Source: Pseudomonadota bacterium (GTDB lineage: Bacteria; Pseudomonadota; Gammaproteobacteria; Steroidobacterales; Woeseiaceae). From it: a stretch of DNA of 64,000 nucleotides. Shown in pieces: positions 1-64,000 of this stretch (its first letter is position 1; each line of letters opens with the position of its first letter). Under the pieces are notes generated by a model that had not been told where the DNA came from, made no database searches, and saw only the letters and a list, made by a program, of their open reading frames with translations. The stretch is taken from positions 1-64,000 of the forward strand of contig JADFNG010000002.1 in assembly GCA_022563505.1 (NCBI GenBank), given 5' to 3'. Position numbers and translations under genes: made by a program.

Positions 1-358
1 CGCGCTCCTTAAGTGCGTCTCTGACCCGCTGCGAACCTTCCTCAGAAACACTCGAGCAATCGATCAGCAGCTTTGGCGTCGCAGAACCGGCCAGCACACC
101 ATGATCCCCGCAGATGACACTGAACAAGTCATCAGGGCCGGAAACCATGGTAAATATGATGTCGCGATCTGAAAGTTCGGCGGGTGTATCGACAATCCTG
201 GCGCCGAGCGTTGCCAGCGGTTCCGCTTTTGTACGTGTACGATTGTACGCGCTGGTATCACAACCCGCCTCCAATAGTCTTTTTGCCATGGCAAGACCCA
301 TGCGGCCAGTGCCAATCCAACCCAGTTTTTGAGACCGAAGGTTTTGCTCTTTTTCCAT
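1..358 (-). CDS. HIBADH-like NAD(P)-dependent oxidoreductase (partial, C-terminus outside window)
   Basis: The ORF track misses this gene because it runs off the left edge. Reading the minus strand from ATG at 358 gives MEKEQNLRSQKLGWIGTGRM, continuing open to base 1 (119 residues). The GWIGTGRMG stretch at about residues 13-21 is the N-terminal dinucleotide-binding motif of the 3-hydroxyisobutyrate / 6-phosphogluconate dehydrogenase family, followed by the expected NRT of an NADP/NAD-binding turn and a LLIDCSS segment. Members oxidise beta-hydroxyacids or reduce semialdehydes, including sulfolactaldehyde in some relatives. A LacI-type operator lies 36 bp upstream, shared with the divergent TSUP gene. 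Substrate cannot be decided from the N-terminal third. Confidence 0.85.
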   Translation of the reverse strand, partial: MEKEQNLRSQKLGWIGTGRMGLAMAKRLLEAGCDTSAYNRTRTKAEPLATLGARIVDTPAELSDRDIIFTMVSGPDDLFSVICGDHGVLAGSATPKLLIDCSSVSEEGSQRVRDALKER

Positions 359-394
359 TTGTTGAATGCCTTGATTCGAGATAGACTGGATTAA

Positions 395-408
395 CGCAAT
401 CGTTTGCA
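395..408. promoter_or_regulatory. LacI-type operator A
   Basis: CGCAATCGTTTGCA, a 14-bp near-palindrome centred on CG, lies between the divergent HIBADH-like (start 358) and TSUP (start 520) genes. It matches eight other intergenic sites in this window. The surrounding 20 bases (ATTAACGCAATCGTTTGCAT) are repeated exactly at operator C (about 13480-13499). Confidence 0.85.
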
Positions 409-519
409 TGCTATGATAGATATCCATTGACTTCAAGCAAACCCAAGAGCGAAGCTGATCCAAGCCAACAGCCCATTACACACCCAACCGCTGATGCATG
501 ACAACAACAGGTCAGCCTA

Positions 520-1284
520 TTGGATTTAAGCGTGATCAGCCTTGGTTTGCTGGCTGCAGCGATGCTCGCCATCGGCATTGGTGCGCTTGCCAAGGGTATT
601 ACGGGTGTTGGACTGCCCATACTGGCTGTACCAGTGCTGGCCTCTTTCACCAGCGTTGAAGAAGCCGTGATTTTGATGGTGCTGCCCGGCATTGCGGCGA
701 ATGGCTGGCTGGTCATCACCCACAAAAAATGGTCGGTATTGAATCAGCATCGCAGTTTCCTGATATTCGGCCTGGCGGGTGGGGTGTTCGGCACGTGGCT
801 CTTGTCCATTCTGAACGATCACTGGCTAAAGCTGATACTCGCCGTTTGGCTGGGCGTTTACCTGTTGCAGTATTTTTCCAGACGGTCGTATGACCGGTAT
901 TTCAGCGGCCGCAACGGGATGCGGCCAGTCCTGGGCATCGCAGCCGGAATCGTTCAAGGTGCTAGCGGGATATCTGCGCCAATTGTGGCTCCATATTTCC
1001 ACGCCGATGGTCTGACGCGGGAACATTATGCCTTCGCGACAGCATTCACTTTCCTGCTGTTTAGCGGCGCCCAGATCACGACCATGTTCAGGCTGGATTT
1101 GCTGACGCCGGAAAGGATGATTGTCGGTCTTATCGCAGTCGTGCCAACGCTCCTGTTCACGCAACTTGGAATTCGTTGGTCACCCCATATTAGCGATGCG
1201 ACCTTTCAGCGTATTCTCCTGGCACTCTTTGTCGTCATGGAGCTCAAGCTTTTTATCGATATATTCTATTCGATGTCAGCGTAA
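520..1284 (+). CDS. TSUP family permease (sulfite exporter TauE/SafE type)
   Basis: A 254-residue hydrophobic protein with about eight predicted membrane segments in two similar halves. Each half has the glycine-rich family motif: GIGALAKGITGVGLPIL near residue 20 and GIAAGIVQGASGISAPIVAP near 145. TSUP (DUF81) proteins export sulfite, sulfoacetate and related anions or take up organic acids. The neighbourhood holds a SuyA/SuyB-like sulfo-lyase pair that would release sulfite, and suyZ-type exporters of this family are known partners of suyAB; sulfite export is therefore a reasonable inference but not shown. The start is TTG at 520, with GTG at 532 as an alternative; no clear ribosome site is seen for either. 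Operator A lies 111 bp upstream. Confidence 0.85.
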   Translation: MDLSVISLGLLAAAMLAIGIGALAKGITGVGLPILAVPVLASFTSVEEAVILMVLPGIAANGWLVITHKKWSVLNQHRSFLIFGLAGGVFGTWLLSILNDHWLKLILAVWLGVYLLQYFSRRSYDRYFSGRNGMRPVLGIAAGIVQGASGISAPIVAPYFHADGLTREHYAFATAFTFLLFSGAQITTMFRLDLLTPERMIVGLIAVVPTLLFTQLGIRWSPHISDATFQRILLALFVVMELKLFIDIFYSMSA

Positions 1285-1359
1285 GATCATCCCACTCATT
1301 GAAGTCGAAGCACCTGACCTGTAGATTCAGCTCAGTTTTCCGACAAACCAGAAAATAAG

Positions 1360-1376
1360 GCGCAGCTTGTCTGCGC
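1360..1376 (+). other. Hairpin in LacI 5' leader
   Basis: GCGCAG-CTTGT-CTGCGC forms a 6-bp stem ending 10 bases before the LacI start codon. No Shine-Dalgarno sequence is obvious for this start, so the hairpin could shape translation initiation. It overlaps a GCAATCG operator half-site (1376-1382). The role is unknown. Confidence 0.35.
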
Positions 1377-1386
1377 GCAATCGATA

Positions 1387-2409
1387 ATGGCGAAGAGAAA
1401 GGTCAACATTAAGGATGTCGCTGCCAGGGCGGATGTCCACCCATCTACGGTATCTCGTGTTCTTAATCCTGAGACTCGATCGATGGTCTCTGCAAGCGTG
1501 GCGGAGCGGGTCAGCCGTATTGCAAGTGAAATGGGTTATGCGCGCAGTTCGCTCGCATATGGTCTGCGGACAGGGCGGACGCAAACGGTCGGCGTGGTCA
1601 TACCGGACCTGACCAATCCGTTATTTCCGCCCATTATCCGGCAAATTGAACGTAGATTGGCGGAGCAAGGCTATATTGCGATATTGGCTGATTCGGATAA
1701 CAACCATGAGAATGAGAAAGTCATCGTACAGTCGTTAATGTCCCGTAATGTGGACGGACTCATTCTGGCCACGGCACATCGCCTGGATTCCGTTGTAATA
1801 GCCTGTGTGGAAGAAAATATTCCGCTGGTGCTGGTCAATCGGACGATCGATGCACATTCTGTGACTGCGGTGATCAATGATGACGCGCATGGTATCGAAC
1901 TGGCGGCATCTCATCTCGTTGGACTCGGTCACGAAATGATCGCGTATATCGGCGGGCCACAGGATACCTCTACCGGACACGAGCGCTTCCTGGCGTTCAA
2001 GCATCTCAAGAATGCCGGACACTTCAAGTCTCACAGCGATTTGATTCGCAACTGCAAGGCATTTACGGAAATCGAAGGCCGCCGAGGTTTTCTAACCTTG
2101 CTGAAGAAGGATAGAAAATTCACTGCCGTTATCGCGGCCAACGACCTGCTGGCGCTGGGATGCTACGACGCGCTGTCGGAGCTTGGCCTTCGTTGCCCGA
2201 ATGATATTTCGGTGACCGGATTCAACGACATGCCGTTTGTCGACCGATTGGCTCCGCCATTGACGTCGGTGCACATTCCGCACGAGGAGATCGGTAATCA
2301 GGCGGCCGAGTTGCTACTTGAGAAAATGCGCAATCCTCAGTCGCCTATCAGGACAGTCAATATCCTGCCGGAACTGATTGTCCGGGGATCAACAGCACCA
2401 CCGGCATAA
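1387..2409 (+). CDS. LacI family transcriptional regulator (LacI-1)
   Basis: 340 residues, the full length of the family. The helix-turn-helix occupies residues 8-27 (recognition segment HPSTVSRVL), followed by the hinge (LAYGLRTGRT) and a periplasmic-binding-protein-like effector domain from about residue 62 (VGVVIPDLTNPLF). The two bases-reading positions, Tyr17-Gln18 in E. coli LacI, are Pro-Ser here. The protein is a paralogue of LacI-2 at 43232-44260: they share IPLVLVNRTID, GPQ-TSTG and NDLLALGC-DA. It is a natural candidate to bind the TGCAATCGTTTGCA operators in the window. It converges on the SuyB-like gene with a 7-base gap. The effector is unknown. Confidence 0.95.
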   Translation: MAKRKVNIKDVAARADVHPSTVSRVLNPETRSMVSASVAERVSRIASEMGYARSSLAYGLRTGRTQTVGVVIPDLTNPLFPPIIRQIERRLAEQGYIAILADSDNNHENEKVIVQSLMSRNVDGLILATAHRLDSVVIACVEENIPLVLVNRTIDAHSVTAVINDDAHGIELAASHLVGLGHEMIAYIGGPQDTSTGHERFLAFKHLKNAGHFKSHSDLIRNCKAFTEIEGRRGFLTLLKKDRKFTAVIAANDLLALGCYDALSELGLRCPNDISVTGFNDMPFVDRLAPPLTSVHIPHEEIGNQAAELLLEKMRNPQSPIRTVNILPELIVRGSTAPPA

Positions 2410-2416
2410 TCGCCGC

Positions 2417-3589
2417 TTACGCGCTTCGGTACAACTTGGTCATGACAAATTCTTTGTGCCCCAGCGCTTCCGCTGCCGTCATGCGACCACTGGATGTCTT
2501 GACGATCATATCGATCAGTTTGTCACCCGCCTGATCCAACGTCAGCTCACGGGTGAGAATTCCCGTTACGTCTACGTCTATGTGTTCCGACATCGTCCGC
2601 ATGGTGCGCGGATTTGCCGTTATCTTGATGACCGGCAAGATCGGGTTACCGATAATATTTCCCTGCCCGGTCGGAAACGCATGTACGACGAATCCGCTGG
2701 CCGCCATAAGGGTCACGCATTCAGCGGCTGCGGAGGACGAATCCATAAAATAGAGTCCCGGCCCTTTGGCTGGTTCCTCGGCCGGACCCAGCACATCGAT
2801 GTACGCAACGTGTTTGCCGATTTTCTCCAGGTTGCCAAATGCTTTCTCTTCGATCGTGGAAAGGCCGCCTTCAATATTCCCCTTGGTCGGCTGGCTGTCG
2901 GAAAGATCGGTGGTTTTGTGAGCTTCAATCACGTCGTCCTGATAGGCCTGGAAAGTGCGCATGAATTTTTCGCCGACTTCCGGGGTCGCGGCTCGCTTCG
3001 CGCACAAATGTTCTGCACCAGTAAGCTCTGATGTTTCGCCAAATACGCCACAGATTCCCTTGGGAATGAGTTTGTCGTACATATTGCCCACGGTCGGGTT
3101 GGATGCGATACCGGATGTTGTATCGGACTCGCCACATTTAGTGGATATCCAGAGATCCGCTATATCGCATTCTTCACGCTGGCGTTCTGTGGCCCAATGG
3201 ACGAATTCTTTTGCCTTACGAGACGCATCGGCAATCGTCGAAATATCGCCGTTCTTCTCGATTGCGAAGCCAGCGACCGGCTTGCCCGTTGCCGCGATGC
3301 CATCTACCACTTGTTGCGTCCAGATCGGTTCGATGCCAATGACAACGCACGCTGCGACGTTGGGGTTGGCTCCTGTGCCGATCATGGTTCGAAAATGAAG
3401 ATCCAGATCTTCACCAAACTGCAGTCGCCCGTACGCATGAGGTAATGCAATCGTGCCTTGAATATTATTTGCTACGGCCTCGCAGGCTGCATTGGAAATA
3501 TCATCCAACGGCAAAATTGCTACATAGTTACGCACGCCCACACGGCCATTCTCACGCCGATATCCCATGAAAGTATTTTGCGTCGACAT
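2417..3589 (-). CDS. suyB: UxaA-family lyase large subunit, SuyB-like (sulfolactate sulfo-lyase)
   Basis: 390 residues matching the C-terminal/large domain of the UxaA family (altronate dehydratase, galactarate dehydratase, SuyB). The sequence has [10 protein letters not shown] near residue 16, [12 protein letters not shown] in the middle and [18 protein letters not shown] near residue 310. From memory these agree better with SuyB of (2R)-3-sulfolactate sulfo-lyase than with altronate dehydratase, and the gene has the SuyB length, unlike the roughly 500-residue UxaA. SuyAB cleaves sulfolactate to pyruvate and sulfite in the cytoplasm. It lies 13 bp downstream of the SuyA-like gene and forms a two-gene operon with it. 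The alternative is an uncharacterised hydroxyacid dehydratase. Confidence 0.7.
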
Positions 3590-3602
3590 CGTATTCCCCT
3601 CC

Positions 3603-3890
3603 TTACCAGCGCTTTGTTTTCAGATTGTGAACGTGAACGTGTTCGCCGGTGGCGACCGGCGCGATAACCCGGCCAATGTCCTCACCGTATTTGACGATCG
3701 TATCGCCTTCCTTGAGATCAGTCAGCGCAACCTTGTGTCCAATGGGTACATCCTGTTTCACGCGTAACGTAAAATTGGAGTCATCCTCTGTGACGATGCA
3801 ATACATTTCGTCTCCCGCCTGCAGATTTTCTACGACCACGACCCCGACATTGTCGCGCTTGTCGTGCACTAGCAATTGTGGAACAGCCAT
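3603..3890 (-). CDS. suyA: SAF-domain small subunit, SuyA-like
   Basis: 95 residues, the whole being a SAF domain as found at the N-terminus of UxaA or as a separate SuyA subunit. Family-like segments are [15 protein letters not shown] at the start, [21 protein letters not shown] in the middle and [10 protein letters not shown] at the very end; the last matches SuyA proteins as I remember them. It precedes the large subunit by 13 bp. The promoter lies in the gap to the divergent GntR gene, which holds a perfect 16-bp palindrome 74 bp upstream. Confidence 0.7.
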
Positions 3891-3964
3891 CTGTCAGATC
3901 CTTTTTACTGAATTCACCCGGCAGCACCACGCAAACGACATTGAGCTGATGCAGATAGTTTTTA

Positions 3965-3980
3965 TATCTTATATAAGATA
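3965..3980. promoter_or_regulatory. Perfect palindrome, likely GntR operator, with TATAAT box
   Basis: TATCTTATATAAGATA is a perfect 16-bp inverted repeat in the 157-bp gap between suyA-like and gntR. A TATAAT hexamer at 3984-3989 lies just after it on the plus strand, so the palindrome would sit in the spacer of a promoter for gntR and could control both directions. GntR-UTRA regulators usually bind AT-rich palindromes next to their own gene. Confidence 0.65.
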
Positions 3981-4047
3981 CGATATAATTGCCTGATGGG
4001 CAATACTGAAACTGTAGTTAGTCCAGAGATATTGGGGGGTATTATCC

Positions 4048-4773
4048 GTGGTATCAACACCTGACTTTCAACCGCTGTACAAACAGGTCTATAACGTCCT
4101 GGTCAGTCGCATCGCTGACGGCGACTGGCGACCCGCAAAGGTATTACCGAGTGAACAGGCACTTGCCAGTGAGCTGGGCGTCAGCCAGGGCACGGTACGC
4201 AGAGCGATGGATGCGCTGGCCGCCGAAAACCTGATCCTGCGTCATCAGGGCAGAGGCAGCTTTGTCGCAGAACATACTCAGGAACACGCCTTATTCCGGT
4301 TTTTTCGTCTAAGTCGGCCCGCACCCAATCATGCACGCGTCACTCCGACTTTGGGCAGCGAACGCATTGTGCGACGGCCGGCCAATGATAAAGAACGATG
4401 GAAACTGGCGCTGCGCGGAAAGGCCGAGGTCGTCGAGATTCGACGCACACGCCTGATTGATGAGTCGCCACGAGTGGTCGAGAAAATCATCTTGCCACAC
4501 CGCCTGTTTCACGGTATCGAAAAGGAGAAGCACCTGCCCAACACGCTCTACTCCCTGTACCAGGAAGGATTCGGTATCAGCATTGCCGTTGCCAAGGAAG
4601 AACTTCGGGCGGTTTTGGCAAACAAGAAGGACGCTGCGGCGTTGGGAATAAGCGCTGGCACACCATTGCTGCAAATTGATCGTATTGCCGTCGCGCTGGA
4701 TGGTCAGCCGGTGGAGTGGCGAATTAGTCGCTGCGATACGAAAGATATCGTTTACGCTATCGAAGTGAAATGA
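4048..4773 (+). CDS. GntR family regulator, HutC/UTRA type
   Basis: 241 residues. The N-terminal winged helix (residues about 8-75) has the family core LPSEQALASELGVSQGTVRRAMDAL and HQGRGSFV; the C-terminal part (about 95-240) fits a UTRA ligand-binding domain. GTG start at 4048 is preceded by GGGGGG nine bases upstream. It is divergent from the suyA/suyB-like genes across the palindrome at 3965-3980, so it is the likely local repressor of that pair. UTRA domains typically bind small acids or sugars; sulfolactate is a possible ligand by context only. The stop codon abuts the stop of the next convergent gene with no gap. Confidence 0.93.
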   Translation: MVSTPDFQPLYKQVYNVLVSRIADGDWRPAKVLPSEQALASELGVSQGTVRRAMDALAAENLILRHQGRGSFVAEHTQEHALFRFFRLSRPAPNHARVTPTLGSERIVRRPANDKERWKLALRGKAEVVEIRRTRLIDESPRVVEKIILPHRLFHGIEKEKHLPNTLYSLYQEGFGISIAVAKEELRAVLANKKDAAALGISAGTPLLQIDRIAVALDGQPVEWRISRCDTKDIVYAIEVK

Positions 4774-5949
4774 TTATCCTTCGGTCAACTCAACGTTTAA
4801 TTTGAGAAGGCCTGCCAGCGTTCCACCCAGCATGGCAGCTCTCTCATTATCAGTCAGGCCCGGCACACTCAGTATGTGCGCAACCGCATTGCGGTTCTCC
4901 ATTCCATATGGGTAATCAGTGCCCAGAACGATCTGGCTGGCACCCGCCTCAGTAATGAGTTGCTGCAGATTCTGCGTCCGGTAAACCAGCGAATCAAAAT
5001 ATATTTGCTTCAGGTATTCGCTCGGCGCTTTTTGCTCCGCACCGCGACAGCCACGATCATCGCTGCTATGACAATGATCTGATCGGCCAATATAAGCGGG
5101 CAGGAAGCCGCCGCCATGTGCCGCCACCAATTTCAGACCTGAGTAACGATCGAGCGTCCCTTCAAATATCAGATGTGACAGGGCGACCGTAGTCTCCAGC
5201 GGATTGCCGATGATGTTGGATAGACGACCATTGCCTGCAAACCGCGCTTCCCCCTCTTGAAACCCCCGTGGATGCAGGAACACTACGACACCGAGTTCCT
5301 CGGCCTTCGACCAAAACGGATCGAATTTCGAATTGGCCAGTTCGACACCGTCAATACTGCAGGTCAGCATCACGCCGCGATGACCAAGCTCCTTCACCGC
5401 ATGCTCAAGCTGAGAGGCGGCGAGATCCGGGTGCTGCAGGGCGACCGCGCCAATCGCTACAAACCGGTCCGGATAGGCAGCGCAAACCTCTGCGAGTTTT
5501 TCGTTCTGTAAACGGATAATCTTCGCGGCCAGATCTGGATCTGCCCAATGAAAATACTGGCCGACTGAAATACTCAATGCCTGCACATCAATGCCGGTTG
5601 CATCCATTGACTCCAGACGCACGGAAATGTCAGTCGCAGCCGTCAGAGGATTGGGGTCATACGGGTTTTCCCCACCCAGCGCCGGGTGGCCTTCGATCAA
5701 CGACCACACGTCAGCAACTTCCGTGTGTGCGTGAATATCAACCGTCAGCATGCGAGTGCCATTGACCACTACGGGCCGGGGGAAATCACTTTCCAGCGTG
5801 TCCGGATTCCTTGCGACTTGCGGCGCGACTGCGCCGTCCGTTCGTGCACTGCAGCCTACGAAGCTGATGCCTGCCCCGGCAACAACGGCCCCTTTCAGGA
5901 ACGCACGGCGGCTTGTGGCGGATGGTTTTTTCTCGTTCGTGTAGTTCAC
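4774..5949 (-). CDS. Tat-exported amidohydrolase (ACMSD-like TIM barrel)
   Basis: 391 residues. The N-terminus carries a twin-arginine signal (SRRAFLKGAVVAGAG, residues 13-27) followed by a Cys at about 33, so the enzyme may be a Tat lipoprotein. The mature part is an amidohydrolase of the ACMSD / amidohydrolase_2 type: metal-binding HAH in TVDIHAHTEV near residue 70, AAHGGGFLP and LGTDYPYGM near the end. Members decarboxylate or hydrolyse carboxylated aromatic or semialdehyde substrates. GTG start at 5949 has AGGA seven bases upstream. It follows the CocE-like gene by 41 bp and is probably in the same operon, hence behind operator B. The exact reaction is not inferable. Confidence 0.85.
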   Translation of the reverse strand: MNYTNEKKPSATSRRAFLKGAVVAGAGISFVGCSARTDGAVAPQVARNPDTLESDFPRPVVVNGTRMLTVDIHAHTEVADVWSLIEGHPALGGENPYDPNPLTAATDISVRLESMDATGIDVQALSISVGQYFHWADPDLAAKIIRLQNEKLAEVCAAYPDRFVAIGAVALQHPDLAASQLEHAVKELGHRGVMLTCSIDGVELANSKFDPFWSKAEELGVVVFLHPRGFQEGEARFAGNGRLSNIIGNPLETTVALSHLIFEGTLDRYSGLKLVAAHGGGFLPAYIGRSDHCHSSDDRGCRGAEQKAPSEYLKQIYFDSLVYRTQNLQQLITEAGASQIVLGTDYPYGMENRNAVAHILSVPGLTDNERAAMLGGTLAGLLKLNVELTEG

Positions 5950-5990
5950 GTCATGTTCCTCGCTAATATTGTCGAAATTCTCCTGCGGTA

Positions 5991-7688
5991 TCAGTCTTGT
6001 GCAGGAATCACTGGCAGCAACATATAAGAAGGTCGATCGCCACCAATGTAAATACTGTTATCCCGTAACTTGTAAGCCGCAAAATAATGCTCGCCATCGT
6101 GTGGCTGGACATCGAGACGGATGCGATGACCTTTCTTGAACACCATGCTCGTGGCCCAGATCTCGATCTCGATGGGTACGACCTGCCCCGGTTGAAGTTT
6201 CTGCTCCTCATCGTGCGTATGGTAGGGCCGGTATGGTTTGGAAAGCTCGGGATCCAGTTTACGATGCGACACTTTCAGGATGCCGCGAGTAGCGGTTTCG
6301 ACACTGCCATCGGGAGCCATATTCCGCAGATAGGCGAAGACATCCATATCGTCCGTTTCCGAGGACACCCAAAGCATGAGTTTGATATGGCCAGTGACCT
6401 CAACGTCCTCGCTCAGCGGTTCGGTCACAAAGGTCACCATTGGCTGACCGCTGCGCCCTCGCCGATAGGCCTCTGGTCCCGATGGGAAGGTGATCTCGCC
6501 GCCTTTCGGCGGTGGCGTCTGGCGCAACTGCAGGTCATGCATCGCATCATCGACCACATCCGCAGACTGCAAACTCAGGTAATATTTCCTGTATTGCGTG
6601 CGTGCAAGCGGCCACTCATTTTCGAAGCGCCAGTTGCATTCATCGACGCTCACACGAATACACAGTTTAACCGGCGGCTCATCCATGATGCCGTTTTCTT
6701 TGCCTTTCAGCCAGTAGTCGTACCAGCGCAGCATTTCGGCTTTGCCTTCATCCGAGTAGAAAGCATCGGTATGGCCGCCAATATGAATTTGTAATTTCTT
6801 GTGTATGGACGCCGAGCGCACATAGGCTTCCACATTTCCTCGCAGGTGGTGGTTCCAGCCACCCCAGTTTCCTGAGCTGTAGAACGGCACGACTATCTGG
6901 TCAAACCGGGCACGGGATTTCACGTCGTCCCACCATGGGCTGTCCGTGTGGTGAGTCATGAAGTTCCACATCAGATTCTCATCGAAGGCGGCCGAGTTGT
7001 CAGCGCGCGTCGCTTCGAGCAATTGCTTGCCGACGACGTCAATCCACCAGCGACCATAAAAATTCTGGTTCAGGATGCCGCCATGAAACACCGAATCACG
7101 GTAGAGATCCGCCCATCCCTCCCACGGTACCATCGTCGTCAGCGAAGGTGGCTGCAAGCCCGCCACATTCCACTGCGTGATGGCATAGTAGGAAACTCCC
7201 GCAAGGCCGATTTTGCCGCTGCTCCAGTCCTGCCTTGCGGACCACTCGATTGCGTCATACAGATCGCGGGCCTCCTGCATGGACCAGATATCGGCCTTGC
7301 CCGGAGAGGCACCGGTACCTCGTGTATCAATGAAAACCAGGATATAGCCTCGGGCCGTCCACCACTCCGGTTCAGGTCGCTCCACATGGGTAAAAGGCCG
7401 GATGTGCGGCAGTATTCGATCCATGCTCTTTTGGTAGGCGCTGAGACTGATGAGAACGGGAAAGCGGGTTTGTTCATTATTCGCATCGCGAACGTCAGGG
7501 CGATACACGTCAGCTCTCAACACCGTGCCGTCACGGAGCGGAATCGCCACATTCTCGTCGAAAATAACGCCATATTCGGGCTGCGATAAGGGCTCTTGAG
7601 CAGCGGCAATCGCCGCTTGGGCCGCTGCTGCGATCCAGACCATACCGAGAAAATATGCTGCCGCAAGGAATCTTTGCGAATTCAACAT
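5991..7688 (-). CDS. Exported CocE/NonD-type hydrolase (X-Pro dipeptidyl-peptidase S15 family)
   Basis: 565 residues with an N-terminal signal peptide (hydrophobic to about residue 28). The alpha/beta-hydrolase core has RTGV-type substrate loop DTRGTGASPG and the nucleophile elbow GLAGVSYYA; the acid and His lie in GGHTDAFYSDE. The C-terminal half (from about 370) is the jelly-roll domain of this family (VTGHIKLMLWVSSETDDMD). Members hydrolyse esters or amides such as cocaine, glutaryl-cephalosporins or X-Pro peptides. ATG at 7688 has GGAG eight bases upstream. Operator B lies 53 bp upstream. Confidence 0.88.
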   Translation of the reverse strand: MLNSQRFLAAAYFLGMVWIAAAAQAAIAAAQEPLSQPEYGVIFDENVAIPLRDGTVLRADVYRPDVRDANNEQTRFPVLISLSAYQKSMDRILPHIRPFTHVERPEPEWWTARGYILVFIDTRGTGASPGKADIWSMQEARDLYDAIEWSARQDWSSGKIGLAGVSYYAITQWNVAGLQPPSLTTMVPWEGWADLYRDSVFHGGILNQNFYGRWWIDVVGKQLLEATRADNSAAFDENLMWNFMTHHTDSPWWDDVKSRARFDQIVVPFYSSGNWGGWNHHLRGNVEAYVRSASIHKKLQIHIGGHTDAFYSDEGKAEMLRWYDYWLKGKENGIMDEPPVKLCIRVSVDECNWRFENEWPLARTQYRKYYLSLQSADVVDDAMHDLQLRQTPPPKGGEITFPSGPEAYRRGRSGQPMVTFVTEPLSEDVEVTGHIKLMLWVSSETDDMDVFAYLRNMAPDGSVETATRGILKVSHRKLDPELSKPYRPYHTHDEEQKLQPGQVVPIEIEIWATSMVFKKGHRIRLDVQPHDGEHYFAAYKLRDNSIYIGGDRPSYMLLPVIPAQD

Positions 7689-7741
7689 GCTGCGATCTCC
7701 ACTCTGCGGGGGTTTTATCCTGTAGCAAGTTAACGAGCAAA

Positions 7742-7755
7742 TGCAATCGTTTGCA
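7742..7755. promoter_or_regulatory. LacI-type operator B
   Basis: TGCAATCGTTTGCA in the 139-bp gap upstream of the CocE-like gene, 53 bp before its start. It is identical to operators D and E. Confidence 0.88.
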
Positions 7756-7827
7756 GTAAATCATGGCACCTGATGACTGTCAATCCCGTGTCCCGCGGCG
7801 ACCACAGCGGTGCCTGGTCAACAGGAT

Positions 7828-9591
7828 TCAATGACAATTCGTGCAAATGCGGGTTTGTGAATATAGGGCGGAGCGATCGCTGAGCGACGCAAACGGTCGC
7901 TGCTCAGAGTGACAGCGGCTGCAGGCATACTGGCGGTCGACTACCAGGCGGTGCGCTACCTGGAAATGCCAGAAGCCATCGCGCGGCACGGCCAGCAACG
8001 CCTCCAGAGCGTCCGACGGCATGCTTGGCTGCCACGCAGCAGCGGAGTTCGGTTGCGCCGTCGGCAGGATTTCAGGCTCATGCGCCACCGCGGTGAAGGC
8101 GGCGGCAATACTCTGTCCGGCCAGTCGGCCGCTCAGGATTGCCGGCCCAAGAAACATGCCGTCAAGGCCGTGCTTGCCATTGACGCCCAGACTGCCATTG
8201 AGTTCACCCACCGCGTACAAACCCGGCAGCACCTGGCCCGATTTATCGAGTACGCGCGCCTGCGCGTCGATTGCAACGCCGCCCATGTTCTTGCGTGTCA
8301 CTGGAAACATCTGCAAGGCGTAGAAAGGTTCGTGCTGAACTTTTGAGGGCACATTATCGCCACGCGAAAAACGAGCAAACAGCGTGTCTTCGCCAGCATC
8401 GATCATGGCATTGAATTCGGTCACGCTCCGTATGAGCGCCTCCGCCGGCAAACCCGTCATGTCTGCCAGCTCGCGCCAGCTCATTGCGCGCTTTACCGCT
8501 TGCGGATTGTCCAGTATCGGGTGAGTTGGGGAAGGACTCTTGAGCCAGGCCGCGCCGCGCATCCCGAAACCATCGCGCGCCGCCTCATCAAATATCATCC
8601 AGTACGTTGACCCCTCCTGCTGCAGCAGATCGACGAGGATGTCTTTGTCGAAGCCCGTCTCATTAGTGAAACGCCGACCACTTGCATTTACCCATAGCGA
8701 TTGATCATTAGCCGCAGTCAATGCGTGATTCTGCTGCGGATCGTGGGGATCAATGAAGCCGTTGATATAGATATAGTGTCGATCGATCCTGACCAGCCCG
8801 GCACCGGCATCCGTGGCCAGATCATGTCCTGAACCCGTCGCACTGATCGCGGCACCAATGAGCAGTCGATCGGGCCGTGGCAAATCGGCAATCCAGTTCT
8901 CAAGCACCCGCTCGACATCGGCTTCGAAGCCACCGGTGGCCAGTACCACATTATCGGCAAACAGGCTTCGAACGTCACCGCCGCGCAAGTCCCTGACCAC
9001 CACACCGATAACCCGGTTGCCCTCAAGCAGTAATTTCTGCGCGCGAGAATTCCACCTGAATGACACGTTTGGAAGCCTGAGAGCGGTGCGGAATATGGGC
9101 AAGACCAGGTGCACCGCACGACCCTTGGTAAAGTGAAACCGCGGCACACTGTTCCCATGGCCGGGCACAATACGGACGAATTCCACACCCATTTCCGTCA
9201 CCCAGTCATAGATCATTTCGCGTGAGTTAGTGGCGTAATACCGGGTCCACCCGGTGTCCCCATCTTCGGTCCAGTCCATCCAGTCGCGGTAGGCCAGCTC
9301 GGCGGAATCGTCAATGCCCAGACGCTCTTGCAATGGTGTAGCGACCATGGACACACCGCCCGCCAGCATGGCGTGACCGCCAGCGACAGAATTCATGTCG
9401 ATCACCAGGACGTTGAGACCCCTTCGACCCATTTCCACAGCGGCGGACAGGCCTGACAAACCCGCCCCGATGATGATGACATCAGCGTCTTTTTCCACCT
9501 CGGATGGTCTTTGATCACAGGCCGCCGGACTGGCGAATAAGCAAGACGCCAGGACAACAAGCCAAACGCTGTAAGCCACAGGTAATTTCAT
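7828..9591 (-). CDS. Exported FAD flavoprotein (fumarate reductase/KstD-like) with C-terminal diheme tail
   Basis: 587 residues. After a signal peptide (about 1-25), the FAD Rossmann motif GAGLSGLSAA is at residues 42-51. The body resembles FAD_binding_2 enzymes (flavocytochrome c fumarate reductase, 3-ketosteroid dehydrogenase): LATGGFEADVE, NASGRRFTNE, and a C-terminal GLYAVGELNGSLG. The last 34 residues contain two heme c motifs, CSRCH (557-561) and CTNCH (583-587), the second ending the protein. Soluble flavocytochromes c usually carry their hemes N-terminally, so this arrangement is unusual. It probably oxidises or reduces a substrate in the periplasm and trades electrons with c-type cytochromes. 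GAGG precedes the ATG. Operator I lies 55 bp upstream. Confidence 0.88.
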   Translation of the reverse strand: MKLPVAYSVWLVVLASCLFASPAACDQRPSEVEKDADVIIIGAGLSGLSAAVEMGRRGLNVLVIDMNSVAGGHAMLAGGVSMVATPLQERLGIDDSAELAYRDWMDWTEDGDTGWTRYYATNSREMIYDWVTEMGVEFVRIVPGHGNSVPRFHFTKGRAVHLVLPIFRTALRLPNVSFRWNSRAQKLLLEGNRVIGVVVRDLRGGDVRSLFADNVVLATGGFEADVERVLENWIADLPRPDRLLIGAAISATGSGHDLATDAGAGLVRIDRHYIYINGFIDPHDPQQNHALTAANDQSLWVNASGRRFTNETGFDKDILVDLLQQEGSTYWMIFDEAARDGFGMRGAAWLKSPSPTHPILDNPQAVKRAMSWRELADMTGLPAEALIRSVTEFNAMIDAGEDTLFARFSRGDNVPSKVQHEPFYALQMFPVTRKNMGGVAIDAQARVLDKSGQVLPGLYAVGELNGSLGVNGKHGLDGMFLGPAILSGRLAGQSIAAAFTAVAHEPEILPTAQPNSAAAWQPSMPSDALEALLAVPRDGFWHFQVAHRLVVDRQYACSRCHSEQRPFASLSDRSALYSQTRICTNCH

Positions 9592-9646
9592 TTGCGTGCC
9601 TCTGTACCCAGCGGGTTTCGCTGCTTAAGGTATGCTGCCAGATTGA

Positions 9647-9660
9647 TGCACACGATTGCA
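9647..9660. promoter_or_regulatory. LacI-type operator I (divergent promoter)
   Basis: TGCACACGATTGCA between the divergent flavocytochrome (start 9591) and GPH symporter (start 9724). On the other strand it reads TGCAATCGTGTGCA, one half from the ATCG class and one half from the CGTGTG class of sites in this window. Confidence 0.75.
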
Positions 9661-9723
9661 ACCCGCTGGAAATAAGCGCTAGAGTGCACTTTCGGAGACA
9701 CCATCAACGCTTCAGGAAACCCG

Positions 9724-11058
9724 ATGACACCCTTCAAGATAAACAAGCTCTCCATGTCGGGATTCACATTTCCTGCCATGCCCCTGGCTGGGTTTCTACA
9801 GTCCAAGTACATCCTCCTGATGCCGCTGTATGCGATAACGATGGGACTGGACACAATAGCGATAGCCGGCATTTTCTTCGCCACCAAAATGTTCGACGTC
9901 GTAACAGACCCTGTCTTTGGCATCCTGTCGGACAGATACGAAACCCCGTGGGGCCGGCGGCGGCCCTGGCTGGTGATTGGCACCCTCATTCTCATGCTGG
10001 CTATCTACATGCTGTTTATCCCCGCGGGGCAGGTGGGTCAAGGTTATCTCTTCGGCTGGTTGCTCGTGGTATACGTCGGCTGGACACTCACGACCGTCAG
10101 TCACACCGCCTGGGCGCTGGAGCTGTCGTCGGACTATGACCAGCGAACGAACATCACCGGCTGGCTGCAGGTGTCGGCAATGATCGGCATGATGCTGGTC
10201 GCGCTGGTTCCGGCCGTGATGGAGCAGCTCGGGTCACCGACCCACGCAGAAAAGGTCGCTGCAGTCGGCTGGCTGCTGATCATACTGTTACCCATTGCGG
10301 TCTTCGTCTGCTTGCGCAGCCTCCCCGAGCCCGCTACGCGGCCACCGGAACACATCGGCTTTCGCCGCGCGCTGACCATCGTTGCCGGTAACTGGGCCCT
10401 GCTGCGATTGCTCGGCGCCAACGCAGCAATCACGGCAGCCTACGCCGTGGTCCAGTCGTTGTTCGTCTTCTACGTCACTTACACCTTGCTGCTCGGCGAC
10501 CGTACCGGCTTCACGCTCTTCTTCCTGATGGTGGGTGGCATGGTATTTATCCCGGTATGGGTCAATCTGGCCAAGCGCATCAGCAAGCATGCCACCATGC
10601 AATTTGCCGTGCTCTACGGCATGTTCGTGCCCATCTTGCTGTTGATATTGCCCCCGGAAAGACTCTGGCTGACCGCATTCGCCTTTTTGTTTGTCGGCGC
10701 AATTACTTCGGCGCATGAATTGCTGCCACGCACGATGATGGCGGATGTCTGTGATCACGATCAGGCCGCGAGCGGCAATGAACGCATGGGCCTGTATTAT
10801 TCACTGCTGCAACTGAGCAGCAAGCTGGCCGCAGGCTTCATGGCCAGCGGCATCTATCTGGCGCTGTCCTGGATCGGCTTCGATTCCGATGCCGGCGGGG
10901 AAAACTCGCAGGCGATGATCGACAACATTCGATACCTGATTGTATTCACACCGATCGCCGCTTACTTGCTGGTATTGCTGCTGATGTGGAAATACCCGAT
11001 CGATCGTGCTCGGCAAAAAGAACTGCGCCGTATTATTGACGAACGGGCTGGCATTTGA
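9724..11058 (+). CDS. GPH-type cation symporter (MelB-like MFS)
   Basis: 444 residues with about 12 predicted membrane helices. The cytoplasmic loop signature of the glycoside-pentoside-hexuronide family is present near residue 60: DVVTDPVFGILSDRYETPWGRRRPW. These symporters import sugars, glycosides, glucuronides or related molecules with Na+ or H+. ATG at 9724 has AGGAA five bases upstream. Operator I lies 63 bp upstream and is shared with the divergent flavocytochrome, suggesting that import and periplasmic conversion are controlled together. The substrate is unknown. Confidence 0.9.
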   Translation: MTPFKINKLSMSGFTFPAMPLAGFLQSKYILLMPLYAITMGLDTIAIAGIFFATKMFDVVTDPVFGILSDRYETPWGRRRPWLVIGTLILMLAIYMLFIPAGQVGQGYLFGWLLVVYVGWTLTTVSHTAWALELSSDYDQRTNITGWLQVSAMIGMMLVALVPAVMEQLGSPTHAEKVAAVGWLLIILLPIAVFVCLRSLPEPATRPPEHIGFRRALTIVAGNWALLRLLGANAAITAAYAVVQSLFVFYVTYTLLLGDRTGFTLFFLMVGGMVFIPVWVNLAKRISKHATMQFAVLYGMFVPILLLILPPERLWLTAFAFLFVGAITSAHELLPRTMMADVCDHDQAASGNERMGLYYSLLQLSSKLAAGFMASGIYLALSWIGFDSDAGGENSQAMIDNIRYLIVFTPIAAYLLVLLLMWKYPIDRARQKELRRIIDERAGI

Positions 11059-11106
11059 CCGATGCGCCGAGCTGTTATCGGGACCGATAGCGGCAAATGC
11101 ACAGGA

Positions 11107-12324
11107 TTATTCAGGCCTTTTCTCCCGGCGCAGGGTTTCGTCAACCAGCCAGTACATGACAGCGGCACCGGCCAGGCCTACCCCGCTCGACGCCATGGCT
11201 GCTGCGCCAAAGGTCGCCCACTTGATCAGCACACCGATCATCAGTGGGCCTCCCGCGTGGCCAAGGTCACCAACAAAGCGCCAGATGCCAAGAAATTCGC
11301 TGCGAGATTCCGGCGGTGCGAGATCCGATCCCAGTGTCAGCAGTGAGCCCGTACCCAGTCCATTTGCGAAGCCCGCCAGCATGGCGACCGCGAGCAATGA
11401 ATCAAAACCCTGTGTCAGTGGCAGCGCAGCCAGCGACACCGCCGACAATACAAGGCAGGGAACACTCATCCATTTGCGGCCATAACGGTCCATGACCATG
11501 CCTACTGGATAAAAGAGAAGCGCATCAATCACAGCGGCCAGTGAGATGATCAGCCCGATGTCCGCAATGCCAAGGCCCAGAAAATGACCGAATAGCGGTA
11601 TCAGGATGATGCGACCGGAGCGCAGCAGTTGCAACGCAAGCGAGGCGAATCCTGCGGTCATCATGGTCCGCGAGTGAACCTTGATGATGCCTTTGATGCG
11701 GGACAGGTGGTTGTTACCCGGGTGCCGATTCGGGCGCACATTGCGGGTACAGGCAGCAACCATGAACACTGCACAGCCCACGCTAATGGTGAGTGCGAAA
11801 AAGGCAGGACCGAAACCCAACGCCGTCACCAACATTGCGCCGGCAACCGGCCCGATGAGCCCGCCAATGCGCATGGCTCCAGCCATGCCCGCAATGGCGC
11901 GACCTCGCTCGCCGATTTGACTGCAGTCGGTAATATAGGATTGACGCCCGATCATCCAGGCCGTGAAGCCCGCGCCCGACACAATCGCCGCGACGCCCAT
12001 AAGCCAGAAGCTGTCCGACAGCGCGAACATTGCAGTGCTGATCGTCATCGCGACAAGACCCGCAATCAAAACCGGCTTGTCACCATAACGTGCCAGCAGG
12101 ATGCCAACCGGCATATCGAATAGAAGCATGCCGATGCCGCGCAGACCGATGAGAAATGCTGCGAATGGCGCGCCGGCACCCTTGTCCAGGGCGTATAACG
12201 GCACCAACACCAGCAAGGCTTGCAAACTGACCGAACTGAGGAGCGTTGGCACGTAAATGGGCAGCAGGAAACGCCGGTAAATGGATCGGGTCGAGCCTGC
12301 ATTTGCCCACGCATTCTCACTCAT
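11107..12324 (-). CDS. MFS transporter
   Basis: 405 residues, about 12 membrane helices. The loop after helix 2 reads DMPVGILLARYGDKPVL and the equivalent loop after helix 8 reads YPVGMVMDRYGRKWM, both variants of the MFS loop motif. The family includes drug and metabolite exporters and uptake carriers; direction and substrate cannot be read from sequence. It converges on the GPH symporter across a 48-bp gap, and no strong ribosome site precedes the ATG at 12324. Confidence 0.88.
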   Translation of the reverse strand: MSENAWANAGSTRSIYRRFLLPIYVPTLLSSVSLQALLVLVPLYALDKGAGAPFAAFLIGLRGIGMLLFDMPVGILLARYGDKPVLIAGLVAMTISTAMFALSDSFWLMGVAAIVSGAGFTAWMIGRQSYITDCSQIGERGRAIAGMAGAMRIGGLIGPVAGAMLVTALGFGPAFFALTISVGCAVFMVAACTRNVRPNRHPGNNHLSRIKGIIKVHSRTMMTAGFASLALQLLRSGRIILIPLFGHFLGLGIADIGLIISLAAVIDALLFYPVGMVMDRYGRKWMSVPCLVLSAVSLAALPLTQGFDSLLAVAMLAGFANGLGTGSLLTLGSDLAPPESRSEFLGIWRFVGDLGHAGGPLMIGVLIKWATFGAAAMASSGVGLAGAAVMYWLVDETLRREKRPE

Positions 12325-12379
12325 ACAGCGGTGTCTTTATCGAGCAAGATGCAATCCGCGCATCGAGCTCGCGGGCAAG

Positions 12380-13402
12380 TCATTCTTCCCTTTGTCGATC
12401 GAAGAACGCAATGCTGTCCTTAACCGCACTCAACTGAACTGCATCAGGGTCATAGATACCTTTGTCATTGCGTTGCACGTAGACGAAACCGTGCACGTCG
12501 TGCTCGTAGGTTTTCCACACCGACTCTTTACCGGACTCTTGCAGCAGATCGTAACCAACCCGGAAGATTCCCTGCAGCTCATCGCTGTTACGGCCCTGCA
12601 CAAAGATCGGCGTATTGATCGTACTGATCCGCCCAAGCGCCACATCCAGATCGATCCGCCCCCGAACTTTATCAGCTTCCCGCATCAGCATGCTTTCAAT
12701 GTCGCGCATACCACTGTCGGGATTCACGTGCACCGTATCGTCTGGAGTGAGAGAAAGAAATTCATGATTGGCCGGTTCACTGGCGATCGCTGCAAACAGG
12801 CCATCGTATTCGGAGGTTATTTTGAACGCCATTTCACCACCGTGACTCATGCCCATGTAACCGACTCTGGTTGCGTCCACGTAAGGCAAAGTCTTGACGT
12901 AATTGATGATGGAAATGACATCCTCGTACTCCAGCGGACCACGATTCAACAGCTGTCGACCCTGACGAACATCCTGCACCAGCTTGCCGTATTTGTCGTA
13001 CGCCAGTTCCACTTCCGCCCTGTACCGCGTCCAGGCGACAGCATATCCAGCCTGCACAAACTGCTCCTGAGTCCAGCTCCGGTTTTGTGTTGCTTCACGA
13101 ACCCAGTCCATACCACCGCCGCCGTTGCCGGACGCAAACAGGATGATTGGAAACGGACCATCACCGTCTGGCTTGCGAATACCGATCGGCGTGTAAAGTC
13201 CGTCAATGGTCTCAACATAAGCGAGATGCACCGGTATATCAGAACCTGCAACCGCCTCGGTAATGACGACTTGCGTTGGATCGATGCTCGGCGCGACTGC
13301 AGTCGCGACCCCTGGAACTCGCTGGCATCCGGTCAGACCCGTTGCCAGGACACTGGCGGCCAAAATAAGCGCCTTAAGAATTGCATATCTGGAAGTTCCC
13401 AT
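12380..13402 (-). CDS. Lipoprotein alpha/beta hydrolase (dienelactone hydrolase / prolyl oligopeptidase-like)
   Basis: 340 residues from ATG at 13402, chosen over the track's start at 13453 because AGGAGG lies eight bases before it and a clean lipoprotein signal follows (lipobox LTGC near residue 23). The nucleophile elbow is GYMGMSHGGEMAF around residue 195, an oxyanion-side LFASGNGGGGMDW lies at about 95, and the terminal His is in YEHDVHGF. It would act as an outer-membrane or periplasmic esterase. Operator C lies 82 bp upstream of this start. The substrate is unknown. Confidence 0.86.
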   Translation of the reverse strand: MGTSRYAILKALILAASVLATGLTGCQRVPGVATAVAPSIDPTQVVITEAVAGSDIPVHLAYVETIDGLYTPIGIRKPDGDGPFPIILFASGNGGGGMDWVREATQNRSWTQEQFVQAGYAVAWTRYRAEVELAYDKYGKLVQDVRQGRQLLNRGPLEYEDVISIINYVKTLPYVDATRVGYMGMSHGGEMAFKITSEYDGLFAAIASEPANHEFLSLTPDDTVHVNPDSGMRDIESMLMREADKVRGRIDLDVALGRISTINTPIFVQGRNSDELQGIFRVGYDLLQESGKESVWKTYEHDVHGFVYVQRNDKGIYDPDAVQLSAVKDSIAFFDRQREE

Positions 13403-13484
13403 AGTCACACCCTCCTTGAGCCTGCACGGCGGACTCAGCCATACGCCGTTCAACGCTCAATAGTAACCGCGGACAGTCAATTAA

Positions 13485-13498
13485 CGCAATCGTTTGCA
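13485..13498. promoter_or_regulatory. LacI-type operator C
   Basis: CGCAATCGTTTGCA in the 115-bp gap upstream of the lipoprotein hydrolase. The flanking bases ATTAA...T are the same as at operator A. Confidence 0.85.
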
Positions 13499-13568
13499 TT
13501 ATGAAGGCACGGTATTGCTGAAAACTCTGGCGGCGAATCGCGAGATGCGGCACTTCGAGCAGAATTGA

Positions 13569-15560
13569 TCAGCCGAATATCAACGACGGGTGGAGCTGCA
13601 GGTTCATGATCCTGGAGTACAGGCCCCAGACCACGAGCAGGCTGATCGCCGCATAGACGAGGCTGACTGTCCAGCTGAAATTTCCCCAGCGACGCGCATA
13701 GAGGCCAACGAAAAGCGGCAGCGCAACCAACTGGCCAGCGACATAGGTCGTCGCCAGCAATGCCAGCAGGTAGCCAAGAAACTTCATGCTGGCAGACAGA
13801 TCCCATTCCCGGGAGGCCGCGGCGACCGCCAACGCCGGGCCACCGGCTGCTTTAACGTGCCTGACACTGGCACGTGCGTCCTGAACAAGGACCAGCAACG
13901 CCAGGGGAATAGCCAGCATCAGCAATGTCGCCGGAAACCGGGAAGTTGCGGCATCGGCGAAATTCGCGGCCGCAGCATAGGCCCAAACGAATACGGACAG
14001 CATTGCCACGGCCAGGATGCAGGACATCAGCGATTGCGACAGACCACCGTTGTCAGCATTGTCAGTATTGCTGACCTTGACCGACTTGGGCCTGGTTATG
14101 CCGCGAGCGGCGAGAAAAATGGTCACCACGATCGCGACTTCGATGACAACCACGATGGGCCTTTGGTACATCCAGCTGAAACCATCGTGCAGTTGTATCG
14201 TGAGTTGGAAATTGTTCTCAATAAGGGTGCCAAGAACAAGGGCGAGAATCAGTGGTGGTCGCGGCCAGCCGCCCTGCTTCATCGCGTAGCCCAAAGCACC
14301 CATTGCCAGACAGGTCCACCAGTCACCCATGGAACTGGTTGCCACCCAGGCACCCATGAGCAGCACGACCATGACGCCAGGGACAACGTAGTGCGCCGGC
14401 AAAAATGCAACTTTCGCTATTTGTCGACTCAAAAGCATCAGCAGTCCGGCCGCCAGAACATTGGCGATCGCAATGTCCCAGATCATGCTGAACGTCAGGT
14501 CCAGATTGACCGTTAGCATGTCCGGACCCGGTTGCAATCCCTTGATAACCAAAGCACTCAACAAAATCGCAGCGCCAAGACTCCCGGGTATTCCGAAGGC
14601 TAGCGTCGGAATAAGGGCGCCTGCCCGAGAGGCATTATTGGCGGCCTCCGGCGCTATGACGCCACGAATATCACCTTTGCCGAACATCGACTTGTCGGCG
14701 GCGCTCTGTACCGCGTGCCCGTAGGCGATCCAGTCAACAATCGCCCCGCCAAGACCCGGCAGTATGCCGACGTAGGTACCGATGAGTGACGCACGCAGTG
14801 TCAGCCAGCGGTGACGGAATACATCCTTGACGCCACGCATCATCCCACCGCGACCGTCATCGGACATTTCGACACGGGAGATGGAGGTGTTCTTTACGGC
14901 CATTTCGAGAAGTTCGGGTATGCCGAACAGTCCGAGTGCGATCGGAATGATAGGAATACCATCGAGGAGGTATGCGAATTGCAGGTGGAAGCGGGGCACA
15001 CCGGTCGCCTCGGCATAGCCAACCGTAGTGAGTAACAGCCCAAACAGGGCGACGGTCAATCCCTTGGCAATATGATCTCCGGACAACACGCCAACCATGG
15101 TGAGTCCGAGCAAACCCAGCAGCAGAAACTCAGGAATTCCGAAAGCGAATATCACCGGCAAGATAAACGGCAATGAGACAGCCATGAGTACGGCGCCAAA
15201 AACACCGCCAAACGCCGATACGGTATAGGCGGCACCAAATGCACGTGCGGCCTGACCCTTTTTCGCCAAAGGGTAGCCGTCAAGAATCGTAGCTTGGGAT
15301 GCAACACTTCCAGGAATACCCAGCAAGATCGCCGAGATGGTGTCACTGGTGGAGGTCACGGCATACAGACCCATCAGCAAGGCAAACGCTGGCACCGGCT
15401 CCATACTGAAGGTGAATGGCAACAGCAAGACCAGACCGACCACGCCACCGAGACCAGGCACGGCACCCACCCACAGGCCAATAAAAACACCCAGGAGTAA
15501 ATAGCCGAAGGTCGGCCAGCTCAAGACCAGGCTCAAGCCCGCCAACATGCCATCAATCAT
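13569..15560 (-). CDS. TTT transporter, fused TctA-TctB membrane protein (system 1)
   Basis: 663 residues. Residues 1 to about 500 are TctA: GAVPGLGGVVGLVLLLPFTF near residue 33, a serine/threonine-rich TSTSDTISAILLGIPGS near 70 and the second-half repeat GILPGLGGAIVDWIAYG near 265. After a hydrophilic linker (ITRPKSVKVSN, about 485-495), the last 150 residues hold four hydrophobic segments like TctB. Separate tctA and tctB genes are the norm, so this is a fusion. It follows the matching TctC gene (15647-16726) and would import a carboxylate delivered by it. A second copy of this architecture is at 27896-29920. Confidence 0.9.
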   Translation of the reverse strand: MIDGMLAGLSLVLSWPTFGYLLLGVFIGLWVGAVPGLGGVVGLVLLLPFTFSMEPVPAFALLMGLYAVTSTSDTISAILLGIPGSVASQATILDGYPLAKKGQAARAFGAAYTVSAFGGVFGAVLMAVSLPFILPVIFAFGIPEFLLLGLLGLTMVGVLSGDHIAKGLTVALFGLLLTTVGYAEATGVPRFHLQFAYLLDGIPIIPIALGLFGIPELLEMAVKNTSISRVEMSDDGRGGMMRGVKDVFRHRWLTLRASLIGTYVGILPGLGGAIVDWIAYGHAVQSAADKSMFGKGDIRGVIAPEAANNASRAGALIPTLAFGIPGSLGAAILLSALVIKGLQPGPDMLTVNLDLTFSMIWDIAIANVLAAGLLMLLSRQIAKVAFLPAHYVVPGVMVVLLMGAWVATSSMGDWWTCLAMGALGYAMKQGGWPRPPLILALVLGTLIENNFQLTIQLHDGFSWMYQRPIVVVIEVAIVVTIFLAARGITRPKSVKVSNTDNADNGGLSQSLMSCILAVAMLSVFVWAYAAAANFADAATSRFPATLLMLAIPLALLVLVQDARASVRHVKAAGGPALAVAAASREWDLSASMKFLGYLLALLATTYVAGQLVALPLFVGLYARRWGNFSWTVSLVYAAISLLVVWGLYSRIMNLQLHPSLIFG

Positions 15561-15646
15561 GTCACTTCAGCCATGGCAAGGTTGTTCTCGCGGCGCGCAT
15601 TGTGCCTGGAAACTCGCACGTAATCTGACCCTCAAATTATCCCGGG

Positions 15647-16726
15647 CTAGCGGACCTGCTGAATGTATTGATCGAGAAGTACACGTGTGGCGTCAGGCGC
15701 GTTTGCCATATCGTCAAGAATCTTCGCGCCCTGCTCGGAACTAACCACTGGCAGGTTGAAGCCAAACATTCTCTTTTCTTCCGCCAGGTATTCCTCGTCC
15801 TGCGTCACTTGCGCGAAACTGTCCCTCAGGATTTGCTCAATCGCTGGCGACGATTCGCGCGGCAAGAAAGCCGCATAGACGATGCCATTGACGCTCGGCA
15901 ACAACCATTTATACAGCTCAAAAAGTTCTCCAGCGGGTGCCTCACCTTTCACCGACTCGTAGTAATCGATAAAGCTGGGAATATCGCCCGCTGCGGGCAA
16001 CGGAACAATCTCGCCCGTGGCATCGATTATCGGGTTGTACCACAAGGGAATCACCTCGCCGTTTTTGACCACGTTTGGCTCAACGGTAAATCGATAGAAA
16101 TTCAGCGGGGCGGTCTGAATATCGATCTCCTTGCGCCGCACCGCATTGAATACATCGCTCGCGCCTGAAAACCCCGTGATGCTCACGTAGTCAATACCCA
16201 GAATATCCAGCGTCAGTCTCCCGAGGACACTGAATCGATGCGCGGGACCCTGGCCGCCGAACTTTAGCCCTGCAACATTGGGCAAATCTTCTGCGCTTGG
16301 CAAACGCTCTGTGCGGGCAAAGGTCATGTTGGGGCTGGTGAGTGCACCGATCAGTGGCATCATTGACAGGTCGGCACGCAATCCCTGTGCACGCACGATG
16401 ATCGCGGTAGCGGACACCGGGGAGAAGAAGATTTCCAGATCGTCAGGGTGCTTCTTGTCCCACGCGAGATTCCAGACTCGCGAGCCGGCGCCGCCGGGGA
16501 CATTTTTTACCACCATAGTCGGCCGCCCCGGGATGTGCTCCTGCCAAAAGCGCACAAAGGAACGCACAACCAGGTCCGCACCACTTCCGGGCGGGCGCCC
16601 GACATAAACGAAAACTGTCTTGCCGGCGTAAAATTCCTTTTCTGTGGTATCACCACAAGCCGTCAACAACATCGTGCCAAACAGCAAAACAACAATCACA
16701 CTGCGCATCATCGATTTCATTTCCAT
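15647..16726 (-). CDS. TctC-type substrate-binding lipoprotein (TTT system 1)
   Basis: 359 residues. The signal ends in lipobox LLTAC (Cys24), so the protein is lipid-anchored in the periplasm. The mature part is a Bug/TctC-type binding protein (FVYVGRPPGSGADLVVRSF and NVPGGAGSRVWN near residues 40-85). It precedes the fused TctA/TctB gene by 86 bp and follows the 2-hydroxyacid dehydrogenase by 18 bp, making it part of one operon starting at 20064. TTT systems carry tricarboxylates, terephthalate, sulfolactate and other acids. Confidence 0.9.
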   Translation of the reverse strand: MEMKSMMRSVIVVLLFGTMLLTACGDTTEKEFYAGKTVFVYVGRPPGSGADLVVRSFVRFWQEHIPGRPTMVVKNVPGGAGSRVWNLAWDKKHPDDLEIFFSPVSATAIIVRAQGLRADLSMMPLIGALTSPNMTFARTERLPSAEDLPNVAGLKFGGQGPAHRFSVLGRLTLDILGIDYVSITGFSGASDVFNAVRRKEIDIQTAPLNFYRFTVEPNVVKNGEVIPLWYNPIIDATGEIVPLPAAGDIPSFIDYYESVKGEAPAGELFELYKWLLPSVNGIVYAAFLPRESSPAIEQILRDSFAQVTQDEEYLAEEKRMFGFNLPVVSSEQGAKILDDMANAPDATRVLLDQYIQQVR

Positions 16727-16744
16727 TTTCAGTAAGCGTCCGGG

Positions 16745-17728
16745 CTAGACCACGCGATTAGCAGGTGGCTCATCATGCAGTAAAAACTGTTCCACATTTT
16801 GCCAGGCGGAGCGAAACAAATGCACCCATGATTGCCGCGTGACGCCCGCGATATGTGGCGTCAGCAACAGGCGCCGGCCGACTTCCTGTGCGGATGAAAG
16901 TAAAGGGTTATCCGGCCTCGGTGGCTCTGTCGAATAGACATCCACCGCCGCCCCGCCAAGATGGCCGTTGATCAGGTGTCGAACCAGAGCGGCCTCATCA
17001 ACGATCCCGCCGCGAGCGGCATTAATCAGTATTGCTCCGTCTTTCATTTCACCCAGCTCGCGGTCGCCAATCAGGGATTCAGTCGATGGCAGCAGCGGCA
17101 CGTGCAACGTCACGATATCCGCGGATGCGAGCAGTGCGTGCAGTGGCATGGCCACAGCGGACAATTGGCTCACCGCTTCCGGATCGCGGGGAGCGGGGTC
17201 GTGATACACAATTTTGCTCCCCAGAGCATGGAACGTCTGTGCCACTGTCATGCCGATGACGCCGAGCCCGACCACGCCGACGGTGAGACCCTCGAGGCCG
17301 TTCAGATACTCTGCCAGCATGCGACGCCGTGCGTTGACATAGTCTCCTTTGCGTAGCTCTCCATCCGCCCAGAAGGTTTTCCGCAGCAGCGTCAGGGCAC
17401 TCGACACCGCATATTCGGCAATCGCTGCGCTTGAGCCGCCGGGGACATTGGCGATCGCGATGCCCATCGTCTTCATGGCATCTACATCCATGCGGTCGAT
17501 CCCGGCTCCGGTTACCTGCACCAGGCGGATACGGCTGCCTGCAAATAATGCAGCCGGCAACTTCGGACCAACGGCTGGAATCAGTAATGCCCTCGCGGTG
17601 GCCAGGTGTTGTTGTAGATCGCTGTCCTGCGGGCCCATATAACGAATCGACAGGCCTTCGGGCGGCGTAACGCCGATGTCAAGAAAATCGTCTTCCGGGC
17701 GCAGACATACGACATCCGATGTCACCAC
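16745..17728 (-). CDS. D-isomer-specific 2-hydroxyacid dehydrogenase
   Basis: 327 residues. The NAD-binding motif VGVVGLGVIGMTVAQTF lies near residue 150, the substrate Arg in INAARGGIVDEAAL near 236, and the catalytic His in LLLTPHIAGVTRQSW near 293. It interconverts a 2-hydroxyacid and a 2-oxoacid with NAD(P)H in the cytoplasm. Start GTG at 17728 has AGGGA upstream (GTG 17725 is an alternative). SlcC, (S)-sulfolactate dehydrogenase, belongs to this superfamily and is linked to a TTT system in Chromohalobacter; that is a possible but unproved parallel. Nearby cupin, creatininase-family and Gfo/Idh genes suggest a dedicated acid-degradation operon. Confidence 0.9.
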   Translation of the reverse strand: MVTSDVVCLRPEDDFLDIGVTPPEGLSIRYMGPQDSDLQQHLATARALLIPAVGPKLPAALFAGSRIRLVQVTGAGIDRMDVDAMKTMGIAIANVPGGSSAAIAEYAVSSALTLLRKTFWADGELRKGDYVNARRRMLAEYLNGLEGLTVGVVGLGVIGMTVAQTFHALGSKIVYHDPAPRDPEAVSQLSAVAMPLHALLASADIVTLHVPLLPSTESLIGDRELGEMKDGAILINAARGGIVDEAALVRHLINGHLGGAAVDVYSTEPPRPDNPLLSSAQEVGRRLLLTPHIAGVTRQSWVHLFRSAWQNVEQFLLHDEPPANRVV

Positions 17729-17762
17729 CGCTTTTCCCTGGGAATATCATGCGAAGAGAAAT

Positions 17763-18122
17763 TCATTTTTGCTCAGTGCAAGTTGCAGTAGGAAAGAAAC
17801 ACAGCATGCGCAGGGGGGTGTCGCCGGTATTGCGCGTCAGGTGCAGTTCACCTGCCGGGACAAGAATGGTGTCTCCAGCCACAACCTTTGCTTCACCCTC
17901 GGCCGTACGCGTCGCGCCCTGGCCGGAGAGCACGTACATGCATTCTTCGAAATCATTATGCCGGTGTGGATTACGTGGCGATTCACCTGGCGTCGCGACC
18001 GGTATCTCCACCAGTCGCAACGTCACCTGGGCCGATCCGATCGCATTCGATACGATTTCGAGGGACTTCCGGCCGGGCAGATTGAGGTCTTTAGCGTCAC
18101 TCGGATGAATAATTTTCACCAT
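17763..18122 (-). CDS. Small cupin-domain protein
   Basis: 119 residues, a single cupin barrel. The first cupin motif is GESPRNPHRHNDFEECMYVL (metal-binding His, His and Glu), the second is AGDTILVPAGELHLTRNTG with its His. Such proteins isomerise or bind small acids or sugars, or act in regulation. GGAGAG lies six bases before the ATG. It sits between the 2-hydroxyacid dehydrogenase and the creatininase-family gene in the same operon. Confidence 0.85.
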   Translation of the reverse strand: MVKIIHPSDAKDLNLPGRKSLEIVSNAIGSAQVTLRLVEIPVATPGESPRNPHRHNDFEECMYVLSGQGATRTAEGEAKVVAGDTILVPAGELHLTRNTGDTPLRMLCFFPTATCTEQK

Positions 18123-18163
18123 TGCAGCTCTCCATTTGACGCCAGCGCAAAGTCTAGTCCGGG

Positions 18164-18976
18164 CTAGGCGCTCACGCCCCTGAGGTGCTTCACCTCGGCG
18201 ACGCCCTGCTGAATCTCTCCGAGGTATTTGAAGGTTGTCGTCGCTTCCGCCGCGATTGCATCCGCGATATCGCTCAGCATGCGCCGGCCTTTTTCAACCG
18301 TCGCATGTTCTGGACTGCCGTACCAACCCGTGGGCGCGATCGAGCGGATGTCCGTCAACACCGGCTGATAACTGCGGGTGCGCCTTAGCTTATCCATCTT
18401 CAAACCGAGCTTATGGTCGGATGAATAGTCAATCCGGTCAAGATGTACAAGGTCGGGTTTGTGGGCTAACACGGCCAGCGCCTCGATTTCACCGCCGTGC
18501 GTCAGGCCGCCGCAATCATGTCCCCAAAGTTCAGCCGCGACGTAACAGGCGTGGACGATAAAGACGGTCATTCCGTGCTCACGATGCAGCGCTTCAGCGG
18601 CAATGGACAGCGAGGCACTATTGCCCTCGTGCCAGTTCAGGATGAGCAACTGCTTTGCGCCATGGCGTGCTGTCGATACGCAGGTTTCGATGACCACGCG
18701 CATGTAGGTCTCGGGTGTCAGTGTGATTGTGCCCTCAAACGGCATGTGCATGGGTGTTACGCCGAGCGGTCCGCCGGGCAGAACCAGGCCGTTCATTCGC
18801 TCGGCCACCGCGTGGCCGATCACATTCGCCGCATAGATGTCGGTTCCGGTTGGCAGATGCGGTCCGTGTTGCTCGACACTGCCGGCCGGCAGGATTACGA
18901 GGGGGTTAGCTTGCAATTGCGCTGCGATCTCTGGTTGTGTGAGTTCGATAAAGTAGCGGCTGGATAATGTCTTCAT
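18164..18976 (-). CDS. Creatininase family amidohydrolase
   Basis: 270 residues. Metal-ligand motifs of the creatininase fold are visible: GSVEQHGPHLPTGTD near residue 32 and LNWHEGN near 113, plus THGGEIEAL near 160. Members hydrolyse cyclic or N-formyl amides (creatinine, formamidopyrimidines) or act in cofactor maturation such as mycofactocin. The start ATG overlaps the stop of the Gfo/Idh gene by four bases (ATGA), so the two are translationally coupled. Confidence 0.88.
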   Translation of the reverse strand: MKTLSSRYFIELTQPEIAAQLQANPLVILPAGSVEQHGPHLPTGTDIYAANVIGHAVAERMNGLVLPGGPLGVTPMHMPFEGTITLTPETYMRVVIETCVSTARHGAKQLLILNWHEGNSASLSIAAEALHREHGMTVFIVHACYVAAELWGHDCGGLTHGGEIEALAVLAHKPDLVHLDRIDYSSDHKLGLKMDKLRRTRSYQPVLTDIRSIAPTGWYGSPEHATVEKGRRMLSDIADAIAAEATTTFKYLGEIQQGVAEVKHLRGVSA

Positions 18977-20064
18977 ATGAAATTTACCTGGGGTGTTTCA
19001 ATGTTGGCCTGTGCGTCATCGAATATGTCCTGCAGTTTCACGGCGGCACCATTGTTCTCGATTGAACGCAACGCCGCGTACACCACCGCCACCGCGACGT
19101 TGCCGTTGGCGGCGCTCAATTCACAGCCGTTACCGCCCGCGCAAACTTCGGCAAACATTTCGAGTTCGTCCTGGAACATATCGCCCGGCGGGATTGTCAG
19201 GATTTCGCGTTTACTAAAGCCGTTCTTGCCGCGTTGAATATACAGTTCAGAGGTCTCATGAAGTTTATCCGGCGTATCCCAGGTGCTGAAATCCAGTTCG
19301 TAGTGCATCAATCCCTTTTGACCGAAGAGGCGAATGGAATAGATGCCCGGGGAGGTCCAGCACGATCCGACGTAGGCGACAGCACCGCTCTTGAATCTCA
19401 TCAGGGTCAGGGATTGATCGTCAACTTCGGCACCCACCGGTGACAACCTGGCGGCCATTGAGACAACCTCCTCAATTTCGCCACCCAGATAATGCAGCGC
19501 ATCAAATTGATGGGTGGCCAACTGCGACAATGGTCCGCCGGGTGCCTTGTCCCTGTACCAGCGCCAGGTGTCGGGCGTTAATTCGAGCGCTCTTTCGTTT
19601 GAGAAGTTCGCCTCGATCAGGGAGACCCGACCGATCTCGCCGCTGTCGATCGCCGCCTTGATCATGCGCGTGCCTTTGAGTAGTCGCGCACTGTGACCCA
19701 CCATCACCTGTATACCGTAGCGGTGCTGCAGAGCCTCGATCTGCAGGCCGTTTTCCAGCGTATTCGCAATCGGCTTCTCCGTGTAGATGTGCTTTCCCGC
19801 CCTGGCAACCTGCTCGGCAACCGGCAGATGCTGTTCATTGGGGACCGTGAGAATAATGCCCTTGATCTCGGGGTTGGCCAGCAATTCTTCCATGCTGTCC
19901 GCACAGGCAATATTGCAATCGTTCTGATACGCGTCCCGCTTCTCCTGAGAGCGGCTGAAACCACAGGCTATCTCCAGTTTTTCGGATTTCCCGGCGGCCC
20001 GTGTCAGGACTCTGGCCCAGCGGCCAAGACCGACAATGCCTAATTTTACGGACTTCGAACTCAT
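18973..20064 (-). CDS. Gfo/Idh/MocA family NAD(P)-dependent oxidoreductase
   Basis: 363 residues. The N-terminal Rossmann fold has GIVGLGRWARVLTRAA at about 10-25, and the family motif TEKPIANTLENG lies near residue 95 with the catalytic Lys; the C-terminal alpha/beta domain follows. Family members oxidise polyols, sugars or hydroxyacids. GAGG precedes the ATG by eight bases. It is the first gene of the operon Gfo/Idh - creatininase - cupin - 2-hydroxyacid dehydrogenase - TctC - TctA/B and faces a divergent FadR-type regulator across a 97-bp gap with a palindrome. Confidence 0.9.
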   Translation of the reverse strand: MSSKSVKLGIVGLGRWARVLTRAAGKSEKLEIACGFSRSQEKRDAYQNDCNIACADSMEELLANPEIKGIILTVPNEQHLPVAEQVARAGKHIYTEKPIANTLENGLQIEALQHRYGIQVMVGHSARLLKGTRMIKAAIDSGEIGRVSLIEANFSNERALELTPDTWRWYRDKAPGGPLSQLATHQFDALHYLGGEIEEVVSMAARLSPVGAEVDDQSLTLMRFKSGAVAYVGSCWTSPGIYSIRLFGQKGLMHYELDFSTWDTPDKLHETSELYIQRGKNGFSKREILTIPPGDMFQDELEMFAEVCAGGNGCELSAANGNVAVAVVYAALRSIENNGAAVKLQDIFDDAQANIETPQVNFI

Positions 20065-20123
20065 TGAGCGGACCTCGTATTGAACGTTGGTGCTAGAGTG
20101 CGGTTGAGGCGTATGATTATACG

Positions 20124-20138
20124 GTATTACGATAATAC
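20124..20138. promoter_or_regulatory. Inverted repeat, likely FadR-type GntR operator
   Basis: GTATTA-CGA-TAATAC is a perfect inverted repeat with a 3-base spacer, 24 bp before the GntR start and 60 bp before the divergent Gfo/Idh start. The position and AT-rich form suit autoregulation and control of the divergent operon. Confidence 0.6.
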
Positions 20139-20161
20139 AATCGAGGGATGGGCGTCAAAAC

Positions 20162-20854
20162 ATGGATCCAGACATCACCATCAAGAAGCAAGCCGCGCCG
20201 TTGCGGCAACAGGTTCTGGAAGCGCTGCGCCGTGCCATTGTCTCGGGCCGTCTTGCCCCCAAGCAGCGACTGACCGAGCGCGCGCTGATCGAGATGCTGG
20301 GCGTATCGCGGACGGTGATCCGTGAGGCACTGCGACAAATTGAGGCCGAGGGACTGATCGAAATCATCCCCAACAAGGGCCCGGTTGTACGTGAGTTAAG
20401 CCCGGCGGAGGCGAAGGATTTGTATCGAATCAGAGCTGTCCTGGAGGGTCTGGCCGCACGCCTGTTTGCTGAGAACGCGAGTGCCTCAATGGTCGACAAA
20501 CTCGACACCGCATTGGAAGCCGTGGTCCATGCCTACGGCGGTGACGGTGGTGAAGAAGCGCTTGAAGCCAAAACTCGATTTTACGATTTACTGTATGCGG
20601 GTGGCGAGAGTGAAACACTCGCATTGATGCTTGGCACGGTTCAGGCTCGCGTCTGGCGATGGCGGGCTGTCGGCCTGACCCACCCAAAGCGTGCCGCCGG
20701 CCGCTTGCGCGAAAGTGTGAAAAACTTGCGCTTGATGACAGCCGCCATCCGGGCCAAAGATGGTGCCGCGGCCGAAAAAATTGCACACGCGGAAGTAAGT
20801 AAGGCCGCGGAAGAGGTCATGCGCCTGATCGCTGCGGAGCAGGCGTCAAACTGA
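20162..20854 (+). CDS. GntR family regulator, FadR/FCD type
   Basis: 230 residues. The winged helix (about 10-75) reads LRRAIVSGRLAPKQRLTER and LGVSRTVIREALRQIEAEGLI. The C-terminal FCD domain (about 80-215) begins with RIRAVLEGLAARLFAENA and ends with the helix carrying a His typical of ligand or metal binding. FCD regulators commonly respond to sugar acids and carboxylates. It is divergent from the Gfo/Idh-to-TctA operon and is probably its regulator. A bidirectional terminator follows. Confidence 0.93.
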   Translation: MDPDITIKKQAAPLRQQVLEALRRAIVSGRLAPKQRLTERALIEMLGVSRTVIREALRQIEAEGLIEIIPNKGPVVRELSPAEAKDLYRIRAVLEGLAARLFAENASASMVDKLDTALEAVVHAYGGDGGEEALEAKTRFYDLLYAGGESETLALMLGTVQARVWRWRAVGLTHPKRAAGRLRESVKNLRLMTAAIRAKDGAAAEKIAHAEVSKAAEEVMRLIAAEQASN

Positions 20855-20860
20855 AGCGAA

Positions 20861-20894
20861 AAAATACGGCACCTCCGAAGAGATGCCGTATTTT
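20861..20894. terminator. Bidirectional rho-independent terminator
   Basis: AAAATACGGCA - 12-base loop - TGCCGTATTTT gives an 11-bp stem flanked by A- and T-runs on both sides. It serves both the plus-strand GntR gene and the converging TonB receptor gene. Confidence 0.85.
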
Positions 20895-20913
20895 GTTGTG
20901 CCAGTTTTGCTGC

Positions 20914-23463
20914 TTAGTTTCTGCCAAAGTGTGCTGAGAATTCGATGCCCCACCACGCGGGTCGGCCCAAACGCCACAGCCACACATTGCGGTCTGCCTC
21001 ACAGAATTCAATGTAACGCTCATCGGTGATATTGCCGCCGATGGCCGCTACCTGCCAGTCACCCTCTCCGTGTCGGTACGTAACCCGGGCATCAAGTGTC
21101 GAATACGCGCCCTGGTGACAACCGGAGTCCGGTGCGTTCTTCGGCCAGTTGCCTGTTTCGGCCGCCCATTCATACTCATCCTGCCAGTTCAAATTGAGCC
21201 GTGGCGTGATCGAGCCGCCCCCGGCCAACTGGAACGCATGCTGAACCGCAAGGTTGATCGTCATGTCCGGCGTAAAGTCGTTGACGAGGAACTGCGTCTT
21301 GTCGATGATCGTGCCCGGGTTTGTCGGGTCCTCAAATTCGTACTTGTCAAACTTATTCTTGATGATCCCGATATCAAGAGAGACGAAGCCACCGTCCCAG
21401 AAGGCTCCGCGCAGTTCTAACTCCAATCCGCTGATGGACGACTTGGCAATGTTGGTGACCAGCTCAACGGGGTCTTCGGTGCCAAACTCGCCATCCGGGT
21501 TGGCGAGCTCGAAGGACTTCTGCTGATCCTGATAATCCATGAAGAACACATCAGCCATGAGTTGTACTTTGCCATCCATGAACTGGCCCTTGAAGCCGAT
21601 TTCAAAGTTGGCGACATGTTCCGGACCGTAGGTCAGGTCCGGCCCACCGGTCGGCAAGTTGGCGTTGACCTCGGTATTGAAGCCACCCGTCAGGAACCCC
21701 TCTGAGTAAAGGGCGTAGAACATGCCGCTGTGCAGCACGTCACCCGACTCCAGGTTTCGGGTCAGGCTCACCATCGGAGTAAATTCCGAGAAAGTTTTGG
21801 CCGCCTGATTGAAGAAGCCTGTGTCGTTAACGTGCGCCAGATCAACGGGCAGTGTAAACGCACACATGTTCAGTGGGTCGAGGCTGAGGTCGCAACCCGT
21901 GGAAGCAAACTCGAAGTTGTGGAATTCGCGATCATCCTCCGTATATCGTCCACCCACATCAAGGGTCCATTGGTCATTGATATCAAAGGTCACGTGGCCG
22001 AAGACGCCAATGGATTTGTTCCAGACGCTGACCTCGCCGCCGAATGGCCCGGGGCCGAACGGGTTAAGCCGGGGACCGTCAGGCCACAAACCCGTGCCGT
22101 TAGGATTATCCGGTACCAATTCGAAATGCAGGCCCGTATCAACACAGGTGACGCTGTCTACGGCACCGTTATCCACGAACAGGTCATAACACGTATTCGA
22201 ACCGTTAAACGCGGTTTCATCGAAATAGTTCACGCCCACCGTAAAATGCAGCTGATCATTTACCTGCGCCTCGAAGATCAATTCCAGGCCAATGGTCTCA
22301 TTGCTTTGGCCGGCCGTAGAGCCAGTGCCGATGGCATCGAGTGGCCACGAACTGTAGTCACGATCCGCGAAGTAGTTGTATTGCATGTCGCGGTAGGACG
22401 CCCTGAAATTGACGGTCGCATTTTGCATCGACCCAAGGGGTCCGTCGGAATCCCATTGGACTCCGAGTGAAAAGATATCCTCATCGACATCCGAAAACGT
22501 GTTCTTGTCGACGGAATTCACAAAATCGCCAGCCGCGACATCCGCATCGCAGATAGCAAAAAAGTCCTCTCTGGCTCCAGTGTAGAGGCGTCGCTCCAGG
22601 TTACCGGCACCACCGCCCCACTGCGGGGCGTCGCGCTTAATGTTCTGACATTGCCCACCGAGGTTGTCATCTCTTTTCTTCGATGTGGAACCGGTAATAT
22701 CGACCGTCCAGTTCGCATTCGGCTGGAACCTGATGGCAGCCCGGAATGATAGCGTATCCCTGAAGCCGGAATCTCTGTTCAGGTTCTGATTGTAGTAATA
22801 ACCGTCAAATGTTTCCGATGCCGCACTGAAGCGCCCGAAAACCGTGTCGCTGAATGGCACGTTGACCATTGCCCGGAAATCTTCCTGACCGTCTGCAGCC
22901 AGACGCGCCAGCACGCTCGAATCGAATTCCGGTTGCGGTTTCCTGGAGATGATATTGACCAGGCCACCGGTGACATTCTTACCGAACAAGGTGCCTTGCG
23001 GTCCACGCAACAACTCGATGCGTTCGATGTCGACCGTGCTCATGTAACCACCCAGTGACGTCGGAATATAGTGGCCGTCGATATACATGCCGGAGCCAAA
23101 GACGAATACCGGATCCGGAAAACCGCCGCCGATGCCGCGAATGACGACACGCGTGTTGTTGGCACGGTCATCGGTCGTCAGTGTCACATTCGGTATGAAT
23201 TTGCTGACCTGTTCGATGTTATAGACACCCTGTATCTGCATCTGCTCGCCCGTCATCGCCGAAATGGACATCGGCTGGTCGAGCAATCGCTCCTCGCGCC
23301 GCCGGGCCGAGACGATGATTTCGTCCAGCAAGGCATCCGCCGAGGCGGTTCTGCTATCGTCCTGAGCAGCGGCTGTTGTCGAGAAAAACAACAGAACGGC
23401 CGCAAGGAGCGTCATACCTCCAAAAAAAATAGTTTTAATTCTGGTCACTAATTCGCTGTTCAT
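20914..23463 (-). CDS. TonB-dependent outer-membrane receptor
   Basis: 849 residues. Signal peptide to about residue 33, then a TonB-box-like DEIIVSARRREERLLDQP, a plug domain (about 60-170; VVIRGIGGGF, ELLRGPQGTLFGKNVTGGLVNI) and a 22-strand-type barrel ending in an aromatic-rich strand (WWGIEFSAHF). It imports a bulky or scarce ligand across the outer membrane using TonB energy. Paired cysteines lie in extracellular-loop regions (for example GGQCQNI and AICDAD). GAGGTG lies seven bases before the ATG. The only perfect copy of the window's operator (F) lies 167 bp upstream. The ligand is unknown. Confidence 0.95.
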   Translation of the reverse strand: MNSELVTRIKTIFFGGMTLLAAVLLFFSTTAAAQDDSRTASADALLDEIIVSARRREERLLDQPMSISAMTGEQMQIQGVYNIEQVSKFIPNVTLTTDDRANNTRVVIRGIGGGFPDPVFVFGSGMYIDGHYIPTSLGGYMSTVDIERIELLRGPQGTLFGKNVTGGLVNIISRKPQPEFDSSVLARLAADGQEDFRAMVNVPFSDTVFGRFSAASETFDGYYYNQNLNRDSGFRDTLSFRAAIRFQPNANWTVDITGSTSKKRDDNLGGQCQNIKRDAPQWGGGAGNLERRLYTGAREDFFAICDADVAAGDFVNSVDKNTFSDVDEDIFSLGVQWDSDGPLGSMQNATVNFRASYRDMQYNYFADRDYSSWPLDAIGTGSTAGQSNETIGLELIFEAQVNDQLHFTVGVNYFDETAFNGSNTCYDLFVDNGAVDSVTCVDTGLHFELVPDNPNGTGLWPDGPRLNPFGPGPFGGEVSVWNKSIGVFGHVTFDINDQWTLDVGGRYTEDDREFHNFEFASTGCDLSLDPLNMCAFTLPVDLAHVNDTGFFNQAAKTFSEFTPMVSLTRNLESGDVLHSGMFYALYSEGFLTGGFNTEVNANLPTGGPDLTYGPEHVANFEIGFKGQFMDGKVQLMADVFFMDYQDQQKSFELANPDGEFGTEDPVELVTNIAKSSISGLELELRGAFWDGGFVSLDIGIIKNKFDKYEFEDPTNPGTIIDKTQFLVNDFTPDMTINLAVQHAFQLAGGGSITPRLNLNWQDEYEWAAETGNWPKNAPDSGCHQGAYSTLDARVTYRHGEGDWQVAAIGGNITDERYIEFCEADRNVWLWRLGRPAWWGIEFSAHFGRN

Positions 23464-23630
23464 TGGTATTCACCTCAAATGATTAATTTGCCCCGTCAAA
23501 AACCAAGGAAAAATACGTCCTATGTGGTTACTCAGAACATCGTCGCTGCGTATTCAGGACTCTCCCACCTTGGTGATTCAAGGTTTGCCTGATTGATCCC
23601 CCGCCTGACTTGCCCTTACTCGCAATTTGC

Positions 23631-23644
23631 TGCAAACGTTTGCA
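23631..23644. promoter_or_regulatory. LacI-type operator F (perfect palindrome)
   Basis: TGCAAACGTTTGCA, the only fully symmetric copy of the window's operator, 167 bp upstream of the TonB receptor start. Confidence 0.88.
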
Positions 23645-23756
23645 CACGTACAGACACTACCACACAGGAAACTGGCGATGCAAGCTCGCCGCAACGGCTG
23701 CAGCAGCCCCTGTAATCCCTGGGTTCTCACCCTGCGCCACGGTATCGGGAGTGGCA

Positions 23757-23793
23757 CCGGCGTGGCGCAGAAAACGCCGGTCTCACAGTGAGA
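23757..23793 (-). terminator. Possible terminator hairpins after AraC gene
   Basis: Just past the AraC stop (minus strand) come TCTCACTGTGAGA and then CCGGCGT - loop - ACGCCGG, a 7-bp GC-rich stem with a 10-base loop. No long T-run follows, so termination is only likely, not clear. Confidence 0.4.
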
Positions 23794-23798
23794 GAAGC

Positions 23799-24935
23799 TT
23801 AATCGCCGCGCTTTAACGACTCGGAGGGAAGCTCACCGAATTCCCGTCGGTAGTCGCGCGCGAAACTGCTGAGGTGATAGAAGCCCCAATTTGCTGCGAT
23901 ATCGCCGACATATTCGCCTTCGGGGCTGGCGGCAAGCAGGTCTTCCCGGCATCGGCACAGTTTCACCCGCTTCAGGTACGCCATGGGTCCAATGCCGTGC
24001 GCCCGGCTGAAACTCGAATACAAAGTCCGCGCCGACATGCCGGAAACCTCAACAAGGTCGGTCAGCGTGAGGTCTCTGTGCACGTTATCTTCGATGTAGG
24101 ACGTGACACGCCGGGCAACCGCCGAAACCGGGCCCGTTCGCCGCGCTTGCTTGTATTCCCGATATAACTCCGGGCAAGCATCAGCAAATGCAAACCACAT
24201 CGCCTCTTCAAGGCGGGTAATGACGGTGTCACGTTGTGGGCTCTCACACCCTCGCTCACCCAGCGCTTTACACAGTGCACCCAGGATCGACGCAAACACA
24301 CTAAACTGCTCGCCGGACAGGTCCAGCATGAGGCTGAAAGACTTCTCGGGCGGAATCAGGAAATCGATTTTGTCGCCCACGAAACGCTCGAAGCCTGCGG
24401 CAGACAGGCTGGCGACGATCGCCACATAATTGGCTGATCGCCATATATCGTAGACAGATCCGGCCGAACTCAGACGCGCAAATGGCGGCTTCGTTCTGAC
24501 CTTACCGGACTCGGTGATGATGAGTTGACTGCCTGACAAGGGAATCGCCAACGAATAATAGTTGATACGCGCCGGCGTTCTCATCCTCGTTTCGACATTG
24601 TTAAACGTCAAACCGATTTCAGAGTACTTGAGGCGCGCTCGGCGAAGCTCGATGAAGGGGGTTGGCTCGTTTGCCAACGCCTCAAATGTTCGCGGCTCGG
24701 AGATTGAGCTTACGGCTGCGCTGGCGCGCGCAAAGTCGCTGCCTTTATAGATGCAGTTATCTTCCAGCGGCAGCTTCTCCGGGTCGAGGCCCAAAGTAGC
24801 AACAATTTTTTTGTCCAGTCGGACGCGGCTGAGCAAAGCGTCGGCTGTGCGGGCTTGTAGTGACATGAGTTTATTGTTTGGGTTGCTCAGCATTATGCAG
24901 TATTTTGCCACTCTCACGGTATCGATTGCAGTCAT
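23799..24935 (-). CDS. AraC family transcriptional regulator
   Basis: 378 residues. The C-terminal 100 residues hold the two helix-turn-helix motifs of AraC (LTLTDLVEVSGMSARTLYSSF and VGDIAANWGFYHLSSFARDYRREFGELPSE). The N-terminal part (about 45-230) fits the AraC_binding_2 type sensor domain seen in regulators of aromatic and hydrocarbon genes. The start may be ATG 24935 or an internal ATG (24893, 24866). It is divergent from the GST operon across a 40-bp gap and is the likely activator of it. Confidence 0.9.
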   Translation of the reverse strand: MTAIDTVRVAKYCIMLSNPNNKLMSLQARTADALLSRVRLDKKIVATLGLDPEKLPLEDNCIYKGSDFARASAAVSSISEPRTFEALANEPTPFIELRRARLKYSEIGLTFNNVETRMRTPARINYYSLAIPLSGSQLIITESGKVRTKPPFARLSSAGSVYDIWRSANYVAIVASLSAAGFERFVGDKIDFLIPPEKSFSLMLDLSGEQFSVFASILGALCKALGERGCESPQRDTVITRLEEAMWFAFADACPELYREYKQARRTGPVSAVARRVTSYIEDNVHRDLTLTDLVEVSGMSARTLYSSFSRAHGIGPMAYLKRVKLCRCREDLLAASPEGEYVGDIAANWGFYHLSSFARDYRREFGELPSESLKRGD

Positions 24936-24975
24936 CTGTTAGCGGGAACCAGCAGGGATCAGATACCATTGGCGA

Positions 24976-25770
24976 ATGCTGGAACTTTATCACTACGACC
25001 ATTCGACGGCAGCACAAAAAATCAGAATTGCGCTGGCTGAGAAGCAACTCGAATGGCAAAGCCATCATCTCGATACGTCGGTCGCGAAACGCGAGCATTT
25101 TTCAGCGGAGTATTTGAAAATGAATCCGCGCGGCATCGTCCCGACGCTGGTTCATGACGGCACCGTCATTCGCGAATCTCAGGTCATTCTCGAATATCTG
25201 GATGACGCATTTCCGCAACTGCCGTTGCGGCCCGCAAGCGCCAGTGGCAAAGCAGCCATGCGTCTCTGGACAAAACTGATCGACGAAGGTTTGCACGTAA
25301 ATAGCCGCGTCGTCGGAATGTGCATTGTTGTTCGCCACGCAAAAACTGCCGCCGGTCCTGAAGTGCTAAAGAAATACCTCGAAGAGATGCCCGAGATCGT
25401 TCGAAAAACAAACGATCGCATCAATATCGATAAGGGCCTGGACTCGCCGCTGTTGCCACCCGCAATTCGCTATTTCAAGACTGTCTTTGCAGACATGAAC
25501 GCAACGCTGGCCAATTCACCGTGGCTGGCGGGGGAAATGTTTTCGCTCGCTGACATCTCGCTTGGAGTCTACGTCACGCGTCTCAAGAGTTTCCAGATGG
25601 CGCCGCTGTGGGGCGATCTGCATCACCTGAACGCATGGCACGGTCGCTTCATTGCTCGACCATCGTATGCAACGGGTGTCACAGAATGGGGTGACAAGAC
25701 GACTGCAAAACGCAAAAGCCATGGCATTGAGGCCTTCGAAAAGGTCAGTGAGCTCTGGAATGCAGCATAA
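24976..25770 (+). CDS. Glutathione S-transferase family protein (LigF-like)
   Basis: 264 residues. The N-terminal thioredoxin-like domain (1-80) has MNPRGIVPTLVHDG and the glutathione-binding RESQVILEYLDD; the helical C-terminal domain follows (LAGEMFSLADISLGVYV). From memory the PRG-VP-L-HDG-V--ES--I-EYL-D-FP core and MRLWTKLIDE resemble LigF, the glutathione-dependent beta-etherase of lignin-fragment breakdown; this was not searched. It heads an operon with glutathionyl-hydroquinone reductase and a TTT transporter (12-bp spacing to the next gene). Confidence 0.88.
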   Translation: MLELYHYDHSTAAQKIRIALAEKQLEWQSHHLDTSVAKREHFSAEYLKMNPRGIVPTLVHDGTVIRESQVILEYLDDAFPQLPLRPASASGKAAMRLWTKLIDEGLHVNSRVVGMCIVVRHAKTAAGPEVLKKYLEEMPEIVRKTNDRINIDKGLDSPLLPPAIRYFKTVFADMNATLANSPWLAGEMFSLADISLGVYVTRLKSFQMAPLWGDLHHLNAWHGRFIARPSYATGVTEWGDKTTAKRKSHGIEAFEKVSELWNAA

Positions 25771-25782
25771 CGGCAGGCAAAC

Positions 25783-26751
25783 ATGGGCTTTCTGATCCAT
25801 GGCGAGTGGCACGACAAATGGCGTGACTCGGAAGCGAAAGACGGCAGCTTCGTCCGCCCCGATGCCAAAATTCGTAACTGGATCACGGCAACCGGTGAGC
25901 CGGGACCGTCCGGCGACGGCGGCTTCAAGGCGGAGGCCAATCGCTATCATCTGTACATCGCCAATTCCTGTCCATGGGCCCACAGAGCCGTCATCTTCCG
26001 ACACCTGAAAGGGCTTGAGGACATTATCAGTGTGTCCGTCGTCAATGCGATTTCCGGCGCTGACGGCTGGACCTTCGAGGCAGGCCACGGCGTCGTCCCG
26101 GACCCGGAGTTTGGGGCGGCGTTCCTGTACGAGATTTACCAGCAATCAGATTCAACCTATACCGGACAGGTGACGGTGCCGACACTTTGGGACAAGGCAC
26201 AGAAAAAACTCGTCTCCAATGAATCCGGCGAAATCATCAGAATGTTCAACAGCGCGTTCGACGACATCGGCGCAACAGAGGGTGACTACTACCCCGAAAA
26301 ATTGCGTGCAGAAATCGACGCGGTCAACGAGCTGGTCTACGGTGCCGTCAACAACGGTGTTTATCGCGTGGGATTCGCAATATCGCAGCAAGCCTACGAA
26401 GAGGCATACGGAAACCTCTTCGCCGCGCTCGATCAACTCGAAGAGCGCCTGGCGCGCCAAACGTTCCTCGTCGGCGAGCAACTGACCGAAGCCGACTGGC
26501 GGCTATTCACGACGCTCGTGCGATTCGATTACGTTTACTACGGCGCATTCCGCTGTAACAAGCGACGCATTGTCGACTATCCGCATCTCTGGCGATTTGT
26601 TCGTCAGCTGTACGCAATGCCCGGCATCGCGGACACGACGGATGTCTGGTCGATAAAAGCGCATTATTACGCAAGCGGCAAACTGCTGAAGCAAACGCAG
26701 ATCGTTCCGCTTGGCCCGGAAATTGATTTTCTCAGTGAGCTCCCGAAATGA
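25783..26751 (+). CDS. Glutathionyl-hydroquinone reductase (YqjG/PcpF/ECM4 family)
   Basis: 322 residues. The active site NSCPWAHRAVIF (Cys near residue 65) is the CPWA motif of Xi-class GSTs, which reduce S-glutathionyl-hydroquinones to hydroquinones in the cytoplasm. SNESGEIIRMFN is the glutathione-binding Glu-Ser region, and the C-terminal LTEADWRLFTTLVRFD, YPHLWRFVRQLY are characteristic of the class. It sits 12 bp after the GST and overlaps the next gene by four bases (ATGA). The pairing implies removal of glutathione from an aromatic or quinone adduct. Confidence 0.93.
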   Translation: MGFLIHGEWHDKWRDSEAKDGSFVRPDAKIRNWITATGEPGPSGDGGFKAEANRYHLYIANSCPWAHRAVIFRHLKGLEDIISVSVVNAISGADGWTFEAGHGVVPDPEFGAAFLYEIYQQSDSTYTGQVTVPTLWDKAQKKLVSNESGEIIRMFNSAFDDIGATEGDYYPEKLRAEIDAVNELVYGAVNNGVYRVGFAISQQAYEEAYGNLFAALDQLEERLARQTFLVGEQLTEADWRLFTTLVRFDYVYYGAFRCNKRRIVDYPHLWRFVRQLYAMPGIADTTDVWSIKAHYYASGKLLKQTQIVPLGPEIDFLSELPK

Positions 26752-27878
26752 TGAACTGCTCGATCACGCACTGGCACCGTATGCTTTGGGGTTCGCTGGC
26801 CGGTATTTTTCTGCTGTCTTGCAGCGCCGACCGGACGGACGGTAATAAAGCCCTTGTGGACGGCCAACATTCATTTGCAGGTGAGACAATCACTCTCGTC
26901 ATCGGGCTCGACGCCTCTGCCGGTGGTACAACCGTCGGCCGATTGCTCGCCAAACATCTCGAAACATACCTGGCCGGAAATCCCACGGTTGTTGTCAATA
27001 ACATGCCCGGTGCGTCTGGCCTGAACGCACATCTGCACGTCCTGCTCAAGGCGCCAAAAGATGGCACGACGGTTTATTACGGACCGCGTTCTTCTTTGGG
27101 CGAGTTACTCGAGCTACCGGGTTTTTCATTCAAATACAGCCAATTCACGCCTCTTGGCGGCGTGCAGATCGGCGGTTTGGTGATCTATGCGCGAACGGAT
27201 GCGGTAGCGGGAGGCGTCAGCGAACCGCAGAGCGTAATTGGGACAACGACGCTGCGTTTCGGCGGCATGCCACCCGAGCACGGCCGCATGATTATAAGCA
27301 CGATGGGGCTCGATCTGATTGGGGCTAATTACAAGTACATCGCCGGCTACCCGAGCAGCGGCAATATTCGAGCGGCAATCATCAGTGGAGAAGTGAATGT
27401 AGCAACGGATGCCGCACACTCGTACTTGAATCAGGTGGTACCGGTACTGGTGGACGAGGGCCTCGCATTGCCGATTTTCAGCATGCCCATGCTGAACGCT
27501 GACGGGGAACTCGTGCAAAATTCGATGGTCCCCGATGTGCCGTCCTTACCTGACTTGTATGCATCACTTCATGGCGAGGCACCGTCCGGCATTATCTGGG
27601 ACTCGATTACGACGCTGCTGGAACTGGATCAGACAATGCAACACGTTTTCCTCGGCCCACCCGGCATGGACAGGGCGGCGGCAGAGACGTTTCGTGAAGG
27701 ACTTGAAGCGGCGATGAACTCCGTCGCGTTTCGCGACGAAGCACAACATATCCTGAGTTATGTCCCGGGATACGTTGGCTACCGGCGTCAGACAGAAATC
27801 CTCGGCGCGACCGCCAACGTTTCGCCGCAGGTTCTCGAGTACATCAAGGCGCACATAGAGAAAAACAGTCGTTATTAG
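26748..27878 (+). CDS. TctC-type substrate-binding lipoprotein (TTT system 2)
   Basis: 376 residues. The signal ends in lipobox LLSC (Cys25). The mature part has LVIGLDASAGGTTVGRLLAKHLE and NNMPGASGLNAH, typical of TctC/Bug proteins. The start ATG overlaps the preceding TGA by four bases, coupling it to the glutathionyl-hydroquinone reductase gene. Its partner membrane protein starts 18 bp downstream. It is similar in design to system 1 (15647-16726). Confidence 0.9.
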   Translation: MMNCSITHWHRMLWGSLAGIFLLSCSADRTDGNKALVDGQHSFAGETITLVIGLDASAGGTTVGRLLAKHLETYLAGNPTVVVNNMPGASGLNAHLHVLLKAPKDGTTVYYGPRSSLGELLELPGFSFKYSQFTPLGGVQIGGLVIYARTDAVAGGVSEPQSVIGTTTLRFGGMPPEHGRMIISTMGLDLIGANYKYIAGYPSSGNIRAAIISGEVNVATDAAHSYLNQVVPVLVDEGLALPIFSMPMLNADGELVQNSMVPDVPSLPDLYASLHGEAPSGIIWDSITTLLELDQTMQHVFLGPPGMDRAAAETFREGLEAAMNSVAFRDEAQHILSYVPGYVGYRRQTEILGATANVSPQVLEYIKAHIEKNSRY

Positions 27879-27895
27879 AGACGTTTGAGGTTGCA

Positions 27896-29920
27896 ATGTT
27901 CGAAGCGCTATTCGAAGGCCTTGGCCTTATTTTCCAAATGCATGTGCTGGGATATTTCGCGCTTGGCTGCATCATCGGCATCGTTATGGGCGCAATTCCG
28001 GGTATGGGCGGAGCCATCGGTCTTGTGTTGCTGCTGCCCTTTACCTTCAGCATGGAACCTGTCGCCGCGTTCGCCCTGCTCTTGGCGTCATGGGCATCGA
28101 CGTCGACGAGCGGCGCTATTACCGCTGTTTTACTCGGCGTGCCAAGCACCGCGGCTTCTCAGGCCACCGTACTCGATGGTTATCCCATGGCAAAACGCGG
28201 TGAGGCTGCGCGCGCACTGGGGGCATCCTTTACTGCTTCTGCCATTGGTGGCGTGTGTGGCGCAGCCGCACTTGGCATTTCGCTGCCGCTGATTCTTCCA
28301 GTAATTCTGGCGTTCGAGTCTCCCGAGCAATTCATGCTTGGCTTGTTGGGACTGACGATGGTCGGATCGCTTTCCGGACAGTCGATTACCAAAGGCGTCG
28401 CAGCCGCAATGTTCGGGCTCCTGCTCGCAACCATTGGGCTGGCGGAGTCACAAGCAATTCCGCGCTACACCTTCGGCACTCTTTACATGCTCGACAAGCT
28501 GCCGCTTATTCCAGTGTTGCTGGGTTTGTTCGCGATTCCCGAGCTTATGGAACTGGCTCTCAACAATGTATCGATAGCCCGGACCGGCAAATCCGGCGAC
28601 GCAGCCGAAGGCCTGCGGCAAGGCGTTCGCGATGCGTTCAAGCATTGGTGGCTGGTCGTTCGCTGCAGTGTCATTGGAGCCTATATTGGAATGCTGCCCG
28701 GCCTTGGTGCTTCGATCGTAGGCTGGGTCACCTATGGCTATGCCAAGCAAAGCGTCAAGGACAATTCCCTTTTTGGTCAGGGCGACGTACGCGGACTCCT
28801 TGCGCCAGAAGCCGCGAACAATGCGCTGCGCGGCGGCGCATTGATTCCCACTTTGGCGCTGGGTATTCCCGGCAGTGTTGGCACCGCCATCCTGATGGGC
28901 GCGCTGATCATGCACGGACTGCGACCGGGCCCGAGCATGCTCAGTACCGAGTTACCCATGACCTTCAGCTTCGTGTGGATGATCGCAATTGCCAGCGTTG
29001 TAGCGACGTTGATATTGCTGAAAACCGTCAACCAGGTAGTAAAAGTCGCTTTGCTGCCGGGGCAACTGGTTGTGCCCGGCGTCCTTCTTTTTGTGTTCAT
29101 GGGTGCCTGGCTCGGCGATGCGTCGATCGGTGCCTGGGTGAGTTGTGCGGTTTTCGGAGTTGTCGGCTTCCTGATGAAGCGCGGTGGCTGGCCGAGGCCA
29201 CCGGTCATACTCGCGCTGGTTCTCGGCGAAATCCTCGAACGCTCATTTCAAATCAGCACCCGCATTCATGAGGGCCCTGGATGGCTCGGTCGACCGATCG
29301 TGCTCGTTTTGCTGCTCATCATCGTTTTAACGATTTTTCTTGCTGTCCGTGGCGTCGCGAGAGACAAGTCGGCCGGTACCGTTGCCGCAGGTGAAGCGTC
29401 CGAGAAGAACCCGGCTGTATCGCTGCCGTTTGCAGTGCTCCTCTTTGTCGGTTTCGCCTGCGCCGCATACACGGCGCTGGATTGGCCACCCTCTGTGCGG
29501 CAGTTTCCATTGATGATCTCAGGATCGGGTGTGCTGCTGTCACTGGCCGTCATCATTCGCGACTTGCTGCATCTCCTCGTAACGAAGAAGGCGCTCGGAA
29601 CCTGGAGAGTGACGCTGCAACAGGCAAGCCATGATGCCCGGCTGGCCTCAGCGCTGCCCTTTTTTGCGTATGTGTTCGGCATGATTATGCTGACACTGCT
29701 GGTCGGCCAGAAGATTGCCCTGCCGTTGTTCATTGGCCTTTACGTTGTGCGCTGGGGAAACTATCGCAAGCGCGTTGCGCTGGCTTACTCGCTGGGCTCC
29801 TGGGCAATTCTGGTGTTTTTCTACGATCAGGTCATGCACCTGCTGTTTCATCCCTCGTATCTTGCGCTTTGGCTGCAACCGATTCTTCCATCGTCGGTGC
29901 CAGACTGGTTGTTTCTTTGA
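27896..29920 (+). CDS. TTT transporter, fused TctA-TctB membrane protein (system 2)
   Basis: 674 residues with TctA in the first 500 (GAIPGMGGAIGLVLLLPFTF near residue 35, STSGAITAVLLGVPST near 75, GMLPGLGASIVGWVTYG near 265) and a TctB-like four-helix part after the RGVARDKSAG linker. It is clearly paralogous to the system 1 fusion at 13569-15560. GAGG lies six bases before the ATG. It is the last gene of the GST operon. The predicted role is Na+- or H+-driven carboxylate import. Confidence 0.9.
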   Translation: MFEALFEGLGLIFQMHVLGYFALGCIIGIVMGAIPGMGGAIGLVLLLPFTFSMEPVAAFALLLASWASTSTSGAITAVLLGVPSTAASQATVLDGYPMAKRGEAARALGASFTASAIGGVCGAAALGISLPLILPVILAFESPEQFMLGLLGLTMVGSLSGQSITKGVAAAMFGLLLATIGLAESQAIPRYTFGTLYMLDKLPLIPVLLGLFAIPELMELALNNVSIARTGKSGDAAEGLRQGVRDAFKHWWLVVRCSVIGAYIGMLPGLGASIVGWVTYGYAKQSVKDNSLFGQGDVRGLLAPEAANNALRGGALIPTLALGIPGSVGTAILMGALIMHGLRPGPSMLSTELPMTFSFVWMIAIASVVATLILLKTVNQVVKVALLPGQLVVPGVLLFVFMGAWLGDASIGAWVSCAVFGVVGFLMKRGGWPRPPVILALVLGEILERSFQISTRIHEGPGWLGRPIVLVLLLIIVLTIFLAVRGVARDKSAGTVAAGEASEKNPAVSLPFAVLLFVGFACAAYTALDWPPSVRQFPLMISGSGVLLSLAVIIRDLLHLLVTKKALGTWRVTLQQASHDARLASALPFFAYVFGMIMLTLLVGQKIALPLFIGLYVVRWGNYRKRVALAYSLGSWAILVFFYDQVMHLLFHPSYLALWLQPILPSSVPDWLFL

Positions 29921-29952
29921 TGCCTCGGCTATGACCGCGACCGCCGCGACTT

Positions 29953-29977
29953 CCAGAATAAATCAGAGGTTCCTTAG
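29953..29977 (-). repeat. REP-like repeat, single arm
   Basis: On the minus strand CTAAGGAACCTCTGATTTATTCTGG, starting at the stop codon of the FG-GAP gene. It matches 23 of 25 bases of the repeat arm at 58406-58431, which also starts at a minus-strand stop codon. Confidence 0.6.
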
Positions 29978-31587
29978 TTCAGTGTGTTCTTGAGAATCAG
30001 AATTGAAGGTGCTGTTTCCGCCAACGTACGATATAACTCCATGTGCGCAAACATTCCTGTTGGGATATATGCCCCGCCAAGCACAATATCGATATCGTCA
30101 TCGCCGTCCAGGTCGCCCACATCCATGGTCATCCAGCGCCCAAAATTCAGCTCGGCGTTGCTGTGCGCACTAAAATTCATTTCCCCGTCGTTCAGCAGAA
30201 GGACAAACGACTCGCGTTTTTCTGCCGCAAAATCGGGGAAAAACGAGATCGCAGCAATATCCAGGTCACCGTCATTGTCAAAATCCGCCGCCTTGGCACC
30301 GAATGCACCGTACATGGGATAAAAGTACGCCTCGTCAAATCGTAGCTCGCCACGATTCAGGTAAATGCGAATACCGTGATAATTCTTTAGCGTGTTGTAG
30401 GGATCCGAGTCGACGTTATCTCCGTTCACGGTCATGATGTCCATCTGTCCATCACCGTTGAAATCCTGCAATTCGAAATACGTGTGTCCATATGACGGAT
30501 GGGTTTCGAACACCGTGGTACTTTCGAATTCGTTTGCGCCGTTATTCACCAGTATGTAGAAACCCTCCCTCGCATCCGACATCAGGACCGCGATATCGAG
30601 ATGCTGATCGCCGTTGAAATCGTATAACTCCGCCTTCACCGCACCCGCCCGACGGATAAGCACATGCTCCAGATAGCTGCCATCGGCTTGCGACTCGAAC
30701 CAGGCGACATTCCCCTGGCGCGTGCCAAATCCACACACCACGAAGTCCGGCTGTCCGTCACCGTTCAGGTCCGCCACCGCCATGTCCGCCATCCGGTAGA
30801 TATCGTCGATCAACACGCGAATACCTGCCGCCTCAATACTCCCGTCAACAACCGCGAGTTGGCTGATCGTCGCGACCTTCTCGCTAGCCGTCTTGATGCC
30901 TAACAGGTCGCCGATGGATGCCACGTAGGCCGCATCTGCGGTGAACACAATGTCCACCGGCATCATCGCCGGACCGAATCTCCTGGGCTCATATACCAAT
31001 TGACTATCGCTGCCAATTACCGCAATCGTATGCGCGGCGGCATCGCCGATATACACCTCATTGGTCTCCTCCCTGACATGGACCATCGTCGTTACCGCCG
31101 GATCGGCACGGTAATCGGATGGCACAATTTCAAACTGAGGGAGCTGCCAATGCAGCGAGGGCTTCCCAGCCTGAGGCAGTGGCTCCGTGGTGGCGGACTC
31201 CACGTAGTAGTAGCGCAATGATTCCCAGTCACTCTCGCTCAGTAGCGGCCCGTCCGGCAGCATGTTTTCCTTGCCCAGATACGACCGCTTTGACTTGACA
31301 TTTTCCCGCGCGAATTGCGCATGGTCGAGCAGATAATCGATATTGTTCATCCCCAGCATGTAGCCCATGTATGCGAGTGCGACCTGCCAACTCTTCTGCG
31401 GCAATATATCCGGCGGCGGTTCGAGGTGGCAGCTTGCGCAATAAACACCCGCCAATGCCTGTCCCCGGGAAATCCGGCGGTCCGCCTGCATCTCGCGAAA
31501 CTCGTCGCGCAAGTCAGGGACATTGACAATGACGAGACCCAGCACAACAACAGCGGTACCAACAACAAGAAGGGTTTTTTTTCTCAA
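29974..31587 (-). CDS. Membrane-anchored c-type cytochrome with FG-GAP/VCBS propeller
   Basis: 537 residues. An N-terminal membrane segment (about 5-22) is followed by one heme c motif CASCH (residues 50-54), then by a propeller with at least five calcium-type FG-GAP repeats (DLNGDGQPDF, DFNGDQHLDI, DFNGDGQMDI, DFDNDGDLDI, DLDGDDDIDI). The protein would lie in the periplasm, anchored at its N-terminus. The start is TTG at 31587, overlapping the stop of a small upstream ORF (TTGA). It lies downstream of the LVIVD gene and operator D. No enzymatic motif is recognised; a redox or structural role is possible. Confidence 0.85.
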   Translation of the reverse strand: MRKKTLLVVGTAVVVLGLVIVNVPDLRDEFREMQADRRISRGQALAGVYCASCHLEPPPDILPQKSWQVALAYMGYMLGMNNIDYLLDHAQFARENVKSKRSYLGKENMLPDGPLLSESDWESLRYYYVESATTEPLPQAGKPSLHWQLPQFEIVPSDYRADPAVTTMVHVREETNEVYIGDAAAHTIAVIGSDSQLVYEPRRFGPAMMPVDIVFTADAAYVASIGDLLGIKTASEKVATISQLAVVDGSIEAAGIRVLIDDIYRMADMAVADLNGDGQPDFVVCGFGTRQGNVAWFESQADGSYLEHVLIRRAGAVKAELYDFNGDQHLDIAVLMSDAREGFYILVNNGANEFESTTVFETHPSYGHTYFELQDFNGDGQMDIMTVNGDNVDSDPYNTLKNYHGIRIYLNRGELRFDEAYFYPMYGAFGAKAADFDNDGDLDIAAISFFPDFAAEKRESFVLLLNDGEMNFSAHSNAELNFGRWMTMDVGDLDGDDDIDIVLGGAYIPTGMFAHMELYRTLAETAPSILILKNTLN

Positions 31588-31769
31588 TTCTGCAACTCCC
31601 GGAATAACACCCGGTTGCTCAATGGGCGCGTCGATACTACCGGATCCGGCTTCACTGGGACCGTCCAGCCGGCACCGTCATTTTTCGCCTGTGCGAACAG
31701 GTCGAGAAGGAATTCGACGGCCTCGTCCGGCACACCGTCGAATACCTGTGCGGCGTCAGCTTGCAGCAA
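31584..31769 (-). CDS. Small ORF coupled to FG-GAP cytochrome gene (possible gene remnant)
   Basis: 61 codons from TTG at 31769, directly after an in-frame stop. The TGA stop overlaps the TTG start of the next gene, which suggests translational coupling. No family is recognised; the C-terminus ends in VLFRELQN. In another frame a short ORF starts at ATG 31833 right after the LVIVD stop and ends near 31759, so the small gene may be a frameshifted remnant of a slightly longer one. Its reality is uncertain. Confidence 0.35.
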   Translation of the reverse strand: MLQADAAQVFDGVPDEAVEFLLDLFAQAKNDGAGWTVPVKPDPVVSTRPLSNRVLFRELQN

Positions 31770-31784
31770 TCAAGGCGCGCGCTG

Positions 31785-31810
31785 AGCCCGGCTTATTGGA
31801 CTGCCGGGCT
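31785..31810 (-). other. GC-rich hairpin after LVIVD gene
   Basis: AGCCCGGC - 10-base loop - GCCGGGCT, an 8-bp stem 24 bases after the LVIVD stop. There is no T-run, so it may stabilise or attenuate the transcript rather than end it. Confidence 0.4.
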
Positions 31811-31833
31811 GTGCTCACATTCGGATGCAGCAT

Positions 31834-33369
31834 TTAGTCGGGAACCTGGTTCAAGTCTTCCAGGTTCCACTGCGATACTGCCCGCGGCTCAAGCACGGGG
31901 TCCCCCAGCCTGGGCGACGTCAGCAAGTAAAGTCCGGTATCGGTCGCCGTCCAGATCAACTTGCGATCCCACTCAATAAATACGTTGTCCGTGTTGCGTG
32001 TATAGCTTCCGGGTGTGTCCAGATCGCCGCCTTGCGGCGGAATGAAGTAGGCCGAAATAAACGGATATTTCGGGTCGCTGAGGTCATAGCACTGCAGGCC
32101 GGCATTGAAAAACGTGTAACAGGTAAAATCGGGGTCGGCTTTACCGGGTGCTTTCAGGTGCGGTGGATTGTGCACACCGAAGCGGCCTCGCTTCTGGCAG
32201 AAGTTGTCGTACGGCGCCTCGGCCGGTGGCTGCGGTATTGGCAGCGTCGATATTTCGTGCGGATTTGTCAGATCAGTAACATCAATGATGTAGCTGTGAT
32301 GATACGGCTCATTGCAATCCGGATTCAGCACTTCGGGCGCAGCGATTACAAAGCCCCTGTCCATTCTGGACACATCGACCGAGTGGAATGCGATGCCACC
32401 TGGCTTATAGGGTGCCTGAAAGCGGCCGAGCAGCTTCGGCGCAGTAATATCGCTGAGGTCGTGGAGCATTATACCCAGCGATCCCCAGGGACTGAACGCG
32501 ATCGTGCCGCCATTCTCCCGTTTTTTGGGCACGTAAAACGCACCGTGCAAGCCGGTAAATGATTCCTTGTCGTTATATTCCCGCCAGTCTTTGTATGCCG
32601 CTTGTTCGTCCTCGCGCTGGCCCGGCAACCACCAGGTTGTGACATGTTTCGGTGCCGTCGGATCGGACACATCGATCACCATGACAGCGTGACTGTGGAC
32701 GCGCACCGGGCTTTCCTGATGGCTGAAACTCTCGTCCGGCGCGGCGTCAAGATACGCATATTTGCCGCCATCGTAGTAATCGCGATGGGTGCCACCGCCA
32801 GTCTGTATTTTGCGAGCAGGGTCGCCAAGGTCGGTGCTGAATTCTGACAGGAGCTTGATGTCGTAAGGATCACTGGCGTCATAGAAGCGCACGCCACGCA
32901 GCCCCTCGTGGTCCTTCACTCTCGCATAAGCAGCGGGTTCATCGTACTTGCCGTGGGGAAACTCCAATGTGGCTTTGATGAGCGGCGGCGCCGCACCTGT
33001 CATAAGAATCCACTTGCCGATATCAGCGTTGTAGGCAAGCTGAATCTGCCGACCGTCAAAAGCGTCCTCATTAATGACCACGGGGTTCAATGGATCCGTA
33101 ATTTCAATGACGTCGCCTTTCGGAATTCCGCCCTGAAACAGAAAGCGTCGTTCGCCGAGGGTCATCATTTGCATTTTCCAGCGACGATTTTCGCCGCCAA
33201 TGTGGGCACGAACTGCCATATTGCGAATGTAAGTCGATTGATCCAGGTACGGCAGGCTGTCGGGGCGCGGATGCGGGTGCGCGTTGGCGAATGCGGTTAC
33301 CGGAAGAAAGGCCAGCAGTAATACGAAGGCCGAAAGTGTGTATAGGACATGCCTGCCAGCTACTGTCAT
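31834..33369 (-). CDS. Exported LVIVD-repeat propeller protein
   Basis: 511 residues with a signal peptide (about 1-29). The body is a propeller with repeated IDVSDPTAPK, DLSDITAPKLL, IDVTDLTNPHEI, DLSDPKYPF blades, the LVIVD pattern. Three or more Cys (NPDCNEPYH, DNFCQKR, FTCYTFFNAGLQCYDL) could form disulfides outside the cytoplasm. AGGGA lies eight bases before the ATG. Operator D lies 92 bp upstream. The function of LVIVD proteins is not established; the neighbours suggest a role with exported redox enzymes. Confidence 0.85.
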   Translation of the reverse strand: MTVAGRHVLYTLSAFVLLLAFLPVTAFANAHPHPRPDSLPYLDQSTYIRNMAVRAHIGGENRRWKMQMMTLGERRFLFQGGIPKGDVIEITDPLNPVVINEDAFDGRQIQLAYNADIGKWILMTGAAPPLIKATLEFPHGKYDEPAAYARVKDHEGLRGVRFYDASDPYDIKLLSEFSTDLGDPARKIQTGGGTHRDYYDGGKYAYLDAAPDESFSHQESPVRVHSHAVMVIDVSDPTAPKHVTTWWLPGQREDEQAAYKDWREYNDKESFTGLHGAFYVPKKRENGGTIAFSPWGSLGIMLHDLSDITAPKLLGRFQAPYKPGGIAFHSVDVSRMDRGFVIAAPEVLNPDCNEPYHHSYIIDVTDLTNPHEISTLPIPQPPAEAPYDNFCQKRGRFGVHNPPHLKAPGKADPDFTCYTFFNAGLQCYDLSDPKYPFISAYFIPPQGGDLDTPGSYTRNTDNVFIEWDRKLIWTATDTGLYLLTSPRLGDPVLEPRAVSQWNLEDLNQVPD

Positions 33370-33461
33370 TGCGGTTTCCCTTTAGACTCTATCGACCAGC
33401 AGACCGTGATGTGCTTGCCGGAACGAAGCAGCGCTTAGTCTAGCCGAAGCGAATCGTACAA

Positions 33462-33475
33462 TGCAATCGTTTGCA
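33462..33475. promoter_or_regulatory. LacI-type operator D
   Basis: TGCAATCGTTTGCA in the 156-bp gap upstream of the LVIVD gene, 92 bp before its start. It is identical to operators B and E. Confidence 0.88.
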
Positions 33476-33525
33476 ATTTGCTTTGTGTCGCCCATACCGG
33501 GATTGGTTGGTGTCAGTATCACTGG

Positions 33526-35736
33526 CTACGCACTCTTCACGCGCGCCGGCGTCAACGGCAAATCGCGCACGCGTACACCCGTCGCATTCGCAACTGCATT
33601 GGCGATGGCGGCAGCAGTCGGTCCCTGCGATGCTTCGCCGGCACCCAGCGATGGTTCGTTGGGCTGGTCGATCAGCACAACTTCAACCTTTGGCACCTCG
33701 GGAAATGTCAGGATCGGATAGCTTGCCCAGTCCGTCGAGCGAACCCCACTCGCTGTCAGGCGCAGTTGCTCTCTGACAGTCCAGCTTGCCGACTGAATGA
33801 TGCCTCCTTCGACCTGGTTAATGGCACCGTCCGGGTTGACGACCAGACCGATGTCCACCGCACAAAGCGCGTGCTCAAGTTTGATATCCCCGCTGGCAGC
33901 ATCCACCTTGACGCGCATTGCAACCGCGCAGTAGGCACCGGAATTCTTGTATTGCGCCATGGCGATGCCGACACCACCGGGCGCTTGTACAGAATCAAAC
34001 CCGGCCGCAGCCATTTGCTCGCGGAGTCTGCCGAGAACGCCGATCGCACGTTGGTCGTGCAAGTATCGAATGCGAAAATCGAAAGGGTCCTCGCCCTGCG
34101 CCCGGGCCAATTCATCCATGAACGATTCGATGGCAAATACATTGGTGTAGGCGCCCAGCGCCCGCATCGCCGACACCCGAAGTGGCATGTCCCGTATCAG
34201 ATGTTTCGTGATGCGTTGATTGGCAAACGCATACAAGGGCACGGCGTTACGGTCGCCACCCCCGCGCGGCTGCGGAATATTACCCACTGGCGCCAAAGGC
34301 AACGGCACCGCTATTTGCCGTGCTGCGAACAGATGCGCTGCTCGTTTCGCGCCAGCGGGCCTGATCGAGTGTGTGCCACTCCAGACATCGAACTGCCAGT
34401 CAACGATGCGCCCTGCGTCGTCCAGCCCTGCACTGATGCGAGTGGTCATCGCCGATCCGTAGGGCTCTCCCAGGAACTCATCGGCGCGTGACCACTGCAG
34501 GCGTATCGGCTTGCCCGGCATTTGCATCGCGATCAGCGCGGCATCGGCGGCGGCATCATCAGCACCGTTGTGGCCATAACAGCCAGCGGCCTCCGCATTG
34601 ATCAGCCGCACGCTATCTTCATCGAGACCGACAAGCCTGGCGATTGCTCCACGTAGCATGAAGACACCCTGCGTGTGGCTCCACACAGTGAGTTGGCCTT
34701 CCGCTTCCCGCGCGATCGCCATTGACGGTGACATGGAGGCATGCGCCTGGAACGGTCGTGAATATTCCTGGCTGACCGTCCGCAATATATTCCCCGCTCC
34801 GATTGCGCCACGCTCGGCCACGACTTTCACGTCCGCCGGTGCCTTCTTCAACCAGGCGCTGATGCGGCCTTCTTGCAACGGCAATTCTGCTCCCTGCCAG
34901 CGACACAAACGTGCCATTGCCTTGGCCGCATTGACCGCCTGCTCCTCACGTTCCGTAATGACGGCCAGGAATGATCCGTTGCGCACGATTTTGACGACAC
35001 CGGGCAGCTCTGACACTGCGTCGAAGTTTGCCGGCGGCAATAATTTCGCTTCGCAATCACCCGTGCGCACAACCCTCGCATGCAGCATGCCATCGAGACG
35101 GATGTCCTGAATGTACGCAGCCTCGGCATAGGCCTTACGTGGAATATCAATGCGCTGCAATGAATGGCCGACGATCTGATAGCGATCGCGGGGCTTGGGA
35201 GACACTGTGCCCGTTGCGTTTCGGGCCAGGTTAAGATTCTTGACCACGGCGCCAAAGTCGAGAGTCGACGGCTTGCCGGCGACCGTGAAGATCCCGTTTC
35301 GAACGCCTATTTTAGTGCTCCCCACACCCAGTTCGTCAGCCGCGAGGTCGATCAGAATGGCGCGTACTTCTGCTGCAGCCGCACGCACTGCAGCGCCGCT
35401 GACCTCCACAGAACGGCTGCCATTGGTGTACGCCTCATTAGGTGACACAGCGGTATCGACGGTGGCGACGGTCACACGCTCAAACGACACGTCGAGCTCT
35501 TCGGCTGCAATCTGTGCCAGCGCAGTCTGTATTCCCTGACCGAGTTCGCACTTGCCCGGGGACAAAGTAACGGTCCCGTCGGCATCGATGCGCAACCAGG
35601 TGCCGAGACCGGGGTTAGCGGCCAGTGAACCCGGCAAGTCTGTCTCGGTGGCCTGCTGTGCACGCACACTGGGCGGCGCATTGAAATACAGAACGATGGC
35701 TCCAGCACCCTGCAGAAAGCGGCGGCGTGTGGTCAC
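33526..35736 (-). CDS. Molybdopterin-binding large subunit, IorB-like (xanthine oxidase family)
   Basis: 736 residues. The N-terminus is a Tat signal (TTRRRFLQGAGAIVLYF). The body matches single-subunit-large molybdenum hydroxylases of the isoquinoline 1-oxidoreductase beta type: GKCELGQGIQTALAQ near residue 60, a DIRLDGMLHARVVR segment, AAGCYGHNGADDAAADAALIA near 390 and the catalytic Glu in LGAGEASQGPTAAAIANAV near the end. It hydroxylates an N-heteroaromatic or oxidises an aldehyde using water as oxygen source. GTG start overlaps the small subunit's stop by four bases (GTGA). No FAD subunit is present, so electrons probably pass to a cytochrome. Confidence 0.9.
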   Translation of the reverse strand: MTTRRRFLQGAGAIVLYFNAPPSVRAQQATETDLPGSLAANPGLGTWLRIDADGTVTLSPGKCELGQGIQTALAQIAAEELDVSFERVTVATVDTAVSPNEAYTNGSRSVEVSGAAVRAAAAEVRAILIDLAADELGVGSTKIGVRNGIFTVAGKPSTLDFGAVVKNLNLARNATGTVSPKPRDRYQIVGHSLQRIDIPRKAYAEAAYIQDIRLDGMLHARVVRTGDCEAKLLPPANFDAVSELPGVVKIVRNGSFLAVITEREEQAVNAAKAMARLCRWQGAELPLQEGRISAWLKKAPADVKVVAERGAIGAGNILRTVSQEYSRPFQAHASMSPSMAIAREAEGQLTVWSHTQGVFMLRGAIARLVGLDEDSVRLINAEAAGCYGHNGADDAAADAALIAMQMPGKPIRLQWSRADEFLGEPYGSAMTTRISAGLDDAGRIVDWQFDVWSGTHSIRPAGAKRAAHLFAARQIAVPLPLAPVGNIPQPRGGGDRNAVPLYAFANQRITKHLIRDMPLRVSAMRALGAYTNVFAIESFMDELARAQGEDPFDFRIRYLHDQRAIGVLGRLREQMAAAGFDSVQAPGGVGIAMAQYKNSGAYCAVAMRVKVDAASGDIKLEHALCAVDIGLVVNPDGAINQVEGGIIQSASWTVREQLRLTASGVRSTDWASYPILTFPEVPKVEVVLIDQPNEPSLGAGEASQGPTAAAIANAVANATGVRVRDLPLTPARVKSA

Positions 35737-36209
35737 GATGTGTCACCGTCGTGGCCATTGCGTGCGGCCTCGCTCACCGCACGTACAATACGACCGTGCG
35801 CACCACAACGGCAGAGATTGCCGCGCAATGCCGTACGAATGTCGTCCTCCGTCGGACGCTTGTTCTTGGCCAGCAACGCCGCTGCCGTCATCATCATGCC
35901 GTTCGAACAATAACCGCATTGCATCGCCTGTTCCTTGATAAATGCCGTTTGCAGCGGATGCGGGTGCTCCCGGCTGCCGAGACCCTCCAGGGTAACGATG
36001 GAGCGACCGGCAACGGCAGCGACCGGCATGACACAGGAGCGCTGCGGACGACCGTCCACCAGCACGGTACAGGCACCGCACTGCGCCACGCCGCAGCCGA
36101 ACTTTGGCCCGTTCAACTCGAGATCATTGCGCAATACGTACAACAGCGGCGTATCGGGATCTACCTCGAGCTGCACGATTTTGTCATTTACATTCAGACT
36201 AATGGTCAT
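35733..36209 (-). CDS. (2Fe-2S) small subunit of molybdenum hydroxylase, IorA-like
   Basis: 158 residues with both iron-sulfur clusters expected: a plant-ferredoxin-type set Cys39, Cys44, Cys47, Cys59 (GCGVAQCGACTVLV...SC) and the helical-domain set CGYC...CRCG (MQCGYCSNGMMM, LRGNLCRCG). It transfers electrons from the molybdenum site of the next gene product. AAGGA precedes the ATG. It is coupled to the large subunit and lies 41 bp after the HIBADH gene. Confidence 0.93.
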   Translation of the reverse strand: MTISLNVNDKIVQLEVDPDTPLLYVLRNDLELNGPKFGCGVAQCGACTVLVDGRPQRSCVMPVAAVAGRSIVTLEGLGSREHPHPLQTAFIKEQAMQCGYCSNGMMMTAAALLAKNKRPTEDDIRTALRGNLCRCGAHGRIVRAVSEAARNGHDGDTS

Positions 36210-36250
36210 CGATCATCCTTGCAGTACTGCATGGAAAGCTTGTCCGGGCT

Positions 36251-37144
36251 TCACGCCCGGTCCTTTTGGTGTACACGGCGCAGCGTATCGAGCAACTCGC
36301 TGTCATTGAGGTCACCCATGTCGAGCTCCACCATTTGTTCAAACACGCTCTTTGCTGCACGGCCGATGACGGACTGACCGCCGACATCTTCGATGAGCCG
36401 AACACCATAGGCGAGGTCTTTAATGCGCATTCGCCCCGAGAACTGTATCGGCTCCTCATGGCTGTTTTCGGCCATGTAGCGGGCGTGACGCGCAACGTGC
36501 GGACTGCCGGTTGCGCCCGTCGAAAAGCCCTCTGCCGCAACGGCAATATCGATGCCGGCCGCCTCGCAGGCTTGCATGCCTTCAGCGCAGGCCGCGACCT
36601 GAATAGCGCCCATGACGTTGTAAATCAGCTTGAATTTAATACCGCTGCCGACCCCACCGACATGCATCACGCTTTTGCTGATGGCGGCCAGCACCGGGCG
36701 CATCGCATCTACATCTGCAGCATCACCGCCCGCGAAAATTTTCAATTGACCCGTCTCCGCGACGTCCGGTCGACCCGCGACGGGGCAGTCCAGAAAATGC
36801 AAGCCTCGTGCTGTCGCAATTTCATTCAGTTCGCTCACCCAGGCCAAAGACACCGTCGACATTTCGATGGCGAAGGCGCCGGATTTGAGATCCGCCTGCA
36901 ACGCCCCATCAGGACCGTTCCAGGTAACACGCGAGGCCTCGTCGTTGACCAGGCTCGAGAATATGACGTCGGCTCCGGATGCGGCCGCTTTCGGCGTCAC
37001 CGCGAGAACCGCCCCAAGCGCCTCAAGCGGACGCGCCTTTTCCAGCGTGCGGTTATAAACCGTGACTGCGTGTCCATTGCGCAGAAAATTTCGCACCATC
37101 GGCTGACCCATCATGCCGGCGCCGAGAAAAGCTATGTTCGCCAT
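36251..37144 (-). CDS. 3-hydroxyisobutyrate dehydrogenase family oxidoreductase
   Basis: 297 residues, full length for the family. The NAD(P)-binding FLGAGMMGQPMVRNFLRNG is at the N-terminus, the substrate motif DCPVAGRPDVAETGQLKIFAGG near 118 and the catalytic Lys in GSGIKFKLIYNVMGAIQVAA near 172. It oxidises a beta-hydroxyacid or reduces a semialdehyde. AGGA precedes the ATG. It follows the enoyl-CoA hydratase family gene by 21 bp in the ThDP-enzyme operon. It is distinct from the partial paralogue at 1-358. Confidence 0.9.
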   Translation of the reverse strand: MANIAFLGAGMMGQPMVRNFLRNGHAVTVYNRTLEKARPLEALGAVLAVTPKAAASGADVIFSSLVNDEASRVTWNGPDGALQADLKSGAFAIEMSTVSLAWVSELNEIATARGLHFLDCPVAGRPDVAETGQLKIFAGGDAADVDAMRPVLAAISKSVMHVGGVGSGIKFKLIYNVMGAIQVAACAEGMQACEAAGIDIAVAAEGFSTGATGSPHVARHARYMAENSHEEPIQFSGRMRIKDLAYGVRLIEDVGGQSVIGRAAKSVFEQMVELDMGDLNDSELLDTLRRVHQKDRA

Positions 37145-37165
37145 CTTTTTTCCTGTGTTCTAAAG

Positions 37166-37936
37166 TTAGCGAGTGATCGCAAGTCCTTCCAGTGCCAGAC
37201 CGTAGGGCAACAACTCCTGCAATTGACGCCGCAACTGTTCAGTGAGCAAGAGTCGCGTATAACGCCGATTCATTTCGGGCTGGCGCATGATTTCGCGTGC
37301 CAGCTCCCAGGCACGCGGCAACAGTTCTTCCTGCGGCAAGACCTCGTTGACCAAACCATAGTCCATCGCCTGACGCGCGCCCAAAACCTGTCCGGTCAGC
37401 AGGAAGTAACGACCGCGATTCAATCCCATGATCATCGGGAAGACAACGTGCACACCATCGCCCGGCACCAGCCCCCCGGAATAATGAGCAGAATCCTGAA
37501 AAGAGGCATTTTCCGCAGCCAGCACGATGTCGCACATCACGGGCAATTCCGCATGGCGCGCTGCCGGACCATTCACTGCGCTGATCATCGGCACATCAAT
37601 CGCCAGCAGATTGCTGAGAAGACGATTTGACTCCCACCCCAACTCCATCCACTCATCGGCGGTCTGCTTGTGCGCGGCTCTGTTTGCTTCAGCGTCAGCC
37701 ACCGGGCCGGAGAACTCATCGCCAGTGCCGGTCATAATCACAAGCTGGTTTTGTCGATCACGGCCGATATTGAGAAACGCCTCTTCCAGTTCGGCGTGAG
37801 CTTGCCGCCCCCACTGCAGCGGCCCGCCGTCAGTGCCAAGCGTGATCTCCAGAATACCCTCATCGCGGCGCATGCTTAAATTCGCGTACTTGTCACAATA
37901 GTCTTCGTACTGCACTCTAAACTTGTCTATGTTCAT
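37166..37936 (-). CDS. Enoyl-CoA hydratase/isomerase family protein
   Basis: 256 residues from ATG at 37936; the track's longer start (38143) runs inside the upstream ThDP gene, while this start has GAGAG upstream and a 10-bp gap to it. The crotonase fold shows GTGDEFSGP near residue 70, AVNGPAARHAELPVMCDIVLAAENA near 118 and the oxyanion-side HYSGGLVPGDGVHVVFP. The usual catalytic Glu positions are hard to place, so it may act on a non-CoA or unusual substrate (carbon-carbon hydrolase or decarboxylase relatives exist). Confidence 0.85.
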   Translation of the reverse strand: MNIDKFRVQYEDYCDKYANLSMRRDEGILEITLGTDGGPLQWGRQAHAELEEAFLNIGRDRQNQLVIMTGTGDEFSGPVADAEANRAAHKQTADEWMELGWESNRLLSNLLAIDVPMISAVNGPAARHAELPVMCDIVLAAENASFQDSAHYSGGLVPGDGVHVVFPMIMGLNRGRYFLLTGQVLGARQAMDYGLVNEVLPQEELLPRAWELAREIMRQPEMNRRYTRLLLTEQLRRQLQELLPYGLALEGLAITR

Positions 37937-37946
37937 GTTTGCACTC

Positions 37947-39659
37947 TCAACTCGCGGCCTTCGATGCACGGATATCATCCAGTTCGTCAAAAAACGTGAC
38001 AGGTGGATAGGCCGCCGGGTCCGTAATGACATCAAGAACTGTCGTTTCACTGCAGGCCAGTGCCGCACGCAATGCGGGCAGATATTCGCTGGCCTTTTCG
38101 ATACGAATACCGCGGCAGCCACATGCTCGCGCGATCGCCGCATGATCCACCGGGGTGAAATAACAGGCCGTGCTGTGACGTCCGAACTTCACGTCTTCAG
38201 CATCCTTCTGATAGCCCAGGCAGCCGTTATTAAGCACGGTTAAAACTACCGGCGTTTTGCGTCGTGCTGCCGTTTCGAGTTCGGACCAGACATGCGCGAA
38301 ACCACCGTCCCCCACCATACACAGCACCGGGCTGTCGGGGCTGGCACGCTTGGCTCCCAGTGCCAGCGGCAAGCCCCAGCCAAGTCCGGCCAATCCTCGC
38401 GGTGTAATAAAACGCATGCCCACTTTAAGGGACGGCAGATAACAGGCCACCCACAGGGTGGCATAACTGGCGTCGGCAACGACAATCGTTTCCGGTGTCA
38501 GCACCTGCCGAAGATCCAAGGCCATGCGCTCTGGCCGGATTGGACTATCATTCGATTGTTGCACGACCGCGATGTCCTGCGCATGCTTTTGCCGGGCCGC
38601 GGCGATTCCGCGTTCGATATCGGGCGCCGGCCCGCGACGTCCTTTGAGCTTTTCGCAGATCGCTTCGAGCGTCAGCCTGGCGTCGCCGGTCAGCCGTAAT
38701 GCTTCGTAATTTCGACCGATCTCTGCACCATCGACATCGATATGAATGAAACTCGCGTTTGGAGGATAAAGCGCCCAGGAGTCGGTGCCATTTTGATTGG
38801 TGCGCGTTCCGACCAGCAGAATGACATCGGCCTCTGCAATGATCGGACGCATGTATCGGGTTGGCGATAGTTTGCCCATCGCGTAGCCAGTGACACCAAC
38901 CGACAGGGGATGACGTTCATCGACGACACCTTTTCCCATCACCGTTGTCATCACGGGAATGTGAGCATCCCGTTGCAACGCCGCCACAGCCTCGCTGGCC
39001 GCTGAAAGATGCACGCCACCACCGGCCACGATTAACGGCCTGCTGGCGTTCGCCAGAAGTTCCACCGCTGCTTCGATTCGATGCGGGTCGGCGACCGCAC
39101 GATCCAGTGGAAAATACCCCAGGTTGCTGCTGCGCGACGTCGGCACCTCAATCTCTTCGAGCAATAAATCGGCAGGCAGAATCAACGCGACAGGGCCCGG
39201 TCGACCGCTCGCTGCGTTGGCAAAGGCCATGTCGATATAATCGACGACCCGCGGCGCCTCGGTTACCCTGCGCACCCACTTCGTGCACGACTGGAACAGC
39301 GCGATGTGATCGTATTCCTGGAAAGCATTGCGGTCAGCCTGCGCGCGCGCCACGTCCTGCACCAGCGCAACGATTGGCACCGATGCCTTGAGCGCCTCCG
39401 CCAGGCCCGGGACCAGCAGCGTCGCCGCGGGCCCGTTTTGTGCGGAGACGACGCCAACCTTGCCGCTTATGCGGGCGTAGCCGTCTGCCATCACGGTGCC
39501 GGCATTTTCGGTCCGGTACATAAACTGCTCAATGTTGTGATCCTCTGCCGCCAGCAATACTGCGGACGGCAAGGATTGCGAAAACATGACTTCCACGCCG
39601 TGGCGAGCCAGGGCGTCAACGATAATTTTAGCAACGGTTTGTTTGGCACCTGCGGTCAT
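37947..39659 (-). CDS. Thiamine-diphosphate-dependent enzyme, acetolactate synthase-like
   Basis: 570 residues with the three domains of the family. The catalytic Glu of the pyrimidine domain is Glu51 (RTENAGTVMADGYAR), and the diphosphate motif GDGGFAHVWSELETAARRK...LNNGCLG lies at about 440-470. The central domain has IVAGGGVHLSAASEAV. Family reactions include 2-oxoacid decarboxylation, carboligation and C-C cleavage. AAGGAG lies nine bases before the ATG at 39659. It is the first gene of the operon ThDP enzyme - ECH - HIBADH - IorA - IorB. It is not a standard biosynthetic IlvB, since no small regulatory subunit is nearby and the operon is catabolic. Confidence 0.9.
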   Translation of the reverse strand: MTAGAKQTVAKIIVDALARHGVEVMFSQSLPSAVLLAAEDHNIEQFMYRTENAGTVMADGYARISGKVGVVSAQNGPAATLLVPGLAEALKASVPIVALVQDVARAQADRNAFQEYDHIALFQSCTKWVRRVTEAPRVVDYIDMAFANAASGRPGPVALILPADLLLEEIEVPTSRSSNLGYFPLDRAVADPHRIEAAVELLANASRPLIVAGGGVHLSAASEAVAALQRDAHIPVMTTVMGKGVVDERHPLSVGVTGYAMGKLSPTRYMRPIIAEADVILLVGTRTNQNGTDSWALYPPNASFIHIDVDGAEIGRNYEALRLTGDARLTLEAICEKLKGRRGPAPDIERGIAAARQKHAQDIAVVQQSNDSPIRPERMALDLRQVLTPETIVVADASYATLWVACYLPSLKVGMRFITPRGLAGLGWGLPLALGAKRASPDSPVLCMVGDGGFAHVWSELETAARRKTPVVLTVLNNGCLGYQKDAEDVKFGRHSTACYFTPVDHAAIARACGCRGIRIEKASEYLPALRAALACSETTVLDVITDPAAYPPVTFFDELDDIRASKAAS

Positions 39660-39871
39660 AAATCCAGACTCCTTGACGCTCTGATATCCCGAATAGCGGG
39701 CAAGAAAAACACGCGCTGGACAACACCAATGTTCGATGACAGGGGCGAACGTTTACGCGCGTATTGACGCGCCGGGAAATTTGAAGTGTTTGCAACCACG
39801 CTATCTTTCGAGTTAGATTCCGCCGGATTAGCGATACCCTTTGCACAAGAAAACTTTACTGGGGAAAGAAA

Positions 39872-40579
39872 ATGACCCACACAGCCAGTCCGGAAATGAT
39901 CCTTACACCACCGTCCGTTCCCACCGTAGCGGTTCGCGGCACCGAGTCGCGCTTTCCCGTGAACCGAATTTTTTGCGTCGGTAGAAATTATGCGGCACAC
40001 GCCAGGGAAATGGGGATGGAGGTTGATCGCGAGTCGCCCTTTTACTTCACCAAGAGTGCTTGTTGCATTGTAGCCTCGGGTGCCACAGTGCCTTACCCGC
40101 CGGGAACCAGTAATTACCATCACGAAATGGAGCTGGTGGTAGCCATCGACAAACCTGCTTTTTGCGTCGCCATCGAGGATGCTCTGGAGGTCGTGTTCGG
40201 GTATGCCTGCGGCTTGGACATGACACGCCGCGACCTGCAACTCGAAGCTCGTGACAAAGGCCGCCCCTGGGATCTCGGCAAGAATTTCGAAGACTCCGCG
40301 GTCATATCGACGCTCATTACCGCGAGCGAATCAGGACACATTGATCGCGGCGACATCAGCTTGTCAGTCAACAACGAAGTTCGACAATCGGGAGACATCA
40401 GTGATCTCATTTGGAGCGTGCCTGAGTTAATCGCGGATTTGTCAAAGTACTACCACTTGCGCCCCGGTGATTTACTGTACACCGGAACGCCGGCAGGCGT
40501 CGGCCCGGTCGAGGCGGGCGACGTCATTACCGGCAGCATCGAGCGAGTCGGCAGCATCGAATTCACGATCGCCACCTGA
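39872..40579 (+). CDS. FAH-family hydrolase, fumarylpyruvate hydrolase-like
   Basis: 235 residues. Segments FCVGRNYAAHAREMGM, the metal-binding HHEMELVVAI, LDMTRRDLQLEARDKGRPWDLGKNF and GDLLYTGTPAGVGPV match the fumarylacetoacetate hydrolase fold, closest from memory to fumarylpyruvate hydrolase (NagK type) of the gentisate pathway. It would hydrolyse an acylpyruvate from aromatic ring cleavage in the cytoplasm. GGGGAAAG precedes the ATG. It is alone on the plus strand, divergent from the ThDP-enzyme operon across 212 bp; no gentisate dioxygenase is in the window. Confidence 0.9.
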   Translation: MTHTASPEMILTPPSVPTVAVRGTESRFPVNRIFCVGRNYAAHAREMGMEVDRESPFYFTKSACCIVASGATVPYPPGTSNYHHEMELVVAIDKPAFCVAIEDALEVVFGYACGLDMTRRDLQLEARDKGRPWDLGKNFEDSAVISTLITASESGHIDRGDISLSVNNEVRQSGDISDLIWSVPELIADLSKYYHLRPGDLLYTGTPAGVGPVEAGDVITGSIERVGSIEFTIAT

Positions 40580-40586
40580 ATCGATT

Positions 40587-40922
40587 TCACACTGCCCAGG
40601 CAGCCCAACCGCGATTACCGTGCGGCACCGTCCATCGCTCAACTTTGCGCGAGTTGAGATCGGGCGCACCCAATGCCGGACACGACAGGCAAAAATCATC
40701 GTACGGCGCATATTCCAGCGGCGACTCAGGCTCGCAGGTTCGTTCCCGGGACTCTCTGAATTGCGCATGACTGAAGCTGCTTCGTGACAAATTTTGGACA
40801 TGGCTGACCCCTTTAGGCTCATTTCCGTCAGGGGACAAATGGCCCCCTGACAGGGCTGGAACAGCCCGCAATCCGGCTGATTCGCGGTGGCATTGGATGC
40901 AGAATACCCACTCATTTGCCAA
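40587..40922 (-). CDS. Small double-CxxC protein, unrecognised
   Basis: 111 residues from a TTG at 40922; the ORF is open further up but runs into the divergent flavoprotein gene. It has CIQCH near residue 8 and CLSCP near residue 79, the first matching a heme c motif and the pair also fitting a zinc ribbon. It ends seven bases from the converging FAH stop, leaving little spare DNA, which favours a real gene. No family is recognised and there is no signal peptide, which argues against a cytochrome. Operator E lies directly upstream of this start. Confidence 0.45.
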   Translation of the reverse strand: MANEWVFCIQCHRESAGLRAVPALSGGHLSPDGNEPKGVSHVQNLSRSSFSHAQFRESRERTCEPESPLEYAPYDDFCLSCPALGAPDLNSRKVERWTVPHGNRGWAAWAV

Positions 40923-40924
40923 AC

Positions 40925-40938
40925 TGCAATCGTTTGCA
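40925..40938. promoter_or_regulatory. LacI-type operator E
   Basis: TGCAATCGTTTGCA 33 bp before the Tat flavoprotein start (40972) and abutting the possible small ORF on the other strand. It is identical to operators B and D. Confidence 0.88.
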
Positions 40939-40971
40939 CCATAATGCACGCTCGCCCGCCCGGGAGTGCGA

Positions 40972-42612
40972 ATGACCACGATATCGCGAAGAACTTTTTT
41001 GCAAGGGGCCGCCTTGAGTTCTCTTTCTGTCAGCACGGGCGCATTCGGAAAACGATCCGGGCGCGCGGCCACGTTTGACTTTGTGGTGGCGGGTGCCGGC
41101 CACAACAGCCTGATCACCGCCGCCTACCTCTGCAAGGCCGGGTTCGGCGTCCTGGTCCTTGAGGGACGACCCACTATTGGTGGTGGCTGCAAGACCGCGG
41201 AAGTCTGCCTGCCGGGTTTCAAGGAAGATCTTTGCTCGAGTGTGCACGGCTTTATCCAGTCCAGCCCGGTGCTGAGCAAGAATGAGTTGAACCTCTTCGA
41301 ATATGGGCTCGATTACATTGACCCCGATCCGATCATGCACACATCGTTTCTGGACAAGGCGTCAATCACAATGTGGCACGACGCGGAGCGGACCTACGCA
41401 GAATACGCAAAATACTCCAGGGCCGATGCAGACACTTTCATGCGACTGGTGAATGAATACAAAGCCTATAACGCTGCCAGGAGTGGCGGCTCGGATATTC
41501 CGAACAGTGCGGTCTGGCGACGCCGCTTTGCCATGTCCGGCTATGACCTCATCAACAAAACGTTCGAAAACCACTATATCCGCTGCTTCCACCTTGCTCA
41601 GGGGCGCTTCAGCAGCATTCCAGGTGGGCATCCGAGAACGGGCAGTCAACTCTTCACGGCAATCCGCCATCAGGTCAAGGGCCGCCCCATGCCAAAGGGC
41701 GGTTCCGGGATGCTGCCGACCGCACTGGGGCGAGTCATCGAGGCCAATGGCGGGGTGATCCAGACCAACATGCCCGTAGAGCAACTGATTATCGAAAGAG
41801 GCAAATGCGTGGGCGTCGAATGCGTGGATGGTACCCAGTACCGCGCCCGCAAGAGCGTTGTCTCAACGATTCACATCAAACACCTGGTCGAAATGGCACC
41901 CAAGAAACTGTGGGGCGAAGACTTCCGCGAAAACGTGCGGCTGCTGCAGCCAGAACAGGCCATGTTTGCATTTCACTACGCGCTTTCGGAGGCGCCGCAA
42001 TTCGAGCTTGCGGACGGCAGCAGCATCGCACCGGCCGAAGCCGCGATGCTCTCCAGTCCGGAACGAATTCTGCTGGCCGATTACGAACATGCCACCGGCC
42101 AGTTCAACCTGGATGACCTGCCGCTGCAGGTGGTCGTTCCCAGCGTCGCAGATCCCACACGGGCACCTGCCGGCTATCACACGTTGAAGCTCGAGGGCAA
42201 TTTGCCCTATGCGCTGCCGGAGGGGCCGCAACACTGGGACAACATCAAAGATGAAGTCGCCGCCACCGTATTCAGGCAATTCCAGCAATATTGCCCCAAC
42301 CTGACTGACGACAAGGTGCTCGGGAAATTCATTCAAAGCCCGCTCGACATTGAGCGCATGAACCCCGCTATGTGGCGCGGCAGTGTGCATGCGATCGCAG
42401 CCGGTGCTGCCCAGTCCGGCGATATGCGCCCGGTACCGGGCTGGTCGGAATACCGCATGCCTATTCCCGGGCTGTACCAGACAGGCGCATGCACCGCCCC
42501 CGGTGGCTCGGTGCGCGGCGAACCCGGACGTAATGCGGCCATTGTGATCCTCAAAGATAACGGCAGCAGCATTGAAGAAGCCGTCGCCGGGAAGTCCGGG
42601 ATGAGGTCGTAA
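40972..42612 (+). CDS. Tat-exported FAD oxidoreductase (phytoene desaturase/amine oxidase-like)
   Basis: 546 residues from ATG at 40972, preferred over the track's GTG at 40966 because GGGAG lies five bases before it. A Tat signal (SRRTFLQGAALSSLSV) is followed by an FAD-binding VAGAGHNSLITAAYLCKAG, LEGRPTIGGGCKT, and a C-terminal GLYQTGACTAPGGSVRGEPGRNAA that closes the FAD site. The family contains desaturases and amine oxidases; here the enzyme would work in the periplasm. The pentaheme cytochrome 28 bp downstream is its probable electron acceptor. Operator E is 33 bp upstream. Confidence 0.9.
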   Translation: MTTISRRTFLQGAALSSLSVSTGAFGKRSGRAATFDFVVAGAGHNSLITAAYLCKAGFGVLVLEGRPTIGGGCKTAEVCLPGFKEDLCSSVHGFIQSSPVLSKNELNLFEYGLDYIDPDPIMHTSFLDKASITMWHDAERTYAEYAKYSRADADTFMRLVNEYKAYNAARSGGSDIPNSAVWRRRFAMSGYDLINKTFENHYIRCFHLAQGRFSSIPGGHPRTGSQLFTAIRHQVKGRPMPKGGSGMLPTALGRVIEANGGVIQTNMPVEQLIIERGKCVGVECVDGTQYRARKSVVSTIHIKHLVEMAPKKLWGEDFRENVRLLQPEQAMFAFHYALSEAPQFELADGSSIAPAEAAMLSSPERILLADYEHATGQFNLDDLPLQVVVPSVADPTRAPAGYHTLKLEGNLPYALPEGPQHWDNIKDEVAATVFRQFQQYCPNLTDDKVLGKFIQSPLDIERMNPAMWRGSVHAIAAGAAQSGDMRPVPGWSEYRMPIPGLYQTGACTAPGGSVRGEPGRNAAIVILKDNGSSIEEAVAGKSGMRS

Positions 42613-42640
42613 CCGTGAATAAACCCGTTGTGACCATACG

Positions 42641-43219
42641 ATGACCATACACCCGACCTGGCGGGCGACGACGTTATGCTTGTTGCTGCTCACGGGGTTT
42701 GTCATACCGAGCAGCGCACAACAATCCGGCGTCGAATCAAAGCCGGCCGTGCCGGACAATGTCGCACCGCATAGCGCGCCCACACAACCTCTGCCGTTCA
42801 GCCACAAGCAGCACGCGACCCTGGGGTTGCAATGCCAGGCGTGTCATACGAATCCGGACCCCGGAGTTTTGATGACCTTTCCGGCGACCGCAAAGTGCGT
42901 CTCCTGCCATATTGCGGCTGCAACCGATACGCCTGCAATCGTGAGCCTGCACGCTTACTCGGAGTCGAAAGCCGCAATCCCCTGGGTACGTGTTTATGCT
43001 GTCACGAAGGGCGTCACGTGGAACCACCGTGCACATCTGGAATCAGGCGTGCAGTGTGCGACCTGCCACGGCGACATCAGCCAGGCCGACGCGGTGTCCG
43101 AAACCAAAGCCACTCTTGCCATGGCCTCTTGCATCGGCTGCCACGAGGCACAAGCTGCGAACACAGCATGCATAACATGCCACGCCTGGCCGACCGATCA
43201 ATTGCTGGGACTCGAATAG
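42641..43219 (+). CDS. Pentaheme c-type cytochrome
   Basis: 192 residues with a signal peptide (about 1-26). Five heme c motifs are visible: CQACH, CVSCH, CATCH, CIGCH and CITCH. Extra His such as PFSHKQHATLG and WNHRAHLESG give the distal ligands typical of class III / c7 multiheme domains. It is a periplasmic electron carrier, probably paired with the Tat flavoprotein immediately upstream. It converges on the LacI-2 gene with a 12-bp gap. Confidence 0.92.
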   Translation: MTIHPTWRATTLCLLLLTGFVIPSSAQQSGVESKPAVPDNVAPHSAPTQPLPFSHKQHATLGLQCQACHTNPDPGVLMTFPATAKCVSCHIAAATDTPAIVSLHAYSESKAAIPWVRVYAVTKGVTWNHRAHLESGVQCATCHGDISQADAVSETKATLAMASCIGCHEAQAANTACITCHAWPTDQLLGLE

Positions 43220-43231
43220 GCGGCGTTCTAC

Positions 43232-44260
43232 TTACTTATACGCCACTGCCGTTGAATTTCGAATCACCAATCGAGGCTGCATTCTGAGTTCGCCGGGCCC
43301 GTTGTTCTCACCACTGATCATATCCAGCAGGATCCTGGTTGCCTGCGAGCCCATCTCGTATTTTGGCACCAGCACCGTCGTCAATGCCGGGCTCATACGT
43401 TCAAGAAACTGAATGTCATCGTAGCCGCTAATCGAAATATTCTCGGGAACCAGCAGTCCGATCTCCTTCATTGCATCCATGCAACCGAGCGCCAGCAAAT
43501 CATTACCGGCAACAATCGCTGTAAATCCATTGTCCCGTGCCAGCAATTTTCTAAATGCACGCCGCCCCTCTTCAACCGTGAATTTTTCAGTTATCTCGAC
43601 CAGGTCCGAGCGCAGACTGTGGACTCGCAAATGATCGGCCATGACTCTTGCCCGATGATAGCCGGTTGAGGTGTGTTGCGGTCCTGCAATGTGCGCAATG
43701 TTAGTGTGTTTCAGGCTGATCAAATGGTCGAGTACCGCCCGAATTCCGAAATCCTCGTCGATAACGACGGCATTAACGCCATCGTGGTCGATCGTACGAT
43801 TCACGAGAACCAGGGGGATGTCATTGTCGATGCATTCCTTGATGACCGGATCCGTACGCCGCGCCGTCGCGATGATCACCCCATCGATCGAGCGTCCCTG
43901 CATCATTCTGAGCGCGTCCCGTTCTTTTGCTTCCTCATCATCGGTATTCGCCGTGATGACGGTATAGCCAACCGCTTCGGCCGTGTCCTGAATGCCACGG
44001 ATAATGGGTGGGAACACCGGGTTCATCAGATCCGGAATCAACACGCCAATGGCGAAAGAGCGATTTTGCTTCAGCGAAGACGCAACAATGTTTGGATAGT
44101 AACCCAGTTTCTTCGCCGCTTTTTCCACTTTCTTAACAACTTCAGGCGAAATCTGGTCGCATTTTTCCGGACTCAGCGCACGCGAGACTGTCGAGTGGTG
44201 CACATCCACCAAGTCGGCGATATCACGTATGGTTACTTTTCTCCGGGTCTTGCGCTGCAT
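43232..44260 (-). CDS. LacI family transcriptional regulator (LacI-2)
   Basis: 342 residues. Helix-turn-helix at about 9-29 (IRDIADLVDVHHSTVSRAL), hinge, and effector domain from about 68 (IGVLIPDLMNPVFPP). It is paralogous to LacI-1. At the two base-reading positions it has His-Ser where LacI-1 has Pro-Ser, so related but not identical operators are expected. It is the last gene of the long operon that begins at 54026 behind operator G, 12 bp after DctM, so it would control its own expression if it binds G. The effector is unknown. Confidence 0.95.
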   Translation of the reverse strand: MQRKTRRKVTIRDIADLVDVHHSTVSRALSPEKCDQISPEVVKKVEKAAKKLGYYPNIVASSLKQNRSFAIGVLIPDLMNPVFPPIIRGIQDTAEAVGYTVITANTDDEEAKERDALRMMQGRSIDGVIIATARRTDPVIKECIDNDIPLVLVNRTIDHDGVNAVVIDEDFGIRAVLDHLISLKHTNIAHIAGPQHTSTGYHRARVMADHLRVHSLRSDLVEITEKFTVEEGRRAFRKLLARDNGFTAIVAGNDLLALGCMDAMKEIGLLVPENISISGYDDIQFLERMSPALTTVLVPKYEMGSQATRILLDMISGENNGPGELRMQPRLVIRNSTAVAYK

Positions 44261-44272
44261 CGTGAGGCCTGT

Positions 44273-45553
44273 CTAATTAAACAGCAAATTCGGAATAACC
44301 AACGATATCCACGGCACATAAGTGATCAGCATCAGTACTGCGAGCAGCACCAGCAACCACGGGAACGACGCTTTAATCGTATCTTCCAAAGACAGCTCCG
44401 CAACAGTCGCCGTCACAAACAGGTTCAGGCCCACCGGCGGCGTCACCAGGCCAATTTGCATATTGACGATCATCAACACGCCCAGGTGTATCGGATCGAT
44501 GCCCATTTCCATGGCGATCGGAAAAATTATCGGCGTGAGAATCAGCACCACCGATGTTGGCTCCATGAAATTACCGGTAATCAGAAGCAACACGTTAAGA
44601 ACCAGCAGAAACCCCCATACCGGCAGTCCCATTCCAACAATGAATTCAGACGCCATCTGAGGAATTTGTTCCGTCGTTAACAGGAACGCAAACATGAATG
44701 CACCGGCAATAATAAACATCAGCATGACGGTGATCTTGGAAGCTTCGATCAGCACATTCGGGACATCATGAATGCTGATGTCGCGGTACACAAAAACGGC
44801 GATAAAAAACGCGTAGACCGCTGATACCGCAGCGGCTTCCGTCGGCGTGAATATTCCGGCGTAAATACCGCCGAGGATGATCACCACCAGCATCAGACCC
44901 CACAGCGCTTCACGAAAAGTCCTTAGGACGGTTTTGAAACTCGCGCGTGGCTGGCGCGGCATGTTCTGCTTGCGCGCAATCACAGCGACCGTGATCATCA
45001 TTACGACGGTCAGGATAATGCCCGGCAAAATACCGGCAATGAACAAGCGTCCGATGGACGATTCGGTGACCGCGCCATACACAACCATCACGAGGGACGG
45101 TGGAATGAGGATGCCCAGGGTGCCTGCATTGCAAATCACGCCCGCTGCAAATTTGCGCGTGTAGCCCGACTGCACCATGCCGACAATCATGACGCTGCCA
45201 ACAGCCACCACGGTCGCAGGCGCCGAGCCGGATACTGCGGCGAAGAAAGCGCTGGCCAGCAAGGCGGCCATGGCAAGGCCGCCCCGAAAATGCCCAACCA
45301 GTGCGTTTGCGAAAGCCACCATGCGCTTGGCGACTCCTCCGGTGGTCAGAAATGTTCCCGCCAAAATGAAGAACGGCACTGCGAGCAGCGGATAAACCTG
45401 CATCGTATGGAAAAACTTCTGGCTCGACGACAACAGCGTCTGATCGCCGAAGAACAGCATCGTAAGAATGCTGGCAAGACCCAGAGACACCGCCACCGGA
45501 ACGCCGATAAACAACAGCACAAACAACGCTGTCAGAAGGAACAGCGCCGTCAA
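44273..45553 (-). CDS. dctM: TRAP transporter large permease (DctM)
   Basis: 426 residues from TTG at 45553; this start overlaps the DctQ stop (TTGA) and has GGAGG seven bases upstream, whereas the track's start (45592) lies inside dctQ. About 12 membrane helices. DctM landmarks are AVPFFILAGTFLTTGGVAKRM, VSGSAPATVVAVGSVMI and TPPVGLNLFVTA. It forms the transport channel of a TRAP system with DctQ and DctP for a carboxylate or sulfonate, driven by the sodium gradient. Confidence 0.93.
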   Translation of the reverse strand: MTALFLLTALFVLLFIGVPVAVSLGLASILTMLFFGDQTLLSSSQKFFHTMQVYPLLAVPFFILAGTFLTTGGVAKRMVAFANALVGHFRGGLAMAALLASAFFAAVSGSAPATVVAVGSVMIVGMVQSGYTRKFAAGVICNAGTLGILIPPSLVMVVYGAVTESSIGRLFIAGILPGIILTVVMMITVAVIARKQNMPRQPRASFKTVLRTFREALWGLMLVVIILGGIYAGIFTPTEAAAVSAVYAFFIAVFVYRDISIHDVPNVLIEASKITVMLMFIIAGAFMFAFLLTTEQIPQMASEFIVGMGLPVWGFLLVLNVLLLITGNFMEPTSVVLILTPIIFPIAMEMGIDPIHLGVLMIVNMQIGLVTPPVGLNLFVTATVAELSLEDTIKASFPWLLVLLAVLMLITYVPWISLVIPNLLFN

Positions 45554-46029
45554 GACCCGTCCTCCGCGCCAGCGCGCCGAATCAGGAGCCATCCGGCTTC
45601 AAGAAAACGATACGTGAGTAATGCAAAGCCCAGTGGCATCGTTGCCGTCAATAACCACTTCGGCGCCGCTATGTCCCTGGCGTTATTACCAAGCGTCATG
45701 AGCCGATCGACTAATATTGTTGAGCCATACAACATCAGCAACGCGTACACGAGGCAAGCGCCTATCGCAACGATGGCGACATAGTGCCGCAGCGGCTCTG
45801 ACAACTTCCTGGTTAACAGATCGGTCGCGATATGCGTTTTGGTTCGCACGCCGTAAGACATACCGATCAGTACCAATGCTGCAAATGAGTAAGTGGTTGC
45901 CTCCAGCGACCAAACCCAGCCAGTGTTGAAGACGTAGCGCATCACAACCTGTACAAATGTCAGCACGGTCATGAAGGCCAGCAACGCGGCCATGAGCCAC
46001 TCTTCCAAACGATTGATTACTTCGCGCAT
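45550..46029 (-). CDS. dctQ: TRAP transporter small permease (DctQ)
   Basis: 159 residues with four membrane helices. FVQVVMRYVFNTGWVWSLEATTYSF near residue 25 is the DctQ signature. It follows DctP by 10 bp and overlaps DctM by four bases. Confidence 0.92.
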   Translation of the reverse strand: MREVINRLEEWLMAALLAFMTVLTFVQVVMRYVFNTGWVWSLEATTYSFAALVLIGMSYGVRTKTHIATDLLTRKLSEPLRHYVAIVAIGACLVYALLMLYGSTILVDRLMTLGNNARDIAAPKWLLTATMPLGFALLTYRFLEAGWLLIRRAGAEDGS

Positions 46030-46039
46030 AGGCTGTGAA

Positions 46040-47071
46040 TTATTCCGCCTGATTTCCGTACGACTCGGCTGCCGCGATCAGGTCGGCGCCGATATTGCTG
46101 GAAAACTTCTCCCAGACCGGACGCATAGCCTGCTGCCAGATTGCCCGCTCATCGGCTGTCAGCTCAACAACCTCGGTTCGACCGGACTCCAGGATCTTTT
46201 GTCTGCCAAGCAAATTGATACTCACGGATTGTTTGTTAGCCCAAATACTGACTTCCTGAACAATGCTCGCAAGCTCGGTCCGAATGTCGTCCGGCAGCGA
46301 ATTCCAGAAATCCAGGTTAACCGCAACCAGGTAACCCAGGTAACCGTGATTTGTTTCCGTCACATAGGCCTGGACTTCGTAGAACTTCGACGAATAAATG
46401 TTGGACCAGGTATTCTCTTGTGCGTCGACCGCGCCCGTCTGCAATGCCTGATACACCTCACCAAAAGCCATTTTCTGCGGGTTGCCGCCGATTTGCAGAA
46501 TCTGTGCCTGCAATACATCAGACTCCATGATGCGGAATTTCAGGCCTTTCGCCGCTTCCGGCAATCGCATGGGTACCGGACCGCCGAATTGTTTCATGCC
46601 GTTGTGCCAGAAAGACAGGCCCAGTATTTTTCGATCAACCATCGAGGTGAGCAACTCCTGTCCATAGTCGCTGGCCTGAAAGTTTTCCACTGTCTGTATA
46701 TCAGGGAATAAAAACGGCAAGTCAAAAATCTGGAATTTGTACGTCAACCGATCAAGTTTCGACAGCGAGACTGCGATCATCTGGACCTCGCCAAAAGCCA
46801 GAGCATCCAGCGAGTCGTCGTCGCTCATGAGTTGCGCGGACGGGTACACCTCGACCAAGACGCGCCCGGCAAGTCGCTCTTCGACCAATTGCCTGAAGCG
46901 CTCTGCCGCCTGGCCCTTCGGCGTGGCGGGTGCTGTCACATGCGGAAACTTGATCAGAATCGGCGCATCGGCCGATTGCTTCCCGCACCCTGCCATGAGC
47001 ATGAGAACGCATATCATGGCCACGCTCCCGAGCCTGCTGGCCTTAAACATGTCTTGCTTCCTGATCATCAT
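46040..47071 (-). CDS. dctP: TRAP transporter substrate-binding protein (DctP)
   Basis: 343 residues from ATG at 47071, with GGGGA upstream; the track's start at 47158 would overlap the preceding E2 gene. A lipobox LMAGC follows a short signal, so it is a lipoprotein. DctP features include AERFRQLVEERLAGRVLVEVYP and the substrate-Arg region GLKFRIMESDVLQAQI, with GAVDAQENTWSNI near residue 195. It binds an organic acid in the periplasm and hands it to DctQM. Confidence 0.92.
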   Translation of the reverse strand: MMIRKQDMFKASRLGSVAMICVLMLMAGCGKQSADAPILIKFPHVTAPATPKGQAAERFRQLVEERLAGRVLVEVYPSAQLMSDDDSLDALAFGEVQMIAVSLSKLDRLTYKFQIFDLPFLFPDIQTVENFQASDYGQELLTSMVDRKILGLSFWHNGMKQFGGPVPMRLPEAAKGLKFRIMESDVLQAQILQIGGNPQKMAFGEVYQALQTGAVDAQENTWSNIYSSKFYEVQAYVTETNHGYLGYLVAVNLDFWNSLPDDIRTELASIVQEVSIWANKQSVSINLLGRQKILESGRTEVVELTADERAIWQQAMRPVWEKFSSNIGADLIAAAESYGNQAE

Positions 47072-47150
47072 GATTTCCCCTTTTGTTCTCGATCTTAATG
47101 CTCCAAGACGGTAATGAATCCGCGCGCACCTGTTTTCGCGACGACCGCGA

Positions 47151-48422
47151 TCAGGCAAGCATTAACTCAGGCTGTTCGATGTATCGCTTTACGTGCTGCA
47201 GGAATTCCGCGCCCAGAGCGCCGTCAACAGCACGATGATCAACTGACAAGGTGCAACTCATGACCGTTGCAACAACAATCTCCCCGTCCCTGACAATCGG
47301 ACGCTTCTCGCCAGCGCCAACAGCCAGAATACAGGACTGTGGCGGATTGATAATGGCAGAAAACTCACGCACACCGTACATGCCAAGATTGGATACGGTA
47401 AAGCTGCCGCCTTTGTATTCTTCCGGCTTCAGTCGTCCCTCTTTGGCACGTGATGCGAGTTCCTTTATCTCAGCCGATATGGTTGCCAGGTCTTTGCTGT
47501 CGGCCTGAAACACGACGGGTGTAATCAGTCCCTTCGGCGTTGCAACAGCGACAGCTACGTTCACACTGGTGAACCGCAGCAGCGTATCTTCAGCCCAGCC
47601 GGAATTCGCTCCCGGCACATCACGCAGAGCCAAAGCACAGGCCTTGATGACAAAGTCGTTAACGGAAATTCTGGGCGCGTCTTTTGCCGACTCATTGAGT
47701 TGCCTGCGCGCCTCGAGAACATTATCCAGCTCACAATCGATCCTCAGGTAAAAATGCGGAATATCTCTTTTCGCATCACCCAGGCGGCGAGCGATCACGG
47801 TCCGAATCTTGTCTGCCGGCATCCTTTCGAAGCTGCCGGCCGGCGGCAAATCGACTGTCGATTGCCGCGCGGCCGGGGCACTGGCTGGCGGGCTCGCCAG
47901 ATCCTGCTTTTCGGCGCTTGCCTCAACATCGCCGAGGACAATGCGACCACCAGGGCCACTCCCCTCGACAGCGGCAAGGTCGATGCCGAGCTGATTCGCG
48001 ATTCGGATGGCCACCGGACTGGCGAAGACGCGATCTCCCTGGTCAGCGTCAATGTCAGCAGCGGAAGTTCCTTGCTGGACGCGCTCAATGTCGTCTGCCG
48101 TTGCCGCTGAACTGCCTGGCACGATATCCGCTTCGTCTCGTTGGTGAGGGTCAAACCCCTCCAGTGCAGCCAGCGTCTCTCCCTCCAGAAGGAGTATGGC
48201 GACCGGCGTATCGACGCTGACTTCTTCGTCTCCCGCCGCTACAAGAATTTTGCCCAGAGTACCGGCATGTTCAGCCTGCATCTCGATAACGGCTTTGTCG
48301 GTGGACACCTCAGCAATGATATCGCCGACCTCGATCTTGTCGCCGGGTTCCTTGAGCCATTCTTCTATAGTGCCGCCTTCAAAGTCAGCAGTCAGCGCGG
48401 GCAGTAATATCGCTTTTGGCAA
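47151..48422 (-). CDS. 2-oxoacid dehydrogenase E2 (dihydrolipoyl acyltransferase)
   Basis: 423 residues. The lipoyl domain has STDKAVIEMQ (lipoyl-Lys43), the peripheral subunit-binding domain VFASPVAIRIANQLGIDL lies near 132, and the catalytic domain ends with SVDHRAVDGALGAEFL (His and Asp of the acyltransferase). The start is TTG at 48422. It lies 27 bp after the VOC gene and partners the fused E1 at 48995-51193. The acyl group is not known; pyruvate, branched-chain and acetoin complexes are possible. No E3 gene is in the window. Confidence 0.92.
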   Translation of the reverse strand: MPKAILLPALTADFEGGTIEEWLKEPGDKIEVGDIIAEVSTDKAVIEMQAEHAGTLGKILVAAGDEEVSVDTPVAILLLEGETLAALEGFDPHQRDEADIVPGSSAATADDIERVQQGTSAADIDADQGDRVFASPVAIRIANQLGIDLAAVEGSGPGGRIVLGDVEASAEKQDLASPPASAPAARQSTVDLPPAGSFERMPADKIRTVIARRLGDAKRDIPHFYLRIDCELDNVLEARRQLNESAKDAPRISVNDFVIKACALALRDVPGANSGWAEDTLLRFTSVNVAVAVATPKGLITPVVFQADSKDLATISAEIKELASRAKEGRLKPEEYKGGSFTVSNLGMYGVREFSAIINPPQSCILAVGAGEKRPIVRDGEIVVATVMSCTLSVDHRAVDGALGAEFLQHVKRYIEQPELMLA

Positions 48423-48449
48423 TTGAGTGAGTCCAGTTCAGGTTATTTA

Positions 48450-48998
48450 TCAGTATTTGCCGGGATAAGCCGGGTGCCACAGGCGTCGTGACGTCTGTTT
48501 TTCATATCCCTTGCCGTCGGGGTAACTGATCAGTTCCAGTTGCATCCCCCATGGGGCGAGGAAGTAAATCCAGGTCTGTCCGGCAACCGGGCCCGTTGTA
48601 CGTACCGTCGGCTCGCCGAGTATCCTGACCTTCTTGCTCTTTAGAAAAGCAAGTGCTGCCTCGAAATCATCAACATAAAACGCCAGGTGATGGCCGCCAA
48701 CGTCACTGTTTTTGGGCTGCACGGTGTTTTGGTCGGGTGCATCGTATTCGAAGATCTCAAAACTCGAGCCGTTCTGACAGCGCAGGAACCACTGCTTTGT
48801 CATGACAGTACGCGGATGCACATCGAGGTGTGTCTGCATCCAGTCATCATCGGCTTGAATCGGGCCCAGCGTGTAGAACTTCTCGCAGCCAATAATGTTC
48901 ACAAAAAAATCAACCGCCTGTTCCAGGTCCGGCACCGTAAAACCGATGTGGTCCGTTCCCCGCAGGCCTGGCAGTCCGATCGTGCGCGGATCCGTCAT
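48450..48998 (-). CDS. VOC/glyoxalase-fold protein
   Basis: 182 residues. Two beta-alpha-beta-beta-beta modules: DHIGFTVPDLEQAVDFFVNIIGC at the start and GGHHLAFYVDDFEAALAFLKSKKV in the middle, with TWIYFLAPWGMQLELISYP at the end. The metal ligands would be the two His and the Glu of these modules. Members isomerise, epimerise or cleave C-C bonds. The start overlaps the E1 stop by four bases (ATGA), so it is coupled to the dehydrogenase complex genes. The reaction is unknown. Confidence 0.88.
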   Translation of the reverse strand: MTDPRTIGLPGLRGTDHIGFTVPDLEQAVDFFVNIIGCEKFYTLGPIQADDDWMQTHLDVHPRTVMTKQWFLRCQNGSSFEIFEYDAPDQNTVQPKNSDVGGHHLAFYVDDFEAALAFLKSKKVRILGEPTVRTTGPVAGQTWIYFLAPWGMQLELISYPDGKGYEKQTSRRLWHPAYPGKY

Positions 48999-51193
48999 CG
49001 GCTGACCGCCACGAACGATCGACCCATGTCCGCGATCATCTTCGCAAAACCGCTGCGTATTTCTTCTTTACCGACAAACGCGGCTCGTTCCAGCACTTTG
49101 GACACACTGGGCGATGCTTCACCGCCGTGAATACGTTTAACCGGTTGATCCAGGTAGTCGAAAAACCGCCGTTGCAGCTCGTCGGTCACCATCGCGCCAT
49201 AGGATGTTGTCAGGGGACCCTGTTCAAGCATGACCACATTGTGCGTCTTACGGACACTGCTGCCGATGGTCTCCCAGTCCAGGCCCGCACGATCCAACGA
49301 CCGCAAATCAATAATTTCTGCATCGATACCCATTTCATTTGCAACCTCGATCGCTTTGGGCACCATCGCAAGATAGGTCAATACAGTGAATGCACCACCC
49401 CGGCGAACGACCTTGGCCTTGCCCAGCGGTATGTAGTAATCAAAATCGTCTTTGCTTCCCGGACCCATGGTTTGGTACAAGTCGACATGCTCGATCATCA
49501 TGACCGGGTCTTCGCACAGCAATGCACTGTTCATCAGCCCCACATAGTCGAACGGCGTTGATGCGGCCACAATGCGCCAACCAGGCCACATTGAAAACAT
49601 GCCGGCCGGATCCATCGAGTGCTGCGAGCCGTAGCCTGACCCAAGTGCAATCTTGGTGCGCAGGACGAGTGGGACATTGATATCACCGCCGAACATGTGG
49701 CGTGCCTTGGCAATTTGATTGAAGAGCTGATCGGCCGCTACCAGCGAAAAATCGGGATACATCAGCTCGACGACCGGCCGGTAATGGCCGTCCATCGCAA
49801 CGCCTCCGCAAAGCCCAACGAAGCCGTGTTCTGCAATTGGCGTTGGAATACAGCGATCGGGCCAGCGATCCGGAATGCCCTTGGTCGCCCCGTTTGTACC
49901 GCCGCGCAGTTTGTGAATATCTTCGCCCATCACGAAATAGCGTTCGTCTGTTTCCATGCGGCGCACCATGACGGAGGCGATGGAGTCGATTAACTTAACG
50001 TCTTCAATTTTGCCCGGGTAAGTCTCCTGCTCGACAAAATCTATGGCATTGAATTCTGCCAGCTCACCGCGCAACCCCTGATCCCGGAAACTGACATCCG
50101 GCCACAACGAACTGACGATGGCACGCTTGCCACCTGCCGTTTCAGTTAACTGCCGGGAGGCACCTTGTGCGGCCGTCTCTGCCCCTTCCCGGAGCAGGTC
50201 CAGTCCTTCCTCATCCAGCCAGCCGCGAGACATCATTTCCCGCTCCATTTGCTGCAATGGATCACGCTCCCTGGCCGCAGCCTCTTCCTGTTTGTTTCTG
50301 TAACCGAAGGCGCTACCCGGCAAGCCGCCGCCATGATGGTAGTAGCGGTACGTCTCAGCCTCCAGTACTGCCGGGCCCTTGCCGTTTCGGAGCAGCTTCA
50401 ACACCGCTTTGGTCGCGGCGCGGACGGACATCGCATTCATGCCATCCACACGAAAGGAGGGGATGCCAAATCCCGGTCCACGGGATGACATGCGGGTCTC
50501 CCTGGCCTCTTCGGCCAGCGTGGTCGAGACCGCGTATTGGTTGTTTTCAATGAAAAAACAAATTGGCAAGTTGTACAGCGCCGCCAGGTTCAGCGATTCG
50601 AGCACATTGCCGATGTGGCAGGCCCCGTCGCCAAAGAAGGTGAATACGACCTCGCCTTTATTTTGTCGTTGCTTTGACCAGGCGGCACCATTGGCCAGTG
50701 GCACGCCACCGCCCACAATCGCGTTGGTGCCTATGACGCCGGCATCGACCCAGCGCAAATGCATGGAACCACCACGACCCTTGCAAAACCCCGGGCTCAA
50801 ACCCAGGATTTCCGCCATCGTCCGATACAGCAGATCATTGACTGCAGCGGGTGCAGGTTCAATGCGAGGGTCATAGCCGTCGTCGTCAACGAAATTCAGG
50901 CTTTTGGAAAGAAACAGATGGTGGCCCCGATGGGGTCCGTTGATGGCATCGCCGGTACTGAGGAGCGACATCGCTGCAACCACGGCACCTTCCTGACCGA
51001 CACTGACATGCATTGGACCGTGCGCGAGACCTTCGCGGTCGAGCGTCAGAATTTCTTCTTCGAAAGCGCGAATCAGGTGCATGTGATTCAGCATTTTTAA
51101 TAGCGTTTTTGGTCCGGCCTCATCCCAATCGGACGGCGTCGCGGCTATTTCCAGCCACGGCGCATCAAACTCCAGGGTTCTGGTTTCAGACAT
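48995..51193 (-). CDS. 2-oxoacid dehydrogenase E1, alpha and beta fused
   Basis: 732 residues. Residues 1 to about 350 are E1 alpha: the thiamine-diphosphate motif GDGACHIGNVLESLNLAALYNLPICFFIENN near 200, and GRGGSMHL near 155. From about 395 the E1 beta half follows: YFVMGEDIHKLRGGTNGATKG, PIAEHGFVGLCGGVAMDG and GSGYGSQHS. Alpha and beta are separate genes in most alpha2-beta2 complexes. AGGA lies eight bases before the ATG. With the E2 this would oxidatively decarboxylate a 2-oxoacid to an acyl-CoA. Confidence 0.92.
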   Translation of the reverse strand: MSETRTLEFDAPWLEIAATPSDWDEAGPKTLLKMLNHMHLIRAFEEEILTLDREGLAHGPMHVSVGQEGAVVAAMSLLSTGDAINGPHRGHHLFLSKSLNFVDDDGYDPRIEPAPAAVNDLLYRTMAEILGLSPGFCKGRGGSMHLRWVDAGVIGTNAIVGGGVPLANGAAWSKQRQNKGEVVFTFFGDGACHIGNVLESLNLAALYNLPICFFIENNQYAVSTTLAEEARETRMSSRGPGFGIPSFRVDGMNAMSVRAATKAVLKLLRNGKGPAVLEAETYRYYHHGGGLPGSAFGYRNKQEEAAARERDPLQQMEREMMSRGWLDEEGLDLLREGAETAAQGASRQLTETAGGKRAIVSSLWPDVSFRDQGLRGELAEFNAIDFVEQETYPGKIEDVKLIDSIASVMVRRMETDERYFVMGEDIHKLRGGTNGATKGIPDRWPDRCIPTPIAEHGFVGLCGGVAMDGHYRPVVELMYPDFSLVAADQLFNQIAKARHMFGGDINVPLVLRTKIALGSGYGSQHSMDPAGMFSMWPGWRIVAASTPFDYVGLMNSALLCEDPVMMIEHVDLYQTMGPGSKDDFDYYIPLGKAKVVRRGGAFTVLTYLAMVPKAIEVANEMGIDAEIIDLRSLDRAGLDWETIGSSVRKTHNVVMLEQGPLTTSYGAMVTDELQRRFFDYLDQPVKRIHGGEASPSVSKVLERAAFVGKEEIRSGFAKMIADMGRSFVAVSR

Positions 51194-51242
51194 CTAACTA
51201 TCCTGTATGTTTCGTTGGCCGACGCAGCGCTCTGGCGTGCTG

Positions 51243-52694
51243 CTACCAGTCAACGGCGATGTATCGTTTTTCCAGAAACTCATGCATGCCATCCTGGGAC
51301 CCTTCACGACCAAGGCCGCTTTGCTTCATTCCACCGAAAGGTGCCGCAGGATCCGATACGAAACCGCGGTTGATGCCGATAATGCCGGCATCTATTTGCT
51401 GTGCAACTGACAGCGCCCGACCAACATTGCCGCTGAAAACGTAGGCAGCCAAACCAAAAATAGTTTCATTTGCCCTTGTGATCACATCGCTCAAATCGTC
51501 AAACCGGATGATTGGCGCGACCGGGCCAAAGATCTCTGTTTGCAGAATTTCCGCTTGTGGATCTATATTCGTCACCACCGTTGGCTCGTAAAAGAAGCCG
51601 GGGCCCGGCGGACGTTTGCCGCCTGTCAGGACGTTTGCACCCCCTGCGACGGCCTCGTTGACGAGATGCTCAACCTTGTCGCGCGTACTCGCGTTGACCA
51701 GCGGGCCGACATCAACGCCTTCGTCCAGGCCTGGTCCGAGCTTGAGTTCCGCCATGGCTGCCGCAAACTTGTCGGCAAATTCATCGGCGATCGATGCATG
51801 CACGTAGAAACGATTTGCACCAATGCACGACTCACCGGCATTGCGCAATTTTGCAATCATCGCACCCGCGACAGCGTTGTCGATGTCTGCATCGTCGAGC
51901 ACGATGAATGGTGCATTGCCGCCCAGTTCCATCGAACAATTAACGATTCGTTCGCTTGCTTTAGCGAGCAGAACCCGTCCAACCTCGGTGGATCCCGTAA
52001 ACGACAGTTTGCCGACCCGGCCGTCACTTAAAATTCGATTCGCTATCTCAGCGGAGCGACTGGAGGGCAAAACGTTCACGACGCCGGCCGGCACACCTGC
52101 ATCCTGCAGCAATCCAGCGAGCGCCAGTGCGGTCAGCGGTGTCTCCGAGGCGGGCTTCAGTATCACGGTGCAACCCGCGGCTAACGCAGGGGCAATTTTT
52201 CGCGTGGCCATCGCTGCCGGAAAATTCCAGGGCGTGATCAGCAGCGATACGCCGACCGGGCTGTAATCGACCAGTATATTATTGGCGCCGGCGGGTGAGC
52301 GTCCGAATTGGCCCATCGTCCGCGGAGCCTCTTCCGCATACCAGCGGAAGAATTCTGCAGCATAGGCAACCTCGCCCAATCCTTCCGCGAATGTTTTTCC
52401 CTCTTCCCTGCAGATGATGGTGGCAAGGTCCTCTTTGCGTTCTGTCATTAACTCGAACGCTTTGCGCAATATCTCGGCGCGCGCGCGCGGCGCGGTCGCG
52501 GCCCATTCGGCTGCGGCATCAAATGCGGCATCCACCGCACGGGTCGCATCGTCCGCAGAACCGCTGGCTACGGTGGCGATAACCTGCTCTGTGGCAGGAT
52601 CAACAACCGAGATCTTTTTTCCATCCGCGGATGGAACCCACTGCCCACCGATATACAGGTTCGTTGGAATGGAATTGATGAGTTCGTCTGACAT
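51243..52694 (-). CDS. NAD(P)-dependent aldehyde dehydrogenase (succinate-semialdehyde dehydrogenase-like)
   Basis: 483 residues from ATG at 52694 (the track's TTG at 52712 is an alternative). The catalytic Cys is in NAGESCIGANRFYV near 280, the general-base Glu in CSMELGGNAPF, the cofactor region is SFTGSTEVGR, and ITPWNFPAAMATRK lies near 145. Length and motifs match the GabD branch. GabD has Cys two residues after the nucleophile; here it is Gly. It probably oxidises a semialdehyde made in the same operon. It lies 27 bp after the M24 gene. Confidence 0.92.
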   Translation of the reverse strand: MSDELINSIPTNLYIGGQWVPSADGKKISVVDPATEQVIATVASGSADDATRAVDAAFDAAAEWAATAPRARAEILRKAFELMTERKEDLATIICREEGKTFAEGLGEVAYAAEFFRWYAEEAPRTMGQFGRSPAGANNILVDYSPVGVSLLITPWNFPAAMATRKIAPALAAGCTVILKPASETPLTALALAGLLQDAGVPAGVVNVLPSSRSAEIANRILSDGRVGKLSFTGSTEVGRVLLAKASERIVNCSMELGGNAPFIVLDDADIDNAVAGAMIAKLRNAGESCIGANRFYVHASIADEFADKFAAAMAELKLGPGLDEGVDVGPLVNASTRDKVEHLVNEAVAGGANVLTGGKRPPGPGFFYEPTVVTNIDPQAEILQTEIFGPVAPIIRFDDLSDVITRANETIFGLAAYVFSGNVGRALSVAQQIDAGIIGINRGFVSDPAAPFGGMKQSGLGREGSQDGMHEFLEKRYIAVDW

Positions 52695-52721
52695 AGTTTT
52701 ATTTGCACACAAAGGGTTGTT

Positions 52722-54026
52722 TCAGTACTGGTTGGCCACGAACAATTCCTGGGCCGGGAACAAGGTAATCACCTTGCAACCATCGTTTGTGACGATCACC
52801 TCTTCCTCTATCCTCGCTGCGCCATTGCCGTCTGCAGCCGGACAATAGGTTTCGAGCGCAAAAACCATGCCTTCCTGCAGTTCAAAGGGATTGTCGAAAG
52901 AAACCAGCCTGCTGATGATCGGGCGTTCGTGAAGTGCAAGGCCGAGGCCATGTCCGAACTGCAGCCCGAAGGCTTCCATTTCATTGGCAAAGCCGAATTC
53001 TTCTGCCTTTGGCCACAACGCCGCGATTTTGTCGGTCGTGAGTCCAGGACGGACCAGGGTGATCGCAGCATCCAGCCACTCCCGTGCCCGCTTGTAGGCA
53101 TCGACTTGTGCCGGTGTCGACAAGCCCACATTCAGGGTGCGGTAATAGCAGGTCCTGTAGCCCATGTAGGACTGGATAATATCGAAAAATGCCTGATCTC
53201 CCGGGCGGTACATGCGATCGGTGAAGTTGTGCGGATGCGGTGAACAGCGCTCACCGGACACTGCATTGATGGCCTCTACGTCATCAGATCCGTTGTCGTA
53301 GAGAAATTTGTTGGCCAGAGCGACCATCTCATTTTCCCGCATCCCGGGCTTTAATTTATCGGCGATTAGCTGGTACGCACCGTCGACAAGGGCCGCCGAC
53401 ATGTTCAGGAGAATGAGCTCATCCATGCTCTTGATTTGACGCGCGTCGAGAAACACTTGCTGTCCGTCGCGAATATCGAGTCCTTCTTGCTGCAGCGCGA
53501 ACATCATCGGCGGTTCAACGATGTCGACGCCAATCGGCATGTCTGCGACACCTTCGATCTTGAGAAGATCGTGAATTTCTTTCGCGGCGTTCTTGAAAAG
53601 ATCTGCTTCCACCGGCACCGAGCCACGCAAGCCGAGCATGCCCGCTTTACAATGATCGGGCTTCAGCCAGGGTGCATACAGGCGATGGTGGGCTGCGGCC
53701 GATCCAAAATCCCACAGATAGGGATTGGAATTGCCGGTAAAAAGCGCATAACGGCAAATCTTGTCGCGGCTCCATTCGCCAATGACGCTGCTGGTCAGGT
53801 AGCGAATATTATTGTTGTCGAAGCACAGCAAAGCGCCCAGATCCGAGTTCCGCAAAGCCTGCTCGGCACGAGCGATGCGGTACTTGTGCAACCGTTGAAA
53901 ATTTACACGCTCTTCGAAGTCGACGTGAGTGCGGCCCGGTGCAGCAATGGGCCGATCCCAGTTCCAATTCGGCTGGATATCTTCTGGACGGATGATATCC
54001 GGTTCCCTTGACTGAGTTTTTGACAT
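52722..54026 (-). CDS. M24-fold (Xaa-Pro peptidase/creatinase/DddP-like) protein with altered metal site
   Basis: 434 residues. The N-terminal creatinase-type domain (LLCFDNNNIRYLTSSVIGEWSR) and the C-terminal pita-bread fold are both present. Of the five usual metal ligands, Asp in AFFDIIQSY, His in GHGLGLALHERP, Glu in FALETYCP and Glu in RIEEEVIV are there, but the second Asp (usually in GY-xx-D-x-x-R-T) is Cys in GYRTCYYRT. The N-terminal layout recalls the DMSP lyase DddP, which has the same fold. It is thus possibly a non-peptidase lyase or hydrolase. It heads the long operon to LacI-2; operator G is 115 bp upstream. Confidence 0.85.
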   Translation of the reverse strand: MSKTQSREPDIIRPEDIQPNWNWDRPIAAPGRTHVDFEERVNFQRLHKYRIARAEQALRNSDLGALLCFDNNNIRYLTSSVIGEWSRDKICRYALFTGNSNPYLWDFGSAAAHHRLYAPWLKPDHCKAGMLGLRGSVPVEADLFKNAAKEIHDLLKIEGVADMPIGVDIVEPPMMFALQQEGLDIRDGQQVFLDARQIKSMDELILLNMSAALVDGAYQLIADKLKPGMRENEMVALANKFLYDNGSDDVEAINAVSGERCSPHPHNFTDRMYRPGDQAFFDIIQSYMGYRTCYYRTLNVGLSTPAQVDAYKRAREWLDAAITLVRPGLTTDKIAALWPKAEEFGFANEMEAFGLQFGHGLGLALHERPIISRLVSFDNPFELQEGMVFALETYCPAADGNGAARIEEEVIVTNDGCKVITLFPAQELFVANQY

Positions 54027-54141
54027 GTTTCACCTGTTAATCTGCGCATCAGCATTGTTTTGGCCCGCCCGCGTCTGCGTGAACTTCGTGCTGATAAAAA
54101 CCGAACTCGGGGCGAACTGAAAGCGTCACCGAGCAGCGTTA

Positions 54142-54155
54142 TGCAAACGTGTGCA
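54142..54155. promoter_or_regulatory. LacI-type operator G
   Basis: TGCAAACGTGTGCA, 115 bp before the M24-fold gene start on the minus strand and about 90 bp before the plus-strand FmdB-like gene. It is identical to operator H. Confidence 0.85.
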
Positions 54156-54244
54156 TAAAATGGTAGACTATATCTCTGCCATAATCAAACCCGCCGACCT
54201 GGCCTGAAAACAGACCAGTGCCAACGCAGTGTCGAGATCAGGAA

Positions 54245-54496
54245 TTGCCGACTTACCTTTACGAAACCATCCCGGGCGACTCAGGCGGCGAGCCACGGCG
54301 CTTCGAAATAACGCAACGCATGAGTGACCGTCCTTTGACCGAGGACCCGGTGAGCGGCCAACCCGTACGCCAGATCATCACGGGCGGAATTGGCATCAAG
54401 TTGGGGTTTCTCAGGCGCAGCACCGTGGTCAACAAGAAGAGTCCCGCAGCTACCGCTTGTGGTTGCGCCACCGGCAGGCCGCATCGACATACCTGA
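54245..54496 (+). CDS. FmdB-type small protein lacking the zinc-ribbon cysteines
   Basis: 83 residues from TTG at 54245, chosen because the family starts MPTY-Y; GTG at 54218 gives 92. MPTYLYETIPGD...RRFEITQRMSDRPLTEDPVSGQPVRQII follows the FmdB layout, but the CxxC pairs of the zinc ribbon are absent (SGGEP and PVSGQP occupy those places). Cys occurs only in the C-terminal CGCATG. The role is unknown. The TTG start has AGGA immediately before it, a poor spacing. Confidence 0.6.
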   Translation: MPTYLYETIPGDSGGEPRRFEITQRMSDRPLTEDPVSGQPVRQIITGGIGIKLGFLRRSTVVNKKSPAATACGCATGRPHRHT

Positions 54497-54526
54497 ACGG
54501 CGCTCATGCGGCGGAGAAACCCGCTG

Positions 54527-55093
54527 TCAGAAATATTCTCGCAGCCGTCCCTCAATCGTCGCAGCTCTTACACCGTAGCCGAACAGGTCCAGGAAGCGGC
54601 CCTGGCGATCCATCAGGAACAGGTACGAGCTGTGGTACACGCTGTCAGTTGCCTGCTCGACCCCGTAGGTCACATTGAACGATGCAGCGACGGCATCGAG
54701 TTGCTGCCGGGACCCGGTTAGCCCGACCATTGCCGGATGAAAGGCTGCGACGTAGCGCGCGAGTATTTCCGGTGTGTCATTATCGACATCCACGCTAATG
54801 AATATTGGCTGCACGTTCGCAGCAGCATCACCAAGATTCCGCAATACACGGGCAACCTCGAAAAGCGTCGTCGGGCATACGTCCGGACAGCGCGTGAAGC
54901 CGAAAAAGACCAGCCGCAGCTTGCCATCGTAACTGTGTTCAGTCACCACTTGACCCTGATGGTCAATCAATTCGAAGTTGCCTTTCACGACCTCTTCTGC
55001 ATAAGCCGTTGCGCTCGCAGCAAGGCAGAGCAAGGCAAGCCGGAAACCTGCCGCGAGGGTTGTCATGACTGAGTTATTTCGTTTGTACTGCAT
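54527..55093 (-). CDS. SCO1/SenC family copper chaperone/thiol protein
   Basis: 188 residues from ATG at 55093, which overlaps the stop of the propeller gene (TGATG). A signal peptide covers about residues 1-32. The thioredoxin-like fold has the copper/thiol site FGFTRCPDVCPTTL and the conserved His in VYHSSYLFLMDRQG. SCO1 delivers copper to CuA centres of oxidases or acts as a periplasmic thiol reductant. It is the last gene of the redox cluster 59817-54527, so it may mature a copper protein of that cluster. Confidence 0.92.
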   Translation of the reverse strand: MQYKRNNSVMTTLAAGFRLALLCLAASATAYAEEVVKGNFELIDHQGQVVTEHSYDGKLRLVFFGFTRCPDVCPTTLFEVARVLRNLGDAAANVQPIFISVDVDNDTPEILARYVAAFHPAMVGLTGSRQQLDAVAASFNVTYGVEQATDSVYHSSYLFLMDRQGRFLDLFGYGVRAATIEGRLREYF

Positions 55094-56214
55094 CAGTGAC
55101 AAAAATTGTTTGAGATCGCAAGTGCAGCCGGCCCGATATCCAGCGGCAGGTTGAGTATCGACGACAACCTGATTCGATTGCGCATGTCGAAGAACTCCAC
55201 CGAGCCGTTCTCCGGTACCGGAATCGCCAGCGTTCGGGAGTCTGACGTCACAATGCCGTCCAGTGGCGCACCATTGAGTTCGTAGCGGGCCGTGACGCTG
55301 CCGTCATCGATATCGATGAATACAACATGCCCGGACTCGCTGACAGCGGCCGCTGTCGTATCCAGCCAGCCCGGGTTGATAAACAAGGGATGACTCACCG
55401 CAGGAACGGTATAAAGCGATGCTCCGGTTGCGGTCCAAATGGCGGTCAGACTACGGTCACCGTTATTCGGCACCAGCATGTAACGTCCGTCGGCGGTACC
55501 CCACGGCCGACCTGGCCTGCTGCCAACTTGGATTTTCAGCAACGGAGTAAACGTCTTCAAATCGATCATGTGCACGACATTGGCCGATGCTTCACTGACA
55601 AAGGCAACAGTGCCATCAATGCTGCGCGAGATTGCGGACAAGCCCGACCCGGGCCGGGTCAACTCGATGACCCTCCTTTCTGACCAGAGGTTTACCGAAT
55701 TGAACGTCCCTTTGCTGTCATCCACCCAGAACAAAGTGGCACCATCAGCACTGAATGTGAACCCCGAATCCGTGTGCACATCATCGACGGATAGCAGCAC
55801 GGCACGACGACGAATTGCATGCACCTCGAGCCGGTCTGCTACGTTGTCAAAAATGGCCACCGTTTCACCGACGGGGCTCATTGCAATGGTTGCAGGCGTC
55901 AAACTCAGCGGATAGTGAAACTGCTCCAACGCCGAAGTACTGAGGTCGATTAAGGTCATGCTCTTATCCGCCTCATGCCCAATGACCAGCGCTTTCAGTC
56001 GTGCGGACGCCGCCACGGATGAGGGCGCCCGCGTCAGCTCAATGGTATGGGCCAGAGATTTTTCCTGCAGATCGATGATGAATATCGATTTGCTGCTGGC
56101 GCTGGCAATGAAAGCATAACGCGCCCCGTCGTCAAACTGTGCGAACGCTGCTGGCACAATCAGGACAGCCAAAATCAGGCTGGCCATCAATTTGCTGATC
56201 GTTTTGGAAAACAC
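55093..56214 (-). CDS. Exported YVTN/WD40-like beta-propeller protein
   Basis: 373 residues from a GTG start with a signal peptide (about 1-25). Repeated blades of the YVTN type are seen (RYAFIASASSKSIFIIDLQ, TVAFVSEASANVVHMIDLKT, GHVVFIDIDDGSVTARYEL). The C-terminus ends in NNFCH. It lies four bases after the DsbD-like gene and is coupled to SCO1. It is smaller than and different from the propeller at 58429-59817. No catalytic motif is recognised. Confidence 0.82.
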   Translation of the reverse strand: MFSKTISKLMASLILAVLIVPAAFAQFDDGARYAFIASASSKSIFIIDLQEKSLAHTIELTRAPSSVAASARLKALVIGHEADKSMTLIDLSTSALEQFHYPLSLTPATIAMSPVGETVAIFDNVADRLEVHAIRRRAVLLSVDDVHTDSGFTFSADGATLFWVDDSKGTFNSVNLWSERRVIELTRPGSGLSAISRSIDGTVAFVSEASANVVHMIDLKTFTPLLKIQVGSRPGRPWGTADGRYMLVPNNGDRSLTAIWTATGASLYTVPAVSHPLFINPGWLDTTAAAVSESGHVVFIDIDDGSVTARYELNGAPLDGIVTSDSRTLAIPVPENGSVEFFDMRNRIRLSSILNLPLDIGPAALAISNNFCH

Positions 56215-56218
56215 GGTA

Positions 56219-57646
56219 TTAGCTGTTCAGACCCAGCCATGGGTAGATCAGATCGCTTAGCGCATGAAAATTATCGGTGACCAGGACAACTCCGAATGCG
56301 ACGATGACCAGCATGCCGAAAAAACCGATGGTGGGCGCATACTGGTTAATCTTGGATAAAAGCGGCATCGTACGCGACAGGAAAAAAGCGGCGAGAAGAA
56401 ACGGAATGACAACGCCCATCGAAAAACCGAACATGACGGTGGCACCAACCAGTGCGCTGCCCAGGGAACCAACGTAGATCAACAAGGTTGCGATTATCGC
56501 GCCACCGAAGCAGGTAATGCACCCCAGTGAAAACCCGACCGCAATCAGCGCCGAGCCGAAGTACGATGCTTTTCCGCCGGACGAACTTTGCAGCATCTTC
56601 TCCGGAACCAGGCGGCAAACGAGCGGTGCCCTTGAGCGAATACCAATCCACAAGCCCATCAGGATCACGATTATTCCGGAGACAACACTCAGCGTCGGAC
56701 TCCAGACAGCAAAAAACATTTGCATCTGCTTGCCGGCGTGGCCGATTCCAGCACCGGTCAATGTGAACAATGCCGTTAAGCCTGCGACGAACGACAATGC
56801 GACCCTGAGAAGCTTGCGTTTGACCTCCTCCGGAACGGCGGCGGTATTGCTGCGCAATTGATCCGTGGAAAATCCCGTCAGCGTTACCACGAACACAACC
56901 AGCAGTTGCAACAAACACGGCGTCAGCACAAACGACAGCAGACCCGCCGACAGGCCGAGTACCATGATCGGTGTCCACGGGCTGGGATTCAGCAGCGACT
57001 CCGGATATTCCAGTGGCAGTTCCCAGTTCAGGACACGTGGCGCATTGTCCGGGTCCCATGTATTGAAGAGCTGCAGCTCGATGTTGGTCGCATTATCCGA
57101 CAGTAGCGGCTTGCCATCCTCGTCGTACGCTGGAAAGCGAAGCGTCACGACCCGATGGTGATAGACCTCCAGCGGTCCTTCCACATCGAAAGGTGCGTAC
57201 TCGCGACCGTCAATCGTCAGCACCGCCTCCGGCAACTGGCGTGGCAAATCTTCTATGTGAGTAGTCTCTGTAACCAGGAATACCAGGTACAAATCGGGCC
57301 GGTATTGGGTGACGGCCTGAGCACTGTCCGTTACGGAAAAATATGTCGGTGTGGCGTACAGCACATCGACTTGCGCCTCTCCCGAACCGAAGCTGGTCCG
57401 GTTCAGGAATTGGCCGATGCTGATTGCGTTGCGGAGCTTCTCCTGCTTGACGCTGCCACCGACATTCGAGATCAGATTTTGACCCTTGATGAAGTAAGGA
57501 AAAACCAGCCAGCTCGCGGCGATCGCCAACGTCAGCGTCACCAATAACACCGCAACGACCCCCTGGTGTCTGGACGACCAGGAACCGTGTTGCGGTGGCT
57601 TCACCAGCGGCAGTCCGTTATCGATTGATGTGGTTTCTGCGTTCAT
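56219..57646 (-). CDS. DsbD/CcdA-like membrane protein with periplasmic domain
   Basis: 475 residues from ATG at 57646 (the track's start at 57805 lies inside the preceding gene). One membrane segment (about 28-48) leads into a periplasmic beta-rich domain (about 60-250), then 7-8 helices. The membrane part has TPCLLQLLVVF and LGCITCFGGAIIATLL, each a Cys-containing repeat as in the DsbD/CcdA electron conduits that carry reducing power across the membrane. A role in reducing SCO1 or cytochrome c/copper proteins of the cluster is likely. The extra N-terminal periplasmic domain is not recognised. Confidence 0.8.
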   Translation of the reverse strand: MNAETTSIDNGLPLVKPPQHGSWSSRHQGVVAVLLVTLTLAIAASWLVFPYFIKGQNLISNVGGSVKQEKLRNAISIGQFLNRTSFGSGEAQVDVLYATPTYFSVTDSAQAVTQYRPDLYLVFLVTETTHIEDLPRQLPEAVLTIDGREYAPFDVEGPLEVYHHRVVTLRFPAYDEDGKPLLSDNATNIELQLFNTWDPDNAPRVLNWELPLEYPESLLNPSPWTPIMVLGLSAGLLSFVLTPCLLQLLVVFVVTLTGFSTDQLRSNTAAVPEEVKRKLLRVALSFVAGLTALFTLTGAGIGHAGKQMQMFFAVWSPTLSVVSGIIVILMGLWIGIRSRAPLVCRLVPEKMLQSSSGGKASYFGSALIAVGFSLGCITCFGGAIIATLLIYVGSLGSALVGATVMFGFSMGVVIPFLLAAFFLSRTMPLLSKINQYAPTIGFFGMLVIVAFGVVLVTDNFHALSDLIYPWLGLNS

Positions 57647-57654
57647 TGCATACG

Positions 57655-58314
57655 TTACATCGCGCTGTCCGTAGTCGTGCCAACCGGCGCGACCTGGCGG
57701 AAGGGTGCAGCGCTCGCGGCAACTTTGATAACGAATAACTGGTCTTTGAGCTTGCAGTTGGTGCAATACACGGCGAACTCGCCTTCGGTTTCCGGCGCAC
57801 GCCACTCCAGACTGCCGCTGCTGCGGCCCGCTATGACCAGCTCCTCAATATTCATATTGTCACTCTTGAAGGTGTGCGGCTGAATACTTGCGTTCTTGAT
57901 GATCAGTTGCACGCCGGTGCCAGGCCGAATGCTGATTTCTTGCGGTAGAAATCGTCCACGCTTTGCCAGCGTCCGAACGGGCTGCAGGGTGCCGAGCTTG
58001 CCAACATAAGCAACCACGGCTTTAATTTCATCCTCCGTAATCACGCTCTTGATCACCACCATTTCGCCGGTTGCATCGATTGCCGCGCGAATCGCACCCT
58101 CACTGGCACCGCGGAGATACGGTCCCACACCGACATCGCCTTCGGCATACTCGCCGTGGCACGTCTTGCAACCAATGCCGGCGACCGTGTTGAATACTCG
58201 CTCACCCGCCGCAAGTTGACTATCATCGTTATCTTGCGCCAAAGCCGGCGACAAGAACCCTGCAATAATTAAGACCAGCAACACCGTTGGCGCTGCTGTT
58301 TCAACAACTTTCAT
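57655..58314 (-). CDS. Exported c-type cytochrome fused to a cupredoxin-like domain
   Basis: 219 residues with a signal peptide (about 1-26). The first domain has one heme c motif GCKTCHGEY near residue 50. The C-terminal part (about 115-205) has a cupredoxin pattern: ISIRPGTGVQLIIKNASIQPHTFKS (first His) and EGEFAVYCTNCKLKDQLFVI (Cys), but the usual second His and Met after the Cys are missing, so copper binding is doubtful or different. GGAAA precedes the ATG. It overlaps the redox cluster and ends nine bases before the DsbD-like gene. Confidence 0.85.
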   Translation of the reverse strand: MKVVETAAPTVLLVLIIAGFLSPALAQDNDDSQLAAGERVFNTVAGIGCKTCHGEYAEGDVGVGPYLRGASEGAIRAAIDATGEMVVIKSVITEDEIKAVVAYVGKLGTLQPVRTLAKRGRFLPQEISIRPGTGVQLIIKNASIQPHTFKSDNMNIEELVIAGRSSGSLEWRAPETEGEFAVYCTNCKLKDQLFVIKVAASAAPFRQVAPVGTTTDSAM

Positions 58315-58368
58315 AAATTTTCCAGTGCCTTGTGTGTATTCAGCGCTCGCGGCACGTTGCCGACAGCC

Positions 58369-58431
58369 AGGGAACCGCTGATCTATTCATGAACTCGTAT
58401 CTTGGCTCCAGAATACATCAGAGGTTCCCTA
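58369..58431. repeat. REP-like inverted repeat
   Basis: AGGGAACCGCTGAT ... ATCAGAGGTTCCCT, 14-bp arms with one mismatch and a 34-base loop, lying at the stop codon of the propeller gene. The right arm with its flank is repeated (23 of 25 bases) at 29953-29977. Confidence 0.65.
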
Positions 58432-59817
58432 GAGTTCTCCCGCAATGATCTGTTTCTTCAATTGCAGCGCGCTGCCGTGCAATCCGTTCATGTCGGACTG
58501 GTTTTGGCCCGGTTGCTGCCAACCGTCCGGATAAAATACGAATGCGCCGGAGTGCGTGCTGCCCCCATGAGGCAACGGAATTCTCGCCGTCACTTCCTTG
58601 AGATCCAGATCGAACACCACGACCTCGAAGCTTGAGTTACAGCTTATCCAGAGCTCGTTTGCTTCCGGATCCGGATGCAAGGTGCCGTGATCGCCTCGTA
58701 TACAGCCCGTGTAGATCTGATCCATAGCCCGCGAACCAGGAACCTCCATGGTCGCTGTATCGACCATGCCCAGCATTTTGCCGCGGTTGTGAGATTCTTC
58801 GCCCTTGCCGATCGTGTAGATAATACGGTCATCCCAGCCGAAATGATTACCGTACGGGCCATCAACGCCAGCGCGCTGTTCACTGACGATCTTGCCCTGC
58901 TCCATATCCAGCTTCATCACGATACTGTTGCGTGCGCCGGTGATGTACGCGTACTTTGCGTCGCTGGTGAAATTCACCCACACCGGTGCACTGTCGGGGA
59001 CGTTGATGAATTTTTTGATGTGCCAGCTCTCGGCATCGATAATCCAGATCGGATTGTCGGTGAGGTGCTTGCGCATGTCGAAGTCACGGTAGCGACCTGT
59101 GCCAATAATCTGCTCGCCATCGGGTGTTGCAAAATAGAGGTAGGCTTCGCTGCCTTGTTCCTGGTGCGAGATGCTACCAATGACACGGTTGTCCTTGCCG
59201 GGATCCAGCACGAATAACGGCTGCGACCAGCCATACAGCATGACACGCTGCTCGCCCTCGGGGGTCATGTACGACTTGGCATGGTGTGCCTGGCCCGATA
59301 GCTGAATGACCTTGTCAATTTTTAGCGTTCTGGCATTGATGACCAGGAAGCGACCCGCGTGCCCACCCGTTGTTGATGTAAACGATCCTTCGCCGGTGGG
59401 TAGATAAATCCACTGGCCGTCGGGCGATACGCCGAGACCATGAGGTTCGAAGACGTTTTTCCAGCCCCACGACAACACATCGTAGGTCTGGCTGACCACG
59501 ACTTCGCGAGTGTCTGCGTCGATGATTGCAAGACCTGGCAGTGTGACTCCGCTTAACAGCCCGCCGTAACCCGGGCCTTCCGTAGTCATAAAGACCAGTG
59601 GATGCTCTTTTGGGTCCCAGGCATCCGGCCCGCTCGAATCGAGATCGTACTCGAGCTCAATGCCGACCTTTTTAGTCCATTCATTCTCCCAGGCGGCTTT
59701 TTGCTCTGCTGTCGCCGCCTTGGGTGGTGCCGCGTTCGCGGCGCCGGAAATCAGACTGATCGTCAGCATCAAGGCGGCAAGTAACGCCGGCCTGGCCTGG
59801 AATATGGGCAAATTCAT
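58429..59817 (-). CDS. Exported large beta-propeller, quinoprotein/NosZ-propeller-like
   Basis: 462 residues from ATG at 59817, with AGGAGCG eight bases upstream and a signal peptide (about 1-28); the track's 59895 start is less likely. Blades include PHGLGVSPDGQWIYLPTGEG, FLVINARTLKIDKVIQL, PIWIIDAESWHIKKFIN. Conserved His lie in loops (GQAHHAKSY, RGDHGTLHPD, GGSTHSGAF), as in metal- or cofactor-binding propellers such as nitrous-oxide reductase. No CuA domain is present in this protein. It heads the redox cluster behind operator H (167 bp upstream). Enzyme activity is unknown. Confidence 0.8.
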   Translation of the reverse strand: MNLPIFQARPALLAALMLTISLISGAANAAPPKAATAEQKAAWENEWTKKVGIELEYDLDSSGPDAWDPKEHPLVFMTTEGPGYGGLLSGVTLPGLAIIDADTREVVVSQTYDVLSWGWKNVFEPHGLGVSPDGQWIYLPTGEGSFTSTTGGHAGRFLVINARTLKIDKVIQLSGQAHHAKSYMTPEGEQRVMLYGWSQPLFVLDPGKDNRVIGSISHQEQGSEAYLYFATPDGEQIIGTGRYRDFDMRKHLTDNPIWIIDAESWHIKKFINVPDSAPVWVNFTSDAKYAYITGARNSIVMKLDMEQGKIVSEQRAGVDGPYGNHFGWDDRIIYTIGKGEESHNRGKMLGMVDTATMEVPGSRAMDQIYTGCIRGDHGTLHPDPEANELWISCNSSFEVVVFDLDLKEVTARIPLPHGGSTHSGAFVFYPDGWQQPGQNQSDMNGLHGSALQLKKQIIAGEL

Positions 59818-59984
59818 CGTAAGTCGCTCCTGAAACTCAACGGGAGTATGCGGCTGGCTCGAGACAGAGCCGGCTAACATTTCTGCGCCGCACAATGGTG
59901 TTGTTTGCGAAATTGACCCACAAACCCGGCCAGAATTCTCGCAAACGTCGATCTGCGACGAGTATATCTTCGGTCAACGCCGGG

Positions 59985-59998
59985 TGCAAACGTGTGCA
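59985..59998. promoter_or_regulatory. LacI-type operator H
   Basis: TGCAAACGTGTGCA between the divergent propeller gene (start 59817) and alpha/beta hydrolase (start 60054), identical to operator G. A further half-site GCAAACG lies at 59941-59947. Confidence 0.85.
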
Positions 59999-60053
59999 TT
60001 AATAATTTTTCCCTGTATATTTACACCCTCCGTTGTCCGCCGGGATTTTTTTC

Positions 60054-61229
60054 ATGCGTTTGAAACACCTGTTTTTGGGAATGATCAGTGTCTGCCTTTT
60101 CGCTCAGGACTACCTGCAAGCTGAAGAAATTGTTGCTGAAGAATTCGTCGAAGAACGACGACTGCGGCTTTGGAGCGCGCAAACAAGGAATCCAGACCTC
60201 ATTCGTTCAACCTACAGACGTGTCGACCATATGCGAGGCACGGGTCCCGGATCCTGGGTCTACGAATGGTCGCAAATTGGACAGTACTTCGCCGGTCGTG
60301 GCGAGGCATTTGCAAAAACCGACCAGCCCGATGCGGCACGAGATGCGTTTTTGGCCGCATCCAAATTTTACGGCATCGCCAGATTCCCGGCGAAGACGCT
60401 TCCCGGTCAGGCGGATGCTTACGCTGAACATCTGAAGTATTACCAGCGGGCCGGTGAATATTTTGATCCGCCCTTGGTGGTTCTCGACATCCCTTACGAT
60501 GGCCAGACAATACAGGGCTACCTGCACATGCCACCCAAGGTCGAAAAACCGCCGCTGATTTTGTGGAATGGCGGCATCGACACCTGGAAGGGTGATGTCT
60601 ACAACAATATCAAACCGTATATTGAGCGAGGCTTTGCCGTACTGACTTTCGACGTGCTCGGTACTGGAGAAAATGTTTCCTGGGTAGCCAGGGCAGATTC
60701 GAACGTCCTGCACAGCGCTGTCATCGACACGATGCAAAACCACCCTTTGATAGACGGGCGTTACATCGCCCATGTGGGCTTCAGCTTTTCCGGCTACTAC
60801 GCCGCACGTAATGCCATCACGGAAGACCGGTTGTTCGCTGTGATTGCAGCTTGTGCGCCGGTTCATGACGGTTGGAAAATGACCGATCGCGTATGGGAAA
60901 TTCAAGAGGCCCTGGCCGCTGCCATTCACATTGACCCTGATGACACGGATGCAATAAATCAGACAATGGAAGGGTTCTCGCTGGTCAAGCAAGGTTTGCT
61001 GACGACGGACCACAGCGTTTCCCGGCCAACACTTATTATTAATGGCGATCTCGATAACCTGGCACCGATTTCCGATCTTCGCCTGCTGGCAGATGCCGGT
61101 CAGGAAACAGACCTTTGGATCATGGGTGGCGATCAGCATTGTTTCGGACAATACCGTTCGATTGTCATGCCAAAAATGGCTGACTGGCTGTGGCGGAAAC
61201 TGGCCGCAAGCAAACAGACTGATCAATAA
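60054..61229 (+). CDS. Exported alpha/beta hydrolase (FrsA/DUF1100-like)
   Basis: 391 residues from ATG at 60054 with a likely signal peptide (about 1-23); the track's TTG at 60033 would place charged residues before it. A helical cap (about 30-140) precedes the hydrolase core: LWNGGIDTWKGDVY near residue 185, DVLGTGEN, nucleophile elbow VGFSFSGYYAARNA (Gly-x-Ser-x-Ser instead of Gly-x-Ser-x-Gly), an Asp in NGDLDNLAP and His in GDQHCFGQY. It fits esterases of the FrsA type. It shares operator H with the divergent redox cluster. Confidence 0.86.
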   Translation: MRLKHLFLGMISVCLFAQDYLQAEEIVAEEFVEERRLRLWSAQTRNPDLIRSTYRRVDHMRGTGPGSWVYEWSQIGQYFAGRGEAFAKTDQPDAARDAFLAASKFYGIARFPAKTLPGQADAYAEHLKYYQRAGEYFDPPLVVLDIPYDGQTIQGYLHMPPKVEKPPLILWNGGIDTWKGDVYNNIKPYIERGFAVLTFDVLGTGENVSWVARADSNVLHSAVIDTMQNHPLIDGRYIAHVGFSFSGYYAARNAITEDRLFAVIAACAPVHDGWKMTDRVWEIQEALAAAIHIDPDDTDAINQTMEGFSLVKQGLLTTDHSVSRPTLIINGDLDNLAPISDLRLLADAGQETDLWIMGGDQHCFGQYRSIVMPKMADWLWRKLAASKQTDQ

Positions 61230-61307
61230 CGCCTGCTACGGGCTTCACCGGGCAACGAATTTTTTCGCCGCACCAATAAACTTGTGGGCGGCGATACGTT
61301 GCGGGTC

Positions 61308-61955
61308 TTATTCGGTGTCGGTCGGCTTGCGCGCCCAATAGTCGGGCGAGGATTTCGTTTTTTGCACCGCATCCGCTGTCTCGTAGCCCGCTGCCATCGA
61401 TGCATCGGAGCGCCCCACCATGACCTGATGGTGCTCAATATTCAGCAAGCGAAGCCAGCTCTGCTGACCCAGTGTCAAGCCTGTGGCACAACCCAGCTCG
61501 ACCAGCTCCGCCTCAGTAAAATGTGCGTTCATTCGCTCCCAGAACGCATCATCAACGTCCGTGCGCCAGACGATGGCCTCGGCGTAGGCAAGTGCCGCTT
61601 TCTCCCTGTCACTGTATGCCGACGATTTCTCAAAATGCATCAGGTCGTCAACCTGTCCCTCGTTAACGCCTGCCTCCCGGCCTTGCAGGGAACGCTGGTT
61701 GCCACAAAATTCGCACACCACGGAACGTGAAACATAGATGCGGCACAATTCCTTCAGCGAATGGTCGACCACACCATGGCGAAAAACCTTCGCCCAGGAA
61801 TCGGCGAAGAACCAGAAACAATCCGGAACATGCGCTCGTACGGCGCTGCTTTCCGGCCGCGGCGTGCCTTCCTTCACACATCGTTCCATCTCGGCTTGCA
61901 TTTCAGCCGACATCTCTTCGAAGGGGACATAGCTGATACGTGGTGCATTGGACAT
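61308..61955 (-). CDS. Carboxymuconolactone decarboxylase/AhpD-like protein
   Basis: 215 residues from ATG at 61955 with GGGAG upstream; the track's 62078 start adds an unrelated stretch. The AhpD/CMD helical fold has the CxxC pair in SRSVVCEFCGNQR near residue 75, but the His that normally follows (C-x-x-C-x-x-x-H) is Arg. Expected roles are alkylhydroperoxide reduction or lactone decarboxylation; with the His gone, either is uncertain. It lies alone, convergent with the hydrolase gene. Confidence 0.85.
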   Translation of the reverse strand: MSNAPRISYVPFEEMSAEMQAEMERCVKEGTPRPESSAVRAHVPDCFWFFADSWAKVFRHGVVDHSLKELCRIYVSRSVVCEFCGNQRSLQGREAGVNEGQVDDLMHFEKSSAYSDREKAALAYAEAIVWRTDVDDAFWERMNAHFTEAELVELGCATGLTLGQQSWLRLLNIEHHQVMVGRSDASMAAGYETADAVQKTKSSPDYWARKPTDTE

Positions 61956-62170
61956 CTGGATACTCCCAGTAACGCATTCATTATGCTGATTGCTGCAAAT
62001 GACGCTGGATTGTTGATTTACCCTCCAATCGGACTCGCGATTCGCGCCAAATACACGCGTACTTGAAAATCCAGACACTGAAGTCCGGGTTATGAGTATT
62101 CCCGTAAACAGACCTTTAGAATGGTCGGCTGCACCAACGCGACCCAGTGAGCGCCGGCGCCGAATTCATT

Positions 62171-64000
62171 CTAGCGCAGCCTCGCCGCAAGCCCTGTCAG
62201 CGTTTCAACCAGTCCGGCGCGACGCCGTTTCGTGATTGCATCGCCATCGCCCTCACCTAAAGTCGCCGCCATCGATTCCAGTCTTGTGGCCAAACCCGTA
62301 TCGAGTGAGCCCTCCTCAAGCAACAATGCTGTTCGGTCCAGCTGTTCGGTCAAGCTGCCTGCGAACGACTTCGACAGCGCCTCGCTGCGCTCCAGCTGGT
62401 CCACATACACCCGCGCCACCACCGGCTCCGCCGGCCAGGTCACGCGAAACTGTTGTTGCGGATTGAATACGTCGCTCTGGTTCGCGATGAGCGCCGCCGC
62501 AAGCTCGTTTTCGGTAAGGTACTCGCTGGGGACCAGCGCCAGCACGTCCAGTCCGCGCGCGATCTCGGTGCCATAGATCTTGCCTCTGTACCAGTAAGAC
62601 GACCAAAACCCGCCGAGGATCAGATGCTCCTCATGAATGGGACCGCGATCAAAGTAGGCGATCTCGACGGGGTTGGCCGAGTCGGTGAAGTCGATTACCG
62701 AAATGCCTCCCTGGTACCAGGACTGAACGAAAATATCACGTCCCGGAACCGGCACGATGGAGCCGTTGTGCGCCACGCAGTTTTCCTGTTCGACCTGTGG
62801 CACCGGCAGCTTGTAGTAGCTGCGGAACTCCAGCTTGCCATCGACGATGTCATAAATCGCATCCGCACCCCAGTCTCTCCGGTCATAGGTCCGACAACGT
62901 GGCCGACTGCCGCCGCCCCACTCGTCAGTAAATATAACTTTGCTGCCGTCATTATTGAACGTCGCCGAATGCCAGTAGGCAAAACCCGCATCAACAACTT
63001 CGTCTATGCGCTGCGGATGCAGGGGATCGGAGATGTCGAAAATGATGCCATTGCCCGAACATGCCCCGGCAGCGATGCCGCGCTCGGGATAGACAGTGAT
63101 ATCGTGGCATTGATTGGTCTGATTGGTCTCCTGTGTTTCGTCACCATGGTCGCCACCTTGCCACAGGCCGGCCAGCCTGCCTGTCTCCGGATCCGCGAAC
63201 ACTGCCGGGCTGTCGACGATGCGCGCTTTGGACGGATCGTCAACAGGAATCTCGATAACGTCGATGCGGAACAACGCCGTTCGTTCATCGCCTGGCTTAT
63301 TGCCGACGCAGCCTTCCAGTTCCTCGCCTTCGCGTATGGAAGACGTGCCCGAGTTGTAAACGATGATCTTGCCGTCCTCGCCCGGTCCGGAGACGATCGA
63401 ATGCGTGTGCGAACCGCGACAGGTCTGGACCTGGCCCACTTGCACCGGCCGTGCAATGTCGCTGATATCAAAGATGCGCAAGCCGCGGAAGCGCTCGGTG
63501 CTGACATCCTCGTCAACGCCCTGAAGTCCGCAATCAACGCGACCGCGGGTCTGTTCCACCGACATGAGCAGAAGATCACCGACGATAGAGATGTCGCCCT
63601 GCCCGCCCGGGCAGACTATCGAGCTGAAAAGTTTCGGCACGCCATCTGCCTGCAATTGGTAGACGTTGAAACCGTGGTAGCTGCCGATCACCATCTTGTC
63701 GCCGGAGAAAGCCATGTCAGTGTTGGAGAAGCTCAGCAACGGCGAGCGCTCGCCCCACTCAGTGTCATCAATACTTTGGCCGTCGTCATCGTCATTGGCC
63801 GACTCGTCAGAATCTTCCCTGGGCTTGGCCGGTGGCAGACCGGCGGGGTTCTCCGGATCGAAGAAACCGGGCGGCTTGGGTAGCGTCGCCACCAGTTCCA
63901 TATTCATCAGCGCCTGGCCGGCATCGTGAAATCCTGGCTCCAGTCCGGCGCGGGGATCAGAGGACAGACTCACCAGCAGCGCATTCATGCGCTCGACTTC
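62171..64000 (-). CDS. LVIVD-repeat propeller protein (partial, N-terminus outside window)
   Basis: At least 609 residues; the frame is open through the right edge (GAAGTCGAGCGC before the ATG at 63988), and a signal peptide is expected further upstream. Blades include FRGLRIFDISDIARPVQV, GIIFDISDPLHPQRIDEV and SVIDFTDSANPVEIAYF. Cys pairs (CGLQG, CVGNK, CRTYD) suggest disulfides outside the cytoplasm. The C-terminal 110 residues are an alpha-helical tail. It is a second LVIVD protein in the window; the function is unknown. Confidence 0.82.
   Translation of the reverse strand, partial: EVERMNALLVSLSSDPRAGLEPGFHDAGQALMNMELVATLPKPPGFFDPENPAGLPPAKPREDSDESANDDDDGQSIDDTEWGERSPLLSFSNTDMAFSGDKMVIGSYHGFNVYQLQADGVPKLFSSIVCPGGQGDISIVGDLLLMSVEQTRGRVDCGLQGVDEDVSTERFRGLRIFDISDIARPVQVGQVQTCRGSHTHSIVSGPGEDGKIIVYNSGTSSIREGEELEGCVGNKPGDERTALFRIDVIEIPVDDPSKARIVDSPAVFADPETGRLAGLWQGGDHGDETQETNQTNQCHDITVYPERGIAAGACSGNGIIFDISDPLHPQRIDEVVDAGFAYWHSATFNNDGSKVIFTDEWGGGSRPRCRTYDRRDWGADAIYDIVDGKLEFRSYYKLPVPQVEQENCVAHNGSIVPVPGRDIFVQSWYQGGISVIDFTDSANPVEIAYFDRGPIHEEHLILGGFWSSYWYRGKIYGTEIARGLDVLALVPSEYLTENELAAALIANQSDVFNPQQQFRVTWPAEPVVARVYVDQLERSEALSKSFAGSLTEQLDRTALLLEEGSLDTGLATRLESMAATLGEGDGDAITKRRRAGLVETLTGLAARLR

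Follow-up and report, generated by a model that had tools for sequence, protein, structure and literature searches.

Only a few propeller enzymes have been found to carry multi-histidine copper sites. Nitrous oxide (N2O) reductase and thiocyanate dehydrogenase (TcDH) are two such enzymes, and both perform unusual chemistry. The CuZ site of N2O reductase is held by seven His, located on blades I, III, V, VI and VII with a pair on blade II (PMC11573801). The seven-bladed propeller of TcDH has a tunnel with three copper ions, and the enzyme reduces a cytochrome c with one haem (PMC9456337); seven active-site His have been listed for it (PMC6504805), and its gene cluster includes copCD (PMC5328954). 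Methanethiol oxidase of the SBP56 family (MtoX, SELENBP1) is another propeller of seven blades; it contains an HH motif and depends on copper (PMC10362175). Here, we compare these systems with a locus found in a 64,000-nucleotide stretch of Woeseiaceae DNA (hereafter, the window), in which an exported propeller with a conserved His cluster, termed propA, is encoded together with a cytochrome c and three accessory proteins.

Five co-directional genes for exported proteins occupy positions 54527-59817 on the minus strand as a tight operon, all of them lying where the first-pass annotation had placed them. A gap of 114 bp follows propA, beyond which the remaining genes overlap or abut, and the five are therefore read as one operon. 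The features of the locus are as follows.

58429-59817, minus strand: propA, exported seven-bladed beta-propeller, 462 aa (AlphaFold2, conservation in 52 relatives)
57655-58314, minus strand: cytochrome c plus cupredoxin-like protein, 219 aa (Pfam Cytochrom_C 2.5e-5, Cupredoxin_1 3.6e-7)
56219-57646, minus strand: DsbD_TM-like membrane protein (PF02683 3.3e-8, alignments, co-occurrence)
55093-56214, minus strand: propB, second exported beta-propeller, 373 aa (conserved C-terminus, co-occurrence; generic beta-propeller in Pfam)
54527-55102, minus strand: SCO1/SenC copper-insertion protein (PF02630 2.6e-44, 151 bits)
59985-59998, no strand: LacI-type operator TGCAAACGTGTGCA between the FrsA-like gene and propA (pattern matches)
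52722-54026, minus strand: M24-family protein, creatinase/DddP-like (PF00557)

By eye, four of the five proteins carry cleavable Sec-type signal peptides, and the DsbD-like protein is membrane-anchored. The cluster encodes no known oxidase or N2O reductase (NosZ), in agreement with the first-pass annotation, which had also suggested the assembly of a quinone enzyme; we found no evidence for the latter. An Rfam search of the window gave no match, a plasmid search gave two generic matches only, and a literature search for a propeller combined with SCO1, DsbD and cytochrome c found no matching system.

propA exceeded the cut-off of no Pfam or NCBIfam family. Its AlphaFold2 model is a confident seven-bladed propeller (pLDDT 89.9, pTM 0.90), with the innermost strand of blade I supplied by the C-terminus according to the model's DSSP string. 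Across an alignment of 52 divergent relatives, which reaches down to ~20% identity and comprises two subfamilies ~25% identical to one another, H126, H178, H179 and H422 are kept in 52/52 sequences and H377 in 51/52. K338, E340 and D376 are invariant in the same alignment, and H343 (33/52) and H447 (32/52) are partly conserved. In the model, the five His are predicted to lie on, or a few residues from, the innermost strands of four contiguous blades, the hub residues being H422 (blade I), H126 (II), H178/H179 (III), Y226 (IV), W280 (V), Y322 (VI) and H377 (VII), an approximate placement read from strand order in the DSSP string. The propeller had been likened at the outset to His-rich, metal-binding propellers, and a conserved His cluster is indeed predicted at the hub of this confident model; the contrary outcome, a propeller model devoid of clustered His, was not obtained. 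Copper would probably be the metal bound there, and the five His could also serve as ligands to iron, zinc or haem.

The best structural matches of propA by E-value were generic YVTN/YncE propellers, and the top 50 Foldseek matches comprised only generic propellers and cd1/MADH relatives. Such matches are consistent with propA being a non-catalytic scaffold, or a metal-independent lactonase or hydrolase, that happens to sit beside a copper-handling operon. We consider this unlikely, because the five near-invariant hub His together with K338, E340 and D376 point to a redox metal site, as does the repeated fusion of propA to cytochrome c in varied arrangements.

Specifically, the gene that follows propA in the window encodes a cytochrome with a single haem site (CKTCH), and both its Cytochrom_C and its Cupredoxin_1 matches are above the Pfam cut-offs. 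In an alignment of the partner proteins, neither a blue-copper nor a CuA ligand set is conserved in the cupredoxin domain, which contains C-x2-C in the Woeseiaceae type and a single Cys in two other loci; a copper site in this domain is thus not supported. Several Chloroflexi partner cytochromes have no cupredoxin. propA and the cytochrome/cupredoxin protein form one reading frame in three loci, cytochrome c is fused at the C-terminal end of propA in another, and a second propA subfamily (580 aa) carries cytochrome c at its N-terminus. The joining of a cytochrome to propA at either end suggests direct electron exchange, and we propose that the cytochrome c/cupredoxin protein is the dedicated electron partner of propA.

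Cytochrome c joined to a propeller is also the architecture of NirS and NirN, in which the propeller has eight blades and holds haem d1. A reading of propA as a haem d1-type relative of these proteins would fit the NirS-like architecture of the cytochrome-fused subfamily, the presence of NirN, NirS and NirF among the best Foldseek matches of propA, and the occurrence of a NirJ2-like radical SAM gene in some Chloroflexi loci. Furthermore, one cytochrome-fused member, at locus L071, passes the Pfam cut-off for Cytochrom_D1 (29 vs 25.5 bits), a match just above the threshold that covers 90 positions; propeller B of L071 falls just below it, and the window propA gave no match at E 0.1. We nevertheless give this reading very little credence. 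propA has seven blades rather than eight, its five conserved hub His exceed the needs of a d1 site, and the genes that recur around it encode SCO1 and a thiol reductase rather than d1 biosynthesis; NirJ was not found in 12 propA genomes (E 1e-30).

Eight further genomes of the family carry propA relatives with 76-90% identity, and relatives ~30% identical occur in another family of the order. Among the close relatives are Woeseia sp. OFTM247 and an uncultured Woeseiaceae bacterium. When genome contigs were scanned, window-type propA was also recovered from Porticoccaceae, a Deltaproteobacterium, Fraserbacteria, Trueperaceae, Actinobacteria and Acidobacteria, as well as from many Chloroflexi (SAR202, Dehalococcoidales and Caldilineaceae). 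The same partners accompany propA relatives, near and remote, in many phyla, with occurrences in Gammaproteobacteria, Chloroflexi/SAR202, Acidobacteria, Fraserbacteria and other groups. The complete five-gene set is found again in four loci. In 23 window-type loci the sequence runs on for at least 1.5 kb downstream, and 18 of these include a same-strand DsbD-like gene. In the second subfamily, six loci share the order cytochrome-propeller, SCO1, DsbD-like protein, propB.

We examined the co-occurrence of these genes across 296 genomes of the order, 27 of which encode propA. The DsbD-like protein was found in 23 genomes and propB in 21, all propA-positive, and neither in any of the 269 propA-negative genomes (Fisher p = 1.6e-30 and 4e-27, respectively, both without phylogenetic correction). 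No accessory match was detected in three propA-positive genomes, nor in a fourth in which propA lies on a 3.8-kb contig. The first-pass annotation had made its reading depend on the genes occurring together elsewhere, and this they do. Four genomes with at least three to five copies of propA were found to have a single DsbD-like/propB set, and many propA paralogues of the cytochrome-fused subfamily are located away from the accessory genes. One accessory set alongside several propA copies is what would be expected of a shared assembly machine, not of enzyme subunits. The redox module is real and conserved, and as a whole it matched no described family in the libraries searched.

The accessory proteins carry conserved residues of their own. 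SCO1 belongs to the SCO1/SenC family, as its PF02630 match is above the cut-off and it has both the CxxxC motif and the distal His; its C-C-H copper ligands (C72, C76 and H157) are intact and invariant in all homologues covering them. The DsbD-like protein scores 33.5 bits against a cut-off of 27.1 for PF02683 and has the paired membrane Cys, placing it in the DsbD/CcdA transmembrane family, and it is not an NCBIfam DsbD equivalog. In its membrane domain C247, C347, C379 and C382 are invariant in 20 sequences, and in its periplasmic domain few if any of 39-40 sequences depart from H133, H166 and H167. A fold search with its mediocre AlphaFold model (pLDDT 75.4, pTM 0.62) gave no significant match, CopC recurring weakly at E 0.07-0.3. 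propB ends in SNN[VLF]CH, with S368, N370, C372 and H373 invariant in 13 members. It resembles the zinc chaperone AztD and YncE propellers in being a small exported propeller with weak generic HMM matches; unlike them, it has this C-terminus, and its occurrence follows that of propA and the DsbD-like protein. Other genes in propA loci include PCuAC behind SCO1 in one locus (L083, which has the complete set), YtkA-like genes in another, and cupredoxin genes that recur in Chloroflexi. Together with the intact SCO1 ligands and the weak CopC-like fold matches, these neighbours speak for copper as the metal of propA. We propose that the DsbD-like protein acts as a reductant and copper-handling factor and that propB is a maturation factor. 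The earlier suggestion that SCO1 and the DsbD-like protein are maturation factors still looks sound, although proteins of both kinds serve other targets too.

The regulatory context provides a further indication of function. The operator pattern has 20 matches in the window versus 2.7 expected, and most of the genome's sites with one mismatch allowed lie on this contig. The exact 14-mer is also found upstream of propA in four other loci, and a second copy at 54142-54155 lies upstream of the M24 gene. An FrsA-like gene starts at 60033 on the plus strand, divergent from propA, with the operator between the two; the operator may thus serve both. The placement of the cluster under this operator in the first-pass annotation is therefore borne out by a real site at 59985-59998, with the correction that the FrsA-like gene may be served as well. 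The M24 gene is a recurrent neighbour in loci of both propA subfamilies, and its protein scores 107.6 bits on the DddP model (cut-off 600). In addition, two LacI regulators are encoded in the window, as are a TonB receptor and transporters of the TRAP and TctA types. It also encodes 2-oxoacid dehydrogenase E1/E2, ALDH and GSTs, along with a molybdopterin-binding oxidase subunit. Together these genes form a catabolic island under a LacI-type operator. Because the Woeseiaceae operon is part of this LacI-controlled island, an organic substrate is most likely, and the operator common to operon and island makes such a substrate likelier than N2O. The neighbours of Chloroflexi propA look respiratory, not catabolic, so the function may differ among branches.

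With moderate confidence, we favour a reading in which propA represents a family of periplasmic copper oxidoreductases not described before. As the catalytic subunit, it would pass electrons to its own cytochrome, and the products of the other three genes would mature its site. The five His of four contiguous blades would hold a small copper site in the central channel, probably of two or three ions, and electrons would leave for a dedicated cytochrome c, whether fused to propA or encoded next to it. Copper delivery, copper reduction and maturation of the site would fall to SCO1, the DsbD-like protein and propB, and in some genomes several propA paralogues would share one such set. The Woeseiaceae enzyme would most likely oxidise an imported organic compound or its breakdown product. 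If this holds, the propeller copper enzymes would gain a family equipped with dedicated maturation genes, and with it a periplasmic oxidoreductase whose carriers include groundwater Chloroflexi, SAR202 and relatives of Woeseia. propA would have been missed by current annotation because its profile matches only generic propellers. To our knowledge, a maturation pathway consisting of SCO1, a thiol reductase and a Cys-His propeller is known for no other copper site, and the conserved accessory trio makes the assembly of the hub copper site testable by gene deletion.

NosZ, including L-NosZ, shares with propA a His-lined hub with a consecutive pair, a His from the C-terminal strand, and copper maturation genes. 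Together with the cytochrome and cupredoxin partner and a weak HMM match of propA to L-NosZ, these similarities could indicate a fourth kind of N2O reductase, with a CuZ-like propeller and a cytochrome c/cupredoxin donor. We regard this as very unlikely. The match to the L-NosZ model (NF052460) reaches 24 bits against a cut-off of 700, whereas unrelated propellers of the same genomes score up to 79 bits; on this HMM score, the match to L-NosZ (clade III) was therefore rejected as generic. In CuZ, six blades contribute seven His and the consecutive pair is on blade II, whereas in the propA hub four blades contribute five and the pair is on blade III. The His layout of clade I/II NosZ is likewise not reproduced, as the propA model is predicted to have no His on inner strands V and VI (W280 and Y322). 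The CuA ligands (C-x3-C, two His and Met) are missing from the partner cupredoxin, and the LacI operator ties propA to catabolism, not denitrification. In its own genome and eight related ones, all incomplete, no NosZ (TIGR04246) match exceeded the cut-off, only ~60-aa matches to the CuA end being found, and no nosDFYL genes were seen among those annotated around propA.

A similar comparison separates propA from SBP56. propA gave no SBP56 Pfam match at E 0.1, and the residues given for the SELENBP1 site, HXXH, XHHX, Asp and Glu, differ from those of propA. We know of no cytochrome fusion in SBP56/MtoX.

TcDH (EC 1.8.2.7) resembles propA in its seven blades, its multi-His central tunnel, its nearby copper genes and, as proposed for propA, a periplasmic cytochrome c acceptor (PMC9456337, PMC6504805, PMC5328954). 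The propA profile also matches TcDH PDB entries (8q9x at 8e-6, others at ~0.002), four loci have rhodaneses close to propA, and several have a DddP-like M24 gene in its vicinity. All of this would suit a divergent TcDH-like enzyme that uses a multicopper channel site to oxidise a small sulfur or nitrogen compound. In our view, such an identity is improbable. A profile-profile comparison (hhalign) of 52 propA sequences with five TcDH homologues, one of them verified against the PDB, gave a match of 86% probability over 157 columns that is out of register, reflects the propeller repeat only and aligns different blades. The order of TcDH active-site residues (K103, H135, H136, H206, E288, D314, H381, H437, H482, H528, D529 and R544) is absent from propA, and the His are not aligned. 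TcDH combines Tat export with seven active-site His, ordered differently, versus a Sec-type signal and five invariant His in propA; it is accompanied by copCD or Cus genes instead of SCO1, the DsbD-like protein and propB, and the propA operon lies within an island of organic catabolism. Set against these described systems, propA has a chance slightly short of even of representing a new copper-enzyme class in about eight phyla, distinguished by a five-His hub site unlike CuZ or the TcDH site, a dedicated cytochrome, and a maturation pathway in which SCO1 is joined by a thiol reductase bearing His and by a propeller that ends in Cys-His.

We found the LacI-type palindrome TGCAAACGTNTGCA and its near variants at nine sites in the window (395, 7742, 9647, 13485, 23631, 33462, 40925, 54142 and 59985), which also carries two LacI-family genes:

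1387-2409, + strand, LacI-family gene
43232-44260, - strand, LacI-family gene

Taken together, these sites and genes look like a substrate-specific catabolic regulon. An M24-family (creatinase/DddP-like) gene is a recurrent neighbour of propA genes of both subfamilies, in the window (52722-54026) and at loci L061, L065, L073, L074 and L131 of other genomes, and its product may belong to the same pathway as propA. Where M24 enzymes usually read GYxSD, the window protein reads GYRTCYYRT. The second exported propeller, propB (55093-56214), and its homologues share an invariant C-terminal -CH, lying inside SNN[VLF]CH, which is possibly a copper or thiol site.

Four propA loci from different phyla (L083, L085, L096 and L097) have a rhodanese-type sulfurtransferase nearby, including:

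L083, 13777-14706, rhodanese-type sulfurtransferase near propA
L085, 12298-13221, rhodanese-type sulfurtransferase near propA

Further genes occur in varied combinations at the Chloroflexi propA loci (L093, L096, L097 and L100); they encode a NirJ2-like radical SAM protein, a membrane protein resembling cytochrome bd, a small cytochrome c, cupredoxins and a two-component pair of the NarL type. Paralogues of the second subfamily, with cytochrome c fused to the propeller, are strongly expanded in one related family (genomes G385, G398, G464, G484 and G496), some neighbouring PQQ-type dehydrogenases, TonB receptors and FAD-linked oxidases.

As a yardstick for thiocyanate dehydrogenase (TcDH), we collected TcDH-family homologues from several Gammaproteobacteria genomes (loci L162-L166), which are Tat-exported proteins of ~490 aa.
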